In this document: positions 1-64,000 of the stretch, one piece after another
How positions within the stretch are numbered: the first letter of the stretch is position 1
Layout of the letters: each line of letters starts with the position of its first letter
Assembly (NCBI GenBank): GCA_022841375.1
Contig: JALHRQ010000008.1
Location: 104,769 to 168,768, forward strand
DNA length: 64,000 nucleotides
DNA from: Burkholderiales bacterium
Lineage (GTDB): Bacteria > Pseudomonadota > Gammaproteobacteria > Burkholderiales > SG8-41
Reading direction: 5' to 3'
The notes under the pieces: generated by a model
What the model was told of the DNA's origin: nothing
The model's database searches: none
The model's input: only the letters and a program-made list of their open reading frames with translations
Made by a program: the position numbers and the translations under genes

Positions 1-1
1 C

Positions 2-556
2 GACGATCTGCTGATCCTGGCAGTGTTTTTCGCCAATCCGCAGGTGCGCGCCGGCGCAGTTGTTGCCGGACATTTCCTCGGCCTTGCCGTGCTGGTGCTG
101 GCGAGTGCGGGCGCCGCGATGCTGGCGCTGGCAGTGCCGGGGGAATGGATTGCCCTGCTCGGCCTGGTGCCTCTGGCGCTGGGCTTGCGTCTGCTGCCAG
201 CGCTGTTCGTCAGAGGCGGCCACGCGGATGATCAAAGAGGAGAGGCGCTCGGCGCGCAGCCGGTCCGCAGTGGATTCTTTGCGCAGAGCCTGACCGTGGC
301 CGGGGTGACCGTGGCCAACGGCGGCGACAATCTCGGTGCCTATATTCCGCTGTTCGCCAGTGCACCGCAGACCCTTGGCACCTACGTCGCGGTGTTCGCA
401 GTGATGATTGCAGTCTGGTGCGCGCTGGGTTACCTGACGGTTAACAACCCGCTGATCGGAGAGCGCATCCGCCGCCACGGCCATGTGCTGATGCCATTGG
501 TATTGATCGCGCTCGGGCTGTACATACTCGCGGATGCCGTCAGACTGATCCGCTGA
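2..556 (+). CDS. CadD-family cadmium/cation transporter, 5' end outside the window
   Basis: The reading frame is open from base 2 and gives 184 visible residues, so the N-terminus lies upstream of the window. It is a multi-helix membrane protein. The first residues, DDLLILAVFFA, and the later NGGDNLGAYIPLFA resemble the two acidic helix motifs of the CadD cadmium resistance family (about 200 aa). The protein ends with a hydrophobic helix around LVLIALGLYILADA. By family it would move cadmium or a related divalent ion across the inner membrane; the substrate cannot be read from sequence. A GTG at 23 is an internal codon rather than the start. The next gene is convergent, with a shared hairpin between them. 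Confidence 0.72.
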   Translation, partial: DDLLILAVFFANPQVRAGAVVAGHFLGLAVLVLASAGAAMLALAVPGEWIALLGLVPLALGLRLLPALFVRGGHADDQRGEALGAQPVRSGFFAQSLTVAGVTVANGGDNLGAYIPLFASAPQTLGTYVAVFAVMIAVWCALGYLTVNNPLIGERIRRHGHVLMPLVLIALGLYILADAVRLIR

Positions 557-599
557 TGCCGGCCGACGCTGCACAGTCTATGCGTTCGTGGTGGGCTGT

Positions 600-631
600 A
601 AAAAAATAAAAAAGCCGGACCCCGGTCCGGC
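600..631 (-). terminator. Rho-independent terminator for the minus-strand MBL gene
   Basis: GCCGGACC at 614-621 and GGTCCGGC at 624-631 form a perfect 8-bp inverted repeat. Read on the minus strand it is followed by a long T-rich run (complement of the A-rich 600-613). It lies 20 bases after the stop codon of the MBL-fold gene and also faces the end of the CadD-like gene. Confidence 0.8.
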
Positions 632-650
632 TGTTCGGCTTCTCTCAAAC

Positions 651-1604
651 TCAAGGATATGCGTTCTCGGCGCGGCCCGTGGTCAAAAAATGGTAATAGC
701 TGCTGATAAACAGGTTCATCCGGTAGTAGTTACGCACATCGCGGTACTGCTCGAATTTGACGTTTTTGACGATGTCGTCGCGGCTCATGCCTTTGGCCAC
801 GGCCTCACGCATGCCGCGGTCAAAGTCCTCGAGCATTTTCGCTTCGTGCAACACGTCGGTCTTGGCGCCGATGTCGCCATGGCCGCCGAGGTAGACGTCA
901 ACATCCATCACCGCTAGCTTGCGCAGGACATCGACCCAGTTGGTCATCGACGGTGTGAACGACGGGTTCGGCCAACTGTTCTTGGAGAACGGTCCGCCGG
1001 CAAAAATTACTTTTTCTTTCGGAAAGCGCACGAAAGTATCGCCGGGGTTCTGGCCAGCTCCCATATAGAGCAGTTCGACCGTGCGGCCGCCCAGATTCAG
1101 GGTCACTGTGGAATCGAAGGTGACATCGGGCAGCACCAGCTTCACTTCCTCGGGGTCAAACTTGCGCTGCCTGAAATAGCCCTGGCGACGTTTCATTTCC
1201 AGCCCATAAAGGTTCTGCATCATGCCGTAAGTGTCGCGATGGGCGATGATGGTTGCGCCTTCTCGTTTGAACACCGAGTTGCCGAAGTAATGGTCGCCGT
1301 GGGCGTGGGTGTTAACCACCCAGCGGATCGGCTTGTCCGTGGTTTTGCGGATCGCGGCCAGCAGTTCCTCGCCGCGCCGCGGGTGTTGGCGCGTGTCGAT
1401 GACCAGCACGCCGGCGTCAGTCACCAGCCAGGCGTTGTTCGACTCTTCATGGTGATACTGGAAGTACAGGCCGGGTGCGACTTCGGTGACCTTGATCGGG
1501 ATGTTTTTTTCTTCAACTTCGCCCGCGCCGCTGGCCTGGGCCCCGACGCCGCCCGAAATGGGCATCAGCATCGCCGCGCAGAGTGTAATCAATAATCGTT
1601 TCAT
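651..1604 (-). CDS. Exported metallo-beta-lactamase-fold hydrolase
   Basis: A 317-aa protein with a signal peptide (MKRLLITLCAAMLMPISGGVGAQA, approximate cleavage near residue 23) and an MBL-fold zinc site: NTHAHGDHYFGN near residue 100 is the HxHxDH motif, and GGHGDIG further on supplies a later histidine. It belongs to the broad family of periplasmic MBL hydrolases; the substrate is unknown. The ATG at 1604 is chosen because the signal peptide begins there; the longer open frame runs backwards across doxX in another frame and has no meaning. It is the last gene of a run of amidohydrolase, DoxX, MBL with gaps of 46 and 35 bases, so the three are probably co-transcribed. The hairpin at 600-631 would end the transcript. 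Confidence 0.85.
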   Translation of the reverse strand: MKRLLITLCAAMLMPISGGVGAQASGAGEVEEKNIPIKVTEVAPGLYFQYHHEESNNAWLVTDAGVLVIDTRQHPRRGEELLAAIRKTTDKPIRWVVNTHAHGDHYFGNSVFKREGATIIAHRDTYGMMQNLYGLEMKRRQGYFRQRKFDPEEVKLVLPDVTFDSTVTLNLGGRTVELLYMGAGQNPGDTFVRFPKEKVIFAGGPFSKNSWPNPSFTPSMTNWVDVLRKLAVMDVDVYLGGHGDIGAKTDVLHEAKMLEDFDRGMREAVAKGMSRDDIVKNVKFEQYRDVRNYYRMNLFISSYYHFLTTGRAENAYP

Positions 1605-1639
1605 CAGTAAAACCCCTTGAAGGTGGTGGTGCGGTGAGA

Positions 1640-2059
1640 TCAGTGGCTGTCCGGCTTGTCGATGCTCATGCCGCCCGAACCCATGCCCATGAACACGAAC
1701 AGCGTGCCAATGATTGCGAGGTTTTTGAAGAAATGATGAAACTGATTGACGAACTGCGCCTCCGGATAGGTCCAGAAACTGTGGAAGTACAGCGTCGACG
1801 GGATCATGAATATGATCAGCGCCAGGGCCGCCCAGCGCGCCTTCCAGCCGACCAGCAGCATCACGCCGCAAACAAGCAGGATCACAATCGCCGGCACCAG
1901 AAGAATCTCCGGGATCGGAATTGCCTTGGACGTCATCAGCTTGACCGTCTTGTCGAAGTTGAAGAGTTTGTCGATGCCGGACTGCAGAAAAATGGCGGCG
2001 ATCAGAGCGCGGCCGAACAGTACGCCCCAGGTTTGCGACAGCGTGCACAAATTGTTCAT
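1640..2059 (-). CDS. DoxX-family integral membrane protein
   Basis: A 139-aa protein with about four hydrophobic helices and the DoxX-family opening GRALIAAIFLQSGIDKL. A second family-like stretch is HHFFKNLAIIGTLFVFM near the C-terminus. DoxX proteins are small quinone- or redox-associated inner-membrane proteins; the exact role here is open. The start at MNNLCTL (2059) matches the usual family N-terminus; a longer frame to 2137 would add an unlikely polar leader. It lies between the exported amidohydrolase and MBL hydrolase and is probably in the same transcript. Confidence 0.85.
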   Translation of the reverse strand: MNNLCTLSQTWGVLFGRALIAAIFLQSGIDKLFNFDKTVKLMTSKAIPIPEILLVPAIVILLVCGVMLLVGWKARWAALALIIFMIPSTLYFHSFWTYPEAQFVNQFHHFFKNLAIIGTLFVFMGMGSGGMSIDKPDSH

Positions 2060-2105
2060 GTTGTTTTCACCTTGATCTGGATAAGTGGGAAATTCAGCAC
2101 TGCAG

Positions 2106-3767
2106 TCAGAATCTGTCCTGATACGCCACGCGGCCACCGACCATGGTCATCAGCGGTTTGATGTCCTTGATCTGATCGGCAGGCACCGTGAAGTAATCGC
2201 GGTCCAGTACCAGCAGGTCGGCGTATTTGCCCGGCGCCAGCGAGCCGATATTGTTTTCCTGGAACAGGATGTAGGCGTTGTTGCGGGTATGCGCGATCAA
2301 CGCTTCCTCGCGGGTGATCGACTGCCGATTGACGTGATGGCCGCCGATCATTTTCCCGGTCACTGCAAATGACAGTGTGTAGAACGGATTCGACGTCGTC
2401 ACTGCGGTGGCATCAGAACCCAGCCCCCACAGGATGCCGCTGTCCTGCACACGACGGAACGGCGGCATGTCCCATGCGGCCTCGCCATGCACACGATGCA
2501 TCAGCACGCCCTGGATCAACGGCCGGCTGTGGATTTGCGCGTTCATTCCCAGGCGCTTCATTCGCGCCAGTTGCGCGTCGGTGATCTGGTCAAGGTGCGA
2601 CAGCGACCAGCGCAAGCCGCGGATGGGCGCCTCCCTGTTCAACGCCTCGTACTGTTCAAGAAAGGCATCAATGACGTTGACCATCTCGACGTGCGAGTTC
2701 AGGTAGATGCCTTTCTCCGCCAGCGCGCGCACGATGCGCATCATCTGCGCCAGGTCTTCAGGCTTGGTGTTGCCGCCGCGCGCCAGCAGTTGCGTGGTCA
2801 GCGGCCGGTAAACCGTCTCGCCCCAGCCGATATGGTCGAAATAGTCATTCCCCTGGAACGGCTTCAGCGAGGGAATTTCCAGCAGCACCTTGTCCACTTC
2901 GGCCGGGTTAACCGGCTGGCGGATCGTGGTCCAGAACACGCGCACGTTCAGTTCGTCGCGGTCTGCAAGATTCTGATACGGCTCGTAATGTTTCGGCCCC
3001 ATGCCGCGGCCGCCGGCGTCACCCCAGGCGGTGATGCCCAGGCTGTTGAGATAAGTGGCGAGCTTGCGCGTGTTATCGAGCCAGGCTTCACGGTCTTTGA
3101 GCGGCACCTTGCCGGCTACAAACGCAACACCGCCAGCGCCGCGGACCAGACCGGTGATTTTTCCGGCGGCGTCCTTCTCGATGGTTCCGCCCGGGGGATT
3201 GGGTGTGTTTTCATCGATTTTTGCCATCTTCAGCGCGCTGCTGTTCAGATAGCTGTGGCGGTAGATCGATTGCAGCGCCACCGGATTGTTGGGCGCGATG
3301 GCGTCAAGTTCTGCCAGCGGGAAGCCGCGAACCTCGTCGGTGAACTGCTCTTCCGACCAGCCGCCGAGCACCACCACCCATTCGCCCGGTTTTTTGGTGG
3401 CGAGGCGTTCGCCGAGCATTTTGATGGCCTGGGCCCGGGTGGTGACGCCGTCGAAACGCAGTTCGTCGTGTTCAGCCGCGCGGATCCAGTGCGAGTGGTT
3501 GTCGATCAGGCCCGGGATCACAGTGCGGCCTTTGAGGTCGATCACCCGGGTCGAACTCCCCGCATGCTTGCGCACGGCGTCGTTGCTGCCGCTGGCGATG
3601 ACGCGTCGGTCTTTGATCGCCAACGCCTGCGCCATCGTGAACCGGTCATCGACTGTGGCGATCTTGCCGTTGACCATTATGATGTCGGCCGTTGCGGGCC
3701 CCTGTGCCGCTACGGACAGCGACAGCAATGCCAATACCAGCAGACCAGCTGCTTGAAGATGTTTCAT
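2106..3767 (-). CDS. Exported YtcJ-like amidohydrolase (Amidohydro_3)
   Basis: A 553-aa metal-dependent hydrolase of the YtcJ/Amidohydro_3 type with an N-terminal signal peptide ending near VAAQG (residue 22). VDDRFTMAQALAIKDRRVIA, VIPGLIDNHSH (metal-binding HxH), LNSHVEMVN, SLSHLDQI and GSDAT occur in family order, followed by the usual C-terminal GSLAPGKYADLLVLDRD. These enzymes cleave amide or similar bonds in small molecules; an export signal suggests a periplasmic substrate. The start is the ATG at 3767, preceded on its own strand by a run of seven or more G bases as ribosome binding site. The upstream 299 bp to the divergent MazG-like gene are non-coding and probably hold both promoters. 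First gene of the amidohydrolase-DoxX-MBL run. Confidence 0.9.
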   Translation of the reverse strand: MKHLQAAGLLVLALLSLSVAAQGPATADIIMVNGKIATVDDRFTMAQALAIKDRRVIASGSNDAVRKHAGSSTRVIDLKGRTVIPGLIDNHSHWIRAAEHDELRFDGVTTRAQAIKMLGERLATKKPGEWVVVLGGWSEEQFTDEVRGFPLAELDAIAPNNPVALQSIYRHSYLNSSALKMAKIDENTPNPPGGTIEKDAAGKITGLVRGAGGVAFVAGKVPLKDREAWLDNTRKLATYLNSLGITAWGDAGGRGMGPKHYEPYQNLADRDELNVRVFWTTIRQPVNPAEVDKVLLEIPSLKPFQGNDYFDHIGWGETVYRPLTTQLLARGGNTKPEDLAQMMRIVRALAEKGIYLNSHVEMVNVIDAFLEQYEALNREAPIRGLRWSLSHLDQITDAQLARMKRLGMNAQIHSRPLIQGVLMHRVHGEAAWDMPPFRRVQDSGILWGLGSDATAVTTSNPFYTLSFAVTGKMIGGHHVNRQSITREEALIAHTRNNAYILFQENNIGSLAPGKYADLLVLDRDYFTVPADQIKDIKPLMTMVGGRVAYQDRF

Positions 3768-4066
3768 GACCCCCCCCTTGTGAAACATTGAAATTGCGGA
3801 TGCCGCGGTAATACCGGTCAATGCATGCCATACCGTTTTTTTTGTGAGGCTACATTAAATCAATGCATACGGGCTTGCAACGAGGCTTTGTAGTGGCTGC
3901 TGCGGCAACGCGCAATCCCGTTGCACGCCAGTGACACCCGCGGTTTTATTGCGTTGCAATGTCCGTGTGCACCGGCCGAAAGGCAAGTAAAGTAACGCCT
4001 GTCACGCAAGACGAACGCGAAACGGTGCCCGTTTCCCTCAGTTTCCCTATACCCACCTTCCGAACC

Positions 4067-4501
4067 ATGCCCATGACCAAAACATTCGCCCAGCGTATCT
4101 CCGCCATGAACGCCATGTACAGCCTCCCTGCCAGTGAGCGTCCGGTGTTGCCGGAAGATGTCGTCGGCCGGTTGACCAAATTCAAGGCCACGCTGATGGA
4201 TGAAGTGCATGAAATCGACGAAATTGTTGCGCTCGCGCAAAAAGGGGCGCCTTCCGCCGACATCCTCGTCGCCATGGCTGATCTGCTCGGCGACGTCATC
4301 GTCTACTGCCGTTCAGAAGCGCTGAAATACGGTCTTCCGCTGGAGGATGTGCTCGACATCATCATGGAAAGTAACGAAAGTAAACTGGGCGCCGACGGCA
4401 AGCCGATTTACGACGCCAATGGCAAATTCCTCAAAGGCCCGAATTACTGGAAGCCCGAACCGAAGATCAAGGCGCTGCTCGAAAAAGCGGCGTCACGCTG
4501 A
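4067..4501 (+). CDS. MazG/PRA-PH-like nucleotide pyrophosphohydrolase
   Basis: About 144 aa, mostly helical, with MDEVHEIDEIVAL followed after a gap by MADLLGDVIVYCRSEA. This is the acidic E..E / ExxD-type metal-binding pattern of the all-alpha NTP pyrophosphatase superfamily (MazG, phosphoribosyl-ATP pyrophosphohydrolase). The C-terminal part, GADGKPIYDANGKFLKGPNYWKPEP, is typical of phage- and bacterial MazG-like proteins. Likely reaction: NTP or related nucleotide to NMP plus pyrophosphate; the true substrate is not evident. The open frame begins at 3959, but residues before MPMTKTFAQR look non-coding, so ATG 4067 (or 4073) is preferred; no strong ribosome binding site is visible for either. 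A DUF1993 gene follows after 35 bases. Confidence 0.7.
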   Translation: MPMTKTFAQRISAMNAMYSLPASERPVLPEDVVGRLTKFKATLMDEVHEIDEIVALAQKGAPSADILVAMADLLGDVIVYCRSEALKYGLPLEDVLDIIMESNESKLGADGKPIYDANGKFLKGPNYWKPEPKIKALLEKAASR

Positions 4502-4536
4502 AACCCCACGCGCATTTCAAACCTCAGGACACCACC

Positions 4537-5043
4537 ATGCCCCTCACCATGTATGCCGCCAGCACGCCGCGATTTGTGCACATGCTCAACAATCTCTCCG
4601 CACTGCTCGACAAGGCGCAGGGACATATCGACGTACGCAAACTGGATCCGGCGGCGCTGACGACGGCGCGGCTTTTTCCCGATATGTTCCATCTCGCGCG
4701 TCAGGTGCAGGTGGCCTGTGACATTGCCAAAGGCGCCGTGGCGCGGCTGGGCGGTGTCGAGGTGCCCAAACACGAAGACACCGAGCAGACCATCGAAGAG
4801 CTGAAAGTGCGCATCGCCAAAACCGTGGCCTTCATCGAAAGCGTGCCGCAGTCGCCCATCGACTCCAGCGCCGATCGCGACATCACGCTGAAGCTCGGCA
4901 AGCAGGATTACACCTTCAAGGGCATGGATTACCTGCTCAAGTTCGCCCAGCCCAATTTTTATTTCCATGTCACCACCGCGTACAACATCCTGCGCCACAA
5001 CGGCGTTGAACTGGTCAAGAAAGACTACGTCGGCAAATTCTGA
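4537..5043 (+). CDS. DUF1993 family protein
   Basis: A 168-aa protein matching the DUF1993 pattern: the opening MYAASTPRFVHMLNNLSALLDKA, the central ARLFPDMFHLARQVQVACDIA and the closing FYFHVTTAYNILRHNGVELVKKDY. The family resembles DinB-like helical bundles; no enzymatic activity is established that I can name. Its TGA stop overlaps the ATG of the M32 carboxypeptidase by one base (TGATG at 5041-5045), which implies translational coupling. Confidence 0.85.
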   Translation: MPLTMYAASTPRFVHMLNNLSALLDKAQGHIDVRKLDPAALTTARLFPDMFHLARQVQVACDIAKGAVARLGGVEVPKHEDTEQTIEELKVRIAKTVAFIESVPQSPIDSSADRDITLKLGKQDYTFKGMDYLLKFAQPNFYFHVTTAYNILRHNGVELVKKDYVGKF

Positions 5044-6551
5044 TGGCAACTCCCGAACCGACGCCGGTCTACGGCGAACTGACCCGCGTCTATACACGGC
5101 TTTACCGGTATTTCCATCTGTCATCCATCGTTGGCTGGGATCGCAATGCGATGATGCCGCCCAAGGGCAACGAGGCGCGCGCGGCGGCCGAGGGTGAACT
5201 CTCCGCGCTGATCCACCGCACACGCACCGACCCGCAGCTCAAGGGCTGGCTCGACGCGGCGGCACGGGAGCCGTTGGACGACGTCGCCCGTGCCAACCTG
5301 CGTGAAATCGGTCGCGACTGGCGCGACGCCAATGCGCTGCCTGAATCGCTGGTTGAAGCAAAAACTCTGGCCGGCGCGCGTTGCGAACATGCCTGGCGCA
5401 GCCAGCGGCATGCCAATGACTGGAAAGGTTTCCTCGGGAATTTCCGCGAAGTGGTCAAACTCGCGCGCCAGGAAGCGCAGCTGCTGGCCGATGACACGGG
5501 GCTGTCGCGCTACGACGCGTTGATGGACCGCTTTGAGCCCGGTGTGCGCGCGGCGGAGATCGACCGTATTTTCGGCGACGTCAAAACCTGGCTGCCCGAT
5601 CTGATCAACCGCGCGCAGGCGAAACAGGCGGTGGAAAAAGTCATCGTCCCGTCTGGCCCGTTCCCGGTGGCGGCGCAGCGCGCGCTGAATGTCGAAGTGA
5701 TGACACTGCTCGGCTTTGATTTCGCCGGCGGGCGGCTTGACGAAAGCACGCATCCGTTCAGCGGCGGCGTGCCCGAAGACGTGCGCCTGACCACGCGTTA
5801 CAGCGAAGACGATTTTGCGCGCAGCCTGCTTGGCACCATCCACGAGACCGGGCACGCGCGTTACGAACAGAATCTGCCGCGCGCCTGGCTGGGTCAGCCG
5901 GTCGGCACCGCACGTTCCTACGGCGTGCATGAAAGCCAGAGCCTGTCGTTTGAAATGCAGCTTGCGCGCAGCCGGGCTTTTGCCGGCGTGCTTGCACCGC
6001 TGCTGGGCAGGCACTTTGGTGACCAGCCGGCGTTCGACCCGGACAATCTCTACCGCTTATGGACCCGGGTGAGGCGCGGCTTGATCCGCGTCGATGCCGA
6101 TGAAGTGACTTATCCGGCGCACGTGATCCTGCGTTACGAAATCGAACGCGCGCTGGTTGAAGGGGCGATCGAGCCCGACGACATTCCGGCGTTATGGGAT
6201 GAAAAGATGCAGTCCCTGCTCGGTCTGGATACGCAAGGCAACTACAAGGACGGCTGCCTGCAGGACGTGCACTGGCCGGAAGGCGCTTTCGGGTATTTTC
6301 CCAGCTACACGCTGGGCGCGATGTATGCTGCGCAGTGGTTTGCGACGATTGGGCGGGAGACCCCGGATCTGGATGCGCGCATTGCGCAGGGCGATCTCAA
6401 ACCGGTGTTCGACTGGATGGGCAGCAACATCTGGTCTCAGGCCAGTCTGTGGCCGACGCCGGAACTGGTGCAGCGGGCCAGTGGCGAGGCCTTGAATCCC
6501 AATCATTTCCGCCGGCACCTCGAAAAACGGTATCTCACCCCGGCGGATTAA
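5043..6551 (+). CDS. M32-family metallocarboxypeptidase
   Basis: A 502-aa cytoplasmic zinc carboxypeptidase of family M32 (Taq carboxypeptidase type), which removes C-terminal residues from peptides. The zinc motif HETGH lies in TIHETGHARYEQ near residue 266, followed by GVHESQSLSFE, a hallmark of M32. VGWDRNAMMPPKGNEARA near residue 35 and the C-terminal GAMYAAQWF/NHFRRHLEKRY are also family-typical. Length is normal for M32 (about 500 aa). The start overlaps the DUF1993 stop codon, so the two are co-expressed. The 199 bp after the gene hold no recognised feature. Confidence 0.92.
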   Translation: MATPEPTPVYGELTRVYTRLYRYFHLSSIVGWDRNAMMPPKGNEARAAAEGELSALIHRTRTDPQLKGWLDAAAREPLDDVARANLREIGRDWRDANALPESLVEAKTLAGARCEHAWRSQRHANDWKGFLGNFREVVKLARQEAQLLADDTGLSRYDALMDRFEPGVRAAEIDRIFGDVKTWLPDLINRAQAKQAVEKVIVPSGPFPVAAQRALNVEVMTLLGFDFAGGRLDESTHPFSGGVPEDVRLTTRYSEDDFARSLLGTIHETGHARYEQNLPRAWLGQPVGTARSYGVHESQSLSFEMQLARSRAFAGVLAPLLGRHFGDQPAFDPDNLYRLWTRVRRGLIRVDADEVTYPAHVILRYEIERALVEGAIEPDDIPALWDEKMQSLLGLDTQGNYKDGCLQDVHWPEGAFGYFPSYTLGAMYAAQWFATIGRETPDLDARIAQGDLKPVFDWMGSNIWSQASLWPTPELVQRASGEALNPNHFRRHLEKRYLTPAD

Positions 6552-6750
6552 ACACGCCGGACCTCCGGGGTTCCGGTTTCCATGCCCTGAGCATTTGACA
6601 GGCCGTCCGGTTCCGCGCGGAGTGATGGGGCCTGGGTATGTTTGCGAACGAACAGATGTTCCGGTGTGACATGGAAATACTGTCGGTGAAACAGGGCGCT
6701 GCAACAGTCGCTTGTGTCGCAACGCGCCTTGCCGACAGAGGAGCAGCAAA

Positions 6751-7215
6751 ATGCATATCGGAATGGATTGGCTGGTGATCGTCGCAAATCGCCGGGAAGC
6801 CGCATTTCTGCAAAATCAGGCCGCAGGTTCCGCGATAAAGCTGAACAGTCTTCACGTCATGACAATCGACGATGAAGCCAGCCAGCAACTGGATATCAAT
6901 GCGCCTGTCGCGCCGCCCGTCGGCATTGAGGCGCGTAAAACGTATTACGAGCAAACCAATTTGGAGCAGGCCAAAGAAAACCGGTTTCTTGAAAAGGCCG
7001 CAGTTAATGCGCAGGAATTGTTCAAAATCCATTCATTCAAGAATGTTGCACTGATTGCCGAACCCAAGGCGCTCGGCATTCTGCGTCAGGAAATGGGCGG
7101 CGTCATCCAGGCGGCGACCAATGTGGAAATTGCGAGCGACCACACAATGACATCGGTGGAAGACCTTGAATTACTTTTGGCGACATACCGAAGCGAACTT
7201 CGACTCGTCGGTTGA
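6751..7215 (+). CDS. Host-attachment-type protein (baeRF family)
   Basis: A 154-aa protein with the pattern of proteins annotated as required for attachment to host cells: DWLVIVANRREAAFL at the N-terminus, ENRFLEKAAVNAQELFK in the middle and ALIAEPKALGILRQEM before a helix. The fold is related to archaeal release factor-like (baeRF) domains; the attachment role known from Agrobacterium relatives may not apply here. The ATG at 6751 is chosen because GAGGAG at 6740-6745 lies just upstream; the longer open frame from 6712 is not needed. The gene is flanked by non-coding DNA and stands alone. Confidence 0.78.
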   Translation: MHIGMDWLVIVANRREAAFLQNQAAGSAIKLNSLHVMTIDDEASQQLDINAPVAPPVGIEARKTYYEQTNLEQAKENRFLEKAAVNAQELFKIHSFKNVALIAEPKALGILRQEMGGVIQAATNVEIASDHTMTSVEDLELLLATYRSELRLVG

Positions 7216-7274
7216 ACCTCGTGCAGCGCATGCTGCACGGTGAGATCTGCAATCCGAGACGGTTGGCTGGTTCG

Positions 7275-7760
7275 TTAGGACTTGCGTCGCTCCGTCGCGC
7301 CAGGAGGCTGTTCCAGCGGCAGTCGTTTGTCTGCGGACTGTTTGGAAAAGCGCAGCGTGTGCGTTGCCAGCAGTGTTTCTGCAAGGAAGCAGATCAGCGC
7401 GCAGGCAAAACAAATAATGCCTCCGAGAAAACTCCAGCGCACGAAATTGTCAGTGACTGAGTTCGTTGTCACGTCGAGAAACAGCCCGGCGACGGTGACG
7501 CCGATAAACAGCGCACAGAACACCAGAAATCCGATCGACCAGTTGACTACGCTGCCGCGCAGGCCGAGCCGGCGCAATTCCCAGTAGGCGGCATCTTCAT
7601 TCTCAATACGCTGGGTATCCAGCCGCTCTTCGATCCAGCGCGCCCGGTCGATGATTCGTGACAGCCGGGTGGCCAGCGCGCCGATCATCGCGGCGACGGC
7701 GGTCAGCATAAATACGGGGGCGACGGCAGCCTGTATGCCTTGAACGATGGTGTTATTCAT
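7275..7760 (-). CDS. DUF2721 family membrane protein
   Basis: A 161-aa membrane protein with three predicted helices: VAPVFMLTAVAAMIGALATRL at the N-terminus, then after a charged loop (RIIDRARWIEERL) two helices around FLVFCALFIGVTVAGLFL and FLGGIICFACALICFLAETLL. The order of helix, RIIDRAR loop and two helices is characteristic of DUF2721. No function is established. The start MNNTIVQG at 7760 is preferred to a longer open frame reaching 8009, which runs into the neighbouring TfoX-like gene in another frame. The TfoX-like stop lies 32 bases upstream, so the two may be co-transcribed. Confidence 0.78.
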   Translation of the reverse strand: MNNTIVQGIQAAVAPVFMLTAVAAMIGALATRLSRIIDRARWIEERLDTQRIENEDAAYWELRRLGLRGSVVNWSIGFLVFCALFIGVTVAGLFLDVTTNSVTDNFVRWSFLGGIICFACALICFLAETLLATHTLRFSKQSADKRLPLEQPPGATERRKS

Positions 7761-7792
7761 GGTGGTGGCGTTCCGTGTGAGTGGGAGACCGG

Positions 7793-8149
7793 CTATCGCG
7801 ACCGCGCGGCCTTCACATAATCCAGCGAAGTCTGGAACAGCTCCAGATCTTTCACGTAATCGGCGGCGTCGGCGCGGGTGATCTGTATCCATTCGCGCGT
7901 CGCCGCGATGCCGCCCGGCTGGAACGCGCTGACATGGTCGCGTGAAAAATGCAGCTCTGTCGCTGTAGCAGCCGGCAGGCGCAGGCCGACGCCGCTGCCG
8001 CTGATGCAAGCGAACATCTTGTCGCTGACAAAGTAGGCGTCGAGGCCGTTGATGGTACGCGCGCTGACCCCCGGGAGTTTCAGCAGCAGTGCATCGAGCT
8101 GCGCTTTGGGGCCGGACTTCGCAGGATCTTTAGTCGAATCAGTGCTCAA
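7793..8149 (-). CDS. TfoX N-terminal-domain-like protein
   Basis: A 118-aa protein whose middle, GLDAYFVSDKMFACISGSGVGLRLPAA, resembles the TfoX/Sxy N-terminal domain, a small domain related to YjbR/MmcQ folds. TfoX N-domain proteins occur alone in many proteobacteria and are not necessarily competence regulators. The start is a TTG at 8149 (MSTDSTKDP); no ATG gives a full-length product, which makes the start uncertain. The DUF2721 gene lies downstream. The 234 bp between this gene and 8384 hold no convincing gene. Confidence 0.6.
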   Translation of the reverse strand: MSTDSTKDPAKSGPKAQLDALLLKLPGVSARTINGLDAYFVSDKMFACISGSGVGLRLPAATATELHFSRDHVSAFQPGGIAATREWIQITRADAADYVKDLELFQTSLDYVKAARSR

Positions 8150-8383
8150 GAGGGCTCGCTGTGGAAGTGAAAGAGAAATGGGGGATTTTATACACGAAGT
8201 CAGCTACGACCGCCGCAATTGTTACGAAGGTTTATTGGCGGACATGCATGCCGGATTCGGACGGGTGGAATGGCTTGGCATTACAATGCCCGGAGCCTTT
8301 TGCCTTGCACATAAGGACAAAGGGGCAAGTGAGCTAAGGTGGTAAGGGACGCCGGCATCAAAGCCAATTGACTGAGGAGTTGC

Positions 8384-8587
8384 ATGATGGCTGAAGACCC
8401 GAGAAACTGCGGCAGCGCCGCCTGCATTGTTAACCCTGAGGGCTATTGCTGGTGCGGACTGAAATGGGATGGCCGCAAAATGTCGCGTGCGTCGCCGCAG
8501 CCTTTGCCTGAGCCGCCAAGCGCAAAACCACCGGTCAGAAAAGCGGCCCGGAAAAAGGCCGGGAAAACCGTCAGTAGAACGAAGTAA
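8384..8587 (+). CDS. Small cysteine-containing basic protein, unknown function
   Basis: A 67-aa protein. The N-terminal half has four cysteines within NCGSAACIVNPEGYCWCG, a spacing that could hold a metal ion. The C-terminal half is Pro/Lys/Arg-rich (PVRKAARKKAGKTVSRTK) and could bind nucleic acid. Both suggestions are inference only. Translation is supported by GAGGAG at 8374-8379 in front of two adjacent ATG codons (8384 and 8387). The stop is just before the convergent PAP2 gene. Confidence 0.55.
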   Translation: MMAEDPRNCGSAACIVNPEGYCWCGLKWDGRKMSRASPQPLPEPPSAKPPVRKAARKKAGKTVSRTK

Positions 8588-8593
8588 AAGCAG

Positions 8594-9343
8594 TTATCGC
8601 ACTGGCGCTGGATTTTCGGGCAAGGCAGCCACCTTGCCGGTGTATTTGAATATCAAATGATTGATCAACGCCACCACCCAGCAGATCAGGCCGGTCCATA
8701 ACACATGGCTCGGGTAATGCGCGCCGCGCAACACCTGCGCCGCGCCGCAGATCAGGCCGAAAACCAGTACGGCATAAATAATGCGCCGGCCGCGTTGATG
8801 CGTCGCGGCTGATGACGCAAACAGAAACGGCAGCGCGACGGGAAAGAATGCATAACCCGCCGAAGCGTGGCCACTGGGAAAGCATCGTCCCGGTCCGCCG
8901 TCAGCCAGTCCCCAGGCCCAGTGCGACACATATCGCGCGATGCTGCCAAACTGCGCCAGATCCCAGGGGCAACTGGTCAGGCTGGAATTTTTAATCGAGT
9001 TGACCGCAAGCAGCGCAGCCGTAACGCCGACAAGCATTTCCACGAGTTGCAGCCGCGTGGCCGCACGCAGGAACCAGTAAGGCTTCCACACCGCAATGAT
9101 CAGCGCGGCAAAAGCCAGCGTGGAAACCCAGCGCAGTCCGTCATGCAGCACCACACGCAGCCACCAGTTGTTTTGCAGCGCGAAGCCGCGGCTGTCGGCG
9201 AGTTGGTTCATGACCCAGCGATCGCTGCCCGAGTATTCCCAACACAGGATGAGACTGATCCCGATCCCGCTGAGGATTGCGGTCGTTAACGCGGGTCCGG
9301 CGGATGCGCCAGACTCGCTGAGGACTGCAGTGCGCGTGCTCAT
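8594..9343 (-). CDS. PAP2-family phosphatase next to eptA
   Basis: A 249-aa membrane protein with about six helices and PAP2 motifs: RCFPSGHASAGYAF near residue 152 (motif 2) and RGAHYPSHVLWTG near residue 212 (motif 3, with the catalytic-type histidine). KNSSLTSCPWDL precedes them in the position of motif 1. Several PAP2 enzymes beside eptA act on lipid A or undecaprenyl phosphates; that role is inferred here from context. The start at 9343 is only 7 bases from the eptA stop codon, so the genes form an operon. Nothing regulatory such as a PmrAB pair lies adjacent. Confidence 0.82.
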   Translation of the reverse strand: MSTRTAVLSESGASAGPALTTAILSGIGISLILCWEYSGSDRWVMNQLADSRGFALQNNWWLRVVLHDGLRWVSTLAFAALIIAVWKPYWFLRAATRLQLVEMLVGVTAALLAVNSIKNSSLTSCPWDLAQFGSIARYVSHWAWGLADGGPGRCFPSGHASAGYAFFPVALPFLFASSAATHQRGRRIIYAVLVFGLICGAAQVLRGAHYPSHVLWTGLICWVVALINHLIFKYTGKVAALPENPAPVR

Positions 9344-9350
9344 CAGGATG

Positions 9351-10976
9351 TCACGGCGTTTTCGGTGTTCTCGCCTGGCTCAGGATGTCCATTTCCCGGC
9401 GGTACGTCGCCGACTGGATTTCGAATAAACCGAGGACGGTGTGAAACACGTTGTCGTGGCTGAAGCGCATTTTGCTTTTGGCGAAAAGCGCCGGCGTGTT
9501 TGCCGCATGAAACCTCGAGCCGAACCACAGCACTGCGGGCACATGCAGCTGGGCCGCGGGCGCGATGGATTTGGGCAGGCCGTGCAGATAAATCCCGTTT
9601 TCGCCCAGCGATTCGCCGTGATCGCTGACATAAAACAGGCCGGTCTCGAATTTGCTGTCGTTTTTCTGCAGCAGTTCGATGGCCTTGGCGAGGAAATGAT
9701 CGGTGTACAGAATGGCGTTGTCGTAGGCATTGACGATTTCGTCGCGGCTGCACCGGCTGAGATCGCTTTCCCTGCAGGCGGGTTTGAACTTCTCGAAGGC
9801 TGGCGGATAACGCTTGTGATAGGCGGGGCCGTGGTTGCCCATCTGGTGCAGCACGATCAGGATGTCGCCTCGGGGGTGCAGGTCGATATAGTTCTGCAGG
9901 CCCACGAGCATGCCTTCGTCGCGGCACTCGATGTCGCACACCGTATTGATTTTCGGCGAGCGGAAATCCTCGTATTGCACGCGGCTGGCGACGCCCTTGG
10001 AGTCCGAGTTGTTGTCGCGCCATAACACGTTGACGCTGCCATGCTGCAGCACATCGAGCAGGTTTTCCTGCTTGTTGATTTCCAGCGAGTTTTTGGTTTC
10101 TCCGTCGAGCATGAACATGCACGGCACCGACACTGCGGTGGAAGTGCCGCAGGCCTGGAAATCGGCAAAGCTGATGACATTTTTCTGGCGCAGCTGCGGG
10201 TTGGTGTCGCGGTCGTAACCGTTCAGCGAAAAGTGATCCGCGCGTGCGGTTTCGCCCACTACCAGGATGACCAGTTCGCGGCTGACATCGGTAACCGGGA
10301 TCCTGGCGTCGGCGCCGACGGTGGCGATGGGACTGATGGATACAGACTGAAAAGACTGCGTGGCGAACTTGATCGTCGAATGCAGGAAATAGACCGGGTT
10401 CGCGCGCTGCCGCAGTTCCTTGTGCTCGCGCAAAAACGACGCATAGAAACTGCCGAACAGCAGCACCGTGCCGATGACCAGCAGCAGCGTGGCGACCGTC
10501 AGCTTCAGGCGCGCCGCGGTTTCAGTGCGCCAGCCGCGCCATCGCACCGGCACCCAGGCCACGGCGAGCGCAGGGGCGATGCCGAGCAGGCCGAGATAAA
10601 CCAGCAGCTTGGGACTGAACAGATCCAGCGCTTCCGCCGGATTGGTGTTTGCGACATTGCGCAGCATGTCGTCGCTGATGATCACGCCGTAGCTGTCCAT
10701 GAAATACGCGGCCAGCGAAGACAGCAGCAGGATAGTGACCAGAACCGGTTTTGTACTGCGCTTGAAGCACAACAGGCTCAGCACCAGCACCGTCACGCCA
10801 CCGATCACCACGGCCAGCGACAGCACCGCAGGCACCTGCGCGCCGCTCAGCGGATAGGTTTGCAGCACATTGGCGACCAATGTGCGGTTGCAGAATGCGA
10901 GCAGGAACGCGGTGACTGCCAGAATCAGCATGTTGCCGGAGAGACTGTGCCTGACAGCGGTCGAACGTTCTTGCAT
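9351..10976 (-). CDS. eptA: Phosphoethanolamine transferase, EptA-type
   Basis: A 541-aa inner-membrane enzyme with five N-terminal helices (roughly residues 10-190) and a periplasmic sulfatase-fold domain. GETARADHFSLNGYDRDT holds the catalytic threonine of the family, and YVSDHGESLGENGIYLHG holds metal ligands. Conserved cysteines (for example in FQACGTSTAVSVPCMF) match the disulfide pattern. The reaction is transfer of phosphoethanolamine from phosphatidylethanolamine to lipid A or core sugar; family members raise resistance to cationic peptides. The ATG at 10976 is used because AGGA lies 8 bases upstream and the length then matches EptA; earlier in-frame ATGs exist up to 11108. It is followed directly by the PAP2 gene. 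Confidence 0.9.
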   Translation of the reverse strand: MQERSTAVRHSLSGNMLILAVTAFLLAFCNRTLVANVLQTYPLSGAQVPAVLSLAVVIGGVTVLVLSLLCFKRSTKPVLVTILLLSSLAAYFMDSYGVIISDDMLRNVANTNPAEALDLFSPKLLVYLGLLGIAPALAVAWVPVRWRGWRTETAARLKLTVATLLLVIGTVLLFGSFYASFLREHKELRQRANPVYFLHSTIKFATQSFQSVSISPIATVGADARIPVTDVSRELVILVVGETARADHFSLNGYDRDTNPQLRQKNVISFADFQACGTSTAVSVPCMFMLDGETKNSLEINKQENLLDVLQHGSVNVLWRDNNSDSKGVASRVQYEDFRSPKINTVCDIECRDEGMLVGLQNYIDLHPRGDILIVLHQMGNHGPAYHKRYPPAFEKFKPACRESDLSRCSRDEIVNAYDNAILYTDHFLAKAIELLQKNDSKFETGLFYVSDHGESLGENGIYLHGLPKSIAPAAQLHVPAVLWFGSRFHAANTPALFAKSKMRFSHDNVFHTVLGLFEIQSATYRREMDILSQARTPKTP

Positions 10977-11488
10977 GGGTTTATTCCTGTTGCCTGTTTC
11001 CATTGAACTGCTCTGGTGACCTGCCATCAGCGCCATCCAAAATCTTGCGCGGCCTGTTGCAGGCGCGATTTTCACAATGGCGAATGTCGGAACTACGGCG
11101 CACAGCATACAAAGCTGTTTGTGAAGAATGAGTTAACCGCGGTCAGCGCTGGGGGTTGCCGTTGCCAAACCTCAGCAGCCGGGTCGTTTTGCGAATCAAC
11201 GTAATGACCTGTGAGTGCGATGGTGCGTTGCCGGTTGGCGACAGTCCTGCACCCAAGAATGAATATAAGTATTTGTTTTTATTGATAATTAGTAATGGCC
11301 TGATTCGTGCTGCACTAATGGATGTGCTATCAGGCCGCGGCGTTCGTCGCCAGTCCGCAATGGCGGGAAGGCCTGATCAAGCCAATACCGCAAGCGCCGT
11401 TTCCGAAGGGCCAAACCGTTGTTGCTATGGCCCGGCGCCGCCGCATTTATTTTTCAATTCATTTTCATTTCATCAGGGTCTTCACTAC
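10977..11488. other. 512-bp intergenic region between divergent genes
   Basis: No convincing gene is present. An open frame continues in phase upstream of the gene at 11489 as far as 11156, but its composition does not look coding. An AT-rich block at about 11260-11300 (including runs of A/T around 11271-11295) is the likeliest promoter area for the plus-strand gene. No clear repeat or operator was found. Confidence 0.5.
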
Positions 11489-12412
11489 ATGAACAATGCC
11501 TTTCCCATCCGGCAGGCCGGACGCCGCATGCACATCCTGCGTCAGGTGCTGATGCACGCACTGGTCACCGTGCTTGCCGTTGTGATCGCCTTCTCGCTGC
11601 CAAAAATTGCCGAGTACGTGCTGTTCCAGTGGTGGCCGAGGGTTGCCGAAGATTCCAATCTGCTGATTGCCACCGAGATCGGCCTGGCAGCTTCACTGGT
11701 GCTGCTGTTTAACACCGTGCATCTGGCGTGGCAGGATCGCTTCAAGGTGCGCGCCGCGGACATGGCCTCGCTGGTCTATGCCAGCCATCGCAAGAACTGG
11801 CTCGCGCGCTGGCGCGAACGCAAGTTGTCCAGCCAGTTTCACGCCACCCGTGATGCGTTCATCCTGACGCTGACCGGATATGACACCTTCACCGGGAAAA
11901 CCAGCCTGCTGCGTGACCAACTCGCCACCGCGTATGAAATCCGCGTGCTGCTGATGAACCCCTACGCGAGCAACGCCGAGAAACATGTCAACACGCTCCC
12001 CGACGGCGTGACGCTGTGCGCGTTTTCCGACGAAGTGGAAGCCAGCCTCGGCTGCCTGCGCGCCCTGATCACGCAAGGCAAAAAAGTCACGGTGAAGTTT
12101 TACGAGCACAAACCATTCTGGAAAGTTGCGGTGCTTGGCGATCATGTCTGGGTGCAGTACTGCCACAGCGGCGTGGAAATCAAGCACGAACCGGAGTTTG
12201 TCTTCGCACTCAACCGCAGCAACCCGCGTCTTGGTCTGTTCGTGCCGTTTTATATGTATTTTCTTGACCGGTGGGAAGACTCGCGCCACCCCGAATATGA
12301 CTTTGCAACACGGGAACTGGTTTATCGCGACGTGGCGGGTTTGGAAATCAGGCGGGAAGCTTTTGGCGGCGGAGTGAACGCTACCGAGGTATTGCCAGTG
12401 GCGATGGCCTGA
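11489..12412 (+). CDS. Membrane-anchored protein of unknown function
   Basis: A 307-aa protein with two N-terminal hydrophobic helices (about residues 20-45, VLMHALVTVLAVVIAFSLP, and 60-80, IATEIGLAASLVLLFNTVHL) followed by a soluble domain of about 220 residues. The soluble part contains LTGYDTFTGKTSLLRDQL, YEIRVLLMNPYASNAEKHV and KKVTVKFYEHKPFWKVAVLG. The alternation of a short beta-strand with a loop such as LLMNP and the later KFYEHKPFWKVAVL recalls phospholipase-D-like folds, but no HKD motif is present, so no activity is claimed. ATG 11489 is chosen because the membrane segments follow it and CAGGG lies upstream. Confidence 0.65.
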   Translation: MNNAFPIRQAGRRMHILRQVLMHALVTVLAVVIAFSLPKIAEYVLFQWWPRVAEDSNLLIATEIGLAASLVLLFNTVHLAWQDRFKVRAADMASLVYASHRKNWLARWRERKLSSQFHATRDAFILTLTGYDTFTGKTSLLRDQLATAYEIRVLLMNPYASNAEKHVNTLPDGVTLCAFSDEVEASLGCLRALITQGKKVTVKFYEHKPFWKVAVLGDHVWVQYCHSGVEIKHEPEFVFALNRSNPRLGLFVPFYMYFLDRWEDSRHPEYDFATRELVYRDVAGLEIRREAFGGGVNATEVLPVAMA

Positions 12413-12439
12413 CCCATTTCAGGCCGGCAGCGCGGTGCT

Positions 12440-14005
12440 TCAGCGCTTGCGCCGGCTCTCGCTGATGATTTCCTGGCGCACATCGGTGATTTCGCGGGCA
12501 CGCGAATTGCCGACGCCGTTGCAATGTTCGGTTCGCGGACAGTTGGTGCTGCGCGGGCAAATCACGCGGGCGGGGCGTAGCAGCGCATCCTCCACCCATG
12601 CGATGTTGAGCACCCGTGCAACCGCGCGTATCGCTTCGGCTGCAGCGTGGGGAATTTTGCCTTCGCCGCGATGGCGCACGCATTCGTCGGTGATTTCCGC
12701 GACCAGGCTGTCGGCGTCTGCAGTATGTGAACGCAGCGCCGGCACCAGGTCGATGCCCACCGACAGCACATGCGGATTGCCTGCCATGTCCGCGGTACGC
12801 CGTGAGTGGCAGCAATAGAGCATCGAGTGCTCGCCGTCGCGCAGCACCGAAATCTGCGAGCCGCGGTCCGGACCGCGCGATTCATCGAGCATGCGGAACA
12901 CCGCCCAGTTCGGGCAGGGGTCGGTGACCTGTGCCATGTTGCCCCAGGGCAGCGGGATGCCGTTGCCGCGATATACCGCGCGCAGATAGCCCGGTGGATA
13001 GGCGTCGAAAAAATGCCAGTACGGATATGGCGATACCTTGGTCATGCGCCGCATCACCGCCGCCGGCGTGAGCTGAATTTTTTCCCCGGCCTCGATGCGG
13101 TACGACTCGCGAGTCAGGAAACGCCGGAACGGCACCTTGGGGCACAACAGCGCACCGGCGAAAAAGCTGCACTCGAAATCGCGCCAGGCATGCAGCACGT
13201 CCTGCGGGCTCATGCCGCCGCTGACGCCGCCGACGCCTTCCGGGCTCCCGCCCATCTCGCCGCCGGTGGCGTGGGCTGCCTTCAATCCGTCGCCGCCGTG
13301 CAGTATTTTGTGGCCAAGGTGTGAGGCGAGATCGAACTTCAGACGCGCCGGATCGGATTCCAGCGAGCGGTTGAGGTAAATCGTGTTCGGCGCTTCGTAG
13401 AACGAACGCACCATACTGCGCAGTTCGCGGTCGTTGTCGCGCGCGAGTACCGGCTTGCGCTCAAACCAGTGCAGCTTCAGACCGTGGTGTTTGCACAACG
13501 CCTTCAGGTCATCGACATCCAGCGGAAATTTGCGCTGACCGACGTTTTCAGCGGCGCGTTCGAGATCGGGAAAATCGTTCCGCGACATTTCCTGGTGCGA
13601 GCGGATCAGCAGATGCGCGAACTGTCGCCCGGTGGTGCCGGTCTGCGCCAGCAGTTCCGGTATTGCCGCCTGCAGCAGTTCCTTCGAAAACAGGAACGCC
13701 GGTTCCAGCGGCACGCTCGCCGCGCCGCCGCTGCGCTGCTGTGTCACGGCGGTATCGGTTTCCGGATTGTTGTCGAGAAACCATTTCGGCTCGCGCTGAA
13801 AGAGCGTCGACAGCAGATCCAGCACTTCCGCCGAAGGCACACGTTTGCCGCTCTCGATCATGCTCAAGTACGACACCGAGGGCGCCTTCTCAGCATCCTG
13901 CTGGCTGCAGCGCGCCGACAGTTCTTCGAGCGTCAGGCCGTTGCGTTTGCGCAGCGCGCGCAGTTTGGTGCCGAGAAAGTGGCTTTGGCGGGTGTGCTGG
14001 CTCAT
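12440..14005 (-). CDS. ScfR/RamB-type XRE transcriptional regulator
   Basis: A 521-aa regulator. Residues about 10-75 form an XRE helix-turn-helix (LGTKLRALRKRNGLTLEELSA...SYLSMIESGKRVPSAEVLDLL). The middle contains a degenerate IrrE/ImmA-like peptidase region (FDLASHLGHKILHGGDG, without a full HExxH). The C-terminus carries cysteines (VICPRSTNCPRTEHCNG), a pattern seen in short-chain fatty acid regulators of the RamB/ScfR/PrpR group, which sense acyl-CoA or related metabolites. It is divergent from a PanE-like gene; the shared 166-bp region is full of TTGTGAA repeats that are the probable binding sites and imply autoregulation plus control of the neighbour. Sensing molecule unknown. Confidence 0.82.
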   Translation of the reverse strand: MSQHTRQSHFLGTKLRALRKRNGLTLEELSARCSQQDAEKAPSVSYLSMIESGKRVPSAEVLDLLSTLFQREPKWFLDNNPETDTAVTQQRSGGAASVPLEPAFLFSKELLQAAIPELLAQTGTTGRQFAHLLIRSHQEMSRNDFPDLERAAENVGQRKFPLDVDDLKALCKHHGLKLHWFERKPVLARDNDRELRSMVRSFYEAPNTIYLNRSLESDPARLKFDLASHLGHKILHGGDGLKAAHATGGEMGGSPEGVGGVSGGMSPQDVLHAWRDFECSFFAGALLCPKVPFRRFLTRESYRIEAGEKIQLTPAAVMRRMTKVSPYPYWHFFDAYPPGYLRAVYRGNGIPLPWGNMAQVTDPCPNWAVFRMLDESRGPDRGSQISVLRDGEHSMLYCCHSRRTADMAGNPHVLSVGIDLVPALRSHTADADSLVAEITDECVRHRGEGKIPHAAAEAIRAVARVLNIAWVEDALLRPARVICPRSTNCPRTEHCNGVGNSRAREITDVRQEIISESRRKR

Positions 14006-14040
14006 GGCGACAGTAAAACTCCGATAACCGGTGGGGCGGA

Positions 14041-14113
14041 ATTGTGAATATTATTGTGAAATTAACATTGTGAAATTTCCATTGTCAAATTTTTCACAAG
14101 TTTCACCTATGAT
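14041..14113. promoter_or_regulatory. Repeated TTGTGAA operator array between divergent genes
   Basis: ATTGTGAA occurs at 14041-14048, 14053-14060 and 14067-14074, and ATTGTCAA at 14081-14088, so the last three copies have an exact 14-bp period. An inverted copy TTCACAA lies at 14093-14099 and a partial one (TTTCAC) at 14101-14106. TTGTCAAAT and TTTTCACAA make an imperfect 18-bp palindrome at 14082-14099. TATGAT at 14108-14113 is a candidate -10 box for the plus-strand gene. The probable ligand is the adjacent XRE regulator. Confidence 0.7.
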
Positions 14114-14171
14114 GCACTGCAAGACGGCAAAACAGAGGCCGTAACCAGGCTAGTAACAGACGGAGGTTCAC

Positions 14172-15284
14172 ATGCAATACAACATTCTGATACTCGGCGC
14201 GTCCTACGGCTCGCTGTTCGGCACCAAACTGCTGATGGGCGGACACCGGGTCTCGCTGGTGTGCACCGCACCCACCGCCCGCCTGATCAACCGCGAAGGC
14301 ACCCGTGTGCGGTTTCCGATACGCGACCGGGCGGAGCCGGTCGAAATCGCCTCGCGCGATCTGCCGGGCCGGCTTCAGGCCGCCACGCCCGATGAGGTCG
14401 ATCTTGGTGACTACGACCTGATCGTGCTCGGCATGCAGGAAGCGCAGTACGGCAGCGAGGGCGTGCGTGAGCTGATGCGCCGCATCGCACGTTCGCGCAA
14501 ACCCTGCCTCGCGATCATGAATATGCCGCCGCTGACTTACCTGCGGCGTTTGCCCGGCATCGTCGCCGAGGCGCTGAAGGGTAGTTACACCGATCCCTCG
14601 GTGTGGGAAGGTTTTGATCCGGCGCTGATGACGCTGGCCAGCCCCGATCCGCAGGCCTTCCGGCCGCCGGACGCGCAGAAAAATGTGCTGCAGGTCGGCC
14701 TGCCGACCAATTTCAAGGCGGCGAGGTTTGAATCCGAAGAATCCACCGCCATCCTGCGTCGTCTAGAATTGGATATCGACGCCGCGCGTTATGTCGTCGA
14801 CGGCGTGGAAATCGAAATCCCGGTCCGGCTGAAAGTGCACGAATCCATCTTCGTGCCGCTGGCGAAGTGGCCGATGCTGATCGCGGGCAACTACCGTTGC
14901 GTGCGCCAGAACGACATGATCCCCATCCGTGAAGCGGTACACGGCGATCTTGATGCTTCACGGCGGATTTATCAGTGGGTGGCCAACCTGTGCATCGGGC
15001 TCGGCGCCGACGCTGAGGATCTGGTGCCCTTTGAAAAATACGCCAACGCCGCCCGCAGCCTTGGCAAGCCGTCATCGGCCGCGCGCGCGTTGTTCGGCGG
15101 CGCGGAACACATCGAACGTGTCGATAGCCTGGTGCGGCGCATCGCCGGCCAATGCGGACTAGAAAGTGCTGCGCTGGACGGGGTCGTTGCACGGGTCGAC
15201 GAACGTCTCGGCAAAAACCGGGCAAAGCACGAACAGCCGGCAGCGCCGGTGTTTGGCTTCGAAGCGGTGCCGAGTATGGCCTGA
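14172..15284 (+). CDS. ApbA/PanE-like ketopantoate reductase family protein
   Basis: A 370-aa protein starting with a Rossmann nucleotide-binding strand (YNILILGASYGSLFGTKLLMGGHRVSLV; the usual GxGxxG is here GASYGSLFG). LGDYDLIVLGMQEAQYGSEG follows as in ketopantoate reductases. The middle and C-terminal parts (KVHESIFVPLAKWPMLIAGNY, HIERVDSLVRRIAGQCGL) are longer than those of PanE (about 300 aa), so pantoate synthesis is not assumed. Probably an NAD(P)H-dependent reductase of unknown substrate. GGAGG at 14162-14166 sets the start. Expression is probably controlled by the divergent ScfR-like regulator through the operator array, which points to a role in short-chain acid or CoA-linked metabolism. 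Confidence 0.72.
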   Translation: MQYNILILGASYGSLFGTKLLMGGHRVSLVCTAPTARLINREGTRVRFPIRDRAEPVEIASRDLPGRLQAATPDEVDLGDYDLIVLGMQEAQYGSEGVRELMRRIARSRKPCLAIMNMPPLTYLRRLPGIVAEALKGSYTDPSVWEGFDPALMTLASPDPQAFRPPDAQKNVLQVGLPTNFKAARFESEESTAILRRLELDIDAARYVVDGVEIEIPVRLKVHESIFVPLAKWPMLIAGNYRCVRQNDMIPIREAVHGDLDASRRIYQWVANLCIGLGADAEDLVPFEKYANAARSLGKPSSAARALFGGAEHIERVDSLVRRIAGQCGLESAALDGVVARVDERLGKNRAKHEQPAAPVFGFEAVPSMA

Positions 15285-15310
15285 CGGTTTCCCTGGAGGG
15301 GGTTTGAACG

Positions 15311-15334
15311 GGGCCTGCGGGCCCTGTTTTTATT
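15311..15334 (+). terminator. Probable Rho-independent terminator after the PanE-like gene
   Basis: GGGCC (15311-15315), a TGCG loop and GGCCC (15320-15324) form a short hairpin followed by TGTTTTTATT. It lies 27 bases after the stop codon. Confidence 0.6.
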
Positions 15335-15417
15335 GGGCATTCGACCCCGGCCCCTTTAACCCCTAAGATGCTTCACATTCCCGAACAGCTTGGCCGGGAG
15401 TTTTACAGGAGGCGGCA

Positions 15418-16059
15418 ATGGAATTTCTGAACATGATGACCCATCCGGTCGTCCGGTTGTGGCTGGCGCAGGCGATGGTGGTGTTTTTTCTGGTCTGCGG
15501 CGTCACGTTGTTGGCCTTCGGCGTCAGCCTGATCGTCAACAGCGCAGGCGCATTGCGGCTCATTGCCGGAATGAACCGCTGGGTGTCAATGCGCGAAGCT
15601 ACCAAACCGCTGGAAGTGCCCCGCGACACGCGGCACGTGGTGCAGAAATACCACTACGCCTTCGCTGCGGTGTTCGTGATCGGCGGCGCCTATGTGATAT
15701 ACGGCTTGCTTACCCATTTCAGCACCGACGCAATGATCCGGTTGCTGGGTCTCAATACCTTCAGCCGGGATGCCGCACTCTGGCTCGCCGACAGCCTGCG
15801 TTGGCTGTTGATCGTCGGCAACCTGTTCGCAATCATTGCCGGCGTCATGCTCGCGCTGTTTCCCGGTTACGTCGCGACGCTGGAAGAACGCGCCGGGCGC
15901 TGGGTTTCAATGCGGCGTATCACCAAGGGTGCCGACAATATGAACATCAAACTCGACAGCTGGGTGGCGGTTTACCCGCGCGCCATCGGTACGGTTATCG
16001 TTTTCGCTGCCCTGTTGCTGATCGGCACTTTCGGGATGATGGTGCCGCGGGTCTGGTAA
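15418..16059 (+). CDS. Membrane protein with internal duplication, unknown function
   Basis: A 213-aa protein with four hydrophobic helices arranged as two similar halves. Each half has a pair-flanking motif: RWVSMREATKPLEV near residue 55 and RWVSMRRITKGADN near residue 165, followed by a helix. This looks like an ancient duplication of a unit of two helices plus an RWVSMR.xTK loop. No enzymatic motif is visible. The start ATG has AGGAGG about 7 bases upstream. A strong terminator follows at 16079-16108, so the gene is probably a single transcription unit. Confidence 0.72.
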   Translation: MEFLNMMTHPVVRLWLAQAMVVFFLVCGVTLLAFGVSLIVNSAGALRLIAGMNRWVSMREATKPLEVPRDTRHVVQKYHYAFAAVFVIGGAYVIYGLLTHFSTDAMIRLLGLNTFSRDAALWLADSLRWLLIVGNLFAIIAGVMLALFPGYVATLEERAGRWVSMRRITKGADNMNIKLDSWVAVYPRAIGTVIVFAALLLIGTFGMMVPRVW

Positions 16060-16078
16060 GCAGACAGCATCGCAGGCG

Positions 16079-16108
16079 AAGCCGGCTTCAAAGCCGGCTT
16101 TTCTTTTT
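16079..16108 (+). terminator. Rho-independent terminator
   Basis: AAGCCGGC at 16079-16086 and GCCGGCTT at 16093-16100 form a perfect 8-bp stem around TTCAAA, followed by TTCTTTTT. It ends the membrane protein transcript. Confidence 0.88.
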
Positions 16109-16309
16109 GTGGCGCCACTTCCTGCGCACCTGTAACCAGCTGTCGCCACACGGCAACACGCCGCAGCCGATGCAGGTGGTGTTAATACGCCATTAGTGAC
16201 TGCGCGGGTATTTATTGAGCGTGCATGCGACCCCATTAACAAACTCTTACAAAATGCATGAGGAATCCGGCTGCCGCTTCGTGTCCAATATCACGAGGAG
16301 AAAGCCAAC

Positions 16310-16555
16310 ATGAAAAAACCAGTACGAGTGTTATTGATGGTGTCCGCATTCGCTGCCCTGGGCGGCTGTGTGGCGGTTCCGGTGCAGCCCGGCTACTACG
16401 AGCCGGCACCGGTGGTGTATGGACCCCCGGCGCCCGTGTATTACGGCCCGCCGGTTTATTACGGGCCGTCGATCAGTTTCGGATTCTTCGGCAGGAATGG
16501 GGGGCATGGCGGTCACGGTTATCGCGGTGGCGGGCGCGGTCATGGCCGCCGTTAA
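16310..16555 (+). CDS. Small Gly/Tyr/Pro-rich lipoprotein
   Basis: An 81-aa predicted lipoprotein: a signal peptide with the lipobox LGGC (cysteine at about residue 20), then a region of repeated YYGPP/VVYGPP units and a C-terminal glycine/histidine/arginine tail (GGHGGHGYRGGGRGHGRR). It is probably anchored in the outer membrane. No enzyme domain is visible. GAGGAGA about 9 bases before the ATG supports the start. The stop codon overlaps the beginning of the next gene. Confidence 0.72.
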   Translation: MKKPVRVLLMVSAFAALGGCVAVPVQPGYYEPAPVVYGPPAPVYYGPPVYYGPSISFGFFGRNGGHGGHGYRGGGRGHGRR

Positions 16556-17651
16556 GCTTGCGCTGCGCCACGTTCTTCTGGCCGTGTCGGTGGCGCTGGG
16601 TACGGTGATGGTCGCCGCGCCGGCCGCGGCCCAGGTTAACGTCGAGATCGCAATACCCGGCGTAAACATCGGCATCTATCAACCGGTCTATCCCGAACTG
16701 GTGCTGGTGCCCGGTTACCCGGTGTATTACGCGCCTCAGGCGCGGGCGAACACCTTTTTTTACGACGGCTATTACTGGGTGTTCCATGAGGACCGTTGGT
16801 ACATGAGCGACTGGTACGACGGTCCCTGGGATCTGGTTGATCCGTACTCCGTGCCGTTGTTCGTGCTGCGGGTGCCAGTGCGCTATTACGTCAATCCGCC
16901 GGTGTATTTCAACGGTTGGATACTGGCGGCGCCGCCGCGCTGGGACCTGCACTGGGGCCCGCGCTGGGTGCAGCACCGCCATGGCTGGAATCACTGGGAC
17001 CACCGTTCTGTGCCGCGGGCTGCACCGCCGCCGGTGTATCAGCGGCACTATGCCGGCGAGCGTTATCCACGCCGCGAATACCAGCATGAACTGCGCGACC
17101 GGCATTACCGTTATCAGCCGCGCGACTCAGGGGTGCGCCAGCAGGCACAGGAACAACCATTGCCACGGACATCAATTCCGCCGCAATCTGGGGCGCAGGG
17201 CCATAGCGAGGCGCCGCGTTCGCAGTATCCGCAACACCAGCGCAATGAAGTACCGCGATACGTGCTGACCCCGGCCCCTCCGCAAGTCCGAGAACCGGTG
17301 GCGCAGGAACAGCGGCATTCGCCACGGCAGGAATCCGAACGTGAGCGGCGTATCCAACCGGCGCCGCAGACCCAACCGGCAGTTCCGTCCGTGCAGGCGC
17401 CGCAACTGCCGCATAATCAGCCGCGTGAGGCACGTGAAGAAAGACCACGGCCAGCACCTGTGCATGTTGCGCCTCAATCCCGAGCGCCAGTGATATTCGA
17501 GTCGCGGCAATCTGCGCGGTTGGACGCAGGCCCCCGCGAACCGCGTGAATCCCGGCCCCAGCAAAACCCGCGGCGCGAACCGCAGGGCCGGGGGGATGAT
17601 CGGGGCCGGGGCCAGGTCGAGCGCGGCCGCGGACAGGAACGGGGGCATTAA
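16542..17651 (+). CDS. Exported aromatic- and Arg/Gln/Pro-rich protein
   Basis: About 369 aa from MAAVKLALRHVLLAVSVALG, a classical signal peptide ending near AAPAAAQ. Residues about 35-150 are rich in Tyr and Trp (FFYDGYYWVFHEDRWYMSDW, DGPWDLVD, WVQHRHGWNHWDHR), a pattern seen in beta-proteobacterial envelope proteins of unknown role. The remaining half is low-complexity Arg/Gln/Pro/Glu, probably disordered. The start at 16542 overlaps the end of the lipoprotein gene by 14 bases; an alternative ATG at 16506 would also include the signal peptide. The pair lipoprotein plus this protein is probably co-translated. Not related to any enzyme I can name. Confidence 0.65.
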   Translation: MAAVKLALRHVLLAVSVALGTVMVAAPAAAQVNVEIAIPGVNIGIYQPVYPELVLVPGYPVYYAPQARANTFFYDGYYWVFHEDRWYMSDWYDGPWDLVDPYSVPLFVLRVPVRYYVNPPVYFNGWILAAPPRWDLHWGPRWVQHRHGWNHWDHRSVPRAAPPPVYQRHYAGERYPRREYQHELRDRHYRYQPRDSGVRQQAQEQPLPRTSIPPQSGAQGHSEAPRSQYPQHQRNEVPRYVLTPAPPQVREPVAQEQRHSPRQESERERRIQPAPQTQPAVPSVQAPQLPHNQPREAREERPRPAPVHVAPQSRAPVIFESRQSARLDAGPREPRESRPQQNPRREPQGRGDDRGRGQVERGRGQERGH

Positions 17652-17770
17652 AGCCACCCGCATTGCACCATAGCGGCGACTTCTGGTGTTTAGAAGGCGC
17701 TTGGCCTGAAAGAAATCGTTGCCTTGCCTTGCAGCTTGTATGATCAGCCGTAGAATCAACGCAGGCTTCC

Positions 17771-18829
17771 ATGTCGGACGGATCATTGATCAACACGCGC
17801 AAGTTACGGCTGCTGCTGGAGGCGGTGGCGCTGGCCATCGCCTGCAGTGCTTATGCCCAGGTCAACGTCGGTCGTGTGCATCTGCCCTATCCCAACGGCA
17901 ATATCGATCTTTACGCCACGACCGGTCAGTGCGTGCTGGTTATCGACGGATTGATGGACGATGGCGCGATCAAGGTCCTCAATGAGGCAATGCGGCAGGT
18001 GCAGCGCCTGCGCTGTGCCGAACGGATCATGGTCCTCAACTCGGCCGGCGGCGCACCGGTGTTTGCCTACAGCGTGGCGGATTTTCTCGGAAAGTATGAA
18101 TTCGATACCGAGATTTTGGACGGCAGCATCTGCTTTTCCGCGTGCAGCTATGTTTTTCTCGGCGGCCGCAAACGGGTGATCGGTGAACGGGGGAAATTCG
18201 GCGTTCACCAGCATTCGCGCGACGGCGTCTGCGCACTGGCGTTCAGTGACGGTGAAGAAAAACGGATGCGCACCATCATTGGGAAAGCGCTGCCGGCACC
18301 GGCGACGAACCGGTTGATCGGCATCATTCTCGGCACCGACTGCAATACGATGAATCTGCTGTCACGTGAAGATCTCGGTGCGATGTCCATTGCCAACGCG
18401 CAGGATTCGCGCATCGACCCGGCCATCCGGCAGGCGATCGACGCGCGCGAGGCGCAGGTGTTCGAACAGTTCAGAAACGCGGCACGCGGATCATGGACCC
18501 GCGCTGCCGGCGACAGGGTGCTGACGGTGTTTACGCGCGAGCGTGCGGATCCCACACCCGGCGCTAACCCGACCCTCTGGGCGATGATCAATTATTCCGC
18601 GGACAAGGCTGAAATCATCTCCGGAGAAAACTACAGGTCGCATGAAATACTCAATGAAATCGACTGCGAACGGCAGACGATTTCGGTGATCCGCAGCGTG
18701 TATACACGCGAGCCGATGGGCGCAGGCCCGGTGGTCTGGAAAACCGGAAGGCTCTCGGCTGTGCCGGTACGGGCCAAAACGCCGACCGAAGCTTTTTACA
18801 AGGCGGCTTGCGGACGGCCCCTGCAATGA
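17771..18829 (+). CDS. Exported ClpP-fold protein with adhesin-E-like C-terminus
   Basis: A 352-aa protein with an N-terminal hydrophobic export segment (LLLEAVALAIACSAYAQ). Residues about 55-160 look like the periplasmic ClpP/crotonase-fold family COG3904: MVLNSAGGAPVFAYSVADFL (oxyanion glycine pair), DGSICFSACSYVFLGGRKR (serine in SACSY) and GKFGVHQHS (histidine). The C-terminal 100 residues (TLWAMINYS, CERQTISVIRSVYT, AFYKAACGR) resemble surface-adhesin protein E domains. The combination suggests a periplasmic or surface protein, possibly a peptidase. The exported methyltransferase-like gene follows after 81 bases on the same strand. Confidence 0.66.
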   Translation: MSDGSLINTRKLRLLLEAVALAIACSAYAQVNVGRVHLPYPNGNIDLYATTGQCVLVIDGLMDDGAIKVLNEAMRQVQRLRCAERIMVLNSAGGAPVFAYSVADFLGKYEFDTEILDGSICFSACSYVFLGGRKRVIGERGKFGVHQHSRDGVCALAFSDGEEKRMRTIIGKALPAPATNRLIGIILGTDCNTMNLLSREDLGAMSIANAQDSRIDPAIRQAIDAREAQVFEQFRNAARGSWTRAAGDRVLTVFTRERADPTPGANPTLWAMINYSADKAEIISGENYRSHEILNEIDCERQTISVIRSVYTREPMGAGPVVWKTGRLSAVPVRAKTPTEAFYKAACGRPLQ

Positions 18830-18910
18830 GCGGCATACAATGGCATCGGAGCCGCTGCTGCTGATCGATCAGAGTATCCGGACTCCATTGAATTCTCACC
18901 GGAGGTGGCG

Positions 18911-19885
18911 GTGCAGACACGTGATTGTCGGATAGCGGCTTGGAATTTGACTTCTGCGCTGGTGATCGCGGTCAGCGGCTTGGTTCTGGCAGCCGGACTG
19001 GCGCATGCGCAAGTCAAATCCGCCAAACCCCCGCGCAGCGTGGCGGCAAAGCCGCCCAGTCCCCAGCTGCAAAAAGAACTCAGCGAGCAGACCAAAATCT
19101 ATCAAAGCCGCGGCGAACAGGTGCCTTCCGATTACGTGACGGACCGTTCGCTGCTGTCGTATTCGATGACGCTGCTGCCGGAGTTTGACCAGTCACTGGC
19201 GAAACTCGGTCCCGCAGACCGCTGGCTGGATGTCGGCGCAGGCCAGGGTCGGGCAATCCTCGATTATTATGGTGACCGGTTTGACGCGATGCACGCAGAA
19301 GGGCGCGAGCAGCGCGGCAGCAAGGCGCGGTCGGTTGCGTTGTCGATTGAAGATCGCCGCGATGCCCGCTGGCATCAAACCGCGGCGAACCTCGAGCCGG
19401 GAAAAATCGAATATCGTTTCGGCAAGCGCATCCGCGAGTACGCGCCGGATGAACTCGGCCGCTTCAAGCTGGCGACCGATGTTTACGGCGGGTTTTCATA
19501 TACCGCGCAACTCTCGAACTTTATGGAAAAACTGCTGGCCATGCTTGAGGTCAACGGCAGTTTTTACACAGTGCTGATCGACGTCAGTCCGGAACACTGG
19601 ACCAATCGCCCGGCGACGCCCCGGGTGAACTTCCAGACCGAAATCATCAATGCCGCGGGTGCAGAAGTCAAAGTCTGCGCCTGGTTGAAGCGCATCAGCT
19701 GTGTCGAAGTGAGCTGCGAAGCCGATGCGCGTTCGACAACCCCCATCGAGCGATACCGCGTCAAAAAAGTCTGCGACAACACGACGGTTCCGGCGCTGGA
19801 GTCCACTCACTTTGTCGCCGGCACACCGCCGGCGCGGCAATTTCAGCTGATTGAGCCCGCGCCTGTTGCGCCGGTTGCGAAATAA
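18911..19885 (+). CDS. Exported SAM-methyltransferase-like protein
   Basis: About 324 aa. A hydrophobic leader (WNLTSALVIAVSGLVLAAGLAHAQ) resembles a signal peptide cut after AHAQ; the mature part contains RWLDVGAGQGRAILDYYGD, the SAM-binding motif I of Rossmann methyltransferases, then KLATDVYGGFSYTAQLSNFMEKLLAMLEVNGSFYTVLID, which resembles motifs IV-V and the strand-helix region. A methyltransferase exported to a compartment without SAM is odd, so the activity is doubtful; it may be a repurposed fold. GGAGG at 18901-18905 is well placed for a GTG start at 18911 rather than the in-frame GTG at 18905. The substrate is unknown. Confidence 0.62.
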   Translation: MQTRDCRIAAWNLTSALVIAVSGLVLAAGLAHAQVKSAKPPRSVAAKPPSPQLQKELSEQTKIYQSRGEQVPSDYVTDRSLLSYSMTLLPEFDQSLAKLGPADRWLDVGAGQGRAILDYYGDRFDAMHAEGREQRGSKARSVALSIEDRRDARWHQTAANLEPGKIEYRFGKRIREYAPDELGRFKLATDVYGGFSYTAQLSNFMEKLLAMLEVNGSFYTVLIDVSPEHWTNRPATPRVNFQTEIINAAGAEVKVCAWLKRISCVEVSCEADARSTTPIERYRVKKVCDNTTVPALESTHFVAGTPPARQFQLIEPAPVAPVAK

Positions 19886-19933
19886 CGCAGTTTGCAGGTC
19901 TTGTGCATGGCATCAACGAATTTCTCAAACACC

Positions 19934-19960
19934 GTTCGTCCCTGAGCCTTGTCGAAGGGC
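19934..19960. repeat. REP-like intergenic palindromic repeat
   Basis: The 27 bases resemble the dispersed proteobacterial intergenic repeat built around CCTGAGC..TTGTCGAAGG. CCTT-GTCG-AAGG forms the small stem. It lies in the 123-bp gap between convergent genes. A related CCTGAGCTTGTC segment occurs near 53890 inside the inverted-repeat element. Assignment rests on memory of the repeat family and needs a genome count. Confidence 0.5.
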
Positions 19961-20008
19961 AATTGGCGTAACGGGGTTGGAAGGGCCAAATCCGAACGGT
20001 TTTTGATT

Positions 20009-20278
20009 TCAGCGAAAGCGGATTTTCGCCACCAGGATGGTCGCTGCCAGCACCAGCGTCACCGCATTGGCGACGATCAGCGGCATGTCGCTGATCAATA
20101 TGCCGTAGGCCAGCCACAGCATGACGCCCGACACCATCATCAGAAACATCGCGAGCGACACATCGCGGGTTGAACGCGTCTGCCAGACCTTGAAGGCCTG
20201 AGGTGCGAATGCAGCAGTGGTCAGCAGGGCGGCAGCCATGCCGATCCAGGCGGGGGAGAAGGTGAGTTCAGTCATCAT
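20009..20278 (-). CDS. SemiSWEET-type sugar transporter
   Basis: An 89-aa membrane protein with three helices: WIGMAAALLTTAAFAPQAFKVWQTRSTRDVSLAMFLMMVSGVMLWLAYG contains the PQ-loop proline-glutamine pair (APQAFKVW) and the typical TRSTRDVS loop of SemiSWEETs. Bacterial SemiSWEETs dimerise to make a six-helix sugar facilitator. Length matches the family (about 85-100 aa). ATG 20278 is used; a GTG lies one codon upstream. It is convergent with the methyltransferase-like gene and divergent in role from the downstream proline-rich protein. Confidence 0.88.
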   Translation of the reverse strand: MMTELTFSPAWIGMAAALLTTAAFAPQAFKVWQTRSTRDVSLAMFLMMVSGVMLWLAYGILISDMPLIVANAVTLVLAATILVAKIRFR

Positions 20279-20321
20279 CACTCAAGTTTACCCAATTCCA
20301 ATTAGAGCTTCAGTGCGCTGG

Positions 20322-21167
20322 TCAACGCTGAGCCGGAATGGCATCGGGGAAAAAGTCGCGCATCATGAAATCCTCCAGCCCGGAGTTGTCCCGGGCGCGC
20401 GCCGAGAGCGTGACTGTGCGCCCCATACGCTGTGAAACCCAATGGAAGTCCTCCTGGGTGTTTTCGCGAATAAGCGCAATCATCTTGCGCACCACCGCCA
20501 GCTGGATGTTGCTGTTGTTGCCGCGGCGGACCACGATCAGCTGTTTGGTGTTGCGGTTGATGTTGCTGTTCCAGCCGTAAAAAATGAATTCTGCGTAGTC
20601 GTAGCTCATTTGCTCGATCTGGAACATGCCGCCGCCCTGCCGCGGGTCGTAGCCGAAGGTGCGGTCCCGCTGCGAAGGCAGATTGCCGGCGATGATGCGT
20701 CGTGATCGGGATTCGTCATCTTCTACCGCGGGCGCCGGGACTGGCGTGGTCTCACTGCGGGCGCGGCGCCGTGCTTCGATATAAGAATCCATATCGCCTT
20801 CAGCCACTGGGCGCGGGGGTGACGTCACTACCGGCGCAGGTATGGCCTTGTCGGGTGCGGTTTTGTTCAGGGCGATGACCGGGGGCGCAGGCTGTGGCGG
20901 CGGGGTCGCTGGCGGGCGCTGCGCCCGCGGTGCCGGTGGCGCGGGTGCGGGGCTCAAGCGCCGCACCGCGGGTGCCGACGGTGCCAGTCGCAGCGTCAAA
21001 GCGGGGGACTGATCCGAGAGTTCACCGATTTTCGGCAACTGCACCTTGATTGGCGGCAGTTCCCATAGTGCGAGCAGGTGGAAGAGGACCGACAGCGCAA
21101 TCATCACCCAGATTCTGGGGATGACCACGTTATTACAGCTGCGGTATGCGTCGATCCGGTTGTTCAT
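20322..21167 (-). CDS. Proline-rich single-pass membrane protein, TonB-like architecture
   Basis: A 281-aa protein with one N-terminal membrane helix (IPRIWVMIALSVLFHLLALWEL), a Pro/Ala-rich linker (PAPAPPAPRAQRPPATPPPQ) and a C-terminal domain with YDYAEFIFYGWN and NTKQLIVVRRGNNSNIQLAVVRK. The layout resembles TonB, but the C-terminal domain does not match the canonical TonB fold by eye, so it is best called TonB-like. It could span the periplasm. Start at MNNRIDAYR; an in-frame ATG upstream would add a non-coding-looking leader. The SemiSWEET gene follows in the same direction. Confidence 0.6.
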   Translation of the reverse strand: MNNRIDAYRSCNNVVIPRIWVMIALSVLFHLLALWELPPIKVQLPKIGELSDQSPALTLRLAPSAPAVRRLSPAPAPPAPRAQRPPATPPPQPAPPVIALNKTAPDKAIPAPVVTSPPRPVAEGDMDSYIEARRRARSETTPVPAPAVEDDESRSRRIIAGNLPSQRDRTFGYDPRQGGGMFQIEQMSYDYAEFIFYGWNSNINRNTKQLIVVRRGNNSNIQLAVVRKMIALIRENTQEDFHWVSQRMGRTVTLSARARDNSGLEDFMMRDFFPDAIPAQR

Positions 21168-21316
21168 CAATCTATCGTTACAATGCGACGTTTCGTTTGA
21201 ACGCGAGGCGGGATTACGGGGTAGCGATAATCTCACAGCCCGCCGGATTGTCTGTTCGATTTGCCTTTAAACCACCGGTAATTTCCCGGTTTTTTCTGCA
21301 GCACGGAGGCTTGAGC

Positions 21317-22315
21317 TTGAAAACCATCGACATCCATGCCCACATTGTTCCTGATTCGATGTGGCGCGCTATCGAAACCAGACAGGACTGGCACGGCTTT
21401 CGTCACGAGCCTGGGGAAGGTTCCGGCACCATGGTGGGGAACGGCCAGCGCACCGAGTTTTCATCGGCCAAGCTGCGTTATACGGTGGAGGAGCGTCTCA
21501 AGGACATGGATGCGCAGAAAGTCGACGTGCAGGTGCTGTCCATCCACACGCCCTTTGTCGGTTACCACCTGGATCCGGCGCAGGGACTGGCGCTGGCGCG
21601 GGAATTCAACGACGAGCTGGCTTCGACAGTGCGCCGCGCCAACGGGCGGCTGGCCGGATTTGCAACGTTGCCGGTGCAGGATGTCGGCTTGGCGATCGCC
21701 GAACTCGAACGCGCTGTCACTGCGCTGGGCCTCAAGGGCGCTTCACTCGACACCAGCGTCAACGGTTTGCAGTGGGACGAACCCGCCTTCCTGCCGTTTT
21801 TCAAGGCTGCCGAGCAACTGGGTGCCGTGCTGTTCTATCACCCGCAGCCGCGCAACAATTTCCTGCAGGATCGCATCAAGCGCCATGGTCTTAACAACAG
21901 CCTTGGCGTTATCCTCGATGACGCCATTGTTACCGCGATCCTGCTCGCCGGTGGCGTGCTGGAGAAATGCCCCGACGTCAAAATCTGCATCGCCCACGGC
22001 GGCGGACCGGCTTGCCTCGCGATGGGTCGCATGGACAAGAACTGGCAGGACCGTCCGTCCACGCGCAGCACCTCGAAGCCGCCGGGCGCTTATATGAACA
22101 AGCTGTACTACGACACCGTCGTCGGCGACGAAATCACGCTGCGCTTCCTGATCGACCGCGTCGGCGCTGACCGTGTGGTGATGGGCAGCGACTGGCCGTT
22201 TGTGCCCTGGCATCCGTCGCCGGTGAAGTGGTTGCAGGACCGCGAGACGCTGAGCGCCGCCGAAAAGGAAAAAATCCTCTGGAAAAACCTTTCGGAACTG
22301 CTCGACATCCGCTGA
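21317..22315 (+). CDS. Amidohydrolase 2 (ACMSD-like) family protein
   Basis: A 332-aa metal-dependent hydrolase or decarboxylase of the Amidohydro_2 family. IDIHAHIVP at residue 4 is the HxH metal site; FYHPQPRNNF, KICIAHGGGPACLAMGR and VVMGSDWPFVPW supply the later histidine and aspartate. The family includes 2-amino-3-carboxymuconate-6-semialdehyde decarboxylase and 4-oxalomesaconate hydratase-like enzymes, so an aromatic-ring degradation step is plausible. The start is a TTG at 21317, 7 bases after GGAGG (21305-21309); the frame continues upstream but has no signal. The neighbouring soxB is 192 bp downstream. Confidence 0.83.
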   Translation: MKTIDIHAHIVPDSMWRAIETRQDWHGFRHEPGEGSGTMVGNGQRTEFSSAKLRYTVEERLKDMDAQKVDVQVLSIHTPFVGYHLDPAQGLALAREFNDELASTVRRANGRLAGFATLPVQDVGLAIAELERAVTALGLKGASLDTSVNGLQWDEPAFLPFFKAAEQLGAVLFYHPQPRNNFLQDRIKRHGLNNSLGVILDDAIVTAILLAGGVLEKCPDVKICIAHGGGPACLAMGRMDKNWQDRPSTRSTSKPPGAYMNKLYYDTVVGDEITLRFLIDRVGADRVVMGSDWPFVPWHPSPVKWLQDRETLSAAEKEKILWKNLSELLDIR

Positions 22316-22403
22316 ATGGGCAATGCTGGGGCAAAATGAATGCATACAACTATTCCCGGGTAAAACGTGATCATATTTACGAATCATTCGAGGAGGTCGT
22401 GAA

Positions 22404-22511
22404 TTGCGCTGTTCACCCTGCAATAAAATCGCGGGAATGATCGACAGCCTGATGCGGCTGCTGCGGCTGGGGCGGTTCCCGCAGATTCATTTCCCGGCGC
22501 AGAAACCGTGA
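22404..22511 (+). CDS. Possible 35-residue leader peptide overlapping soxB
   Basis: A frame of 35 codons starts with TTG 22404, seven bases after GGAGG (22392-22396), and ends with TGA at 22509-22511 that overlaps the GTG start of soxB (22508-22510). The peptide has a CxxC motif in MRCSPCNKIAG and an amphipathic basic segment (LMRLLRLGRF). It may be a leader ORF that couples translation to soxB or a real small protein; an ATG at 22437 is an alternative start. Evidence is only frame, ribosome binding site and overlap. Confidence 0.32.
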   Translation: MRCSPCNKIAGMIDSLMRLLRLGRFPQIHFPAQKP

Positions 22512-24205
22512 ACCGCAGGGAGTTTCTGGGGGCGCTGGCGGCTGCGGCCGCCTGCGGCGTGCCGCTGGATGGCGCACGCGCCCAGGTTGCCCAGGCGCTC
22601 TACAATCCACCGCGTTTCGGCAATGTCAGCCTGCTGCATTTCACCGACTGCCACGCGCAGCTGCTTCCAAGCTACTTCCGTGAGCCCAGCGCCAACATCG
22701 GCGTTGGCGAAGCGGCCGGACGCCTGCCGCACCTGGTCGGTGAACATCTGTTGAAAAGTGCGGGTATCGCTCCGGGCACTGCCGAAGCCCACGCGTTCAC
22801 CCACCTCGACTTCGCCGCCGCCGCCAAGCGTTACGGCAAGGTCGGCGGCTTCGCCCATTTAGCGACACTGGTTAAACAGCTGCGCGAAAGCCGGCCCGGC
22901 GCGCTGCTCCTTGATGGCGGCGACACCTGGCAGGGTTCCGCCACGTCGCTATGGACCCAAGGTCGCGACATGATCGAAGCCTGCCGCCTACTCGACGTCG
23001 ACATCATGACCGCGCACTGGGAATTCACTTATGGCGACAAGCGCGTACTCGAAGCCATAAAGTCGCTCGGACGCATTGAATTCCTCGCGCAAAACGTCAA
23101 GACCGCCGATTTCGGCGATCCGGTATTCAAACCCTATGTGATGCGCGAGATCAACGGCGTGCCCGTGGCCATTATCGGCCAGGCGTTTCCATACACCCCG
23201 ATTGCCAATCCGCGCCATTTTGTGCCGGAGTGGACCTTCGGCATCCAGGAGGCGGAACTGCAGGCCGTCGTCAATGAAGCGCGCGGCAAAAGTGCGCGCG
23301 CCGTGGTGCTGCTCTCGCACAACGGCATGGACGTTGACGTCAAGCTGGCGGGCCGCGTGCGCGGCATTGACGCGATCATGGGCGGTCATACCCACGACGG
23401 CGTTCCGGTGCCCATCATCGTCAACAATGCCGGCGGCAAGACCATCGTCACCAACGCCGGCTGCAACGGCAAATTTCTCTCGGTGCTGGACCTCAACGTC
23501 AGCAGCAGCAGCGGCGTTGCTGATTACCGTTACCGGCTGCTGCCCGTGTTCTCCAACCTGCTGCCGGCGGATCCGCAGATGCAGTCGCTGATCGAGCGCG
23601 TGCGCGCCCCGTTTGCAGCCCGGCTCAACGAACCGCTGGCTGTCACCGAAGGGCTGCTCTACCGGCGCGGCAACTTCAACGGCACTTTCGATCAACTGAT
23701 CCTTGACGCCCTGATGACCGTCAAAGGTGCCGAGATCGGATTCTCACCGGGTTTCCGCTGGGGTACGACCCTGCTGCCGGGTCAGACCATCCTGCGTGAA
23801 CACCTGATGGACCAGACGGCGATTACTTATCCCGGCGTAACGCTCAACGAAATGACCGGCAACGACATCAAGGCAATCCTCGAAGATGTCTGCGACAACC
23901 TGTTCAACCCTGACCCCTACCTGCAGCAGGGCGGCGACATGGTGCGCATCGGCGGCATGACTTACGCCTGCAATCCGGCAGCGGTGATCGGCAAACGCAT
24001 CGACGACATGCGCTTGAACGGCAAGCGGATTGAAGCAGGGCGGCGCTACAAGGTTGCGGGCTGGGCGCCCGTTGCCGAGGGTGCAACGGGTGAACCGGTG
24101 TGGGATGTTGTCGAGCGTTATCTCAAAGACATCAAGACCATCAAGCCGCGCGCACCCAATGTGCCACGAATCATCGGCATGAGCGGCAACCAGGGGTTGG
24201 CGTGA
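22508..24205 (+). CDS. soxB: Thiosulfohydrolase SoxB
   Basis: A 565-aa protein of the 5'-nucleotidase/SoxB family with a Tat-type signal (NRREFLGALAAAAACG). Metallophosphoesterase motifs are LLHFTDCHAQLLP (residue ~47), LLLDGGDTWQGS, VVLLSHNGMDVDV and GGHTHDGVPVP; the C-terminal domain ends with NVPRIIGM. SoxB hydrolyses the sulfate from the SoxYZ-bound thiosulfonate intermediate in periplasmic thiosulfate oxidation and uses two manganese ions. Length is normal. The start is GTG 22508; no ATG fits the signal peptide. None of soxXYZACD lies in this window, so the gene is an orphan here. It follows an amidohydrolase and precedes an MBL-fold enzyme on the opposite strand. Confidence 0.9.
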   Translation: MNRREFLGALAAAAACGVPLDGARAQVAQALYNPPRFGNVSLLHFTDCHAQLLPSYFREPSANIGVGEAAGRLPHLVGEHLLKSAGIAPGTAEAHAFTHLDFAAAAKRYGKVGGFAHLATLVKQLRESRPGALLLDGGDTWQGSATSLWTQGRDMIEACRLLDVDIMTAHWEFTYGDKRVLEAIKSLGRIEFLAQNVKTADFGDPVFKPYVMREINGVPVAIIGQAFPYTPIANPRHFVPEWTFGIQEAELQAVVNEARGKSARAVVLLSHNGMDVDVKLAGRVRGIDAIMGGHTHDGVPVPIIVNNAGGKTIVTNAGCNGKFLSVLDLNVSSSSGVADYRYRLLPVFSNLLPADPQMQSLIERVRAPFAARLNEPLAVTEGLLYRRGNFNGTFDQLILDALMTVKGAEIGFSPGFRWGTTLLPGQTILREHLMDQTAITYPGVTLNEMTGNDIKAILEDVCDNLFNPDPYLQQGGDMVRIGGMTYACNPAAVIGKRIDDMRLNGKRIEAGRRYKVAGWAPVAEGATGEPVWDVVERYLKDIKTIKPRAPNVPRIIGMSGNQGLA

Positions 24206-24328
24206 GCAGGGTTGGCGGCCACGGCGGCATGTCCATCAAATTTTATGCAGTCAGACCAACCGGTCTGCCGGGGTTGCGATTGCCTGCGGGATGATTTCCC
24301 GCCCGTTGTTCCCGTTAAGGCACCTTTC

Positions 24329-25324
24329 TTATCCGCCGAAGGTATAGCGGCTACCAACGTTGGAATAGACTACTTTGTCCGCCATGTTCTGGCGCAGCAG
24401 GTCGATGAAACGTTCGCCGGTGCAGTGCATTGGCACGATCACGTCCGGGTTGATCGCCTGCAGTTCCTTCAGCGTGTGCTGCAGGTATTCCGGATTTGCC
24501 GGGCCGAGATGGAAGCCGCCCATCACCGCATGCACCTTGTCGACGTTCGCCGCCTTCATCGCGCTGCGCACGGTGTTGATGATGCCGGTGTGGCCGCAGG
24601 ATGAAATCACCACCAGGCCTTTGCCTTTGATGATGTAGCAGGTGGCGTGTTCGTCGGGGTGGCTGTCCTTGACCAGTTTGCCCGCGCGTTCGGCCTTGCT
24701 GAAATGGTCATCCACAACCAGCGAGCCGCCGGTGACTTCCTCGAACGAGGTGCGTTCGATGTACCCTGAGGTGAAAGCACCTTCCAGCGCCTGCGGTTTC
24801 GGGCAGCACATCGGCATCACCTTCTGCGCTTCGAGTGCCGCGCGGTCCAGCGTGCACCACTCCAGCGTCTCACCGCCTTCCTTGACCCACTTGGTGCGGA
24901 ATACCGTTTCGCCGCCCACATACAGCGCAATGTCGTCGCGCATCTGCCCGCGGTGCTGTTTCACAAAACCCTGCAGCCCGCCGAAATGATCGAGGTGGCC
25001 GTGGCTCAGGATCAGGCCGTTGATCTTGCCCGGTTCGATGCCCAGCAGTTCGAAATTGCGGTTGATGATCTCCGGCGTGTAACCAAAGTCGAGAACGTAT
25101 TGCGCCTTCGCGCCGTCCTTTTCCGAGGCCAGATGCAGCGACAGGCCCCACTCACAGGCGAAGGTGCTTTCCGGTCGGCCGGTGATGCGTCCGACATGTT
25201 CGATCTTCACATGCGGGTGCGCCATGCGTGGCAGGAAGCGCTCGTAACGCGAATCGACCAGCACACGAACGGTCAGCGCATCGACAACCGGCGGGATAAA
25301 GGAATGGGGTTGGGCGGCGTTCAT
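24329..25324 (-). CDS. MBL-fold metallohydrolase, MPTase-like
   Basis: A 331-aa cytoplasmic metallo-beta-lactamase-fold protein. ILSHGHLDHFGGLQGF is the HxHxDH site; VISSCGHTGIINTV, MGGFHLGPA and VPMHCTGERF complete the metal-binding and C-terminal pattern of the 7,8-dihydropterin-6-methyl-4-(beta-D-ribofuranosyl)aminobenzene 5'-phosphate synthase-like branch. In bacteria these relatives have unassigned substrates. The start MNAAQPHSF at 25324 has GGAGGAG upstream on its own strand. The gene is convergent with soxB across about 120 bp. Confidence 0.83.
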   Translation of the reverse strand: MNAAQPHSFIPPVVDALTVRVLVDSRYERFLPRMAHPHVKIEHVGRITGRPESTFACEWGLSLHLASEKDGAKAQYVLDFGYTPEIINRNFELLGIEPGKINGLILSHGHLDHFGGLQGFVKQHRGQMRDDIALYVGGETVFRTKWVKEGGETLEWCTLDRAALEAQKVMPMCCPKPQALEGAFTSGYIERTSFEEVTGGSLVVDDHFSKAERAGKLVKDSHPDEHATCYIIKGKGLVVISSCGHTGIINTVRSAMKAANVDKVHAVMGGFHLGPANPEYLQHTLKELQAINPDVIVPMHCTGERFIDLLRQNMADKVVYSNVGSRYTFGG

Positions 25325-25557
25325 GGTGGCGAGTCTCCTCCGGTTCAGTGCCGGTCAAACGCCGGCTGATAGCCGTGATCCTAGCACTCCCCACAGGGTC
25401 ATTTATTGCGGAACAAATCTCCGGCTTGCCGGTCAATGGAGGGCGCCGAATAAACAGCGCATGTCATTGTTGTGCATCCGACGGAGCGGGATTCCTGTTC
25501 GGCATGCGGATCATGCCGCTTGTTAATGGGCAAACCGGAAGAGGAATACGACAGACC

Positions 25558-25938
25558 ATGAAAATCGCAGTGTGGGTGGTATTTGGCCTGGTGACGCTGT
25601 TTTGGACGGCGGGCACCTTCATTGCAGTCAAGCTCACGCAATGGGGTACAGCGCTGCTGGCGAATGGCAGCATTGATCCGCTGAGCCGTGGCGTCGCCGA
25701 GTGGCCGCTGCTGCAAGGGCTGCCGCTGTGGCTGGATCCGTTGATGGTCCAAACCCTGCAGCAATATGCGCTGCTGTCGCTGGAAGCGTTGCGCGACGCC
25801 ATGCCTTATATGAGCATGATGATGGGCTGGCTGGTGCCGCTGATCTGGGTGGTGTGGGCTTTTGGCCTGGTTTTTCTGCTGGCGCTCGCGGGCGGGGCGC
25901 ATTGGCTGACTTCCCGGCACTCACTGATGCGCAATTGA
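25558..25938 (+). CDS. Small membrane protein, unknown function
   Basis: A 126-aa protein with an N-terminal helix (VWVVFGLVTLFWTAGTFIAVKL) and a second hydrophobic region (MGWLVPLIWVVWAFGLVFLLALAGGAHWL), with a middle amphipathic segment. No family motif is recognised. The start ATG 25558 follows GAGGAA at 25541-25546; the longer frame to 25348 runs back through the divergent intergenic region and is not supported. The stop is 24 bases before the end of the convergent MarR gene. Confidence 0.6.
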   Translation: MKIAVWVVFGLVTLFWTAGTFIAVKLTQWGTALLANGSIDPLSRGVAEWPLLQGLPLWLDPLMVQTLQQYALLSLEALRDAMPYMSMMMGWLVPLIWVVWAFGLVFLLALAGGAHWLTSRHSLMRN

Positions 25939-25962
25939 CGCGGCGATTTGCCGCACACAATC

Positions 25963-26511
25963 CTAGCGCGGTTTCTTGCGCGCCGTCGCCGCAACAGCAA
26001 CCGGCGGGTTTTCCAGTGAATTGAGCAGTTTGGCGAGCAGCTGATCGAGCTGTTCGCGCTCGCGCGTGTTCAGCGTGCCGAGCACTTCCGCGGTATGGCT
26101 GAAATGGACCGCAATTGCCTTGTCGGCGAGTGCGCGGCCTGCCGGCGTCAGGCGCACGATGACGCCGCGGCGGTCGGCGGTGTCGGGGCGGCGTTCGACC
26201 AGGCCCAATGCTTCGACGCGATCAATGCGGTTGGTCATCGCACCCGAAGTCAGCAGCGACTGGCGCTGCAATTCCGTCGGATTCAGTTCGTAGGGTTTGC
26301 CCCTGCGGCGCAGCGCCGCGATCAGGCTGAAAGTTTCCCAGCTCAGCCCCAGCGGCGACAGCCAGGTGTCCGCACGTTTTAGGAAATGTGAATCAATCCG
26401 CGAGGTGCGCCCGAAAATGCCCAGCGGCCACGGGTCGAGGTCCGGCCGCTCGCGCTGCCAGTCGGCGATGAAGGTGGTGATGGAATCGATATTTGCAGGT
26501 TTTCTTGACAT
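25963..26511 (-). CDS. MarR-family transcriptional regulator
   Basis: A 182-aa winged-helix regulator: LSWETFSLIAALRRRG, then ELNPTELQRQSLLTSGAMTNRIDRVEALGLVERRPDTADRRGVIVRLT, which is the MarR DNA-binding helix and wing with the DxRR motif. It probably responds to a phenolic or other small ligand. The ATG at 26511 is chosen over a TTG one codon earlier. A palindrome of the MarR operator type, TATCTTnnnnnnAAGATA at 26516-26533, lies directly upstream and between it and the divergent RidA gene, suggesting repression of both. Confidence 0.88.
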   Translation of the reverse strand: MSRKPANIDSITTFIADWQRERPDLDPWPLGIFGRTSRIDSHFLKRADTWLSPLGLSWETFSLIAALRRRGKPYELNPTELQRQSLLTSGAMTNRIDRVEALGLVERRPDTADRRGVIVRLTPAGRALADKAIAVHFSHTAEVLGTLNTREREQLDQLLAKLLNSLENPPVAVAATARKKPR

Positions 26512-26515
26512 CAAC

Positions 26516-26533
26516 TATCTTTACATTAAGATA
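26516..26533. promoter_or_regulatory. Probable MarR operator
   Basis: TATCTT at 26516-26521 and AAGATA at 26528-26533 form an 18-bp palindrome with a 6-base spacer. It begins 5 bases from the MarR start codon and lies in the 132-bp region shared with the divergent RidA gene. MarR proteins commonly bind palindromes of this AT-rich type next to their own gene. Confidence 0.68.
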
Positions 26534-26643
26534 AACAACATTGACCCAACTGGCGGGCGCATTGTAGCAACCCCGCCCGCCTCCCGCCGGCGCCCGCCGC
26601 GGGCCCGGGCCGCTTGCCGCACCCGAATGGAGGTTTGTCGCAC

Positions 26644-27039
26644 ATGTCTGCAAAAGTCGAACATCTCGAAGGCACCGAATTCCAGAAAAGCCGGGCATTT
26701 TCACCTGCGGTGATCACCGAAGGCGGACGCACCATCTGGCTGGCCGGCCAGACCGCCACCCAGGATGCCGCCGGCAAGGACATCTCCAGCGATTTCGCCG
26801 CGCAGACCAAGCGCTGCTTTGAACTGATGGACGCCACACTCAAACGCGCCGGCGCTTCACTGTCCAACCTGGTGACGATGACCGTGTTCATCAATGATCC
26901 GCGCCACGGTGACAGTTTCGTCAAGCTGCGTGCCGAAGTGTTCAAGGACGGCCGCTTTCCGGCCAGCGCGCTGATCACCGTTTCACATTTTGCACGGCCC
27001 GGGATTGTCATTGAAATTCAGGGTATTGCGGTCGTCTAA
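26644..27039 (+). CDS. RidA-family protein (cytoplasmic)
   Basis: A 131-aa RidA/YjgF-type protein: IWLAGQTATQD, SNLVTMTVFINDP and PASALITVSHFARPGIVIEIQGIAVV match the trimeric family, although the last conserved arginine region reads ARPGIVIEI. Canonical RidA enzymes hydrolyse reactive enamine/imine intermediates; subfamily members act in aromatic or amino-sugar catabolism. ATG 26644 follows GGAGG at 26629-26633. The Bug protein gene starts 11 bases after the stop, so both form an operon under the divergent MarR regulator. Confidence 0.85.
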   Translation: MSAKVEHLEGTEFQKSRAFSPAVITEGGRTIWLAGQTATQDAAGKDISSDFAAQTKRCFELMDATLKRAGASLSNLVTMTVFINDPRHGDSFVKLRAEVFKDGRFPASALITVSHFARPGIVIEIQGIAVV

Positions 27040-27050
27040 GGGAGAACACC

Positions 27051-28028
27051 ATGAACAGCCTCAAAACGATGGTCAGTGTCGCGGTGGCTGCAGCACTCGG
27101 GATGACCGCGGTATCCGCAGTGGCGCAGCAGTTTCCGACCAAACCCTTGCGCATCGTCGTCACCCTCGGGCCGGGTTCGGCGGGGGATATGCTGTCGCGC
27201 CTGCTCGCTGATCCGGTGGGCAAAGGTCTCGGCCAGCAGGTGATCGTCGACAACCGGCCGGGCGCCGGTGGCAACGTCGCCGCGCAGATCGTCGCCAAAT
27301 CGCCGCCCGACGGCTATAACCTGTTTCTGACCACCATCAGTACCCACGGCATCAACCCGACGCTGTATTCGACGTTGCCCTTTGATCCGGTCAAGGATTT
27401 CGCGCCGATCACGCTCTCGGCCTCCAGCCCCAATGTGCTGGTGGTGCACCCGTCGATGCCGGTGAAAACCATCAAGCAGTTGATTGCCATCGCCAAGTCG
27501 CGCCCCGGCGAGCTGACCTATTCTTCGGGTGGCGGCGGCACTTCGCAGCATATGTCCGGCGAACTCTTCGGCATGATGGCCGGCGTCAAAATGACCCACG
27601 TGCCGTACCGCGCCACGCCGCTGTCCGTGTCGTCGGTGATCAGCGGCGAAACCGTGATGTCGTTTGCCAGCGTGTCGGTAGCGCAGGAAACGGTCAAAAG
27701 CGGCCGTCTGCGCGGCCTCGGAGTGACCAGCAACAAACGCGTGCTGGCGTGGCCCGACATGCCGACTATCGACGAAGCCGGCCTGCCGGGCTTTGATGTG
27801 GCGGCGTGGTTCGGCTTCTCGGCCACAGGTGGCACCAATCCCGACATCATCCGCCGCCTCAACTCCGAATTCCGCAAGGCGCAGAAAGATCCTGCAGTGA
27901 CCGATCGCCTGGTGAAGCAGGGCATGCAGGTGCTGGAGAGCACGCCAGAGGAATTCTCGCGCTACATCGTCGAGGAAATCGCCAAGTGGGCGAAAGTGGT
28001 CAAGGCCTCGGGTGCGAAAGTGAGCTGA
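27051..28028 (+). CDS. Bug/TctC-family periplasmic binding protein
   Basis: A 325-aa secreted solute receptor: signal peptide ending near SAVAQ, then FPTKPLRIVVTLGPGSAGDML, VIVDNRPGAGGNVAAQIVAKSPPDGYNL and MTHVPYRATPLSV in the fixed Bug order. The second, carboxylate-binding loop follows the first strand. Bug proteins usually bind small carboxylates or nicotinate-like compounds and may deliver them to TctAB transporters; none is encoded here. The gene follows RidA by 11 bases. A bidirectional terminator at 28046-28070 separates it from the convergent Bug gene. Confidence 0.9.
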   Translation: MNSLKTMVSVAVAAALGMTAVSAVAQQFPTKPLRIVVTLGPGSAGDMLSRLLADPVGKGLGQQVIVDNRPGAGGNVAAQIVAKSPPDGYNLFLTTISTHGINPTLYSTLPFDPVKDFAPITLSASSPNVLVVHPSMPVKTIKQLIAIAKSRPGELTYSSGGGGTSQHMSGELFGMMAGVKMTHVPYRATPLSVSSVISGETVMSFASVSVAQETVKSGRLRGLGVTSNKRVLAWPDMPTIDEAGLPGFDVAAWFGFSATGGTNPDIIRRLNSEFRKAQKDPAVTDRLVKQGMQVLESTPEEFSRYIVEEIAKWAKVVKASGAKVS

Positions 28029-28045
28029 GCTTTTCCGTCGTCAAT

Positions 28046-28070
28046 AAAAACGGGCCAGCGGCCCGTTTTT
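28046..28070. terminator. Bidirectional Rho-independent terminator
   Basis: AAAAACGGGCC at 28046-28056 and GGCCCGTTTTT at 28060-28070 form a perfect 11-bp stem around AGC. It sits between the stop codons of two convergent Bug genes and has U-runs in both directions. Confidence 0.92.
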
Positions 28071-28096
28071 GTTTGAAGCGCGAATTCATGCAGCAG

Positions 28097-29062
28097 CTAC
28101 TGCACCGTGATATTCGCCTCGCGAATCACCCGCGACCACTTCTCCATGTCGGTGCGTACGAAGCTGCTGAACTCGGCCGGCGTGCTGGTCGCCGCAATAA
28201 GTCCGCTCGCCGCCAGCAGCTTGTTCACTTCCGGCGTATGCATGAACTTCACCACCTCGGTGTTGATGCGCTGGATGATTTCCGGCCGCACACCCGCAGG
28301 CGCGAACAGTCCATACCAGGTGTTGATCACCAGTTCCGGCATGCCGGCTTCCGCCGTGGTCGGCACCTTGGGGATCGTCGGCACGCGCTCCGGCACCAGC
28401 ACCGCCAGCCCGCGCAGCCGCCCGCTGCTGATGAAGGGGATGGTCGCGGGCACGGTGACCATCACCATTTCCGCTTCCCCGCCCAAGATGTGCGTCAGCG
28501 CAATGCTCGCGCCTTTATACGGCACATGCAGGATGTCGACTTTGGCCAGCGACTTGAACAGTTCACCCGCAAGATGATTTGATGAACCAACGCCGCCCGA
28601 ACCAAAGCTCATCTTGCCGGGGTGGGCCTTGGCGAGTTTGACCAGTTCATTGATGTTTTTTGCGGGCACCGACGGATGGATCACAAACACATTGGGTACT
28701 GTGGACAGCATCGACACCGGTGTGAAATCGCGCAGGGTGTCGTAGTTGAGCTTCTTGTAGAGACTGGGACTGATTACCAGCGACGGGCTGGTCAGCAGCA
28801 GCGTGTGGCCATCGGCAGGGGATTTCGCCGCAAGTTCGGCGGCGAGATTGCCGCCCGCACCCGGACGGAAATCCGCGGGCACCGGCTGGCCCAGTGCTGC
28901 GCCGAGTTTTTCGGAAACCAGGATGCCGAGGATTTGCGACGCGCCCGTGGGGAAAGCCACGATCAGTCGAACGTTTTTTTCGGGATATTTCTGCGCTGCG
29001 GCCGGCAGCGCACCCGCGAACACCATCATGGCCAGGCAAAGCGATGCTTTGACAACAGACAT
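28097..29062 (-). CDS. Bug/TctC-family periplasmic binding protein
   Basis: A 321-aa secreted receptor of the Bug family with signal peptide ending near LPAAAQ. YPEKNVRLIVAFPTGASQILG, DFRPGAGGNLAAELAAKSPADGHTL and ILHVPYKGASIAL follow the family order. The second loop motif reads PTGASQ instead of the more usual PPGG, which suggests a different ligand from its convergent neighbour. No membrane partner is adjacent. The 258 bp upstream to the GFA gene are non-coding apart from an AT-rich patch at about 29170-29205 that may hold its promoter. Confidence 0.9.
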   Translation of the reverse strand: MSVVKASLCLAMMVFAGALPAAAQKYPEKNVRLIVAFPTGASQILGILVSEKLGAALGQPVPADFRPGAGGNLAAELAAKSPADGHTLLLTSPSLVISPSLYKKLNYDTLRDFTPVSMLSTVPNVFVIHPSVPAKNINELVKLAKAHPGKMSFGSGGVGSSNHLAGELFKSLAKVDILHVPYKGASIALTHILGGEAEMVMVTVPATIPFISSGRLRGLAVLVPERVPTIPKVPTTAEAGMPELVINTWYGLFAPAGVRPEIIQRINTEVVKFMHTPEVNKLLAASGLIAATSTPAEFSSFVRTDMEKWSRVIREANITVQ

Positions 29063-29320
29063 TTTGTTTCTCCTCCCTCAGTCAGTTGCGACGGACTTTT
29101 TACGGGACAGTGCTTGTCGTTGTTGATTGTTGCAGCCCGCCCAATATAACGCGTCGGCCACCGCAACGCCCTAACAAAAAATATCAATAAAAACATATAC
29201 TTACTAACCATCCTCGCGCTGTAGTGTGGAGCCGCCTGCGGTGGCAATGCGGTCTGGAGAAATGATGCATTTGCCTCTATTGTTCCAGTCACCACCCCGC
29301 CACCGGCAAAAGGAGCCTTC

Positions 29321-29752
29321 ATGTCACAGTTACCACCGTCGCCGCCACAGGCCGTCACCGGCAGCTGTTTATGCGGCGGCATTCGTTTTGAAATCACGCC
29401 GCCGTCCAGCGGATTCCGCTATTGCCACTGCAGCCGCTGCCAGAAGGTGACTGGCGCCGCGCACGCGGCGAATCTGTTTCTGCCGCAAAGCCAGTTCAAG
29501 TGGCTGGCCGGTGAAGAACTCGCGCGCCATTACGTGCTGCCGGGGGCAAAGCGTTTCGCGGTGAGTTTCTGCACGCAGTGCGGCACGCGTGTGCCGCACA
29601 AGATTGCCACCACCGAAAACATGCTGATCCCTGCCGGTGTGCTCGATGCGAAACCGGACCTCGCTCCGGAATTCAATATTTTCTGGAACTCGAAAGCGCC
29701 GTGGCTGGTCGAAACTGCGCAACTCGCCAAGTTCGAAGAATACGGCCGATGA
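29321..29752 (+). CDS. GFA (CENP-V/Mss4-like) zinc protein
   Basis: A 143-aa protein with the GFA zinc pattern: GSCLCGGIRFEI near residue 15, YCHCSRCQKVTG near residue 34 and SFCTQCGTRVPHK near residue 83. GFA proteins are often labelled glutathione-dependent formaldehyde-activating enzymes, but many lack that activity. GGAG at about 29311 precedes the ATG. The hydrolase-OsmC fusion follows after 55 bases and may share the transcript. Confidence 0.86.
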   Translation: MSQLPPSPPQAVTGSCLCGGIRFEITPPSSGFRYCHCSRCQKVTGAAHAANLFLPQSQFKWLAGEELARHYVLPGAKRFAVSFCTQCGTRVPHKIATTENMLIPAGVLDAKPDLAPEFNIFWNSKAPWLVETAQLAKFEEYGR

Positions 29753-29807
29753 CGGCCTGAAGCCGTGCGCATCCTGCCGGCCTAGCAAACACCAGACGGA
29801 GACTGCA

Positions 29808-31019
29808 ATGCCCACATCCGCTATTCGTTTTCCCGGCGCCCTTGGCGCCGAACTTGCTGCCCGCCTGGATGCCCCTTTACTGCCGCCGCGCGCCTATGCC
29901 CTGTTTGCGCATTGTTTCACCTGCTCCAAGGACAGCAAGGCCGCAAGTTTCATCAGCAGCGCGCTCATCGAACACGGCATCGCGGTGCTGCGCTTCGATT
30001 TCACGGGGCTGGGTTCCAGCGACGGTGATTTTGCCAACACCGGATTCAGCTCCAACGTCGCTGATCTGGTGGCGGCGGCTGACTGGTTGCGCGCCAACCA
30101 CGGTGCGCCGTCGATATTCATCGGGCACAGCCTCGGCGGCGCGGCGGTATTGGCTGCAGCATCGCGCATCGCGGAAGTGCGTGCGGTGGCGACGCTGGCC
30201 GCGCCCTACGACCCGGCGCATGTGAAGGGCATGATCAAGTCCTCGGTCGCCGAGATCGAAGCGAAGGGCGAGGCCGAAGTGGCGCTCGCTGGTCGCAGCT
30301 TCCGCATCCGGCGCGAATTTCTCGATGACCTCGATGCTCAGAAGCAGCACGAAGTGATCACGAAACTGCGTCGCGCGCTGCTGGTGATGCATTCCCCCAT
30401 CGATGACACGGTGCCGATCGACAACGCCACAGGTATTTTTGTCGCCGCCAAACACCCGAAGAGTTTTGTTTCGCTCGACACCGCTGACCATCTGCTGACG
30501 CGGCGCGATGACGCGCGTTACGCCGCAGCCGTTCTCGCGGCCTGGGCCGGACGATTTGTTCCGTTGGCTGACCCGCACCGCATCGAGGGCGAAGCCGGCG
30601 AGGTGGTGGTCGCGGAAACGCGTGAAGGCCAATTTACCCAGGCCATCGCCGCCGCCGGTCACGCGCTGCGCGCTGATGAGCCGCAATCCGTCGGCGGCCT
30701 CGGCTCCGCCCCCGGCCCCTATGACCTGCTGCTCGCTGCGCTGGGCGCCTGCACGGCGATGACCATCCGCATGTACGCCGACCTGAAAAAACTGCCGCTG
30801 GAACGCGTCAGCGTGCGCCTCACCCATCAAAAAATACACGCCACCGACTGCGCTGACTGCGAAACCAAAGAGGGCAAGATCGATCGCATTGACCGCGTTG
30901 TCACCCTCGAAGGCAGCCTGGACGACGCGCAGCGTGCGAAACTGATGGAAATCGCCGACAAATGTCCCGTGCACCGCACACTGCATAGCGAAGTGAAGGT
31001 GGTGACGCAGGCGGCCTGA
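29808..31019 (+). CDS. Alpha/beta-hydrolase fused to an OsmC domain
   Basis: A 403-aa two-domain protein. Residues about 1-250 are an alpha/beta hydrolase with [13 protein letters not shown] (nucleophile Ser) and later [10 protein letters not shown] (acid and His region); the acid is probably in SPIDDTVP. Residues about 265-400 are an OsmC/Ohr-like peroxiredoxin domain: [26 protein letters not shown] holds the first redox cysteine and [15 protein letters not shown] the second. This fusion is a recurrent architecture in proteobacteria, suggesting the hydrolase releases a substrate (perhaps an organic peroxide ester) for the peroxidase; that link is inference. Start ATG 29808 after CGGAGA. Confidence 0.88.
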
Positions 31020-31065
31020 CCCGCAGCCGCCCCGCCGTAACCCATACAACTCCCGGAGCCCCGCC

Positions 31066-31791
31066 TTGAAACCGATCAAGTCGTACCGCAATCCCTCGTT
31101 CATGAACAGCGACGAAGCGCGGCCGCTGCGCATCCTCGCCGAATACCTCGAACCCGAACGCCGGCTGGCCAGACACGGCATCAAGGACACGCTGGTGTTC
31201 TTCGGCTCGGCGCGTTTGCAGGAGGGCTCGGTGTACTACGAGGCCGCCCGGCAGATCGCCTTCCGCATGACCCAGTGGTCGAAAAGTCTCAGTCCAGACG
31301 ACCAGCGCCGTTTCGTCGTCTGCACCGGTGGTGGGCCGGGCATCATGGAAGCGGCCAACCGCGGCGCTTCGGAAGCGCGCGGGTTCAACATCGGCATGAC
31401 CATCTCGTTGCCGCACGAGGAAGCAGCCAACCCGTACATCACGCGCGAGCTGTCCTTCCACTTCCATTACTTCTTCATGCGCAAGTTCTGGATGGCCTAT
31501 ATGGCCAAGGCGATCCTCGTGTTTCCCGGCGGTTTCGGCACACTGGATGAACTGTTCGAGATGCTGACGCTGAAGCAGACGCAGCGCATGCAGAAACCGA
31601 TGCCGGTGGTGCTGTTCGGCAACGACTATTGGCGCGAAGTCATCAACTTCGACGCGCTGGTGCGCCACGGCACCATAGCCGCGAAGGATGTCGAGCTGGT
31701 TCATCGAACCGACTCGGTGGACGACGCCTGCCAATGGCTGATGCGCCACCTCACCGAAGAAGCGCTCGGCCATCCCGGGGCCATGCTCTGA
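31066..31791 (+). CDS. LOG-family protein (possible decarboxylase-like nucleotide hydrolase)
   Basis: A 241-aa protein with the LOG motif [14 protein letters not shown] near residue 87 and the second signature [13 protein letters not shown] near residue 150. Plant and bacterial LOG proteins hydrolyse cytokinin or other nucleoside monophosphates to free bases; some bacterial relatives are called lysine decarboxylase-like without evidence. The TTG at 31066 has GGAG 8 bases upstream; an ATG at 31102 is an alternative. It follows the OsmC fusion by 46 bases. Confidence 0.82.
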
Positions 31792-32186
31792 TGGCCGTCC
31801 TGCGGGTCCGCGAATCCTGCGATGCCGAAGCGGCGCTCACGCGCCGTTTGCGATGAGTGAAAAAACATTAATAAAAACAGATAATTGCAATATCTCTCGA
31901 CCGAGTGCTGCAATCCTTTCCCACGGATCCGGCCCGTGGGGACCGGTGACCACCGCGGGCGGTCCTGTGCTACGCACGATGCGATGTGCCTGCGCTGCAA
32001 ACCCTCGCATAACCATTAAAGTGGAATTACCCCGCTTTGAAGAGTTGCAGTATGCTCGGCAAAAGCCGTTTTACTGTGACCAGTTCAACAACTGCTAATA
32101 CAAATCAAGAGCCACTTAGGATTGCGAAACGGCTAATACACAGATGTCATTCCACGTCGCGGATTTCACAAATAGAGGGGGTAATC
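31792..32186. other. 395-bp intergenic region with a hairpin
   Basis: No gene is convincing. CCCACGG at 31920-31926 and CCGTGGG at 31934-31940 form a 7-bp hairpin without a U-run. An AT-rich stretch at 31858-31895 may belong to a terminator or promoter. The STAS gene starts at 32187 after AGAGGGGG. A sigma-54-like sequence at 32022-32038 has the wrong GG-to-GC spacing by one base and was not accepted. Confidence 0.45.
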
Positions 32187-32531
32187 ATGTCTATCAGTCA
32201 CACCGACGTTGGTCCGAACTTGCGCAGGATCGTCATTCCCGGCCGTCTCGACATTCAAGGGACGGATTCCGTTGCCGCGAAACTTGAGGAACTGGTCGCC
32301 GCGCCGAAAAAAGGCGTGGTCGTGGATCTGTCGATGCTTCAGTTTCTCGCGTCGATCGGCATCCGTGCGTTGATCACCAGCGCCAAGACCGTGCAGCAGC
32401 GCGGCGGCAAGATGGCGCTGGTCATCGACAGCAACTCGTCTGTCAGAATGAGTCTCGAAGCCACCGGAGTGGATGACCTGATTCCAATCTTCGACAGTGT
32501 CAATGATGCCGAAAGGGCTGTTCTGGCCTGA
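32187..32531 (+). CDS. STAS-domain anti-sigma factor antagonist
   Basis: A 114-aa STAS protein of the SpoIIAA/RsbV type: IVIPGRLDIQGTDSVAAKL, GVVVDLSMLQFLASIGIRALI with a serine at the position usually phosphorylated in this family, and KMALVIDSNSSVRMSLEATG. Such proteins bind an anti-sigma kinase when unphosphorylated. The ribosome binding site AGAGGGGG lies at 32174-32181. Its stop (TGA) is directly followed, in the same frame, by the ATG of the kinase/phosphatase fusion, indicating coupled production of partners. Confidence 0.88.
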   Translation: MSISHTDVGPNLRRIVIPGRLDIQGTDSVAAKLEELVAAPKKGVVVDLSMLQFLASIGIRALITSAKTVQQRGGKMALVIDSNSSVRMSLEATGVDDLIPIFDSVNDAERAVLA

Positions 32532-34259
32532 ATGGCAGTGACTGCACTGTCTGTTTTCGCCAAGACTGACGAACTCGCCATCACGGCTGCGGTCGCGGAG
32601 GTCCGGCGCGCTTCGGAGTGGCTCGAAGCCACCTGCCGGCAGCACCAGTTGCCGCAGAAGGCGGCGGACCGGCTGGTGCTGGTTCTCAACGAGGTGCTGG
32701 AGAACGTCATCGTATACGGCGGTGCGGCCGTGCTGTCCGCGCCCGTCGGGCTACGCTTCGAGATCGGGTCCGATGCAGAGGGCGACAAGGCCAGCGTGAC
32801 AGTGTCGGATGCCGGCATCGCTTTCAATCCGCTCAGTACCGCAGAAAAAATCCTTCCTGAAACACTCGAGGAAGCTACGCCGGGGGGGCTCGGGCTGGTG
32901 ATGATCCGCCGCCTTTCCGACTGGCTCGACTATCGCCATGCTGATGGACGCAACCATTTGACCTTCGGCGTGCGCTGGTTGCTAGTCAAACCCGCCACCA
33001 CGAATTTCCGCCGCGGTCCCGACCGCAGGGTCGCTAACACCGCTGTGAAGGATGAACGGCGGTACGGCGTCCGGCGCGACCATGGCATCCGCTGGATTGC
33101 CCTGTTTCGCGACGCCGCCCCGGCCGAACTGGAAGCGGCCCTCGTCGATTGCGAGGTGCTGCTGATGTCCGCCGACGATACGCTGCTGCGCCCCGGGATG
33201 CACAACCAAAGCGTGTTCATCCTGCTCTCGGGTAAGCTAATGGCCTACATCGGTGGCGAGGAAAACCCCGACAGCGCCATCGAAATCTTCCCCAGTGAAT
33301 GCATCGGCGAACTCTCGGCTATCGATGGCAAGCCGAGCTCGGCGCTGGTAAAGGCGGCCGGCGATGCCCGCGTACTCCGGCTCGACAAGGATGTGTTCTG
33401 GAATCGCGTGATCAAGCTGCGCGGCGTTGCTGAAAACCTGATGATCACGCTCACCGAACGCATGCGCCGCAGCAACGAAAAGGCGCTGGCGCTGCAGCGA
33501 GAGCACCTTGAGCTGAAACACCTGAAGAAGGAACTGGAGCTCGCGCGCCAACTCCAGGCCAGCATGCTGCCCCTGCAGCGGCCGCTGTTCCCGGGTCGTA
33601 CAGACGTCGAGGTCTGCGGTTTCATGGAGCCGGCCTCGAAAATCGGCGGTGATCTGTTCGATGCCTTCTTCGTCGACAATCGTACGCTGTTCATCTGCAT
33701 AGGCGACGTCTCGGGCCACGGCATCGCCGCCTCGTTGTTCATGGTGCGGGTGATTGGCCTGCTGCGGATGCTGGCGATGGACACAATGCATCCCGACAAA
33801 ATCCTCGAAACCCTTAATGATCGCCTTTGCATTGGCAACGACACCAACCTCTTCGTGACCCTGTTCTGCGGTTTCCTCGATGTGCAGAGTGGGGAACTGG
33901 TCTACTCGAACGGCGGACACTGCGCCCCTATGGTAAGCAACGGCCGCGAGGCGGCGCTGCTGGCGCTGCCCCGGGGCATCCTGGTCGGTGCGGCGAGCGG
34001 CCGGCGCTACGCCAGCCTGCAGCGCAAGCTGGAACCCGGTGAAACGCTGTTGTGCTACACCGATGGCGTTACCGAAGCGGAAAACGCGGGCGATGAACAG
34101 TTTTCCGAAGCCGGCTGCCTTGAACTGCTGCGCCGGCATGCGTCGAGCCCGCTACCGGAACTGCTGGACGAACTCTACGGCAAGGTGGTCAGCCACACCG
34201 GATCGAAGCTGCTGGCGGATGACTGCACGATGCTGGCGTTACGCCGGCTGCTGCCATAG
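32532..34259 (+). CDS. Composite HATPase/cNMP-binding/SpoIIE phosphatase
   Basis: A 575-aa protein with three domains. Residues about 15-145 are an RsbW-like histidine-kinase ATPase (NEVLENVIVYGG N-box, DAGIAFNPL, GGLGLVMIRRLSDW). Residues about 190-320 are a cyclic-nucleotide-binding beta-roll (PGMHNQSVFILLSGKLMAYIGG, IGELSAIDG). Residues about 340-575 are a SpoIIE/PP2C phosphatase (ARQLQASMLP, GGDLFDAFF, GDVSGHGIAASLFM, LLADDCTML) with the metal aspartates present. Kinase, sensor and phosphatase for a STAS partner therefore occur in one chain. The partner is the adjacent STAS protein; no sigma factor is nearby. Start ATG abuts the STAS stop. Confidence 0.9.
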   Translation: MAVTALSVFAKTDELAITAAVAEVRRASEWLEATCRQHQLPQKAADRLVLVLNEVLENVIVYGGAAVLSAPVGLRFEIGSDAEGDKASVTVSDAGIAFNPLSTAEKILPETLEEATPGGLGLVMIRRLSDWLDYRHADGRNHLTFGVRWLLVKPATTNFRRGPDRRVANTAVKDERRYGVRRDHGIRWIALFRDAAPAELEAALVDCEVLLMSADDTLLRPGMHNQSVFILLSGKLMAYIGGEENPDSAIEIFPSECIGELSAIDGKPSSALVKAAGDARVLRLDKDVFWNRVIKLRGVAENLMITLTERMRRSNEKALALQREHLELKHLKKELELARQLQASMLPLQRPLFPGRTDVEVCGFMEPASKIGGDLFDAFFVDNRTLFICIGDVSGHGIAASLFMVRVIGLLRMLAMDTMHPDKILETLNDRLCIGNDTNLFVTLFCGFLDVQSGELVYSNGGHCAPMVSNGREAALLALPRGILVGAASGRRYASLQRKLEPGETLLCYTDGVTEAENAGDEQFSEAGCLELLRRHASSPLPELLDELYGKVVSHTGSKLLADDCTMLALRRLLP

Positions 34260-34450
34260 GCAAATCTCATGAGGAATTTTAAAGCGACCGGTTTCCATGG
34301 CGCATTAAAAATCGGCTTTTCCCCACTAATTTCGCTTTCAATGCGCTGGGTATGTTTCTGCGAATAATCTGTTGACGGTGATTGCACGCCGGGCAACACC
34401 GCCGGCGGACTGTATAAATAAAAAAACTTTTCAGTCTTAAACGGGGGCAC

Positions 34451-36745
34451 ATGAAATCTTCTGAGCAGAGTTTGGGTCTGGGGCTTCCCGACCAGGCGCC
34501 GCACAAAGCGGAGCAACCGGTGGCCGGAGGGGGAGGCCGCCTGCGCCACTTGCGTGGCGATCTGGTTGGAGGTTTTACATCGGCCGTCGCTGGCATACCC
34601 ATTGCAATGGGATACGGCATGCTCGCGCTGTCACCACTTGGTGCCGATTTCATTTCATACGGTGTGCTGGCCGGGTTGTATGCCGTCATTTGCGGCGGTA
34701 TTGTCGCGGTCCTGCTGGGCGCCAATACGACGATGATTTACGGTCCGCGAAGCATCGTCACCTACATGACTGCTGCACTGGTGTTGCACACTTTTGTGCA
34801 GTCGAATGTTGTTTATATCCAGCAAGCCTCGCCTACAACCATCCTGACGTTATTGTTTTTCTTAACGTTTCTCGCAGGGATTTTTCAGGTTTTATTCGGT
34901 TTTATTGGGCTCGGCGGCATCGCGCGTTACATCCCCGCACCGGTCATGGCTGGTTTTCAAAATGCGGCTGCAGCCCTTATTTTTTCGTCGCAACTCGGTT
35001 ATTTGTTTGGCGTTAACAATCCGCTCGCGCTTTCCCAAATTGACGCCTACATCGGCAGCATACAGCCAGTAACCCTGGCAATCGGTGTGTTTACTTGCAT
35101 CGTGATCCTGAAGGGGGCGCGCATTACGCGCAGAATTCCTCCCACGCTATTGGGGCTGTTTGCCGGTATAGCGCTTTATTATTTATTTTATGTCGCTGAT
35201 CTTGGCATGGAGATTGGCCCGACGATCGGGACTGTTCCTTTTGCTATACCCGGTCCGCATTATTTCCCCGCATTTTTTGAGTTACTGGGCGACATCGCGG
35301 CACGGGAGGTCATGCCGTCCCTCTTGTCCGGTGCACTGAGTCTGGCCATTATCGCCTCTCTGGACGGACTGCTTTGCGCCCGCTTGGTCGAGACGGATTC
35401 AGGCCACAAGGTTTCTGGAAAAGGCGAATTGATCCGTCTGGGAGCGGGAAATATGGTTTCCGCTGCTTTTGGAGGGATTGCAAATGGCATCAATCTCGCG
35501 GCCAGTTTTGCGAACCACCGCTCCGGAGGGCGCACGTCGAATTCCATCCTGATCAACGCAGCAACGGTGATTATGGGCGTGCTGGTATTGCCGCCGGTCA
35601 TTGCATACATACCGCGGGTGATTATCGCGGCCATGCTGACGGTTGTTGCGATTCAATTGGTTGACCGATGGACGCTTCAGTTGCTGATCAAATTCGTCCG
35701 CGGCAAACTCTCAGCAGGGATGCTGATCGACCTGTTGGTGATCATGGTGGTGACCACGGTGGCAATTGCGGTAAACATCGTGATCGCTGTCCTGCTTGGC
35801 GTCATTGCGGCGATAACCTTTTTTATTTTCAGGATGAGCCGTTCCGTCATACGCCGCAGCTATTATTGCGACGCCGTTCATTCACGCAAGGCCCGCGAAG
35901 AGCGATGGATGACGCTGCTGACCACGCGCGGCAGGAACATTTTGGTCATTGAACTGGAGGGGGCCCTGTTTTTCGGGACAGCCGACAATCTCGCTCAATT
36001 CGTCGACCAGGTGATCGCGGACGGCACCGTCTACGTGATTTTGGATCTCAGGCGTGTCAATGAAATTGACAGCACCGGCGCCCGTATCCTGTTGCAGATG
36101 CATGACATGATGACTCGCAATGGTTGCCACCTTCTGCTTGCCGGACTGAAAGACCGGACCCGCATCGAGCATTTTCTGCACGAGATGGGCGTTACCGCAG
36201 CCGTTACCCGGAACAAGGTTTTCGAAGATGCTGATCATGCTCTGGAGTGGGCGGAGGATCATTTAATCCTCAGTGAAGAGGGGGGCAAGGTCAATCCCGG
36301 TGAATTTCCGTTTCAGCAACTTGAAGTTTTTGCCGGATTCAGTTCTTCCGAGGTCGGCGTTGTCACCGACATGCTGGAGAAATGTTCTTATGAAACCGAA
36401 GAGGCGGTGTTTCGGGAGGGCGATACCGGAAAAGAGCTGTTCATTATCGCCAGCGGCAGCGCCAGCGTTTACCTTCGCTTGCCCGGCGCCGAGCGGGCAA
36501 CGCGCCTGATTACCTTTACCGCGGGTACCATATTCGGCGAGGTTGCCTTGCTCGACGATGAAGTCCGATCAGCGACGGTGGAGGCGGACAGCCCGCTGGT
36601 CTGTTATGTATTGCGCCAGCACGCTTTCGAAACGTTGTCCATGGAGCAACCAATGATCACGGTAAAGCTGCTTCGGAATCTCGGACGGGTGCTCTCTGGC
36701 CGGTTAAGGCGTGCCAATCGCACGATCTATCAGCTGGCCAGCTGA
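34451..36745 (+). CDS. SulP/SLC26-type transporter with STAS and cNMP-binding domains
   Basis: A 764-aa inner-membrane protein. Residues about 35-440 are SulP transport helices beginning GGFTSAVAGIPIAMGYGMLA, with VMAGFQNAAAALIFSSQLGY as a family segment. Residues about 490-610 are a STAS domain (LVIELEGALFFGTADNLAQFV, RRVNEIDSTGARILLQM). Residues about 625-750 are a CRP-like cyclic-nucleotide-binding domain (FREGDTGKELFIIASGSASVY, FGEVALLDDEVRSATVEAD). It moves an anion such as sulfate, bicarbonate or a dicarboxylate. The neighbouring STAS/SpoIIE cassette suggests shared regulatory logic. The DNA looks more AT-rich than its surroundings. GGGGG lies upstream of the ATG at 34451. Confidence 0.88.
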   Translation: MKSSEQSLGLGLPDQAPHKAEQPVAGGGGRLRHLRGDLVGGFTSAVAGIPIAMGYGMLALSPLGADFISYGVLAGLYAVICGGIVAVLLGANTTMIYGPRSIVTYMTAALVLHTFVQSNVVYIQQASPTTILTLLFFLTFLAGIFQVLFGFIGLGGIARYIPAPVMAGFQNAAAALIFSSQLGYLFGVNNPLALSQIDAYIGSIQPVTLAIGVFTCIVILKGARITRRIPPTLLGLFAGIALYYLFYVADLGMEIGPTIGTVPFAIPGPHYFPAFFELLGDIAAREVMPSLLSGALSLAIIASLDGLLCARLVETDSGHKVSGKGELIRLGAGNMVSAAFGGIANGINLAASFANHRSGGRTSNSILINAATVIMGVLVLPPVIAYIPRVIIAAMLTVVAIQLVDRWTLQLLIKFVRGKLSAGMLIDLLVIMVVTTVAIAVNIVIAVLLGVIAAITFFIFRMSRSVIRRSYYCDAVHSRKAREERWMTLLTTRGRNILVIELEGALFFGTADNLAQFVDQVIADGTVYVILDLRRVNEIDSTGARILLQMHDMMTRNGCHLLLAGLKDRTRIEHFLHEMGVTAAVTRNKVFEDADHALEWAEDHLILSEEGGKVNPGEFPFQQLEVFAGFSSSEVGVVTDMLEKCSYETEEAVFREGDTGKELFIIASGSASVYLRLPGAERATRLITFTAGTIFGEVALLDDEVRSATVEADSPLVCYVLRQHAFETLSMEQPMITVKLLRNLGRVLSGRLRRANRTIYQLAS

Positions 36746-36985
36746 GCCGGTCCCTGGATTGTTCACCTGTTCGTTGATATGTTTTTAAGGGGCCGGGATT
36801 TTCAAAAACAAAGATGCCGGACTTTCAGCGGTGCAAAGCTTGTTATTCTTTGTTTTTGCAGTCTGACCAAATATCGCGCTTCAGCCATGTAAGGAACCGC
36901 ATAAAATAATTGATAAATGCACATGCTTGTAATTAAATTCCGGCTGAACTGGGCAGCCTTGATGGATCAGATCAAAGAAGTCCGT

Positions 36986-37960
36986 ATGAGACAGATCATG
37001 AACGCCCGACTCGGCATCCTGATTGCATTGTTAATGGCGGAGCTCAGCGCCACTGCGTACGCGCAGAATTTCCCGACGCGCCCGATGCGCGTGCTGGTGC
37101 CGCTGGCAGCCGGCGGCGGCATGGACAGCGTGTCGCGCAATCTTGCGCAGAGTTTTGCCGAGGTCTTCGGGCAGAGCGTTGTGGTCGACAATCGCCCCGG
37201 CGCCGGCAGCCTGGTCGCGCTGGGCACGCTGGCCGATGCCGCAGCCGACGGCCACACCCTGATGATGATCAGCGCCACCACGGTGATCTATCCGCTGCTC
37301 TATCAGGCCAAACTTGATCCGGTGCGCGACTTCGCACCCGTGTCGCAGGTCACGGCTCAAGGTTATGTGCTGGTGGTGCATCCGACGCTGCCGGTGAACA
37401 CCGCACAGGAACTGGTGAAATACGCCAAGGCCAACCCCGACAAACTGACCTATGCCTCGTCCGGCATTGGCAGCCCCATCCACATGACCACCGAACTGTT
37501 CCAGATCGCCACCGGCACGAAAATGACCCATGTGCCGTACAAAGGCATGGGCGCCGCCTATGCCGATCTCGTGGGCGGTCGCATCAGCTTTTCATTCGCC
37601 ACCATCATCTCGGCGCAGCAGCACATCAAGGCTGGCCGTCTGCGCGCACTGGGTGTATCGATGGGCAAACGCGCACCCGCGATGTCCGAAACGCCGACGA
37701 TGGCGGAAGCCGGCGTGCCCGGCGTGGTGGTGGTTAACTGGTATGGCCTGATCGCACCGAAAGCTGTCGCTAAACCCGTCATCGCCAAAATCGCCACCGA
37801 AACCGCAAAAGCAGTCAAAGCCCCGGCGATGGATAAACATCTGATTGCCGATGGATCGGAAGGTGTCGGGTCAACGCCCGCGGAATTTACGGATCACATC
37901 CGGGCCGAGAGTGAACAATGGCGGCGGGTGATCAAGCAGGGCGGGATCAAGGCGCAGTAG
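36986..37960 (+). CDS. Bug/TctC-family periplasmic binding protein
   Basis: A 324-aa Bug receptor from ATG 36986 (MRQIMNARLGILIALLMAEL, signal peptide ending near ATAYAQ). FPTRPMRVLVPLAAGGGMDSV, VVVDNRPGAGSLVALGTLAD and MTHVPYKGMGAAY are the Bug motifs. The open frame extends to 36917, but the extra residues do not resemble a signal peptide. No TctAB genes accompany it. The 240 bp upstream contain an AT-rich patch at 36840-36915 that may hold the promoter. Confidence 0.88.
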   Translation: MRQIMNARLGILIALLMAELSATAYAQNFPTRPMRVLVPLAAGGGMDSVSRNLAQSFAEVFGQSVVVDNRPGAGSLVALGTLADAAADGHTLMMISATTVIYPLLYQAKLDPVRDFAPVSQVTAQGYVLVVHPTLPVNTAQELVKYAKANPDKLTYASSGIGSPIHMTTELFQIATGTKMTHVPYKGMGAAYADLVGGRISFSFATIISAQQHIKAGRLRALGVSMGKRAPAMSETPTMAEAGVPGVVVVNWYGLIAPKAVAKPVIAKIATETAKAVKAPAMDKHLIADGSEGVGSTPAEFTDHIRAESEQWRRVIKQGGIKAQ

Positions 37961-38031
37961 CGCTGGATGCGGTTGTTGTGATCGCCCCGTCTTGCAGCAC
38001 ATGAAACTTAGGCCGGATTCGCCCGATAGCC

Positions 38032-38892
38032 TCAGGCCAGCGTTCGCTGAACAAAGCCGACGATCTTGTTCAGCGCATCGATTGAAGCGGGAACATCCGG
38101 CCGCTGCGGGATGAACAGCTGCTTTTCACCTTCGTAGAGGTGCAGCTCCAGCGACCCGCCCGCCTTGCGGTAGCCTGCAACAAATCGTTCCAGGTCCGCC
38201 CGCGGATGGTTGTAATCCTGGGTGCCCTGCAGATAAAGCACCGGTGGCATCCGGACGGCATCGCCGCGCTCCAGCGCAATGGTCGTGCTGCCTTCCGCCA
38301 TCGCTGCTTCATTGCCCCAGAAATTCAGATGATCGTTGCCGACATGATCAATCAGACCCGAGTCGCCCTGTGTTTTCAGGCGCTGCGCGTGGTGATAACG
38401 GCCCAGCGGATCAATCACCGGCCAGGCCAGCACCACCGAACGCACCGTCGAATCGAGGCCTGGTGCGGCGCCGGGCAGCGGCAGCGCCGCATAGCGCGGA
38501 TCCTGCGGTTTCATCGCCACCAGCATCGCCATATGCCCGCCGCTGGACGTGCCGAGCAGGCCGATGCGCTGCGCATCAACGTTCATCGAGGCCGCACGTT
38601 GCTTGAACCAGCGCACCGCGAAATTCACATCGGCAATGGTGTCGGGGTATCCGGCCTCCGGCGGCATGCGGAAATCCAGTGCCGCCACCATCACGCCGCT
38701 TTGCGCGAGCTTTTCGTGGATCACCTTATTATTGAGGCGAGTGCCGCGGCACCAGGCGCCGCCATGCACTTCGATCACCAGCGGAAACGGCCCCGGGCCG
38801 CGGGGCTTGAACAGCCGTGCGAGCAGCGGTTTGTCGCCATGCCGGAGGTATTCAATGTCTTCGGTGTCGAACGCATAAACGGTGGCGGTCAT
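38032..38892 (-). CDS. Alpha/beta-hydrolase (BD-FAE/esterase-like)
   Basis: A 286-aa esterase-type hydrolase: PLVIEVHGGAWCRGTRLNN contains the HGGAW oxyanion motif, and RIGLLGTSSGGHMAMLVA the nucleophile serine (GTSSGG). Late residues GTQDYNHP carry the likely acid, but the usual C-terminal His seems displaced (KQLFIPQRPD). It probably cleaves a small ester; the Bug gene upstream on the same strand may import its substrate. The upstream Bug stop overlaps an in-frame ATG at 38940 (ATGA), so a 302-aa form starting there is possible; ATG 38892 is preferred because the first residues of the longer form are His/Arg/Pro-rich. Confidence 0.8.
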   Translation of the reverse strand: MTATVYAFDTEDIEYLRHGDKPLLARLFKPRGPGPFPLVIEVHGGAWCRGTRLNNKVIHEKLAQSGVMVAALDFRMPPEAGYPDTIADVNFAVRWFKQRAASMNVDAQRIGLLGTSSGGHMAMLVAMKPQDPRYAALPLPGAAPGLDSTVRSVVLAWPVIDPLGRYHHAQRLKTQGDSGLIDHVGNDHLNFWGNEAAMAEGSTTIALERGDAVRMPPVLYLQGTQDYNHPRADLERFVAGYRKAGGSLELHLYEGEKQLFIPQRPDVPASIDALNKIVGFVQRTLA

Positions 38893-38936
38893 GAGGTCAG
38901 GTCTTTGGCGGTGAGGGTGACGGTTTGATGCCGGCA

Positions 38937-39902
38937 TCATTCGGGCTTGACGTTGGCGATGCGCATCTGTTCAGCGGTATCACGGAAATACTCGCGCAGG
39001 AATTTCCTGAATTCAGGCGGCGCGCTCGCTACCGGCACATGACCGCCGAGGTTGTCGCGCATTTTCGGCGCGGAGACCACCTTGCCGTATTCGGTCTGCA
39101 ACCGCGTCACAATCTGCGGTGAGAGGCCCGCGGGTGCGAACAGGCCGTGCCAAGAGGCTTCGAACACCATGCCCGGGATGCCGGACTCCGAAACCGTCGG
39201 CAGTTCCGGCATGCCTTCCCAGCGTTTTGCGCCGGTAAAAGCGATGGTGCGCAGCCTGCCGGACTTGATGTGCGGGATCACCGTCAGCGGCGCGCCGAAA
39301 GCGACCTGGATTTCATTGGCCATAACCGCGGTGATGATCAGCGCGAAACCTTTGTACGGCACATGCGACAGCTTCGCTCCCGAGCGGGCGTTGATCAGTT
39401 CACCCAGCAGATGCTGGTTGTTGCCGAGGCCGCTGGAACCGAAATGCACCGGTGTGCGCGGGTTTTTCGAGAGCTCGACCAGCTCCTTCATGTTCTTCGC
39501 TTGCAGTTGCGGGGTCACCAGCACCAGATAGCCGGGGAGTGTGGTCAGCTGCGAAACCGGTTCCAGGTCTTTCAATACATCGAACGGCAGCTTTTTGTGC
39601 ACAAGCTGGTTGTTGACGATGGAGGCCGAGGTATAGAGCACCGTATAGCCGTCGGGCAGGGCCTTGGCCGTGAGCTCGCCGGCGATAATGCCGTTGGCCC
39701 CGCTGCGGTTGTCGATGACGATGGGTTGGCCCATCGCCGCCGAGACCTGCTGCGACAGCATGCGCCCCACGGTTTCCATGGTGCCGCCGGGCGGCTGCGG
39801 CAGCAGCAAACGGATCGGCCGCGTGGGGTAGGCCTGCGACCACACCGCATTGGCAAAGGTGAGGGCCAGCAACAGCAGGACATATTTCGCAGCGTGTTGC
39901 AT
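38937..39902 (-). CDS. Bug/TctC-family periplasmic binding protein
   Basis: A 321-aa Bug receptor with a signal peptide (YVLLLLALTFANAVWSQ). YPTRPIRLLLPQPPGGTMETV, IVIDNRSGANGIIAGELTAKAL and LSHVPYKGFALI are the family motifs; the loop has QPPGG. The start ATG 39902 is preceded by AAGGG on its strand. The hydrolase gene follows with a 4-base ATGA overlap if its longer start is used. The 249 bp to the divergent Bug gene at 40152 must contain both promoters. Confidence 0.9.
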   Translation of the reverse strand: MQHAAKYVLLLLALTFANAVWSQAYPTRPIRLLLPQPPGGTMETVGRMLSQQVSAAMGQPIVIDNRSGANGIIAGELTAKALPDGYTVLYTSASIVNNQLVHKKLPFDVLKDLEPVSQLTTLPGYLVLVTPQLQAKNMKELVELSKNPRTPVHFGSSGLGNNQHLLGELINARSGAKLSHVPYKGFALIITAVMANEIQVAFGAPLTVIPHIKSGRLRTIAFTGAKRWEGMPELPTVSESGIPGMVFEASWHGLFAPAGLSPQIVTRLQTEYGKVVSAPKMRDNLGGHVPVASAPPEFRKFLREYFRDTAEQMRIANVKPE

Positions 39903-40151
39903 GAAGAACCCTTTATCGATGGTGTGGTGGTCCGGCGCCGTCAACCGGTGCGGCGACCATGGAAAATAGCAGAAGGCGGGAGGTGACCCAAGCACCGCAA
40001 GCACATAGTGGAATGTCATTGCGGGGGTGTGGCCAACCGCGGTGCAGCATAAGAGCATCGCCCTTCGATCAACTAAACAATACAGCCCCCGCGCCTCTGG
40101 GCTATGATTTCGCCGCTGCACCCATAAAAAAATCATCAATAGGAGGACACC

Positions 40152-41129
40152 ATGTCGAGGACTCTTTTGCGAGCGGCGTTTGTGAGTGTTGCCGCACTGG
40201 CTGTATTGAGCGCAGGCCCCGTTGCAGCCCAGCAGTTTCCCAACAAGATCCTGCGCGTCGTCAATCCCAACGCGCCCGGCGGCAACAGCGACGTGCTGTT
40301 CCGGCTGCTGGCACCGAAGATGGGTGAAGCGCTCGGCCAACAATTGGTGATTGACTACCGGCCCGGCGCCGGCGGCAATATCGGTACCGAACTGGTCGCG
40401 CGCGCAGCACCCGACGGTTACACCACGCTGATCGCGGCGGCGAGTTTCCTCTTTAACCCCGCTTTGCTGAAAAACATTCCCTTCGACGCGGAGAAGGACT
40501 TCACGCCGCTGGGCATCATCGCCGACATTCCGGCAGGGCTGGTGGTGCACCCCTCGCTACCGGTAAAGAACGTGCAGGACCTGATTGCGATCGCCAAAAG
40601 CCGGCCGGGTCAGCTCAATTTCTCCAGCTCCGGCCAGGGCGCACTGGGCCACCTCTCCGGCGCGCTGCTAAACGCCACGTCCGGCATCAATACGGTGCAC
40701 ATCCCCTACAAGGGTGCGGGCCCATCGATTGTTGACCTGGTTGCGGGCCATGTGGAGTTTTCATTCGTCAGCATTCCGGCGATCAGCGGCCATCTGCAGT
40801 CGAAGCGGCTGCGCATGATCGCGCAATGCGGGGACAAACGTTTTGTGTCTTTTCCTAACGTGCCGACCATGGTTGAATCGGGAGTGAAGGATTTTGTGGT
40901 GACCAGCCCCTTCAGCTATCTCGGACCCGCGGGCATGCCGCAGCCGATCGTCAAAAGGCTCAACGATGCATTGCGCGTTACGCTCAACGATCCGAAAAAC
41001 AATCAATCACTGATCGACAGCGGCGCGCAACCCGTCGGTAACACGCCGGCGGAACATGCGGTGCTGATCAAGACCGAAATAGCGAAGTGGAAGCGGGTGG
41101 CGACGGCGGCGGGGTTGAAGCCGATGTAA
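40152..41129 (+). CDS. Bug/TctC-family periplasmic binding protein
   Basis: A 325-aa Bug receptor: signal peptide ending near GPVAAQ, FPNKILRVVNPNAPGGNSDVL, LVIDYRPGAGGNIGTELVARAAPDGYTTL and TVHIPYKGAGPSIV. The first loop has NAPGGNSD, a different loop from the neighbour at 41255. AGGAGG-type site (AGGAGGACACC) precedes the ATG. Another Bug gene follows on the same strand after 125 bp. A GC-rich hairpin at 41145-41167 in that gap lacks a U-run. Confidence 0.9.
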   Translation: MSRTLLRAAFVSVAALAVLSAGPVAAQQFPNKILRVVNPNAPGGNSDVLFRLLAPKMGEALGQQLVIDYRPGAGGNIGTELVARAAPDGYTTLIAAASFLFNPALLKNIPFDAEKDFTPLGIIADIPAGLVVHPSLPVKNVQDLIAIAKSRPGQLNFSSSGQGALGHLSGALLNATSGINTVHIPYKGAGPSIVDLVAGHVEFSFVSIPAISGHLQSKRLRMIAQCGDKRFVSFPNVPTMVESGVKDFVVTSPFSYLGPAGMPQPIVKRLNDALRVTLNDPKNNQSLIDSGAQPVGNTPAEHAVLIKTEIAKWKRVATAAGLKPM

Positions 41130-41254
41130 GTTGTTGTGCGCGGGGGGTGGCCAGAGGGTGGTCACCCGTGAACTTGCAATGATAAAGTGTTGCGTTTTCT
41201 ACACTACGGTGATGCCTTGCCGTTCGGTCCCAACTGATCCGAGGACAATGCACC

Positions 41255-42235
41255 ATGAAAAAAAATGCAATCGCCCATTCCTGCACCGTGCTGTGTCTGA
41301 TGGGCGCGGTTACGGCGCCCGCTATGGCGCAGACTGCCTACCCCGAGCGCGCGCTGCGCCTGATCGTGCCCTTTGCCGCCGGTAGCGCGACCGACTCCTC
41401 GGCGCGGATATTCAGCGTCCAGATCGCCAGCCAGTTGGGTCAGCAGATCATCGTCGACAACCGTGCGGGCGCGGGTGGCGCCATCGGCATGCAGACGCTG
41501 GCCAAGGCGGCGCCCGACGGTTACACGATCGCCTACGCCGGGGCCGGTCCGCTCGCCATCAACCGCAGCATGACGGCCAACCTGCCGTACGACGTCGAGA
41601 AAGAAGTCCAGGCCATTTCGCAGGCGATCACCTCGCCGCTGCTGCTGGCGGTGTCGCCGACCTTGCCGGTCAAAAACGTCAAGGACATGATCGCCCTTGC
41701 CAAAGCGCGCCCCGGCCAGTTGTCCTTCGGCTCGGCCGGCACCGGCACCGTCGGCCACCTCGCGGGTGAATATTTCAAGAGCCTGAGCAAGACCGACATC
41801 CTGCATGTGCCCTACAAAGGCGGGGCGCAGGCGACCGTCGACACCATGTCGGGGTTTGTGCAGTTTCTGTTTGACCCGACCAGCAGCCTGGCCCCGCATG
41901 TCACCAGCGGCCGGCTGCGCGGCCTTGCCGTGACCGGACCCAAGCGCATCAAGGCCTTTGCCAATCTGCCGACCGTGGCCGAATCCGGCCTGCCCGGCTA
42001 CGAAGTCACGACCTGGGGCGGCATCATCGGCCCTGCCGGCATGCCGAGGAACATCGTCAACCGCCTCAGCGACGAAGTACAGAAAGCAGCCAAGTCGACC
42101 ACCGTCATCGAACGTTTCGCAGTACTCGGATCGGACCCGCTCGGCTCGACTCCGGAACAGTTCACCGACTTCATCCGCAAGGAGTACCTGAAATGGGCTG
42201 AAGTCATCAAGCGCGCGGGGCTGAAGCAGCTATAG
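41255..42235 (+). CDS. Bug/TctC-family periplasmic binding protein
   Basis: A 326-aa Bug receptor with a signal peptide (ending near AMAQ). YPERALRLIVPFAAGSATDSS, IIVDNRAGAGGAIGMQTLAKAA and ILHVPYKGGAQATV are the motifs; the ligand loop reads FAAGSATD rather than PPGG. The gene is the second of two consecutive Bug genes and ends 45 bp before the convergent aspartoacylase-like gene. Confidence 0.9.
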   Translation: MKKNAIAHSCTVLCLMGAVTAPAMAQTAYPERALRLIVPFAAGSATDSSARIFSVQIASQLGQQIIVDNRAGAGGAIGMQTLAKAAPDGYTIAYAGAGPLAINRSMTANLPYDVEKEVQAISQAITSPLLLAVSPTLPVKNVKDMIALAKARPGQLSFGSAGTGTVGHLAGEYFKSLSKTDILHVPYKGGAQATVDTMSGFVQFLFDPTSSLAPHVTSGRLRGLAVTGPKRIKAFANLPTVAESGLPGYEVTTWGGIIGPAGMPRNIVNRLSDEVQKAAKSTTVIERFAVLGSDPLGSTPEQFTDFIRKEYLKWAEVIKRAGLKQL

Positions 42236-42280
42236 TCGTGCGCAGTCCGGCGGGGCGGCCGCCTGTTGCAGGCCGCGCCG

Positions 42281-43255
42281 TCAGCGCATGGCAACAAAAC
42301 GGCCCATTCGCACTGCGGTCTGTCCGCGATAGAGCCGCTTCGAGGGCATCACCAGCACGCAGTCGTCATACGGTGTGCGCACTTCGCGTTCACCGTCCCA
42401 GCCGATCAGCGTGCCGGCCTCCTTGACGACTTCCAGCCCGGTGAAGACGCGCGCGAACCGGAAAGCCTCGGCGGTGATGGTGACCGGATGGGTGACCTCC
42501 ACCGTTTTCTGCGCGAGCGGCGCCTCGGCAAAACGGAAAGGGCCGCGCTCGGGGTCAATGATGCCGAAGCGCGCCAGAAACCGCAGCGTGGTTTCGCGCG
42601 CCACCTTGACGGTGTGTTTGGCCCAGTGCTGGCCGCATTCGACCAGCAGCGCGTTCTTCGGGCTTGCCGCGTCGCCGAAGGCCGCGTAATCGCGCATGCG
42701 CCGGCCTGCCGCGTGCCCGGCATCACAGACCGCCAGCGCCGGATAACCGATTTCAGCGGCAAGGATGCGTCCCTTGGCCAGCGGCCCGGCGAGCAGCAGC
42801 GGGTCGGACGGATGCTGCATCGAATGGATGTCGAGCAGCAAATCGGCGGTATCCACCAGCGGGCGGATCACGCGCGCGCGGCGCAGGTCAACCGTGTCGC
42901 GCGGGCCGTCGAGCACCTCGGCGGTCCACACCCGGTTGAAGTCCTCCTCGACCCAGCGCGAGGCTTCGGGCTGCGTCAGATCAAACCGTTCAAACGCTTC
43001 GACATTGCAGAACACCAGTGTCAGCCTGCCGCACAGCGGGCGGATGTTGGCGCGGAACAACTCGTCGAGCACAATTGCGCCGCAGATCTCATTGCCGTGG
43101 GCCAGCGCGGTGAGCATGACATGCGGCCCCGGTTTGCCGCTGTCGATGGTGGTGGCGTACGCGATACCGGTGTTGCCCTTGCGATAGGGGCTGATATCCG
43201 GTGCGCTGATTTCGACGGTATAGGTGTTGGGGTCGGTCATTGCGGTTTTGGTCAT
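42281..43255 (-). CDS. Succinylglutamate desuccinylase/aspartoacylase-family enzyme
   Basis: A 324-aa zinc-dependent deacylase of the AstE/AspA family. VMLTALAHGNEICGAIV holds the HxxE zinc site (HGNE) and DTADLLLDIHSMQ the second histidine; VECGQHWAKH is also family-like. It removes an acyl group from an N-acyl amino acid. The ATG at 43255 (MTKTAMTD) is used, with ATG 43240 as an alternative. It follows the PLP aminotransferase gene by 46 bp on the same strand, so the two may act on the same N-acyl or amino acid compound; the substrate is not identified. Confidence 0.83.
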   Translation of the reverse strand: MTKTAMTDPNTYTVEISAPDISPYRKGNTGIAYATTIDSGKPGPHVMLTALAHGNEICGAIVLDELFRANIRPLCGRLTLVFCNVEAFERFDLTQPEASRWVEEDFNRVWTAEVLDGPRDTVDLRRARVIRPLVDTADLLLDIHSMQHPSDPLLLAGPLAKGRILAAEIGYPALAVCDAGHAAGRRMRDYAAFGDAASPKNALLVECGQHWAKHTVKVARETTLRFLARFGIIDPERGPFRFAEAPLAQKTVEVTHPVTITAEAFRFARVFTGLEVVKEAGTLIGWDGEREVRTPYDDCVLVMPSKRLYRGQTAVRMGRFVAMR

Positions 43256-43301
43256 GGTGTGGGCAGTTTCAAGTTGGGGGCAACAGCGAGGCGAGTGTAG
43301 C

Positions 43302-44510
43302 TCAGGCCGGTGCGCCAAACTCCCGCTTGCAAACCTCCGCCAGCGCCGCGACCCCCTGATTGATTTCCTCATGGCTCAGATTGGCGAAGCACAAGCGCAG
43401 GTGGCTGCGGGCCCGGGTCTTGTTCACCGACCATTCGGGCCCGGGGTTGATGGCCACACCCGCCGCCTGCGCCAGCGGGTAGAGTTTCAGCGCATCCACG
43501 TTGTCCGGCAATTTCACCCACAGAAAAATGCCGCCTTGCGGATCATCGAATTCCGCCGCTGCGCCGAAATGTTCACGCAGTGATTCCATCAGCGTCACCA
43601 GCTTGGCACGCAGGCTCTTGCGCAGCACCGGCAGATGTTTGGTGAAATGCGCGGTGCAGTATTCCGCCAGCACCATCTGTTCCAGCGCGCCGGAGCCGGC
43701 ATCGGTTTTTATGGCCAGCATGCGCGACATGATTGACCACGGCGCCACGATGTAACCCACGCGCAACGCCGGTGCGATGGTCTTCGAGAACGAGCCGATG
43801 TAGATGACATTGCCGATATCGCTCATCGCGTACAACGCGGGCGGGCGCTCGCCCGACCAGCTCAAGTCGGCATAACAATCGTCCTCAAACACCGGCACGC
43901 CGTATTCGGTGGCGAGTTGCAGCAGTGCCGCGCGCCGTTCCAGCGGCAGGATGGTGGCGGTCGGGTTCTGCACCGTCGGGATGGTGTAGATGTACTTGGG
44001 GCGGATGCCCTTCGCCTTCAGGTCGGCAAGCGCGTTCGACAGCGCATCGATGCGCATGCCGTCGCGGTCGAGCGGGATGCCCACGGGTGTGACGCCCAGC
44101 TTGAGCAGGCGGTTGATCGAGCCTTGATAACAATCCTCCTCGATGAGTACGGTGTCGCCGCGTGCGAGCAGGGTGTTGTTGACCAGGTCCAGCGCCTGCA
44201 ACGAGCCCGAGGTGATCAGGATGTCATCGGCGCTGCAGTTGATACCGGCATCACGCTGTAACTTGCCGGAGAGAAAGTCACGCAGCGCGCGATAACCCTG
44301 CGGACCGCTGTTGAGGCCGTAAGTCGACAGCGTGCGCCCCTCGCGCCGCAGCACGCCCTCGGCCGCCGCAATCAGCCCGTCCAGCGGCAACGCGTCCGGG
44401 TCATTGTTGCCGCCGGTGAAGTCGTATTTGACGCGACCGGTCCAGCGGGCGGCGGCGGGTGGCAGGCCTGCGGGTAACAGCGCGGTGAAATCGAATGGGG
44501 CGGTGGGCAT
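43302..44510 (-). CDS. PLP-dependent class I aminotransferase family protein
   Basis: A 402-aa fold-type I PLP enzyme without an N-terminal GntR domain. YGLNSGPQGYRALRDFLS is the substrate-arm region, ITSGSLQALDLVNNTLL the PLP phosphate cup, VPVFEDDCYADL supplies Asp-Tyr, and YIGSFSKTIAPALRVGYI the PLP lysine. The family includes 2-aminoadipate/kynurenine-type transaminases. ATG 44510 has AGGA at spacing 6; other ATGs at 44516 and 44528 are possible. It is upstream of the AstE/AspA-like gene. Confidence 0.86.
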   Translation of the reverse strand: MPTAPFDFTALLPAGLPPAAARWTGRVKYDFTGGNNDPDALPLDGLIAAAEGVLRREGRTLSTYGLNSGPQGYRALRDFLSGKLQRDAGINCSADDILITSGSLQALDLVNNTLLARGDTVLIEEDCYQGSINRLLKLGVTPVGIPLDRDGMRIDALSNALADLKAKGIRPKYIYTIPTVQNPTATILPLERRAALLQLATEYGVPVFEDDCYADLSWSGERPPALYAMSDIGNVIYIGSFSKTIAPALRVGYIVAPWSIMSRMLAIKTDAGSGALEQMVLAEYCTAHFTKHLPVLRKSLRAKLVTLMESLREHFGAAAEFDDPQGGIFLWVKLPDNVDALKLYPLAQAAGVAINPGPEWSVNKTRARSHLRLCFANLSHEEINQGVAALAEVCKREFGAPA

Positions 44511-44750
44511 GGACATTCCTGAATGCACTTTTTTATTGAAATGGACCGGAATCGCAGGCTTAGCAGTCCAACTATCCCGCAGGGGGAATGCTAGCGGCTT
44601 GACGGTGCCGATTCCAGCCCTTTGTAAGCTTTGGCGCCCCGCGCTTCGGGTAACAAACAGTTACAAAAAAACGGGGGGTTGCCTCCGCATGCTTCAAGTC
44701 GATGGCGCTAGTATCAATGCCATGTTCGACTGGTCACGCAGGATGGCGCA

Positions 44751-46184
44751 ATGAAACTTCTGATCACGGTGTTGTTGATGTCGGTTTGGGTGACCGCAGC
44801 CGCGGTCGCCGCGCCGCTGGGGCCTGATGACGCCCGCCATCTGCTCAACCGCGCCGGACTCGGTGCGAGTATTGCCGAGGTCGACACTTATTCGCGGCTC
44901 ACCCGCGCTCAGGCCACCGAGCGACTGCTGGTGGTGCGGGGCGGCGTCGCGCCCGAACCCGGCTGGGTGGAAGAGCCCCATGTATCGCCGGGCCGTTTGC
45001 GTACGCTGGATGCAGAAGCGCGCGCCCGTCTGCAGGCCGAGCGCGCCGAGCGCGGCTTTGAGTTGCGCGAATGGTGGCTGCGGCAGATGCTGGTCACGCC
45101 CGATCCGTTGCGCGAGCGCATGACGCTGTTCTGGCACAACCATTTTGTGTCCGGCATGCAGAAAGTGCAGTCGCCGCAAATGATGTATCGGCAGAACGTA
45201 TTGCTGCGCGAACACGCGCTGGGCAATTTCCGCGAACTGCTGCATGCCGTGGCGCGCGATCCCGCAATGGTGAGATATCTCGACAGCGCTTTGAATCGCA
45301 AGGGTCAGCCCAACGAGAATTTTGCGCGCGAGTTGATGGAGCTGTTCACCCTGGGAGAGGGAAACTATACCGAGCAGGATGTGAAGGAGGTGGCGCGGGC
45401 CTTCACCGGCTGGAGCATCGACGCGCCTACCGGCGAGTTCGTGTTCCGGGCTGCCCAGCATGATGACGGCCCGAAGACCGTGCTGGGACGCCAGGGAAAT
45501 TTTGGCGGCGATGACGTGCTGGATATCCTGCTCGACCGCCCCGAGACGGCGACCTTCATAGCAGAAAAGCTGTGGCGCGAATTTGTGTCACCCAAACCCG
45601 CGCCGGCCGAGGTCGCGCGCATCGCCGCTGCGCTGCGCGGCAGCGGCTACGATATCCGCGCCGCGCTGCGCGTACTGTTCAACTCGGATGCGTTTTATGC
45701 GCCGGCACACCGCGGCGTGCTGGTGAAGTCGCCCGTTGACCTGGTGGTGGGCACGCTGCGCCAGTTTGAATTCGTGGTGCCGGACGAGTTGCCTTTTGTA
45801 TTGGCGATGGGCCAGTTCGGACAGGTGCTGTTTGCGCCACCCAACGTCAAAGGCTGGCCCGGCGGAGAACTGTGGATCAATGCCACCACGCTGCTGCGGC
45901 GCAAGCAACTGCTCGACACGCTGTTCCAGGAACGCATGGCAGCAGGACCCGTCCGCATGGGCATGGTTGCGGCGGCAACACCGGCAGCAACGCGGCAGGC
46001 CCGCGCGCGGCAAGCCATGGCCCAGGTGCGTTTTGATGGTGAGATCTGGCTTTCGCGCACCAACGGCGTACCGCTGGAGCGCGTGGTGCTGGCCGTGGCG
46101 CCGGTGCATACCGCGGGCAGCGGCAGCGGTGGCATGAATTATTTGCGGGAGTTGGTGCTGGACCCCGCGTATCAGCTGAAGTAG
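44751..46184 (+). CDS. DUF1800 domain protein
   Basis: A 477-aa protein with a signal peptide (MKLLITVLLMSVWVTAAAVAAP) and the DUF1800 pattern: ARHLLNRAGLGASIAEV near the N-terminus, RMTLFWHNHFVSGM, PNENFARELMELFTLGEGNYTEQDVKEVARAFTGW, and the C-terminal FAPPNVKGWPGGELWIN. Genes of this family nearly always precede a DUF1501 gene, as here (17 bp apart). The pair is exported; a function in envelope or secreted polymer metabolism is suspected only. Length is normal for the family. Confidence 0.88.
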   Translation: MKLLITVLLMSVWVTAAAVAAPLGPDDARHLLNRAGLGASIAEVDTYSRLTRAQATERLLVVRGGVAPEPGWVEEPHVSPGRLRTLDAEARARLQAERAERGFELREWWLRQMLVTPDPLRERMTLFWHNHFVSGMQKVQSPQMMYRQNVLLREHALGNFRELLHAVARDPAMVRYLDSALNRKGQPNENFARELMELFTLGEGNYTEQDVKEVARAFTGWSIDAPTGEFVFRAAQHDDGPKTVLGRQGNFGGDDVLDILLDRPETATFIAEKLWREFVSPKPAPAEVARIAAALRGSGYDIRAALRVLFNSDAFYAPAHRGVLVKSPVDLVVGTLRQFEFVVPDELPFVLAMGQFGQVLFAPPNVKGWPGGELWINATTLLRRKQLLDTLFQERMAAGPVRMGMVAAATPAATRQARARQAMAQVRFDGEIWLSRTNGVPLERVVLAVAPVHTAGSGSGGMNYLRELVLDPAYQLK

Positions 46185-46201
46185 GCCACAGGAGGTCGAT
46201 G

Positions 46202-47362
46202 ATGGACAGACGCGGATTCATCAGGGCAATGGGTGCGGCTGCTGCGGTCACCTGGTTGCCGCTGCCGGCCGGCGCGGCGCCGCTGCGCGGTTACGAGCGC
46301 CTGCTGGTGCTGATCGAGCTGAAGGGCGGCAATGATGGTTTAAATACCGTCATTCCTTATACCGACGCCGAGTATTACCGGCTGCGGCCCGGCATTGCGA
46401 TTCCCGCCAACCAGGTGCTGCAGCTCGACGGACAAACCGGACTCAATCCTGAACTGCTGCCGCTGATGGAACTATGGCGATCGGGCGAACTCGCGCTGGT
46501 GCAGAACGTGGGTTATCCGCGCCCCAATCTCTCGCATTTCCGTTCGATCGAAATCTGGGAAACGGCGGCCGGCAGCAGCGAATATCTGGATGCGGGCTGG
46601 CTTACCCGGACATTTGCAGCGTCGCCTCTGCAGCCCGGCACCGCGGCCGATGGCGTGGTGGTGGGCGGCGCTGAACTGGGCCCGCTGGCCGGTGTGACCA
46701 GCCGCGCGGTGACGCTGGTCGACCCCGAGCAGTTCCTGCGCCAGTCAAGGCTGGCCGTACCCGGCGGACCGGCGGCAACCAATGCTTCGTTGGCGCATGT
46801 GCTGCGGGTGGAGCAGACGGTGACGGATGCCGCGTCCCGGCTGCGCGCGGATCGCGTATTTGCCACGCCGTTTCCCGCCGGCGGTTTCGGCAACGCGGTG
46901 CGCACCGCGGCGCAGGTCGCCGCTTCCGGGGCCGGGGTGCCGGTAATCAAGCTGGTACTCAACGGCTTTGATACGCACGTCGGTCAGGTCGCGCGCCAGG
47001 CCCGTCTGCTCAAGGAGTTGGCAGATGGGCTCGTTGCATTAAAAAGCGCGTTCACCGAACTGGGCTTGTGGGATTCGACGCTGGTCATGACCTATGCCGA
47101 ATTCGGCCGCCGGCCGCGGCAGAACCAGAGCGGCGGCACCGACCACGGCACCGCCAGTGTGCATATGGTGACGGGCGGCAGGGTGCGCGGCGGTCTCTAC
47201 GGTGCGGCGCCCGACCTAACGCGTCTCGACAGCGCGGGCAACGTGCAGCATGCCGTTGATTTCAGAGCGCTGTATGCCACCGTACTCGAACGCTGGTGGG
47301 GCATGGATGCCGCCGGCATATTGCGCGGCCGCTACGCACCGCTGGATTTGATCCGGGCGTAA
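46202..47362 (+). CDS. DUF1501 domain protein, Tat-type signal
   Basis: A 386-aa protein of the sulfatase-like DUF1501 family. The N-terminus MDRRGFIRAMGAAAAVTWL is a Tat-type signal. LLVLIELKGGNDGLNTVIPY, NVGYPRPNLSHFRSIEIWET, VLNGFDTHVGQVARQ and MTYAEFGRRPRQN with GTDHGTAS are the family landmarks. AGGAGG at 46190-46195 better fits the second of two adjacent ATG codons (46202). It is the partner of the DUF1800 gene and is probably co-transcribed with it. Confidence 0.88.
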   Translation: MDRRGFIRAMGAAAAVTWLPLPAGAAPLRGYERLLVLIELKGGNDGLNTVIPYTDAEYYRLRPGIAIPANQVLQLDGQTGLNPELLPLMELWRSGELALVQNVGYPRPNLSHFRSIEIWETAAGSSEYLDAGWLTRTFAASPLQPGTAADGVVVGGAELGPLAGVTSRAVTLVDPEQFLRQSRLAVPGGPAATNASLAHVLRVEQTVTDAASRLRADRVFATPFPAGGFGNAVRTAAQVAASGAGVPVIKLVLNGFDTHVGQVARQARLLKELADGLVALKSAFTELGLWDSTLVMTYAEFGRRPRQNQSGGTDHGTASVHMVTGGRVRGGLYGAAPDLTRLDSAGNVQHAVDFRALYATVLERWWGMDAAGILRGRYAPLDLIRA

Positions 47363-47398
47363 ACGACCCCGGCGGCCACGGTATTTGAAGCGGCAACT

Positions 47399-48412
47399 CT
47401 AATTCCGGATTCGCGCCCCATTGATTCGCGAATCCTCCGGATTCGGGAGACCGTCATCCTGATAAATGCGCGCCAGCAGCCGGTTGAAAGCAGACAGCCG
47501 TTCCGGTGAAGTGGGGCGCATCACGCCCTGTTCCTGCAGGATGGAGATCAGTTTGGTTGGCGCCACCCGTTTGTCGCCCACGATCTCAACGTGCCCGGCC
47601 CGCACCTCGACCCGTTGCGCACGGCTATCGGATTCCACCAGCGCATTACGCTGTTCGGCCAGCGAAAAAATCTCATCATCCAACACGCAACGCCCGCCTT
47701 CTTCGCGCCGGCAAGTCCCGCGTTCGTCGGTGTCGATTTTCAAATAGTTGCTGACCTGGGGAAGCAGCGTACCCGGCTCGCGGATGAAGCGTGATGAGAA
47801 AGTAATATCGGCCCATTTGGCGCCGGTGATGGCATGGCAGCTGAGCGGCAACAAGCCCAGTGTCAGCGGATAGAGCCAGGTTTTGCCGCAGGTTCGCGCC
47901 GCTTCGATGCCATCAAAAGGGCCGGAGATGGTCACCAGGCGCAAATCGGCGACGCGGCCCGGCGCCGCAAGCGGCAGTTCGGTGAGTGACTTGCGGGCAA
48001 CCAGCGCACCCTGACTGTGGCCGATGACGGTGATCTGCGGGGCACGGGTTTGCTCGGCGAGCTGATCGACGGCGCGGCGCAACTCGGTAGCGACCTGTGT
48101 GAGCTTGGCCCGGTCATCGTAGGTAAAGCAGACGGTCTGCTGGCCATGGAACGCCAATATCTGCGCCAGGCCGCGAAACTGGCCGGAAGAGCCGAAACAG
48201 CCATGCACCAGCACATATACCGGCTTTGTCGAGTCCAGATGCAGGCTGTGATCCGGGTTGTCGGTGCAAGGCGTGAGGCCGGGAATTTTGAGCGTGATGT
48301 TTGCGGGCGACAGGTTGCCCGGCTGGATCTGGAAATAGGCCGGGTCAATAGGTTCGCTGGTGGCGCAGCCACCGAGCAGCAACAAAAGCAAAACGACTGA
48401 GCCGATTTTCAT
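47399..48412 (-). CDS. Predicted lipoprotein alpha/beta-hydrolase
   Basis: A 337-aa protein with lipobox LLGGCAT (Cys at about residue 16). VYVLVHGCFGSSGQFRGLAQ and VIGHSQGALVARKSL give the lipase-like oxyanion histidine-glycine and nucleophile serine; the later catalytic residues are not sure. It is probably a membrane-anchored esterase or lipase. The start ATG 48412 is chosen because the lipoprotein signal begins there. It is convergent with DUF1501 across 36 bp. Confidence 0.78.
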   Translation of the reverse strand: MKIGSVVLLLLLLGGCATSEPIDPAYFQIQPGNLSPANITLKIPGLTPCTDNPDHSLHLDSTKPVYVLVHGCFGSSGQFRGLAQILAFHGQQTVCFTYDDRAKLTQVATELRRAVDQLAEQTRAPQITVIGHSQGALVARKSLTELPLAAPGRVADLRLVTISGPFDGIEAARTCGKTWLYPLTLGLLPLSCHAITGAKWADITFSSRFIREPGTLLPQVSNYLKIDTDERGTCRREEGGRCVLDDEIFSLAEQRNALVESDSRAQRVEVRAGHVEIVGDKRVAPTKLISILQEQGVMRPTSPERLSAFNRLLARIYQDDGLPNPEDSRINGARIRN

Positions 48413-48535
48413 GGGGAATGTGTGCCCGACCAATGGAAATTCAGTGTATCGGCATTATGTTGCCGGCGCGCAGGAATTTCAGGGTTGTTTATTCAGCGGG
48501 TTCACAGGCCGGTGTGGAAAACGTGGTCTATTCCT

Positions 48536-48859
48536 TTAGCGACGCTCAGGCAGTTGAGCGCGCAGGTCACACACCGCGGCTTCGAGCTCCTGTATGCGCG
48601 CGAGCAGCGTGACCATCAGCGCCACGCCGTGGGGTTCAAGGTCGAAGCCGACACGCAGCCGGCAGGCGGTGCGCACCGTCAACAGGCATTTGCCGCTGAA
48701 CACCCACGGTGAAGCATCCGCATCGATGGGCGTGACGGCACCGTAGTCCACCAGTTCGCGCAGTTCGGATTCCGCGAGGCCGGAGATCTCCGCCAGTTCG
48801 GTTAACGAGAACACATGGTCCTCGGTCAGCCATACGGCTTCAGCATGTTCAAGGGGCAT
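48536..48859 (-). CDS. cbpM: Chaperone modulator CbpM
   Basis: A 107-aa protein of the MerR-like CbpM family: [28 protein letters not shown] is the helix-turn-helix-like region, and the C-terminal half is a coiled coil ([25 protein letters not shown]). CbpM binds the J-domain of CbpA and inhibits its co-chaperone and DNA-binding activity. The start overlaps the last 11 bases of cbpA, so the two are translationally coupled. Confidence 0.9.
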
Positions 48860-49799
48860 TGTTCATCTCCTGTTGCAGTTTCGCGCGCGGATTGAAGGTC
48901 GAGTCTTTCGCGAGCTGTTCATAGAATCCGCGTTCAGCATCGGTGGCAGTCGCGGGCACCACGATCTGCGTGATCGCGAAAAGATCCCCTTCCTTGCCAT
49001 GCGGCCGCGGCAAGCCGCGTCCCGACAGCCGCAGCTTCTGCCCCGCAGGCGTATTCGGCGGCACCTTCAGGCGTACCGGCCCGGCCAGCGTGGGGACATC
49101 AATGCTCGCCCCCAGCACCGCCTCCCAGGGCGCCAGCGGCAGGTCGATGTACAGGTCATGTCCGCTCACCCGATACAGCGGATGCGGGTGCAGCGTGATG
49201 TTGAGGTAGAGGTCGCCGTCGCGTCCGCCGTTCAGACCCTTGCCGCCGCGGCCGGCCAGGCGCAGGCGTTGCCCGTCGGTGGCACCCTTGGGGATGCGCA
49301 CTTTGAGTTTGCGCGGTACGCGATGCAGGCGTCCCTGCGCGTCGGGCTCGGGCACGCTCAGGTTCAATTCGATTTCGATGCCACGATACGCATCCAGCAG
49401 CGAGATCGGCGCTGCGACTTCGAAATCCTCACCCGGCATGCGGATATGCCCGCCGCCGGAATGCCGGCCCCCGGAGAGGCCGGCGAAGAGGTCTGCCAGG
49501 TCGGCGTCGTCAAACGAGAACTGCGTATCACCATGCTGCGCGCCCCAGTCCGGCGGCGGCTGGAAATCCTGCCCCGGCTGGTGACGGCCGAGCTGGTCAT
49601 AGGCTGCGCGTTTTTCCGGATTCTTCAACGTCTCGTAGGCTTCCGCGACTTCCTTGAATTTTTCCTCGCCCTGCGGATCCTTGGAGACATCCGGATGGTA
49701 CTTGTGGGCGAGCTTGCGATAGGCCTTCTTGATGGCATCAGCGTCGGCGCTGCGGTCGACACCGAGAATGCTGTAGTAGTCCTTGTATTTCATGGCCAT
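48849..49799 (-). CDS. cbpA: Curved DNA-binding co-chaperone CbpA
   Basis: A 316-aa J-domain protein. Residues about 5-70 are the J-domain ([28 protein letters not shown] with the HPD motif); a Gly-rich linker and two C-terminal substrate-binding domains follow ([37 protein letters not shown]). It stimulates DnaK and binds curved DNA in E. coli. An in-frame ATG at 49793 is an alternative start. Downstream cbpM overlaps it. A TATACT at 49873-49868 (minus strand) about 60 bases upstream is a candidate -10 box. The 294 bp to the next gene are non-coding. Confidence 0.92.
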
Positions 49800-50093
49800 T
49801 TCCCGGTGCGGCTGAGCATGACCGCAAAACCATGCGTTGCACCTGGCGGTGCGACTCAGTCACCTAAAGTATACGGCTGCCGCTACAGGAATAGACCACC
49901 TTACCGACGCGAGTCCCGGGAGAATGTTGCGGAGCCATGTTGACCACGCTCATCACCAGGCCAGTGATCCACCATTCGCTCAGCGGGGTGGAGACCTACC
50001 CGGGCATAACGTCTTGTTCAACCCGGCAATTAAATGTACGGCGCATTGATGACACCCGCTTTGACGCAGATCGGGGCGCCTTGCGCGCAGGAT

Positions 50094-50966
50094 TTATTTC
50101 AATCCCGCCTGCTGCGCGATAAAACCGCCCAGCGCCGCCCACTCGCGCTCGCCATAACCTTCGGCGATGGCGGCGCGGTGCTGTTCCTGCAGCAGTGCCG
50201 CCAGCGGCATCGGCACGCCGCTGTCCTGCCCGGCCTTTAGCGCCAGGTCGATGTCCTTCAGGCCCAGATTCAACGTAAAGGTCGGCTGCGCCGGTTCATT
50301 GAGGATGAACTGACCGTAATTGCGGTAGGCGGGACAGTTCATCGAGGTGCTGGTGAGGATGTCGAGGAAAGCCGCGCGATCGACGCCGGATTTCCCGACC
50401 AGCGCGAAGGCCTCGCCGAGGCTTTCGATGATGCTGCCGAGCAGAAAATTGCGCGCAATCTTGACGATGTTGGCGCAAGCGGGATCGCTGCCGACATTGA
50501 ACCAGCGCCGCCCCAGTGCTTCGAACAGCGGCACGCAGCGCGCAAGGTTTGAGGCAGTGCCCGCGGCGACGATGTCCAGTTGTCCGCCCGCCGCGGCCTC
50601 GGGGCGGCCGAATACCGGTGCTGCGACATAGGGTGTGCCGGCGGTCGCGTGCAGTGCGGCAAGGCGTCGGCCCATGGCAAGGCTGACCGAGGCCATATTG
50701 AGATGGAGGGTCGTTGCCGGCATCTGTTGCAGCAGGCCGGAGTCGATCCATACGGCATCGACCGCGGCGTCGTCGGCCAGCATGGTAATGACTGCGTCGC
50801 AGGTGGACAGCGCCGCGGGGCTGGCGGCGACGGTTGCACCGCGCCGGCGGCAGTCTTCCGCGGGTGCGGCACTGCGGTTCCACACCGTCAGCGCGTAACC
50901 GCGCTCGAGCAGGCGGCTGGCCATATTGTGGCCCATCTGTCCTAATCCGATGAATCCGATGTTCAT
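50094..50966 (-). CDS. Beta-hydroxyacid dehydrogenase (3-hydroxyisobutyrate dehydrogenase family)
   Basis: A 290-aa NAD(P)-dependent oxidoreductase. IGFIGLGQMGHNMASRLLERGYALTVWNR is the dinucleotide site with the basic WNR that follows in this family; ATTLHLNMASVSLAMGRRLA is the substrate loop; KIARNFLLGS carries the catalytic Lys. GLKDIDLALKAGQ is the usual C-terminal helix. Substrate (3-hydroxyisobutyrate, tartronate semialdehyde, or other) is not determined. ATG 50966 has GAGGA at suitable spacing; longer frames to 51590 are artefacts. It is divergent from the SDR gene at 51148. Confidence 0.88.
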   Translation of the reverse strand: MNIGFIGLGQMGHNMASRLLERGYALTVWNRSAAPAEDCRRRGATVAASPAALSTCDAVITMLADDAAVDAVWIDSGLLQQMPATTLHLNMASVSLAMGRRLAALHATAGTPYVAAPVFGRPEAAAGGQLDIVAAGTASNLARCVPLFEALGRRWFNVGSDPACANIVKIARNFLLGSIIESLGEAFALVGKSGVDRAAFLDILTSTSMNCPAYRNYGQFILNEPAQPTFTLNLGLKDIDLALKAGQDSGVPMPLAALLQEQHRAAIAEGYGEREWAALGGFIAQQAGLK

Positions 50967-51147
50967 GTCCGCATTCCTCATCGTGGTCCGGCGCAGCCAT
51001 TGTTGCGCAAAGCCTGCGGTGCCGGAAGCCGCTTGCCAGACAAGGCCGAAACCTGCATTACAATGCATCGGCAGTCCCGGCAAATATCCAACCATAACAA
51101 TGCCGCGGCGCAAGGCACACCCAACACTGAAACCGGAGGAAGAGCAC

Positions 51148-51942
51148 ATGGATCTGGGCATCAAGGGCAAAGCTGCTGTTGTGACTGGCGCGAGCCGTGG
51201 CATCGGAAGGGAAACCGCGCGGCAGTTTCTCGAAGAAGGCGTGCGGGTCATGATCTGCGGACGCAACGCGGAAACGCTGGAGCGCACGCGTGCGGAACTC
51301 GCGCAGCAGACCGGCGGCGAGGTCCATGCCGTGGTTGCGGACATGACCAAGCCCGCCGACATTGCGCGCCTGATCGATACGGCGACACAGAAGCTCGGCG
51401 GCGTCGACATCCTGATCAACAATGCCGGCCAGATGTACTCGGGCCGGTTTGCCGTGATGACCGACGAAGGTCTCAAGGAACAGCTGGAAACGAAGCTCTT
51501 CGGCTTCCTGCGCGCGATCCGGCTGGTGTATCCGCAGATGAAGGCCAGGCGCTGGGGTCGCATCGTCAACCTGATCGGCGGCGCCGGCAAGGAGCCCGAT
51601 CCCTATATGTTCGGCAGTGGCATCACCAACAGCGGGCTGCTCAATATCACCAAGTCGCTGTCCACCGAGTTCGGTGAAGACAACGTGCTGGTCAACGCCG
51701 TCTGTCCCGGCTGGGTGGCCACCAACTTGTGGCAGCGCAACGCCCAGGGGCTGCAGGAAGAACTCGGCGTGAAATCCGAAGAAGAAGCACGCCGGCTCGC
51801 GGCGCGCAAGAATGCGCTGGGCCGTTTCGGCAAACCCGAAGAACTGGCGAACGCCATCGTCTTCCTGTGCTCAGAGCGCGCGAGCTATATCACCGGTGTC
51901 TCGCTCAACCTCGATGGCGGCCGGCTCAAGGGCCTGTGGTAA
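51148..51942 (+). CDS. Short-chain dehydrogenase/reductase with altered active site
   Basis: A 264-aa SDR: AAVVTGASRGIGRETARQF (cofactor), DILINNAGQMYSG and VNAVCPGWVAT. In the place of YxxxK the sequence reads SGITNSGLLNITKSLS, so the usual Tyr and Lys are replaced by Ser and Asn. Such SDRs may use another mechanism or have lost reductase activity. Start ATG after GGAGGA at about 51136. The Bug gene follows after 105 bp and may bring the substrate. Confidence 0.84.
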   Translation: MDLGIKGKAAVVTGASRGIGRETARQFLEEGVRVMICGRNAETLERTRAELAQQTGGEVHAVVADMTKPADIARLIDTATQKLGGVDILINNAGQMYSGRFAVMTDEGLKEQLETKLFGFLRAIRLVYPQMKARRWGRIVNLIGGAGKEPDPYMFGSGITNSGLLNITKSLSTEFGEDNVLVNAVCPGWVATNLWQRNAQGLQEELGVKSEEEARRLAARKNALGRFGKPEELANAIVFLCSERASYITGVSLNLDGGRLKGLW

Positions 51943-52047
51943 TCAGGGCGCCGGCTGGGTATCGATTATTGACACTGCATGGGTTGAGGTTCTAAATACC
52001 ACGGTCTCGAAAAAGGAATAAAACCAGATAATCGAGGAGGAGGCGTC

Positions 52048-53034
52048 ATGGAGTCTGTCAAAGCCGCAAAAGCCGCAAGTCTGTTGCTCGCCGCGATGTT
52101 CATGCCCCTGTTCACCACGGTGAACGTCCAGGCCCAGGAGTACCCGACAAGACCGATACGCCTGGTGATTCCGTGGCCGCCCGGCGGCATTACCGATGTC
52201 ATCTCCCGCAGTGTCGGAGTCGCCCTGTCCGAATCGCTCGGGCAGCAGGTGGTTCCGGACAATCGCCCCGGGGCTGCCGGCACGCTCGGCGTTTCGATCG
52301 GTGCGCACGCCAACCCCGACGGCTACACCCTGATCATGACCGATGTACCCAGTCATGCCATCAGCGCCAGTCTTTACAAGACACTGACCTTCAACCCGAT
52401 GAAAGACGTGGAGCCGATTGCGCTGCCGTCGCGCTCGCCGCTGGTGCTCGTGGTCAACCCGAAGCTCGGCGTCAATTCGATAGCACAGCTGATTGCGCAG
52501 GCGAAATCGGCGCCGGGCAAACTTTCCTTTGCGTCATCGGGTCCGGGATCAATCACTCACCTGACCGCGGAGCGCTTCGTTGGCGAAACCGGCACCAAGA
52601 TGCTGCACGTGCCCTACAAGGGCGGCGGTCCGGCTACGGCGGCGCTGGTTGCCGGCGAGGCCAATATCTATTTCGCCTGCATCTCCGCGGCCATTCCGCA
52701 CATCAAGGCGAATCGCCTGCTGTTGCTCGGCATCACTTCTGCAGAACGCTCAACGCTGTTTCCCGATGCGCCCACGGTGGCCGAAGCCATTCCCGGATTC
52801 GTCATGGGCTGCAACACGGGGCTTTTCGGGACCGGTGGTACGCCGCAGAAAATCCTCTCCCGGGTGCATGCCGATGTGATGAAAGCGGTGGAACAGCCGA
52901 GGATGAAAAGCATCCTTACGGCCAATGCTGCAGAACCGGCGCCGTTCACGCGCGAGCAGTTCAAGGCGTATGTGGCTGACGAGATCAATTCCTGGGGCAA
53001 AGTCGTGCGCAATGCCGGGCTCACGGTCAATTAA
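52048..53034 (+). CDS. Bug/TctC-family periplasmic binding protein
   Basis: A 328-aa Bug receptor: signal peptide ending near VNVQAQ, YPTRPIRLVIPWPPGGITDVI, VVPDNRPGAAGTLGVSIGAHANPDGYTL and MLHVPYKGGGPATA. The WPPGG loop is the common form. GAGGAGGAGG at about 52035 is the ribosome binding site. It lies between two SDR genes on the same strand. Confidence 0.9.
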   Translation: MESVKAAKAASLLLAAMFMPLFTTVNVQAQEYPTRPIRLVIPWPPGGITDVISRSVGVALSESLGQQVVPDNRPGAAGTLGVSIGAHANPDGYTLIMTDVPSHAISASLYKTLTFNPMKDVEPIALPSRSPLVLVVNPKLGVNSIAQLIAQAKSAPGKLSFASSGPGSITHLTAERFVGETGTKMLHVPYKGGGPATAALVAGEANIYFACISAAIPHIKANRLLLLGITSAERSTLFPDAPTVAEAIPGFVMGCNTGLFGTGGTPQKILSRVHADVMKAVEQPRMKSILTANAAEPAPFTREQFKAYVADEINSWGKVVRNAGLTVN

Positions 53035-53115
53035 GGCCGTTGCTGCTGAGGTCGCGTGGCCGGACATCAGTCGTGCAGTTGGTTAACAGGGGTTTCGGCG
53101 ACGGGAGGCATGCAA

Positions 53116-53871
53116 GTGGCAAGTCTGAACGGAAAGGTAGCACTGGTAACCGGTGCCTCGCGCGGCATCGGGCAAGCGATTGCATTGCGCCTGGCCGCAG
53201 AGGGCGCGGCGATTTATCTCGCCGCCGACAGCACCGAAGCCGAACTGGAAGACACCGCCGGCGCCTGCCGCAGTGCCGGTGCCCCGCAGGCGCAGTGGGG
53301 CCTGCATGACCTGTCGCAGCCGGATGCGGCCGAGGCGATGATCGCCACGGCCCACCGGCGCATGGGCCGCATCGACATCCTCGTCAACAACGCCGGCATT
53401 CGCGCGCGCAAGGCCTTCGGCACTTTCACCCACGACGAATTCGACCGCCTCGTCGCGATCAACCTGCGTGCCCCGTTTTTCGCCAGCCAGGCCGTGCTGC
53501 CGATCATGCGCGCGCAGGGCGGCGGCCATATCGTGCACATCGCCAGCCAGCTCGGCATCGTCGCGTCGAAGTTCGGCGCGATCTACAGCCTGACCAAGGC
53601 GGGCCTGATCCAGCTGACGCGTTCGATGGCGCTGGAACTGTCGGCGGAGGGCATCTCGGTCAATGCGGTGTGCCCGGGCCCGATTTCCACCGAGGGTTTT
53701 ATCACCGGCCGCAACCCCGGCGAACTGGAACAGCGCGCGCGCGATGTGCCGATCGGCCGCTTTGGTACGGTGGAGGAAGTGGCGGGCGCAGTGGCCTTTC
53801 TGGTGTCGAAGGATGCGGCCTATGTGCGCGGCCACGCACTGGTGATGGACGGTGGTTACATCGTCCACTAG
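53116..53871 (+). CDS. Short-chain dehydrogenase/reductase
   Basis: A 251-aa classical SDR with VALVTGASRGIGQAIALRL, DILVNNAGIRARKAF, HIASQLG (Ser) and YSLTKAGLI (YxxxK). It probably oxidises or reduces a hydroxyacid or alcohol. GGGAGG at 53103-53108 best fits the GTG at 53116, seven bases later; ATG 53110 is too close. Its TAG stop lies inside the left inverted repeat of the 53868-54016 element. Confidence 0.87.
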   Translation: MASLNGKVALVTGASRGIGQAIALRLAAEGAAIYLAADSTEAELEDTAGACRSAGAPQAQWGLHDLSQPDAAEAMIATAHRRMGRIDILVNNAGIRARKAFGTFTHDEFDRLVAINLRAPFFASQAVLPIMRAQGGGHIVHIASQLGIVASKFGAIYSLTKAGLIQLTRSMALELSAEGISVNAVCPGPISTEGFITGRNPGELEQRARDVPIGRFGTVEEVAGAVAFLVSKDAAYVRGHALVMDGGYIVH

Positions 53872-54016
53872 AACCCCTCTCAAAAACGCCTGAGCTTGTC
53901 AGGACTGCGTTGCCCGCTACGTTTCTCCTCGCCTTACCATCCAAGTAATGTCTCGTCGAAGCCTCGCGGGCGCCTTGTCCCGCCTGCGCTCGGCAGGTTT
54001 TTGAGAGGGGTTCTAG
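53868..54016. mobile_element. 149-bp element with perfect 20-bp terminal inverted repeats (MITE-like)
   Basis: Bases 53868-53887 and 53997-54016 are exact inverted repeats of 20 bp; the 109-bp interior is non-coding and itself shows shorter imperfect symmetry (ACGCCTGAGC against GCTCGGCAGG). The left end covers the TAG stop of the upstream SDR. The structure matches a miniature inverted-repeat element or a large intergenic palindrome acting as terminator for both convergent SDR genes. No transposase is near. Confidence 0.68.
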
Positions 54017-54049
54017 ACGAGGGGCCGGCGCCCCTCGGACCGGTGAAGC

Positions 54050-54781
54050 CTAGCGGTGCAGGTCGCGGCTGATGAATTCGCCGTTGAGCGGCGCCGACAG
54101 TTCGCTGGCGAGAAACACCACCACGTTCGAGAAATCATCCGGCTGATAAACATTGCCTGCGGCAAGCAGACGCTTGATGTCTTCCTCGCTCTTGTTGACT
54201 CGCCACAGCGGCGTGTCGGTGGCGCCGGGTCCGAAACAGTTGATCCGTACTCCGGAGTTCAGGATTTCGAGCGAGGCCGCGCGCGTGAAGCCGATGATGC
54301 CCGCCTTGGACGCCGAGTACGCGGAGCCCTTGGGCTGGCCGCGGATGCCGGTGCCCGAAGCGGTGCTGAGGATCACGCCCTTTTTGCGCGGCAGCATGCG
54401 GCGCATTGCGGCGCGCGCGCCGAGGAACACGCTTTTCAGGTTCAGCGTGATCACGTCGTCCCACAACTCCTCGGTCATATCCACCACGGGGCAGCGGGGA
54501 AACATGCCGGCGATGTTCAGCAGCACGTCGAAGGAGCCGAAGGCGGCCTCGGTGCGGTCGAACAGGTCCTCAAAGGTGGCAGCCTTGGTCACATCACCCT
54601 GCACCGCGATGGCTTTGCCGCCGGCTTTGGTGATGGCATCGACCGTGGCCTGCGCGGCGGCGAGGTTGATGTCCGACACCGCCACGGATGCGCCAGCCTT
54701 CGCCATCGCCACGCCGTAACAGAGTCCCAGTCCGCCGCCGCCGCCGGTCATGGCGACGGATTTGCCTTCGAGCATTCTCAT
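54050..54781 (-). CDS. Short-chain dehydrogenase/reductase
   Basis: A 243-aa SDR: VAMTGGGGGLGLCYGVAMA is the cofactor site, LLNIAGMF the stretch usually NNAG, STASGTGIRGQPKGSAYSASKAGI contains Ser and YxxxK, and NCFGPGATDTPL the C-terminal loop. It is convergent with the SDR at 53116 across the inverted-repeat element. The cupin gene lies upstream in the same direction with a 126-bp gap. Confidence 0.86.
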   Translation of the reverse strand: MRMLEGKSVAMTGGGGGLGLCYGVAMAKAGASVAVSDINLAAAQATVDAITKAGGKAIAVQGDVTKAATFEDLFDRTEAAFGSFDVLLNIAGMFPRCPVVDMTEELWDDVITLNLKSVFLGARAAMRRMLPRKKGVILSTASGTGIRGQPKGSAYSASKAGIIGFTRAASLEILNSGVRINCFGPGATDTPLWRVNKSEEDIKRLLAAGNVYQPDDFSNVVVFLASELSAPLNGEFISRDLHR

Positions 54782-54907
54782 GGTTTGGCCTTTGTACAGA
54801 GTAGAGGGTGCGGGAAAGGATAACGAGGCTATCGGGGCAATACAAGCCGGCGCCCCGGCTGCGTTGGTGATCAGGGCCCGAGGCCAATCAACGGTTGCGC
54901 GTGCCGC

Positions 54908-55588
54908 TCAGCCCGGCAGCGGCATGAACGGCGCATCAATGGCGCCGACCTTCACATAAATCAGCGCGCCTTCCGGCCCGGAGCGGGGCGTGTGGCGGCT
55001 CCAGCGCGGATTGCGCAGCCAGATGCCGGCCGGGTAATCGCCGGCTTCATCCTGGAACAAACCTTCGAGCACCAGGATCTCCTCGCCACCGGGGTGCACA
55101 TGCATGTCAAACCGCGTATCCGGCGCCCAACGCACCAGCGCCGTGCTGACGCCGTCGTGTTCATGCAGCGGCATCACGCTCAATCCCGGCACCAGCCCGG
55201 GCCGCCACGCGGCGGTTGATGTCGCAATGCGCACCGGCTTCAGATCATTTGCCGCGAACTGCCAGAGTTTGACGAACAGCGTGCAGCCTTCCCGCGAGAA
55301 CGGCGCATGGCGGGTGCCCGGCGGATTGCGCAGGTAAGTGCCCGCCGGATAATCGCCGTGTTCATCCGAGAACACGCCGTCGAGCACCAGGATCTCCTCG
55401 CCGCCGTGATGCACATGTTCATCAAAGCGTGAACCGGCGGCGTAGCGCACGATGCTGGTGGCGCGGGCGACCTCTTCCCCGACCCGGTCGAGCATGCGCC
55501 GGTCCACGCCGGGCAGGGGCGAGGGCGTCCAGGTGGCATCGGCGGCGTGCTGCACGACGCGCAGCTTGAAATCGCTGTTGAGGTTCAT
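54908..55588 (-). CDS. Double cupin protein, ChrR-like
   Basis: A 226-aa protein with two cupin domains. The first contains EHVHHGGEEILVLDGVFSDE and later RHAPFS; the second contains MHVHPGGEEILVLEGLFQDE and RHTPRS. Both retain the HxH, Glu and His metal ligands, so both can bind metal. The two units are near repeats, indicating internal duplication. The sequence resembles the ChrR/anti-sigma cupin group, but no zinc anti-sigma domain (HxxxCxxC) is present, so it is not an anti-sigma factor. Substrate unknown. Confidence 0.82.
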   Translation of the reverse strand: MNLNSDFKLRVVQHAADATWTPSPLPGVDRRMLDRVGEEVARATSIVRYAAGSRFDEHVHHGGEEILVLDGVFSDEHGDYPAGTYLRNPPGTRHAPFSREGCTLFVKLWQFAANDLKPVRIATSTAAWRPGLVPGLSVMPLHEHDGVSTALVRWAPDTRFDMHVHPGGEEILVLEGLFQDEAGDYPAGIWLRNPRWSRHTPRSGPEGALIYVKVGAIDAPFMPLPG

Positions 55589-55643
55589 TGGCTTATACAG
55601 GCACTGCGCAGGTCACAGCAGAGCTGTATCCGGGTTGATCAAC

Positions 55644-55991
55644 TTAAAACGATGACTGGAACTTCAATCCGCGGGACGTGATGATCCAGTTGCCGAGTTG
55701 CACGCCCAGCGCCGCGCCCAGCGCATCGGCCAACAAATCCTTGCCGCTGAAGTGATTGTCGCTCTTCTGGGAATCGCTGACTTCCTTGACCAGGCCGGGA
55801 ATTATCGCCACGCCAAAGGCCGTCCACTTGTTTTCAAAATAAGCCCCGCTGGCCGTGCCGAGCACAAAACTCACCGCAAAATGCTTGAGCTTGTCGGAGT
55901 CGTTCCAATCGTCATCACCCGCAAAGGCGGGGGTGCTGATGAACAGGGACGCGGCAAGGGTCAGGGTCGTAATGGACGAGCGAAGGGTCAT
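55644..55991 (-). CDS. Exported YfiM/DUF2279-like protein
   Basis: A 115-aa protein with a signal peptide (ITTLTLAASLFISTPAFA) and two short hydrophobic segments. DWNDSDKLKHFAVSFVLGTASG and PGLVKEVSDSQKSDNHFSGKDLLADALGAALGVQLGNW match the DKxxH and DxxAnxxGa pattern of DUF2279/YfiM lipoproteins. It is probably an envelope protein. The start ATG at 55991 is preferred over an earlier open frame. It precedes an exported RidA gene in gene order by 66 bases. Confidence 0.7.
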   Translation of the reverse strand: MTLRSSITTLTLAASLFISTPAFAGDDDWNDSDKLKHFAVSFVLGTASGAYFENKWTAFGVAIIPGLVKEVSDSQKSDNHFSGKDLLADALGAALGVQLGNWIITSRGLKFQSSF

Positions 55992-56057
55992 GAGGTTCTC
56001 AAGGTGATATTGAAAAAGGAATGATTGAAAAGAAAGCCGGCATCCCGGCAACTCAAG

Positions 56058-56534
56058 CTATTTGGCGGGAACGACGGCAATGACGTCCATCTCCACCAGC
56101 ATGCCGGGTCGGGCCAGCTGACTGATCACCAGGAAGGTATGCACCGGCAGCTCCACCCCTTTGAAAGCCTCGGCCCGGCATTTGTTCATGGCATCACGAT
56201 CCTTGATGTCGACGACATAAGTCACGAGCTTGACGACGTCAGACATTTTGCCGTTATGGGCGGCAAGCACTTTGCCGATTTTTTCGTAAGCGTATTTGCA
56301 CTGAGCCGCAAAATCGCCGACATGGAGTATGGAACCATCTTTCTCGGCTTCAGCGCCGACACCTGCCAGAAATACCCATTTGCCGGGCCCTGAAACCGTC
56401 ACCGCCTCGGAGAAGCGTCCCTTGGTCCATTCATTGTGATGGAAATGCTTTTTTTCCAGCTGTTGCGCGTAGGCCGGCAGGCAACAGGTCAATCCAAAAA
56501 CCAGAAAAACGACAGACTTGATGATGTTGTTCAT
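56058..56534 (-). CDS. Exported RidA-family protein
   Basis: A 158-aa RidA-type protein with a signal peptide (SVVFLVFGLTCCLPAYAQ), unlike the cytoplasmic copy at 26644. KWVFLAGVGAE, DVVKLVTYVVDIKD and VHTFLVISQLARPGMLVEMDVIAVV are the family motifs. An exported RidA cannot act on the cytosolic PLP-derived intermediates, so its role is different. GGAGG 8 bases upstream of ATG 56534 supports the start. It is followed by the DUF2279-like gene. Confidence 0.8.
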   Translation of the reverse strand: MNNIIKSVVFLVFGLTCCLPAYAQQLEKKHFHHNEWTKGRFSEAVTVSGPGKWVFLAGVGAEAEKDGSILHVGDFAAQCKYAYEKIGKVLAAHNGKMSDVVKLVTYVVDIKDRDAMNKCRAEAFKGVELPVHTFLVISQLARPGMLVEMDVIAVVPAK

Positions 56535-56661
56535 GGAAACCACCTCCGGATCCGGTTTAAAAAAACGAAGCACTGGAATGCACCCTGTTACAGAACGTTC
56601 CCGGGTGCCTGCTCTGCGGTCACGACGGAACAGGCGAAGTAATAACACAACATTTCGCAAT

Positions 56662-56715
56662 AAAAGGGACCGGGCTCGAACTTTTTCAGAAAATCGGGCC
56701 CGGCCCCTTTTGTTT
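56662..56715 (-). terminator. Large hairpin, probable terminator of the Bug gene
   Basis: Bases 56662-56679 and 56694-56711 form an 18-bp imperfect stem; on the minus strand it is followed by CCCTTTTATT. It lies 35 bases after the stop of the Bug gene ending at 56751. Its core resembles the hairpin repeats at 59669 and 63226. Confidence 0.7.
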
Positions 56716-56750
56716 CAGTCGATCACTACCTGAATCGTGTTGCCCTGCGG

Positions 56751-57722
56751 TCAGTCCGCCTTTGCGCCCGAAGCCTTGACGACCTTCGCCCACTTCTCGA
56801 CTTCGGATTTGACGTAGGCCGTCATGAATTCCGGCGTGCTCGGTGCGGGTTCGGCACCCAGCAGCGCGAGTTTGTCGATGATGTCGGGCATCGCCAGGAT
56901 TTTTCCGACTTCACCGTTGATTTTGGCGATGACGTCTTTCGGTGTGCCCGCCGGTACCTGCATGCCGTACCACTGCGTCACCTCATAGCCCGGCAGGCCT
57001 GATTCGCCGATGGTCGGCAGCTCCGGCACCAGTTTGGAACGTTTGGCGGTGGTGACGCCGAGCGCACGCAGCTTGCCCGACTTGGTGTGCGGAATCGCAA
57101 TGGTGACCGGGCTGAACAGCATCGAGGTCTCACCGGACAGCACGGAGGTCAGCGCCGGCGGGCTGCCCTTGTAGGGAATATGCAGGATGTTGATGCCGGC
57201 CATCGACTTGAACAGCTCGCCCGCCAGATGCGCCGGCGTGCCGCTGCCGCTGGAGGCGTAATTCAGGTCGCCCGCCCGCGCCTTTGCCAGCGCGATCAGT
57301 TCCTTCACGTTTTTGACGGGCAGTGTTGGGTGCGCGACCAGCATGTTCGGCACATAGGCGATGATGCTCACCGGGAGCAGATCCCGGAAGGTGTCGTAGG
57401 GCAGTTTGTACATCGCGGGCGCGATGGTGAACGCGGCCGTGTGCACCAGCAGCGTGTGGCCGTCGGGCGGGCTCTTGGTCACCGTGGTCACGGCGGTGAT
57501 GCCGCCTGCGGTGGCGCGGTTCTCGACGATGACCGGCTGCTTCCAGGCCTCGGTCATCTTCTGCGCCATCGCGCGGATGATCGCATCAGGCGCTGAGCCC
57601 GCAGCGGTGGCGATGGAAATGGCGATGGTTTTATTCGGATAGGACTGGGCCGCTGCATCGTGCGCCGCGCCCAGCAGGCACAGCGCCGGCAGCGCCGCCA
57701 GAATCCTCAAATGCTGTTTCAT
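56751..57722 (-). CDS. Bug/TctC-family periplasmic binding protein
   Basis: A 323-aa Bug receptor: signal peptide ending near DAAAQ, YPNKTIAISIATAAGSAPDAI, VIVENRATAGGITAVTTVTKSPPDGHTL and ILHIPYKGSPPALT. The first loop reads ATAAGSAPD. The gene follows the enolase-superfamily gene by 37 bp on the same strand, so uptake and catabolism of one acid sugar or aromatic acid is plausible. Confidence 0.9.
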   Translation of the reverse strand: MKQHLRILAALPALCLLGAAHDAAAQSYPNKTIAISIATAAGSAPDAIIRAMAQKMTEAWKQPVIVENRATAGGITAVTTVTKSPPDGHTLLVHTAAFTIAPAMYKLPYDTFRDLLPVSIIAYVPNMLVAHPTLPVKNVKELIALAKARAGDLNYASSGSGTPAHLAGELFKSMAGINILHIPYKGSPPALTSVLSGETSMLFSPVTIAIPHTKSGKLRALGVTTAKRSKLVPELPTIGESGLPGYEVTQWYGMQVPAGTPKDVIAKINGEVGKILAMPDIIDKLALLGAEPAPSTPEFMTAYVKSEVEKWAKVVKASGAKAD

Positions 57723-57759
57723 GCTGTTCTCCCCTTTGTTGCCGTTCGGTGACGGCCGG

Positions 57760-58905
57760 TTATTTTGCTGTGAGTTCCTTCAGCACCGCCGCGTCCGGCG
57801 CAAAGCCGATACCCGGTGCGTTGCTCAGGGTGATGAAGCCGTCGGATACATGGATGTCATCGGGCATCAGCCGTTCGCGCAGTTGATTGGGATTCGCGTC
57901 GAACTCGCCCCAGCCTTTGCCGCCGGCCGCACCCAGCAGATTGAGTGAGGACATCAAGCCGATGGCGCTGCCCAGCCAGTGCGGACAGAACTGGATGCCT
58001 GCGGCGATGGCGCGGCGGCCCAGCGGCAGGCATTCCGTGAATCCGCCCCATTTGCCCATGTCGGGCTGCAGATACTGCAACACGCCGCTCTCGACAAAGC
58101 CGTCGAAGGTCGCGCGCCCGCGGCCGTTTTCTCCGGCGGCCAGCGGCAACACGCTGGTGGCGGCCAGTGTTTTCCAGGCGCTCAGCGGTTCATCTCCGGC
58201 AATCGGTTCTTCCATCCACTCGGGCTTGAACTCGGCGAAGCGGCGCATCTCCTGATCTGCCTGTTCAACGGTCCAGCGCTGGTTGGCGTCATACATCAGC
58301 TTGCCCGAGGGGCCGAGGATGGTGCGGAGGTCGGCGGAGTTTTTGAGATCGGTGGCGGTGTCCACACCGATCTTGAGTTTGACCGCGCGAAAGCCGTTCT
58401 TCACCGCCCGCTCGGCCAGCGGGCCGGGTTCATCGGGGCTCAAGCCGCTGGCATACACCTCGACCCGCGACACGCCGCCGAAATACTGCCAGAGCGGTTT
58501 GCCCGCGCGTTTGGCCACCAGATCCCACAGCGCGTTGTCGATGCCGGCGGTGATCTGCGCAAACGGACCGGGTTCGCCGGCGGTGACGGAGGGAATGCGC
58601 AGCGCTTTTTCCAGCGTGCTGAACACCTGTTGCGGGCTGTCGAAGTCGCGGCCGGTGATGATCGGCGCCGCCACATGGTTGATCAGATCGGCGCGGTGAT
58701 GCGCGCCGCGGGGCGGGTAATTGCACCAGACCTCGCCCCAGCCCTGCGCGCCGCTGTCATCGGTGATACGGATCAGCAGGGCGCTGCGCGAAGTCAGTGT
58801 CCGCCAGGAATTGCGGACGGGTTTTGCAATGGGCGCATCGAGAACGAAGGTGCTGATCTCGCGGATACGGATTGGGGTTACAGCGTCAACGGAAGAAGGG
58901 CTCAA
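57760..58905 (-). CDS. Mandelate racemase/muconate lactonizing-type enolase-superfamily enzyme
   Basis: A 381-aa enzyme of the enolase superfamily. FRAVKLKIGVDTATD provides the catalytic Lys, MYDANQRW and WMEEPI supply the metal Asp and Glu, LAAGENGRGRATF the third Glu, and FCPHWLGSAIG the opposite His. It abstracts an alpha proton from a carboxylate and may act as a dehydratase or racemase on a sugar acid. The start is a TTG at 58905 with AGGA seven bases upstream; a GTG at 58920 is an alternative and the longer frame to 59214 is spurious. The Bug gene follows directly. Confidence 0.86.
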   Translation of the reverse strand: MSPSSVDAVTPIRIREISTFVLDAPIAKPVRNSWRTLTSRSALLIRITDDSGAQGWGEVWCNYPPRGAHHRADLINHVAAPIITGRDFDSPQQVFSTLEKALRIPSVTAGEPGPFAQITAGIDNALWDLVAKRAGKPLWQYFGGVSRVEVYASGLSPDEPGPLAERAVKNGFRAVKLKIGVDTATDLKNSADLRTILGPSGKLMYDANQRWTVEQADQEMRRFAEFKPEWMEEPIAGDEPLSAWKTLAATSVLPLAAGENGRGRATFDGFVESGVLQYLQPDMGKWGGFTECLPLGRRAIAAGIQFCPHWLGSAIGLMSSLNLLGAAGGKGWGEFDANPNQLRERLMPDDIHVSDGFITLSNAPGIGFAPDAAVLKELTAK

Positions 58906-58982
58906 GGGAATGTCCTGCACGAAAAGATCGGGGCAGTGTAACGGCTTTGGGCTTGAGTCAGGTGTGGAGCCCACTGGTGTCA

Positions 58983-59090
58983 GAAGTGCGATTTCATGGC
59001 CGAAACGGCTGTTCCAAGCTTGGAAAGGCCCGGAATTTATGGCGCTTGTATTTGAAAAAACATTGGGTTGCAGTGGTCCGACCTGAAACG
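58983..59090. repeat. Diverged intergenic repeat, copy A
   Basis: About 108 bp that align with 60845-60951 at roughly three-quarters identity by eye, in the same orientation. Shared blocks include CGATTTCATGG, GCGCTTGTATTT and GTGGTCCGACCTGAA. No coding frame is convincing. The origin is unknown. Confidence 0.62.
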
Positions 59091-59137
59091 GAAAATCTAC
59101 CCCGGTACCGATAACGTAATTGGGGCGAACCGTGTGC

Positions 59138-59548
59138 CTACTGCTTGACCGGCGGCGCCAGCGGTGTCGCGGGGGCCAGCGGCGCCGGCGCGAGCGGACT
59201 CTCCGCAACCGCAATAACTTTGGTCACGAAGTACCGGGTGTCGCCGAAGCAACTGGTCGGTATCCCCATCTTTTCTTCATAGTGGAGCGAGACGCGTTTG
59301 CCCATCAGCTTATTGATCTCTTCGGCGGTCGCGTCGTCCCAGACGGTAAAGAAGAACTTCTCCGACATCGAGCCGGGCATGGACACCATCGCCATTTCTC
59401 CCTCCCAAGTCTTGCACAACCATCCTTTGCTGGAGAATTTCTGAATCCACCCGGCGCGCTCGCCTTCCGAGTAGCTCCAATTGAACACGAACAGGAAGTA
59501 TCCGGCGACGAGCAGGACGAGTGTGCTCAGAACTGCGGTGATTCTCAT
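59138..59548 (-). CDS. Small membrane-anchored or secreted protein, unknown function
   Basis: A 136-aa protein with an N-terminal hydrophobic segment (ITAVLSTLVLLVAGYFLFVFNW) and a soluble domain rich in Trp, Phe and Lys (GWLCKTWEGEMAMVSMP, EKFFFTVWDDATAEEINKL, RVSLHYEEKMG). The C-terminus is a run of Ala-Pro repeats (PLAPAPLAPATPLAPP). I do not recognise a named family. The gene lies between two intergenic repeats in the accessory region, beside another unknown exported protein. Confidence 0.62.
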   Translation of the reverse strand: MRITAVLSTLVLLVAGYFLFVFNWSYSEGERAGWIQKFSSKGWLCKTWEGEMAMVSMPGSMSEKFFFTVWDDATAEEINKLMGKRVSLHYEEKMGIPTSCFGDTRYFVTKVIAVAESPLAPAPLAPATPLAPPVKQ

Positions 59549-59665
59549 TGCTTATACCTTTCCTTCGATGCGCGTCATGGTGAAACTGCATCAAGGTCGA
59601 ATGTCATTGCTGCAGGTTATACAACTTCAAACATAAAACGTACCTGATAGGAATTTTAAGGTAAC

Positions 59666-59706
59666 GGCGTCGAATTGTTGGAAAAGAAATCGACCCCGGT
59701 AACTTT
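59666..59706. repeat. Short hairpin repeat of the GTCGAATT family, copy 2
   Basis: GTCGAATT (59669-59676), a 10-base loop and AAATCGAC (59687-59694) form a hairpin with one mismatch; the flank CCCCGGTAACTT recurs with one change at 62408-62426. The same core with a perfect stem is at 63226-63255. Confidence 0.55.
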
Positions 59707-59713
59707 GTCTGCC

Positions 59714-60484
59714 TTATTGCCGGATCTGTTTTTCCAGGCGCGACTGCGCTGTGCGCAGTAGGTTGTGGATATCCTCAAGGGTCGTATCGGGGTGATTGTT
59801 GTAATCCATTAACCGATGCTTTTGCACGCGGTTCCCGCCGACCTCATTGAGTACCTGACGAACTGCTTGAGCAGCCGGCTGTCGGTAATGTATTCCCCCC
59901 GAAACTTCGATGGTGGCCTGATTAAGTGCGCAAAAAAGACTCAGCTGCAGCGCGTTCGCTTGGCATTTACGGTCGTCACGTCTGTTCCAGGTTGTGGTGT
60001 CTGCGAGCAACTCCAGCGCGCGCTTAATTATCCGAGTATCGTCTGCTGTGGGCGGTAACAGCTTGTCGATGGCTATCTCCATATACATTGCATTACCGCG
60101 CAACTCAAAGCTGCGCAGCGCGAACCAGCCGGACGGCGTCTTTGCGATGCCAGTGGCTGTGCTCGTTTTGTCAACGATCTCAAAACGTCGTGGGTCTTCC
60201 CGGTGAAGGCCTTCCATTTCACCAAGCCAACCATTGCCTTTCTCGGTCCTACCGAGAAATACAGCGCGGCTTCCTGGAGGGGCGGTGCAATTGCCTTCAT
60301 ACCCTAGAACAGTTACGGCATGGAATGCCTGGATCTGGCACGGCACTTCGCAGCTACCTTTGTAGTCCAGGCCGGAATTTTGCAACTTGCAGGTAATTAC
60401 GGATTCCTTTGCGGGTTCTTGTGCCAATACCCCGGTGCCGAGCAGAACCGACATCCCAACCACACCAAAGAGTTTTTGCAGCAT
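59714..60484 (-). CDS. Exported protein of unknown function
   Basis: A 256-aa protein with a signal peptide (LFGVVGMSVLLGTGVLA). The mature N-terminal half has several cysteines (VITCKLQNSG, GSCEVPCQIQAF, YEGNCTAPP) consistent with disulfides; the C-terminal half includes KCQANALQLSLFCALNQATIEV and LNEVGGNRVQKHRLMDYNNHP. No family is recognised. ATG 60484 is preceded on its strand by a GGGGA-type site. It lies in the accessory stretch and may be recently acquired. Confidence 0.6.
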   Translation of the reverse strand: MLQKLFGVVGMSVLLGTGVLAQEPAKESVITCKLQNSGLDYKGSCEVPCQIQAFHAVTVLGYEGNCTAPPGSRAVFLGRTEKGNGWLGEMEGLHREDPRRFEIVDKTSTATGIAKTPSGWFALRSFELRGNAMYMEIAIDKLLPPTADDTRIIKRALELLADTTTWNRRDDRKCQANALQLSLFCALNQATIEVSGGIHYRQPAAQAVRQVLNEVGGNRVQKHRLMDYNNHPDTTLEDIHNLLRTAQSRLEKQIRQ

Positions 60485-60678
60485 CCGAGGTTTCCCCTTT
60501 TTTTTGATCAGAGTTTGTTGAAGATACCTTGCTAAATAATAGCAAAGTCCATTTGACCTGCGTTGAATCCTGATCCAGTAGACGAGGACGTAACGAAGAA
60601 GGTCCTCGGCGAGATAGGTGCCAAGCCCAAGCGCAATTGCGGCAAGCCGGTCGCTTGTGGATGCCCGTCGACCCGAAT

Positions 60679-60701
60679 AATTGGGGACAGAACACGATTT
60701 T
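60679..60701 (+). repeat. GGGGACAG-type intergenic signature
   Basis: The sequence beginning AATTGGGGACAGAACACG matches my memory of a dispersed proteobacterial motif that often follows REP-associated transposase genes. No such transposase is intact nearby. Confidence 0.35.
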
Positions 60702-60844
60702 GAGGTCAGAGAATCAATCCTCGGTAAGACGTAGTCCGTCCCAGATTATCCTGGCCCCTTGAATTCATCGGGCCTATCGGGATGCTGCTACGGGTTTGGT
60801 CGCGGTGGGGAAATCGTGAGGCTGGGACGGAGTGCACTCGTCTT

Positions 60845-60951
60845 AGAGGTACGATTTCATGGTCGAAACTGCTGTTCTAAGACCAGACAAGCCCTCGATT
60901 ATTAGCGCTTGTATTTCAAAAACAAACGGTTGCGGTGGTCCGACCTGAAGC
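60845..60951. repeat. Diverged intergenic repeat, copy B
   Basis: About 107 bp aligned with copy A at 58983-59090; see that entry for shared blocks. The copies differ by scattered substitutions and two small gaps, so the duplication is not recent. Confidence 0.62.
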
Positions 60952-61070
60952 GAGACTCTTAGCCTTTTTAGGGGCTTTCAAAGCGATTTATGCTTTGAAA
61001 GAAATTTGATTTATTCTTTCAAAGATCGGGAAGCACTGCAATACCTGATTCAAAGCCCTGTGCCTTGGCC

Positions 61071-61373
61071 TTACGTTTCAACGGCCTCCGTATGCAGCTT
61101 CAAGCCCAACGCCTTGCACACCTTCATCACCGTCGCGAAACTCGGATTTCCTTCCGGCGACAGCGCCTTGTACAACCCCTCGCGGGTGAGGCCGGTGTCG
61201 CGCGCGAGTTGCATCATGCCGCGGGCGCGGGCGATATCGCCAAGCGCGCCGATCACCAGCGCCGGATCGCCATCTGATTCGTCAATCGCCGCCTGCAAGT
61301 ACAGCGCGCATTCCTGCTCGGTTCTCAGATAAGTCGCTGCGTCATAAGGGCGTGTAGTCAGTTTTTTGGCCAT
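61071..61373 (-). CDS. HigA-like antitoxin (XRE type)
   Basis: A 100-aa protein with the addiction-module antidote pattern: ECALYLQAAIDESDGDPALVIGALGDIARARGMMQLARDTGLTREGLYKALSPEGNPSFATVMKV, where the helix-turn-helix is the ARDTGLTREGLYKAL region. It would bind the toxin and repress the operon. The toxin gene lies immediately upstream with a 9-base gap, in the HigB-HigA order. Confidence 0.87.
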   Translation of the reverse strand: MAKKLTTRPYDAATYLRTEQECALYLQAAIDESDGDPALVIGALGDIARARGMMQLARDTGLTREGLYKALSPEGNPSFATVMKVCKALGLKLHTEAVET

Positions 61374-61382
61374 GATGAGCTC

Positions 61383-61691
61383 CTAGAGCATGCGCGCCAG
61401 TTTCAGCGCGGTTTTGATGTCCTTGTCCTGCGTCGGTTTGGCGCCACCGGCCAGCAGGATGACCAGCAACGCGCCGCGCTTGACGAAATAAACCCGATAA
61501 CCGGGGCCGTAATCGATACGCATCTCCGAAACCCCTTCGCCCACCGGTTTTACATCACCGGGGTTACCGTAGCGCAGACGGAGAATCCGCGCCTGCACCC
61601 GCGTTCGTGCGCGGGCATCGCGCAAGGACTCCAGCCATGTGGAGAATTCCTGTGTTTCGCGGATTTCGATCACCGGCGTAGTGTAATCCAT
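61383..61691 (-). CDS. RelE/ParE-superfamily toxin (HigB-like)
   Basis: A 102-aa small basic protein: EFSTWLESLRDARARTRVQARILRLRYGNPGDVKPVGEGVSEMRIDYGPGYRVYFVKRGALLVILLAGG is the killer-protein family pattern, with the conserved YRVYF strand. Relatives cut mRNA on the ribosome. The stop lies 9 bases before the antitoxin start, indicating one operon. Confidence 0.88.
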   Translation of the reverse strand: MDYTTPVIEIRETQEFSTWLESLRDARARTRVQARILRLRYGNPGDVKPVGEGVSEMRIDYGPGYRVYFVKRGALLVILLAGGAKPTQDKDIKTALKLARML

Positions 61692-61762
61692 GGTTTACAC
61701 TGCGGCAAGCCGCGAAATGCGCTTGGCGCGTGGGCGGGGTAAAGCCCGCCCGGCTACGGTGG

Positions 61763-62335
61763 CTAAGCGCGCAGCGTCGCCAGAAACTGCCCGAAGTAAA
61801 TAAGCCCCTCCGGCCACACGCCGAGCATCGACGCAGAACCGAGGTGGCCGTTCAGGCCGCCGTCGAAGAACGTCGAGCCCCAGGCCTGCGCGAATGCCTG
61901 TGCGCGCTCAAAGCTGACGCGATCATCGTTGCGGCCCGCGACCACCGCGCTGGGGTAGGGCAGGCGCTTCAGGATCATGCCGCCGAAACCCTGCAGCGGG
62001 CTGACGGTGCCCGGCGGCATCGGCCGGTCGCGATCAGTGGGCGCCACAAAAAACACGCCGGCCACTTTCTTTACCGTCTCAGGTTGCTCGAAGGACCACT
62101 TCATCACCAGCGTCGTGCCCGCGCTGTGCGGAACCAGCACCACCGGCTTCGGCGCCCGTAGTACGTAATCCGTCAGCGTCGCGGCCCACGCGTCATAGAC
62201 CGGATGATCCCAGTCCGCCTGCTGCACCCGGACGAAATCGGGGAAGGCCTGTTCCCAGTGGGTGTGCCAGTGATCCGGGCCGGAGCCGTTGAGGCCGGGG
62301 TGGATCAGGATGGAGAAGTCTTTAAGGGTGGGCAT
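61763..62335 (-). CDS. RBBP9/YdeN-family alpha/beta-hydrolase
   Basis: A 190-aa hydrolase of the RBBP9/YdeN family. LIHPGLNGSGPDHWHTHWEQ is the diagnostic N-terminal stretch, VLVPHSAGTTLVMKW the nucleophile serine (HSAG) and NGHLGSAS the catalytic histidine near the end; AGRNDDRV supplies the Asp. These are serine hydrolases of unknown substrate. ATG 62335 (MPTLKDF) is chosen; the earlier in-frame starts to 62374 add residues without a pattern. Confidence 0.84.
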   Translation of the reverse strand: MPTLKDFSILIHPGLNGSGPDHWHTHWEQAFPDFVRVQQADWDHPVYDAWAATLTDYVLRAPKPVVLVPHSAGTTLVMKWSFEQPETVKKVAGVFFVAPTDRDRPMPPGTVSPLQGFGGMILKRLPYPSAVVAGRNDDRVSFERAQAFAQAWGSTFFDGGLNGHLGSASMLGVWPEGLIYFGQFLATLRA

Positions 62336-62524
62336 GAGGTGAGGTGCAGGTGTGTTGCGAGGAGGGCAGTTCAATCCGTCCTCAAATCACCAAGCGGTTT
62401 CAGAAAAAAATCGACTCCGGTAACTTCAGGTTAATGCTTCCTCCGGGGTGTAAGACCAATTATTTTGGTTTTGATGTTGCTGCAGGATTGCACCGGCCCG
62501 CGTTTCCGGGGCCGGTGCGAGTGA

Positions 62525-63118
62525 TCAGCGTTTGTGCTTGCCGACCGACCAGCCGTGTTGCGTGATGTGCTTTTCGGCTTTTTCGATGGGATGATCTTCC
62601 AGCGGGGTGGCCATGGTGTCGTTCCACCGGTTCATGAAACCGAAGTACGAAATCAGCGCGGTAATCTCGACGATCTGGCCTTCGTTCCAGTGTTTTTTCA
62701 TATGCTCGAACAGTTCGTCGCTGACATCATTGGGCTGCGACGCCGCGGCAATGGAGAACTCCAGGGCGACACGTTCCGCCTCGCTGAACAGCGGGCTGGT
62801 GCGGAATTCCCATACTTTTTCGAGCTTTTCTGCCGGTATGCCTTGCTGGAGGGACCCCCCAGCGTTGTGCGCCATTCAGTAATGGCAGCCGTGCGTGCGC
62901 GCCACCACATAGGCGAGCAGCCGCTTCAGGCCCAGCGACACTTCACCTTCGGCATCGAACACGGCGGCGGACAGGCCGCGCAACGCCATCACCAGCTTGG
63001 GCTTGCGCTGCATGATGAGCTGGCTGTTGGCAACATAATGATTGGCAGCGAGCTGCTTTTCGAACATCTCTTTCAGTTCCGGTGCTGCGCCGATGGGCAG
63101 CGGTTCAAGTCTGGCCAT
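62525..63118 (-). CDS. AhpD/CMD-family protein with in-frame TGA, candidate selenoprotein (CxxU)
   Basis: One frame runs from ATG 63118 to the stop at 62525 (197 residues) with a single in-frame TGA at 62876-62878. Before it the sequence reads RTHGCHY and after it MAHNAGGSL, so it is the AhpD/carboxymuconolactone-decarboxylase signature GCxYCxAHN with the second cysteine codon replaced by TGA. Both halves continue the family pattern (LKRLLAYVVARTHG before; SEAERVALEFSIAAA after) with no frameshift. AAGGAAAG precedes the ATG. A 19-base hairpin begins 12 bases after the TGA. CxxC or CxxU is the redox site of AhpD-like proteins, which reduce peroxides or act as disulfide reductants. The alternatives are a nonsense mutation or reinitiation at the ATG after the TGA. 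Conventional callers would split this gene into two. Confidence 0.66.
62845..62863 (-). promoter_or_regulatory. Candidate bacterial SECIS hairpin
   Basis: On the minus strand GCTGGGGG and CCTCCAGC-like arms pair over eight base pairs (one G-U) around a GUC loop inside GGGGUCCC. It starts 12 nt after the TGA and its loop is about 21-23 nt after it, within the spacing known for bacterial SECIS elements, and it contains the apical GGUC found in E. coli fdhF. No bulged U is evident. Confidence 0.5.
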
Positions 63119-63225
63119 TGCTTTCCTTTGATCAGAGGGGTTGGGACGGTGGAACGAGGGTCAGCTTACAGCATTAGGCCGTGACGATTCCCAAGGAGTC
63201 GTGAGCAAACAAGGTGAAGGTGCCG

Positions 63226-63255
63226 GAGTCGAATTGCTGGAAAAGAATTCGACTC
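63226..63255. repeat. Short hairpin repeat of the GTCGAATT family, copy 3 (perfect)
   Basis: GAGTCGAATT (63226-63235) and AATTCGACTC (63246-63255) form a perfect 10-bp stem with the 10-base loop GCTGGAAAAG. The same core occurs at 59669-59694 with one mismatch. It lies between the selenoprotein candidate and the transposase remnant. Confidence 0.62.
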
Positions 63256-63283
63256 TGAGCTGCCCCGGGTAGTGCGGACCCGG

Positions 63284-63349
63284 CAACCAAGTAACACCGT
63301 GCTGCCTTTCGAACTGCATCGGACTGACGTATCCCATGCGCCGTTTACG
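63284..63349 (-). pseudogene. Remnant of an IS3-family transposase OrfB C-terminus
   Basis: In one minus-strand frame the translation is RKRRMGYVSPMQFERQHG..., which resembles the closing segment of IS3-family transposases (the RRHSxLGYxSPxxFE motif). Only about 22 residues remain, overlapping the last bases of the hydrolase gene in another frame. No start, no upstream part and no inverted repeats are seen, so this is a fossil. Confidence 0.5.
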
Positions 63350-64000
63350 GAAAAATCTGCGACATCACGGCCTGACCGTAAGGGCCGTACGGATTCGCGA
63401 GCGTTTCCTTGAGTTCGAAATGGTCATATTCCTGTGCCACGACCAGCCGGGAGGATTTTCCGGAGTCCCGCAGAGCTTTGTCAAAGTCGATGGACTGCCG
63501 CTGGAACTCCGGTGTTTCCCGTGTGCCATACAGCAGCACGACCGGTGCGCCAATGCGTTCAAGGTGGCGCTGCGGGCTCAGCTTGAACTCAAGGTCGTCG
63601 TCGAATTTCACGTAAGAACTTCTGGAAGACAGCCTGACCGGGTGCAGGTCGTACATGCCGCTGCACAGTACGGCGCCGCGGATGAAGTTTTCGGGGAGGG
63701 TGGGGTCGTAGTCCTTCTGCCAGTCCGTGGTCAGCGCCACGGCGGCCAGGTGCGCGCCGGACGAATGGCCGACCAGGTAGATTCGGCTCTGATCCGCGTC
63801 CAGTTTTCCGGCATTCCGGTAGACCCAGATCAGCGACCGGCGAACCTGGTCCGCCAGCGTCCTCAGGCTGTCCGCGGCATCCTGCACCCAGGAAAAATCG
63901 GGGACGATGAAGTGGGCGCCGGCCTTGACGAACATTTCCGCCGCGAAGGCGTTCTGGCTGGCGAGCCCCCTTCTCCATGCGCCACCGTGGATGAATACGA
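63345..64000 (-). CDS. Alpha/beta-hydrolase (kynurenine-formamidase-like), 5' end outside the window
   Basis: At least 217 residues are visible and the frame is open to base 64000, so the start lies beyond the window. FIHGGAWRRGL is the oxyanion motif (HGGxW), YLVGHSSGAHLAAVAL the nucleophile serine, and EYDHFELKE the catalytic His; YGTRETPEF lies near the expected acid. This pattern is typical of arylformamidase-like esterases. The stop TAA is at 63345-63347 and the IS3 remnant overlaps the last codons. Substrate unknown. Confidence 0.84.
   Translation of the reverse strand, partial: VFIHGGAWRRGLASQNAFAAEMFVKAGAHFIVPDFSWVQDAADSLRTLADQVRRSLIWVYRNAGKLDADQSRIYLVGHSSGAHLAAVALTTDWQKDYDPTLPENFIRGAVLCSGMYDLHPVRLSSRSSYVKFDDDLEFKLSPQRHLERIGAPVVLLYGTRETPEFQRQSIDFDKALRDSGKSSRLVVAQEYDHFELKETLANPYGPYGQAVMSQIFP

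What the first reader, a model, noticed from the sequence alone, without database searches (positions are those of the whole stretch)
62525..63118. Candidate selenoprotein: AhpD/CMD-like gene with TGA at the second active-site cysteine (CxxU)
Seen: an uninterrupted frame of 197 codons has one in-frame TGA (62876-62878) exactly where the family motif GCHYCxAHN has its second Cys. The frame continues with conserved AhpD/CMD-type sequence and no shift. Known: AhpD-like and CMD-domain proteins occur among selenoproteins recovered from environmental genomes, and Sec replaces Cys in CxxC motifs. Inferred: TGA is read as selenocysteine, giving a CxxU redox protein. The ATG following the TGA would make automated callers report two short genes, so the protein would be missed. 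Alternatives: sequencing error, nonsense mutation or reinitiation.
Basis: partly seen in the sequence, partly recalled or inferred. Interest (0 to 1): 0.93.

Follow-up and report, generated by a model that had tools for sequence, protein, structure and literature searches.

The report
Selenocysteine-containing AhpD-like redox protein
This bacterial gene carries a stop-type codon (TGA) exactly where related genes encode the second active-site cysteine, followed by a conserved RNA hairpin, in a genome that holds the genes for inserting selenocysteine, so it is predicted to make a whole selenium-containing redox protein, of a general kind published since 2005, which sequence databases often seem to hold only as a truncated piece.

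Summary
One in-frame TGA (codon 81, 62878-62876) replaces the second Cys of C-H-Y-C in a 197-residue CMD/AhpD-fold protein. The same genome has selA, selB, tRNA-Sec (anticodon TCA) and a selD with its own in-frame TGA. Of 97 distinct gene copies compared, 58 have TGA at this codon. A 7-bp hairpin with a G-bearing loop starts 12 nt after the TGA and meets the published bacterial SECIS model. TGA genes form 6.78 of its 7 pairs on average (n=58), Cys genes 3.05 (n=22), Ser genes 3.0 (n=14), more than synonymous resampling gives. Databases hold proteins starting at the ATG after the TGA.

CxxU AhpD-like selenoproteins have been published since 2005, so this is a new member of a known kind. It scores below the curated cut-offs of the nearest NCBIfam families. 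One lead not seen in the passages read: in relatives, Sec-AhpD genes stand beside a PrdB-like UxxC gene that also has an in-frame TGA, once as three such genes in a row. The window's genome showed no such partner. Selenium incorporation and function are inferred.

The parts
62525..63118 (-). Predicted selenoprotein gene, 197 residues including Sec81, CMD/AhpD fold
   Evidence: Read-through translation; PF02627 34.1 bits; AlphaFold model mean pLDDT 94.2; best PDB match debrominase Bmp8
62876..62878 (-). In-frame TGA, codon 81, predicted Sec codon; second position of the CxxC motif
   Evidence: TGA in 58 of 97 distinct homologous copies, TGC/TGT in 23, Ser codon in 14, other in 2
62885..62887 (-). 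Cys78 codon, first position of the CxxU motif
   Evidence: Sequence; invariant in the 50-row alignment
62845..62863 (-). bSECIS-like hairpin: 7-bp stem, 5-nt loop GGUCC (62852-62856)
   Evidence: 96.6% of cells paired, 3 pairs with changes on both sides; control alignment of Cys/Ser genes 43.3%; fold -15.6 kcal/mol over 45 nt
62525..62527 (-). Terminal TGA, presumably read as an ordinary stop
63122..63129 (-). Shine-Dalgarno-like AAAGGAAA before the start ATG; none seen before the internal ATG
   Evidence: by eye, upstream sequences of the window and 11 relatives

Best explanation
The gene at 62525-63118 (minus strand) has TGA where its relatives have the second cysteine of a CxxC motif, followed by a conserved hairpin, in a genome that carries selA, selB, tRNA-Sec and selD, and it is therefore predicted to be translated through the TGA into a 197-residue CxxU selenoprotein that likely acts as a selenol/thiol oxidoreductase. 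Shown here: the TGA, its conservation, the hairpin and its conservation in TGA genes but not in Cys or Ser genes, the machinery, purifying selection on both sides; predicted with high confidence: the all-helical AhpD/CMD fold. Inferred: SelB and Sec-tRNA decode the TGA by way of the hairpin; Sec81 is the attacking residue; Cys78 resolves it as a selenenylsulfide, which a thiol donor then reduces. The oxidised substrate is unknown; an organic hydroperoxide, a disulfide or selenenylsulfide of a partner protein, or a halogenated aromatic (as for the fold's closest solved relative, Bmp8) are all possible. The neighbourhood in some relatives favours a partner selenoenzyme of the PrdB/GrdB type.
Against: No protein-level or selenium evidence. 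The fold energy of the single hairpin is not remarkable (z -1.08, 28 of 200 shuffles as good). Mean synonymous-shuffle energy z differs only modestly between TGA and other genes (-1.06 against -0.59 over 45 nt, -0.80 against -0.58 over 54 nt). The number of further pair types shows no excess over shuffles (5 against 5.1). Two genomes with TGA genes lack a SelA hit (G019, 84% complete; G059, 88%), probably from incompleteness. Within this bacterial family SelA is nearly universal (67 of 74), so co-occurrence there is not discriminating. The resampling null treats related genes as independent. The biochemical role is not shown.
Confidence: 0.95

Rival explanations
1. Nonsense mutation or sequencing error in an ordinary Cys gene.
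For: The window is from a 66-contig assembly, reads were not available, and a single TGC to TGA change would do.
Against: The same TGA occurs in 58 distinct copies from several dozen assemblies, with both halves under purifying selection and a hairpin kept in TGA genes and not in Cys or Ser genes.
Confidence: 0.01
2. Two separate short proteins: an 80-residue N-terminal piece and a 116-residue piece restarted at the ATG right after the TGA.
For: Databases hold such C-terminal pieces: 113 of 116 short hits among the 120 listed start MAHN.
Against: No Shine-Dalgarno-like site before the internal ATG, while the true start has one. Met82 is an ordinary residue in Cys homologues (CMAH). The split would part the two active-site residues. 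The hairpin would have no reason to be conserved.
Confidence: 0.03
3. TGA is read through with another amino acid (near-cognate suppression or a code change).
For: No direct evidence in these calls.
Against: The gene's own terminator is TGA; the genome has a dedicated tRNA-Sec; the homologues without TGA have Cys or Ser at the site in 37 of 39 copies.
Confidence: 0.01
4. Real selenoprotein, acting alone as an AhpD-type peroxidase or a Bmp8-type reductive dehalogenase and not as partner of another selenoenzyme. (This rival is compatible with the selenoprotein claim; it concerns the role only.)
For: The window's genome has no PrdB-like match at E 1e-30. Of 31 genomes with both genes, 20 do not have them side by side within 2 kb. 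Bmp8 is the closest solved structure by sequence (E 4.8e-24) and fold.
Against: About 28-30% identity to Bmp8. In 11 genomes a TGA AhpD gene sits beside a PrdB-like gene. No substrate evidence either way.
Confidence: 0.5

Closest known systems
AhpD-like selenoprotein, COG2128/TIGR01926, CxxU (Sargasso Sea 2005, PMC1088965; listed in PMC9312934 and PMC13188914; passages only)
   Same: CMD/AhpD-type sequence, Sec at the second position of CxxC, bacterial SECIS after the TGA, Cys homologues widespread
   Different: The window protein scores 49.3 bits against TIGR01926, below its cut-off of 81.8. I did not compare with the published reference sequences.
CMD-like selenoprotein, PF02627, CxxU (PMC1088965, PMC13188914 table; passages only)
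   Same: Pfam CMD above cut-off (34.1, cut-off 23), CxxU
   Different: The reference sequence MBW1767730.1 was not retrieved, so how close it is to the window protein is unknown.
NCBIfam NF053654 GroundWater_YciW, YciW-related (seleno)protein
   Same: Best NCBIfam match, aligned over residues 14-172
   Different: 84.7 bits against a cut-off of 310: a relative, not that equivalog
Debrominase Bmp8 (PDB 6ohi, 6ohj)
   Different: Bmp8 has Cys at both places; 28-30% identity; no dehalogenation evidence here. From recall: its mechanism was likened to human thyroid deiodinase, a selenoenzyme; no paper on it was found in the library.
grdA-grdB and prdB-prdC selenoprotein operons (PMC13188914, operon section passage)
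   Same: A CxxU protein encoded next to a UxxC selenoenzyme of the GrdB/PrdB type
   Different: In relatives of the window gene the CxxU partner is AhpD-like, not GrdA or PrdC; the window copy itself has no such neighbour.

Membership tests
Bacterial selenoprotein genes | In-frame TGA aligned with a redox-active Cys of homologues | tested here: met
Bacterial selenoprotein genes | bSECIS: 4-16 bp stem, 3-9 nt loop with G in its first two positions, 16-37 nt from UGA, MFE at or below -7.5 | tested here: met
   7 bp, loop GGUCC, 19 nt spacing, -15.6 kcal/mol over 45 nt (the single-sequence fold adds an eighth pair, leaving loop GUC); model read in PMC13188914 section 5; bSECISearch itself not run
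Bacterial selenoprotein genes | selA, selB, selC, selD in the genome | tested here: met
Bacterial selenoprotein genes | Selenium found in the protein | not testable with these tools
   Needs Se-75 labelling or mass spectrometry
Pfam CMD (PF02627) | Score above the gathering cut-off of 23 bits | tested here: met
   34.1 bits with TGA read as Cys
TIGR01926 peroxidase-related enzyme (published AhpD-like selenoprotein class) | Score above the curated cut-off of 81.8 bits | tested here: not met
   49.3 bits
NF053654 GroundWater_YciW | Score above the curated cut-off of 310 bits | tested here: not met
   84.7 bits
Bmp8-type reductive debrominase | Same fold with the CxxC site | tested here: met
Bmp8-type reductive debrominase | Thiol-dependent debromination of a bromopyrrole (recalled) | not testable with these tools
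   Enzyme assay needed

The most novel reading that the evidence does not exclude
These betaproteobacteria run a two-part selenium redox system: AhpD-like CxxU selenoproteins serve as dedicated electron donors to a PrdB/GrdB-like UxxC selenoenzyme that reductively cleaves a carbon-nitrogen or carbon-halogen bond. It is encoded at its fullest as three TGA genes in a row (AhpD-PrdB-AhpD, locus L063). The window gene belongs to the clade of one of those subunits, kept in a genome that has lost or never had the PrdB-like half.
Probability: 0.25. Interest if true: 0.75.

Novelty: new member of a known kind. Interest (0 to 1): 0.47.

Why it matters
It adds a well-supported selenoprotein group in betaproteobacteria, where a 2006 survey counted formate dehydrogenase as the only selenoprotein (PMC1794560, passages). 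None of the 9 molybdopterin-enzyme matches in this genome has an in-frame TGA in the matched stretch, so the Sec machinery here may be kept for AhpD-like proteins and SelD; other selenoprotein families were not searched in it, apart from the CMD and PrdB-like searches. It also points to an annotation gap: databases hold many proteins that look like the C-terminal 116 residues of this one. The recurring neighbourhood with a PrdB-like selenoprotein gene in relatives gives a testable lead on what CxxU AhpD-like proteins do.

Tried and rejected
Rfam gave nothing in the window, and SECIS_1 (RF00031) rang in no control genome either, so that search says nothing about bacterial SECIS. Single-sequence fold energy is a weak test; I rely on paired positions, codon choice and covariation instead.

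A TGA counted inside a match is not always at codon 81: L141 (G050:C19:16581-17156, 40% identity) has one elsewhere and ACG at the site. So the label 'TGA', taken, is unverified for the distant matches (three in G057, one in G050:C126) and wrong for L141; for the AhpD genes in the adjacent pairs it was verified at DNA level.

The tree (quick method) has Cys rows inside the Sec group, which would mean several Sec to Cys changes. All 14 of them are database proteins without DNA, and the tools write U as C, so I do not claim reversions. DNA-verified Cys rows all fall outside the fork that holds the Sec and Ser rows (SH-aLRT 94, not starred). The window gene's other neighbouring frames appear in none of the 25 largest clusters printed from 28 other loci, so they were not used for function. 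Papers on Bmp8 were not found. Rows dropped before the counts: 3 of 97 (under 43% identity). The order-wide search found 25 of 399 genomes with a match at E 1e-40; 28 of its 34 matches hold a TGA, 5 hold no stop, and one (G219) has three other stops and may be decayed. The alignment (two rows, wrong coordinates) and the frame list were not used.

Full report
Observation. The finding's coordinates hold, on the minus strand. From ATG (63118) the frame runs 80 codons to a TGA at 62878-62876, then 116 codons to a terminal TGA at 62527-62525. Around the TGA the protein reads GCHY-U-MAHNAGG. With TGA read as Cys it matches Pfam CMD (34.1 bits, cut-off 23). NCBIfam's best matches fall below their cut-offs: NF053654 YciW-related (seleno)protein 84.7 against 310, and TIGR01926 49.3 against 81.8.

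Machinery. The window lies in an unnamed assembly of 4.08 Mb in 66 contigs, 99% complete. It holds tRNA-Sec (75.9 bits, cut-off 47) with anticodon TCA by ARAGORN, SelA and SelB, all on contig C3 within about 5 kb, and SelD on C15. SelD has its own in-frame TGA at HGGG-U-GCK, the UxxK pattern listed for SelD in PMC9312934 (passage). None of the 9 molybdopterin-enzyme matches carries a TGA in the matched stretch. A paralogue 60% identical to the window protein, also with TGA, lies on C11.

Conservation. In 74 genomes of the same family, 55 have a match at E 1e-15 or better. I pooled fetched loci of these with 44 from a scan of named genomes. The DNA gives 97 distinct copies that cover codon 81: TGA 58, TGC 21, TGT 2, Ser codons 14, others 2. 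The six closest copies (88-95% identity) all have TGA. Among 39 genomes behind the scanned loci, SelA is present in 24 of 25 whose locus has a TGA gene and in 4 of 14 whose locus has Cys and no TGA gene (Fisher p 1.5e-5, relatedness not corrected). The one exception, L052, lies on a contig matching one of G019, which is 84% complete. Nonsynonymous to synonymous rate ratios are 0.02-0.16 before and 0.04-0.13 after the TGA over 7 comparisons, so the part after the TGA is protein-coding and constrained.

SECIS. Twelve nucleotides after the TGA a 7-bp stem begins, closed by a 5-nt loop (window: GGUCC). In 58 TGA genes it forms 6.78 of 7 pairs on average, and all 7 in 48; in 22 Cys genes 3.05 and in 14 Ser genes 3.0 (3 of the 97 rows, under 43% identity, were left out). 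The Gly codon six places after the TGA is GGG or GGA in 56 of 57 TGA genes that have Gly there, against 24% of Gly codons elsewhere in TGA genes; the Leu codon nine places after is CTC in 57 of 58 against 31%. Resampling synonymous codons gives 4.10 +/- 0.12 pairs, maximum 4.52 in 2000 rounds, and at most 4 genes with all 7 pairs, though this treats related genes as independent. On 50 distinct rows, 96.6% of cells pair, 3 pairs change on both sides, and the covariation score is 0.240 against 0.171 +/- 0.008 shuffled; slid versions pair at 60.3% or less; the number of further pair types shows no excess. The Cys/Ser alignment shows 43.3% and no excess. All four constraints of the bacterial SECIS model given in PMC13188914 (section 5, read in full) are met: loop 3-9 nt, stem 4-16 bp, G in the first two loop positions (58 of 58 genes), 16-37 nt from UGA (here 19), and energy at or below -7.5 (-15.6). 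Single-sequence energy is not unusual (z -1.08), and over 54 nt the Cys/Ser genes fold slightly better on average than the TGA genes (-19.43 against -18.18 kcal/mol).

Database state. Searching with the 116-residue C-terminal frame found 1132 proteins at E 1e-10, of which 120 are listed. 116 of those 120 are 105-132 residues long, and 113 of the 116 start MAHN, as if called from the ATG right after the TGA; their DNA was not seen. One is named by NCBI as a hypothetical protein of a Burkholderiales bacterium (P0125). Reinitiation is unlikely: there is no ribosome-binding-like site before the internal ATG, and Met82 is present in Cys homologues.

Partner lead. In relatives, a second TGA gene of PrdB/GrdB type stands beside the Sec-AhpD gene. 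Pfam GRDB scores 32.4 (cut-off 22); PrdB TIGR04483 scores 102.6, below its cut-off of 300. The TGA sits at the UxxC site (UPNC) in 7 of 7 loci examined. 48 of 74 genomes of the family have a match at E 1e-30, the window's own not among them; 58 of the 60 matches hold a TGA, and the other 2 are partial. Using places same-strand pairs with a TGA AhpD gene lie within 2 kb, in 11 genomes of 31 that have both (four of the 15 are in G051, where the PrdB-like match is in two pieces); in 10 of the 11 genomes the gap is 117 bp or less. Four further pairs, in G009, G011, G014 and G027, involve an AhpD gene without TGA, one of them only 33 bp away, so the pairing is not limited to the Sec form. Some PrdB-like copies show an extra stop or a broken frame (G014, G073, G018:C13, G051), perhaps from assembly error. 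In four genomes (G051, G054, G062, G065) the AhpD neighbour is from the window's own clade. Locus L063 (a contig of the same length as G054:C20, with the same genes) shows three TGA genes in a row, AhpD - PrdB-like - AhpD. The review PMC13188914 (operon section passage) lists grdA-grdB, prdB-prdC and others, and PMC2398784 (passages) lists neighbouring selenoprotein pairs; neither passage names an AhpD/PrdB pair. A search for selenoprotein, PrdB and AhpD returned four papers, of which I read passages (and one whole section of one), not whole texts.

Place in the literature. AhpD-like and CMD-like CxxU selenoproteins were reported from the Sargasso Sea in 2005 (PMC1088965, passages), and again in PMC2398784, PMC9312934 and PMC13188914 (passages). 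PMC1794560 (passages) counted one selenoprotein family in betaproteobacteria and names FdhA. The window gene is thus a new member of a known kind, below the cut-offs of the named NCBIfam subfamilies.

Tree. With residue 81 masked, 118 rows (92 DNA copies, 26 database proteins out of 120) give 8 changes among Sec, Cys and Ser states; Ser copies form one group (support 100), and DNA-verified Cys rows lie outside the fork holding Sec and Ser rows (SH-aLRT 94, not starred, quick method). On the DNA rows the simplest reading is one Cys to Sec change followed by duplication and one change to Ser; nested Cys database rows, if real, would add Sec to Cys changes.

Noticed in passing
L063:1726-2967 and the same gene in L073, L074, L075, L076, L083, L086: PrdB/GrdB-like gene with an in-frame TGA at its UxxC site, next to a Sec-AhpD gene; matches in 48 of 74 genomes of the family, none in the window's genome at E 1e-30.
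   Followed up: partly
L119-L121, L124-L133, L135 (14 copies): A paralogous group has Ser (AGC, TCG or TCC) at the Sec/Cys position and does not form the hairpin; one clade in the tree. 10 of the 13 genomes concerned have SelA.
   Followed up: partly
G000:C11:66136-66717 (L106): Second Sec-AhpD paralogue in the window's own genome, 60% identical, TGA at the same site.
   Followed up: partly
L019 (G000:C15:11228-12157): The genome's SelD carries an in-frame TGA, so it is likely a selenoprotein itself.
   Followed up: partly
window 61071-61691, minus strand: Small pair resembling a toxin-antitoxin module: Gp49-like protein (22.4 bits, below its cut-off of 23.9) and HI1420-type antidote protein.
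   Followed up: no
L059, L070, L095: Metagenome bins titled Bordetella parapertussis that carry relatives of this gene (L059 78% identical); the species label looks doubtful.
   Followed up: no
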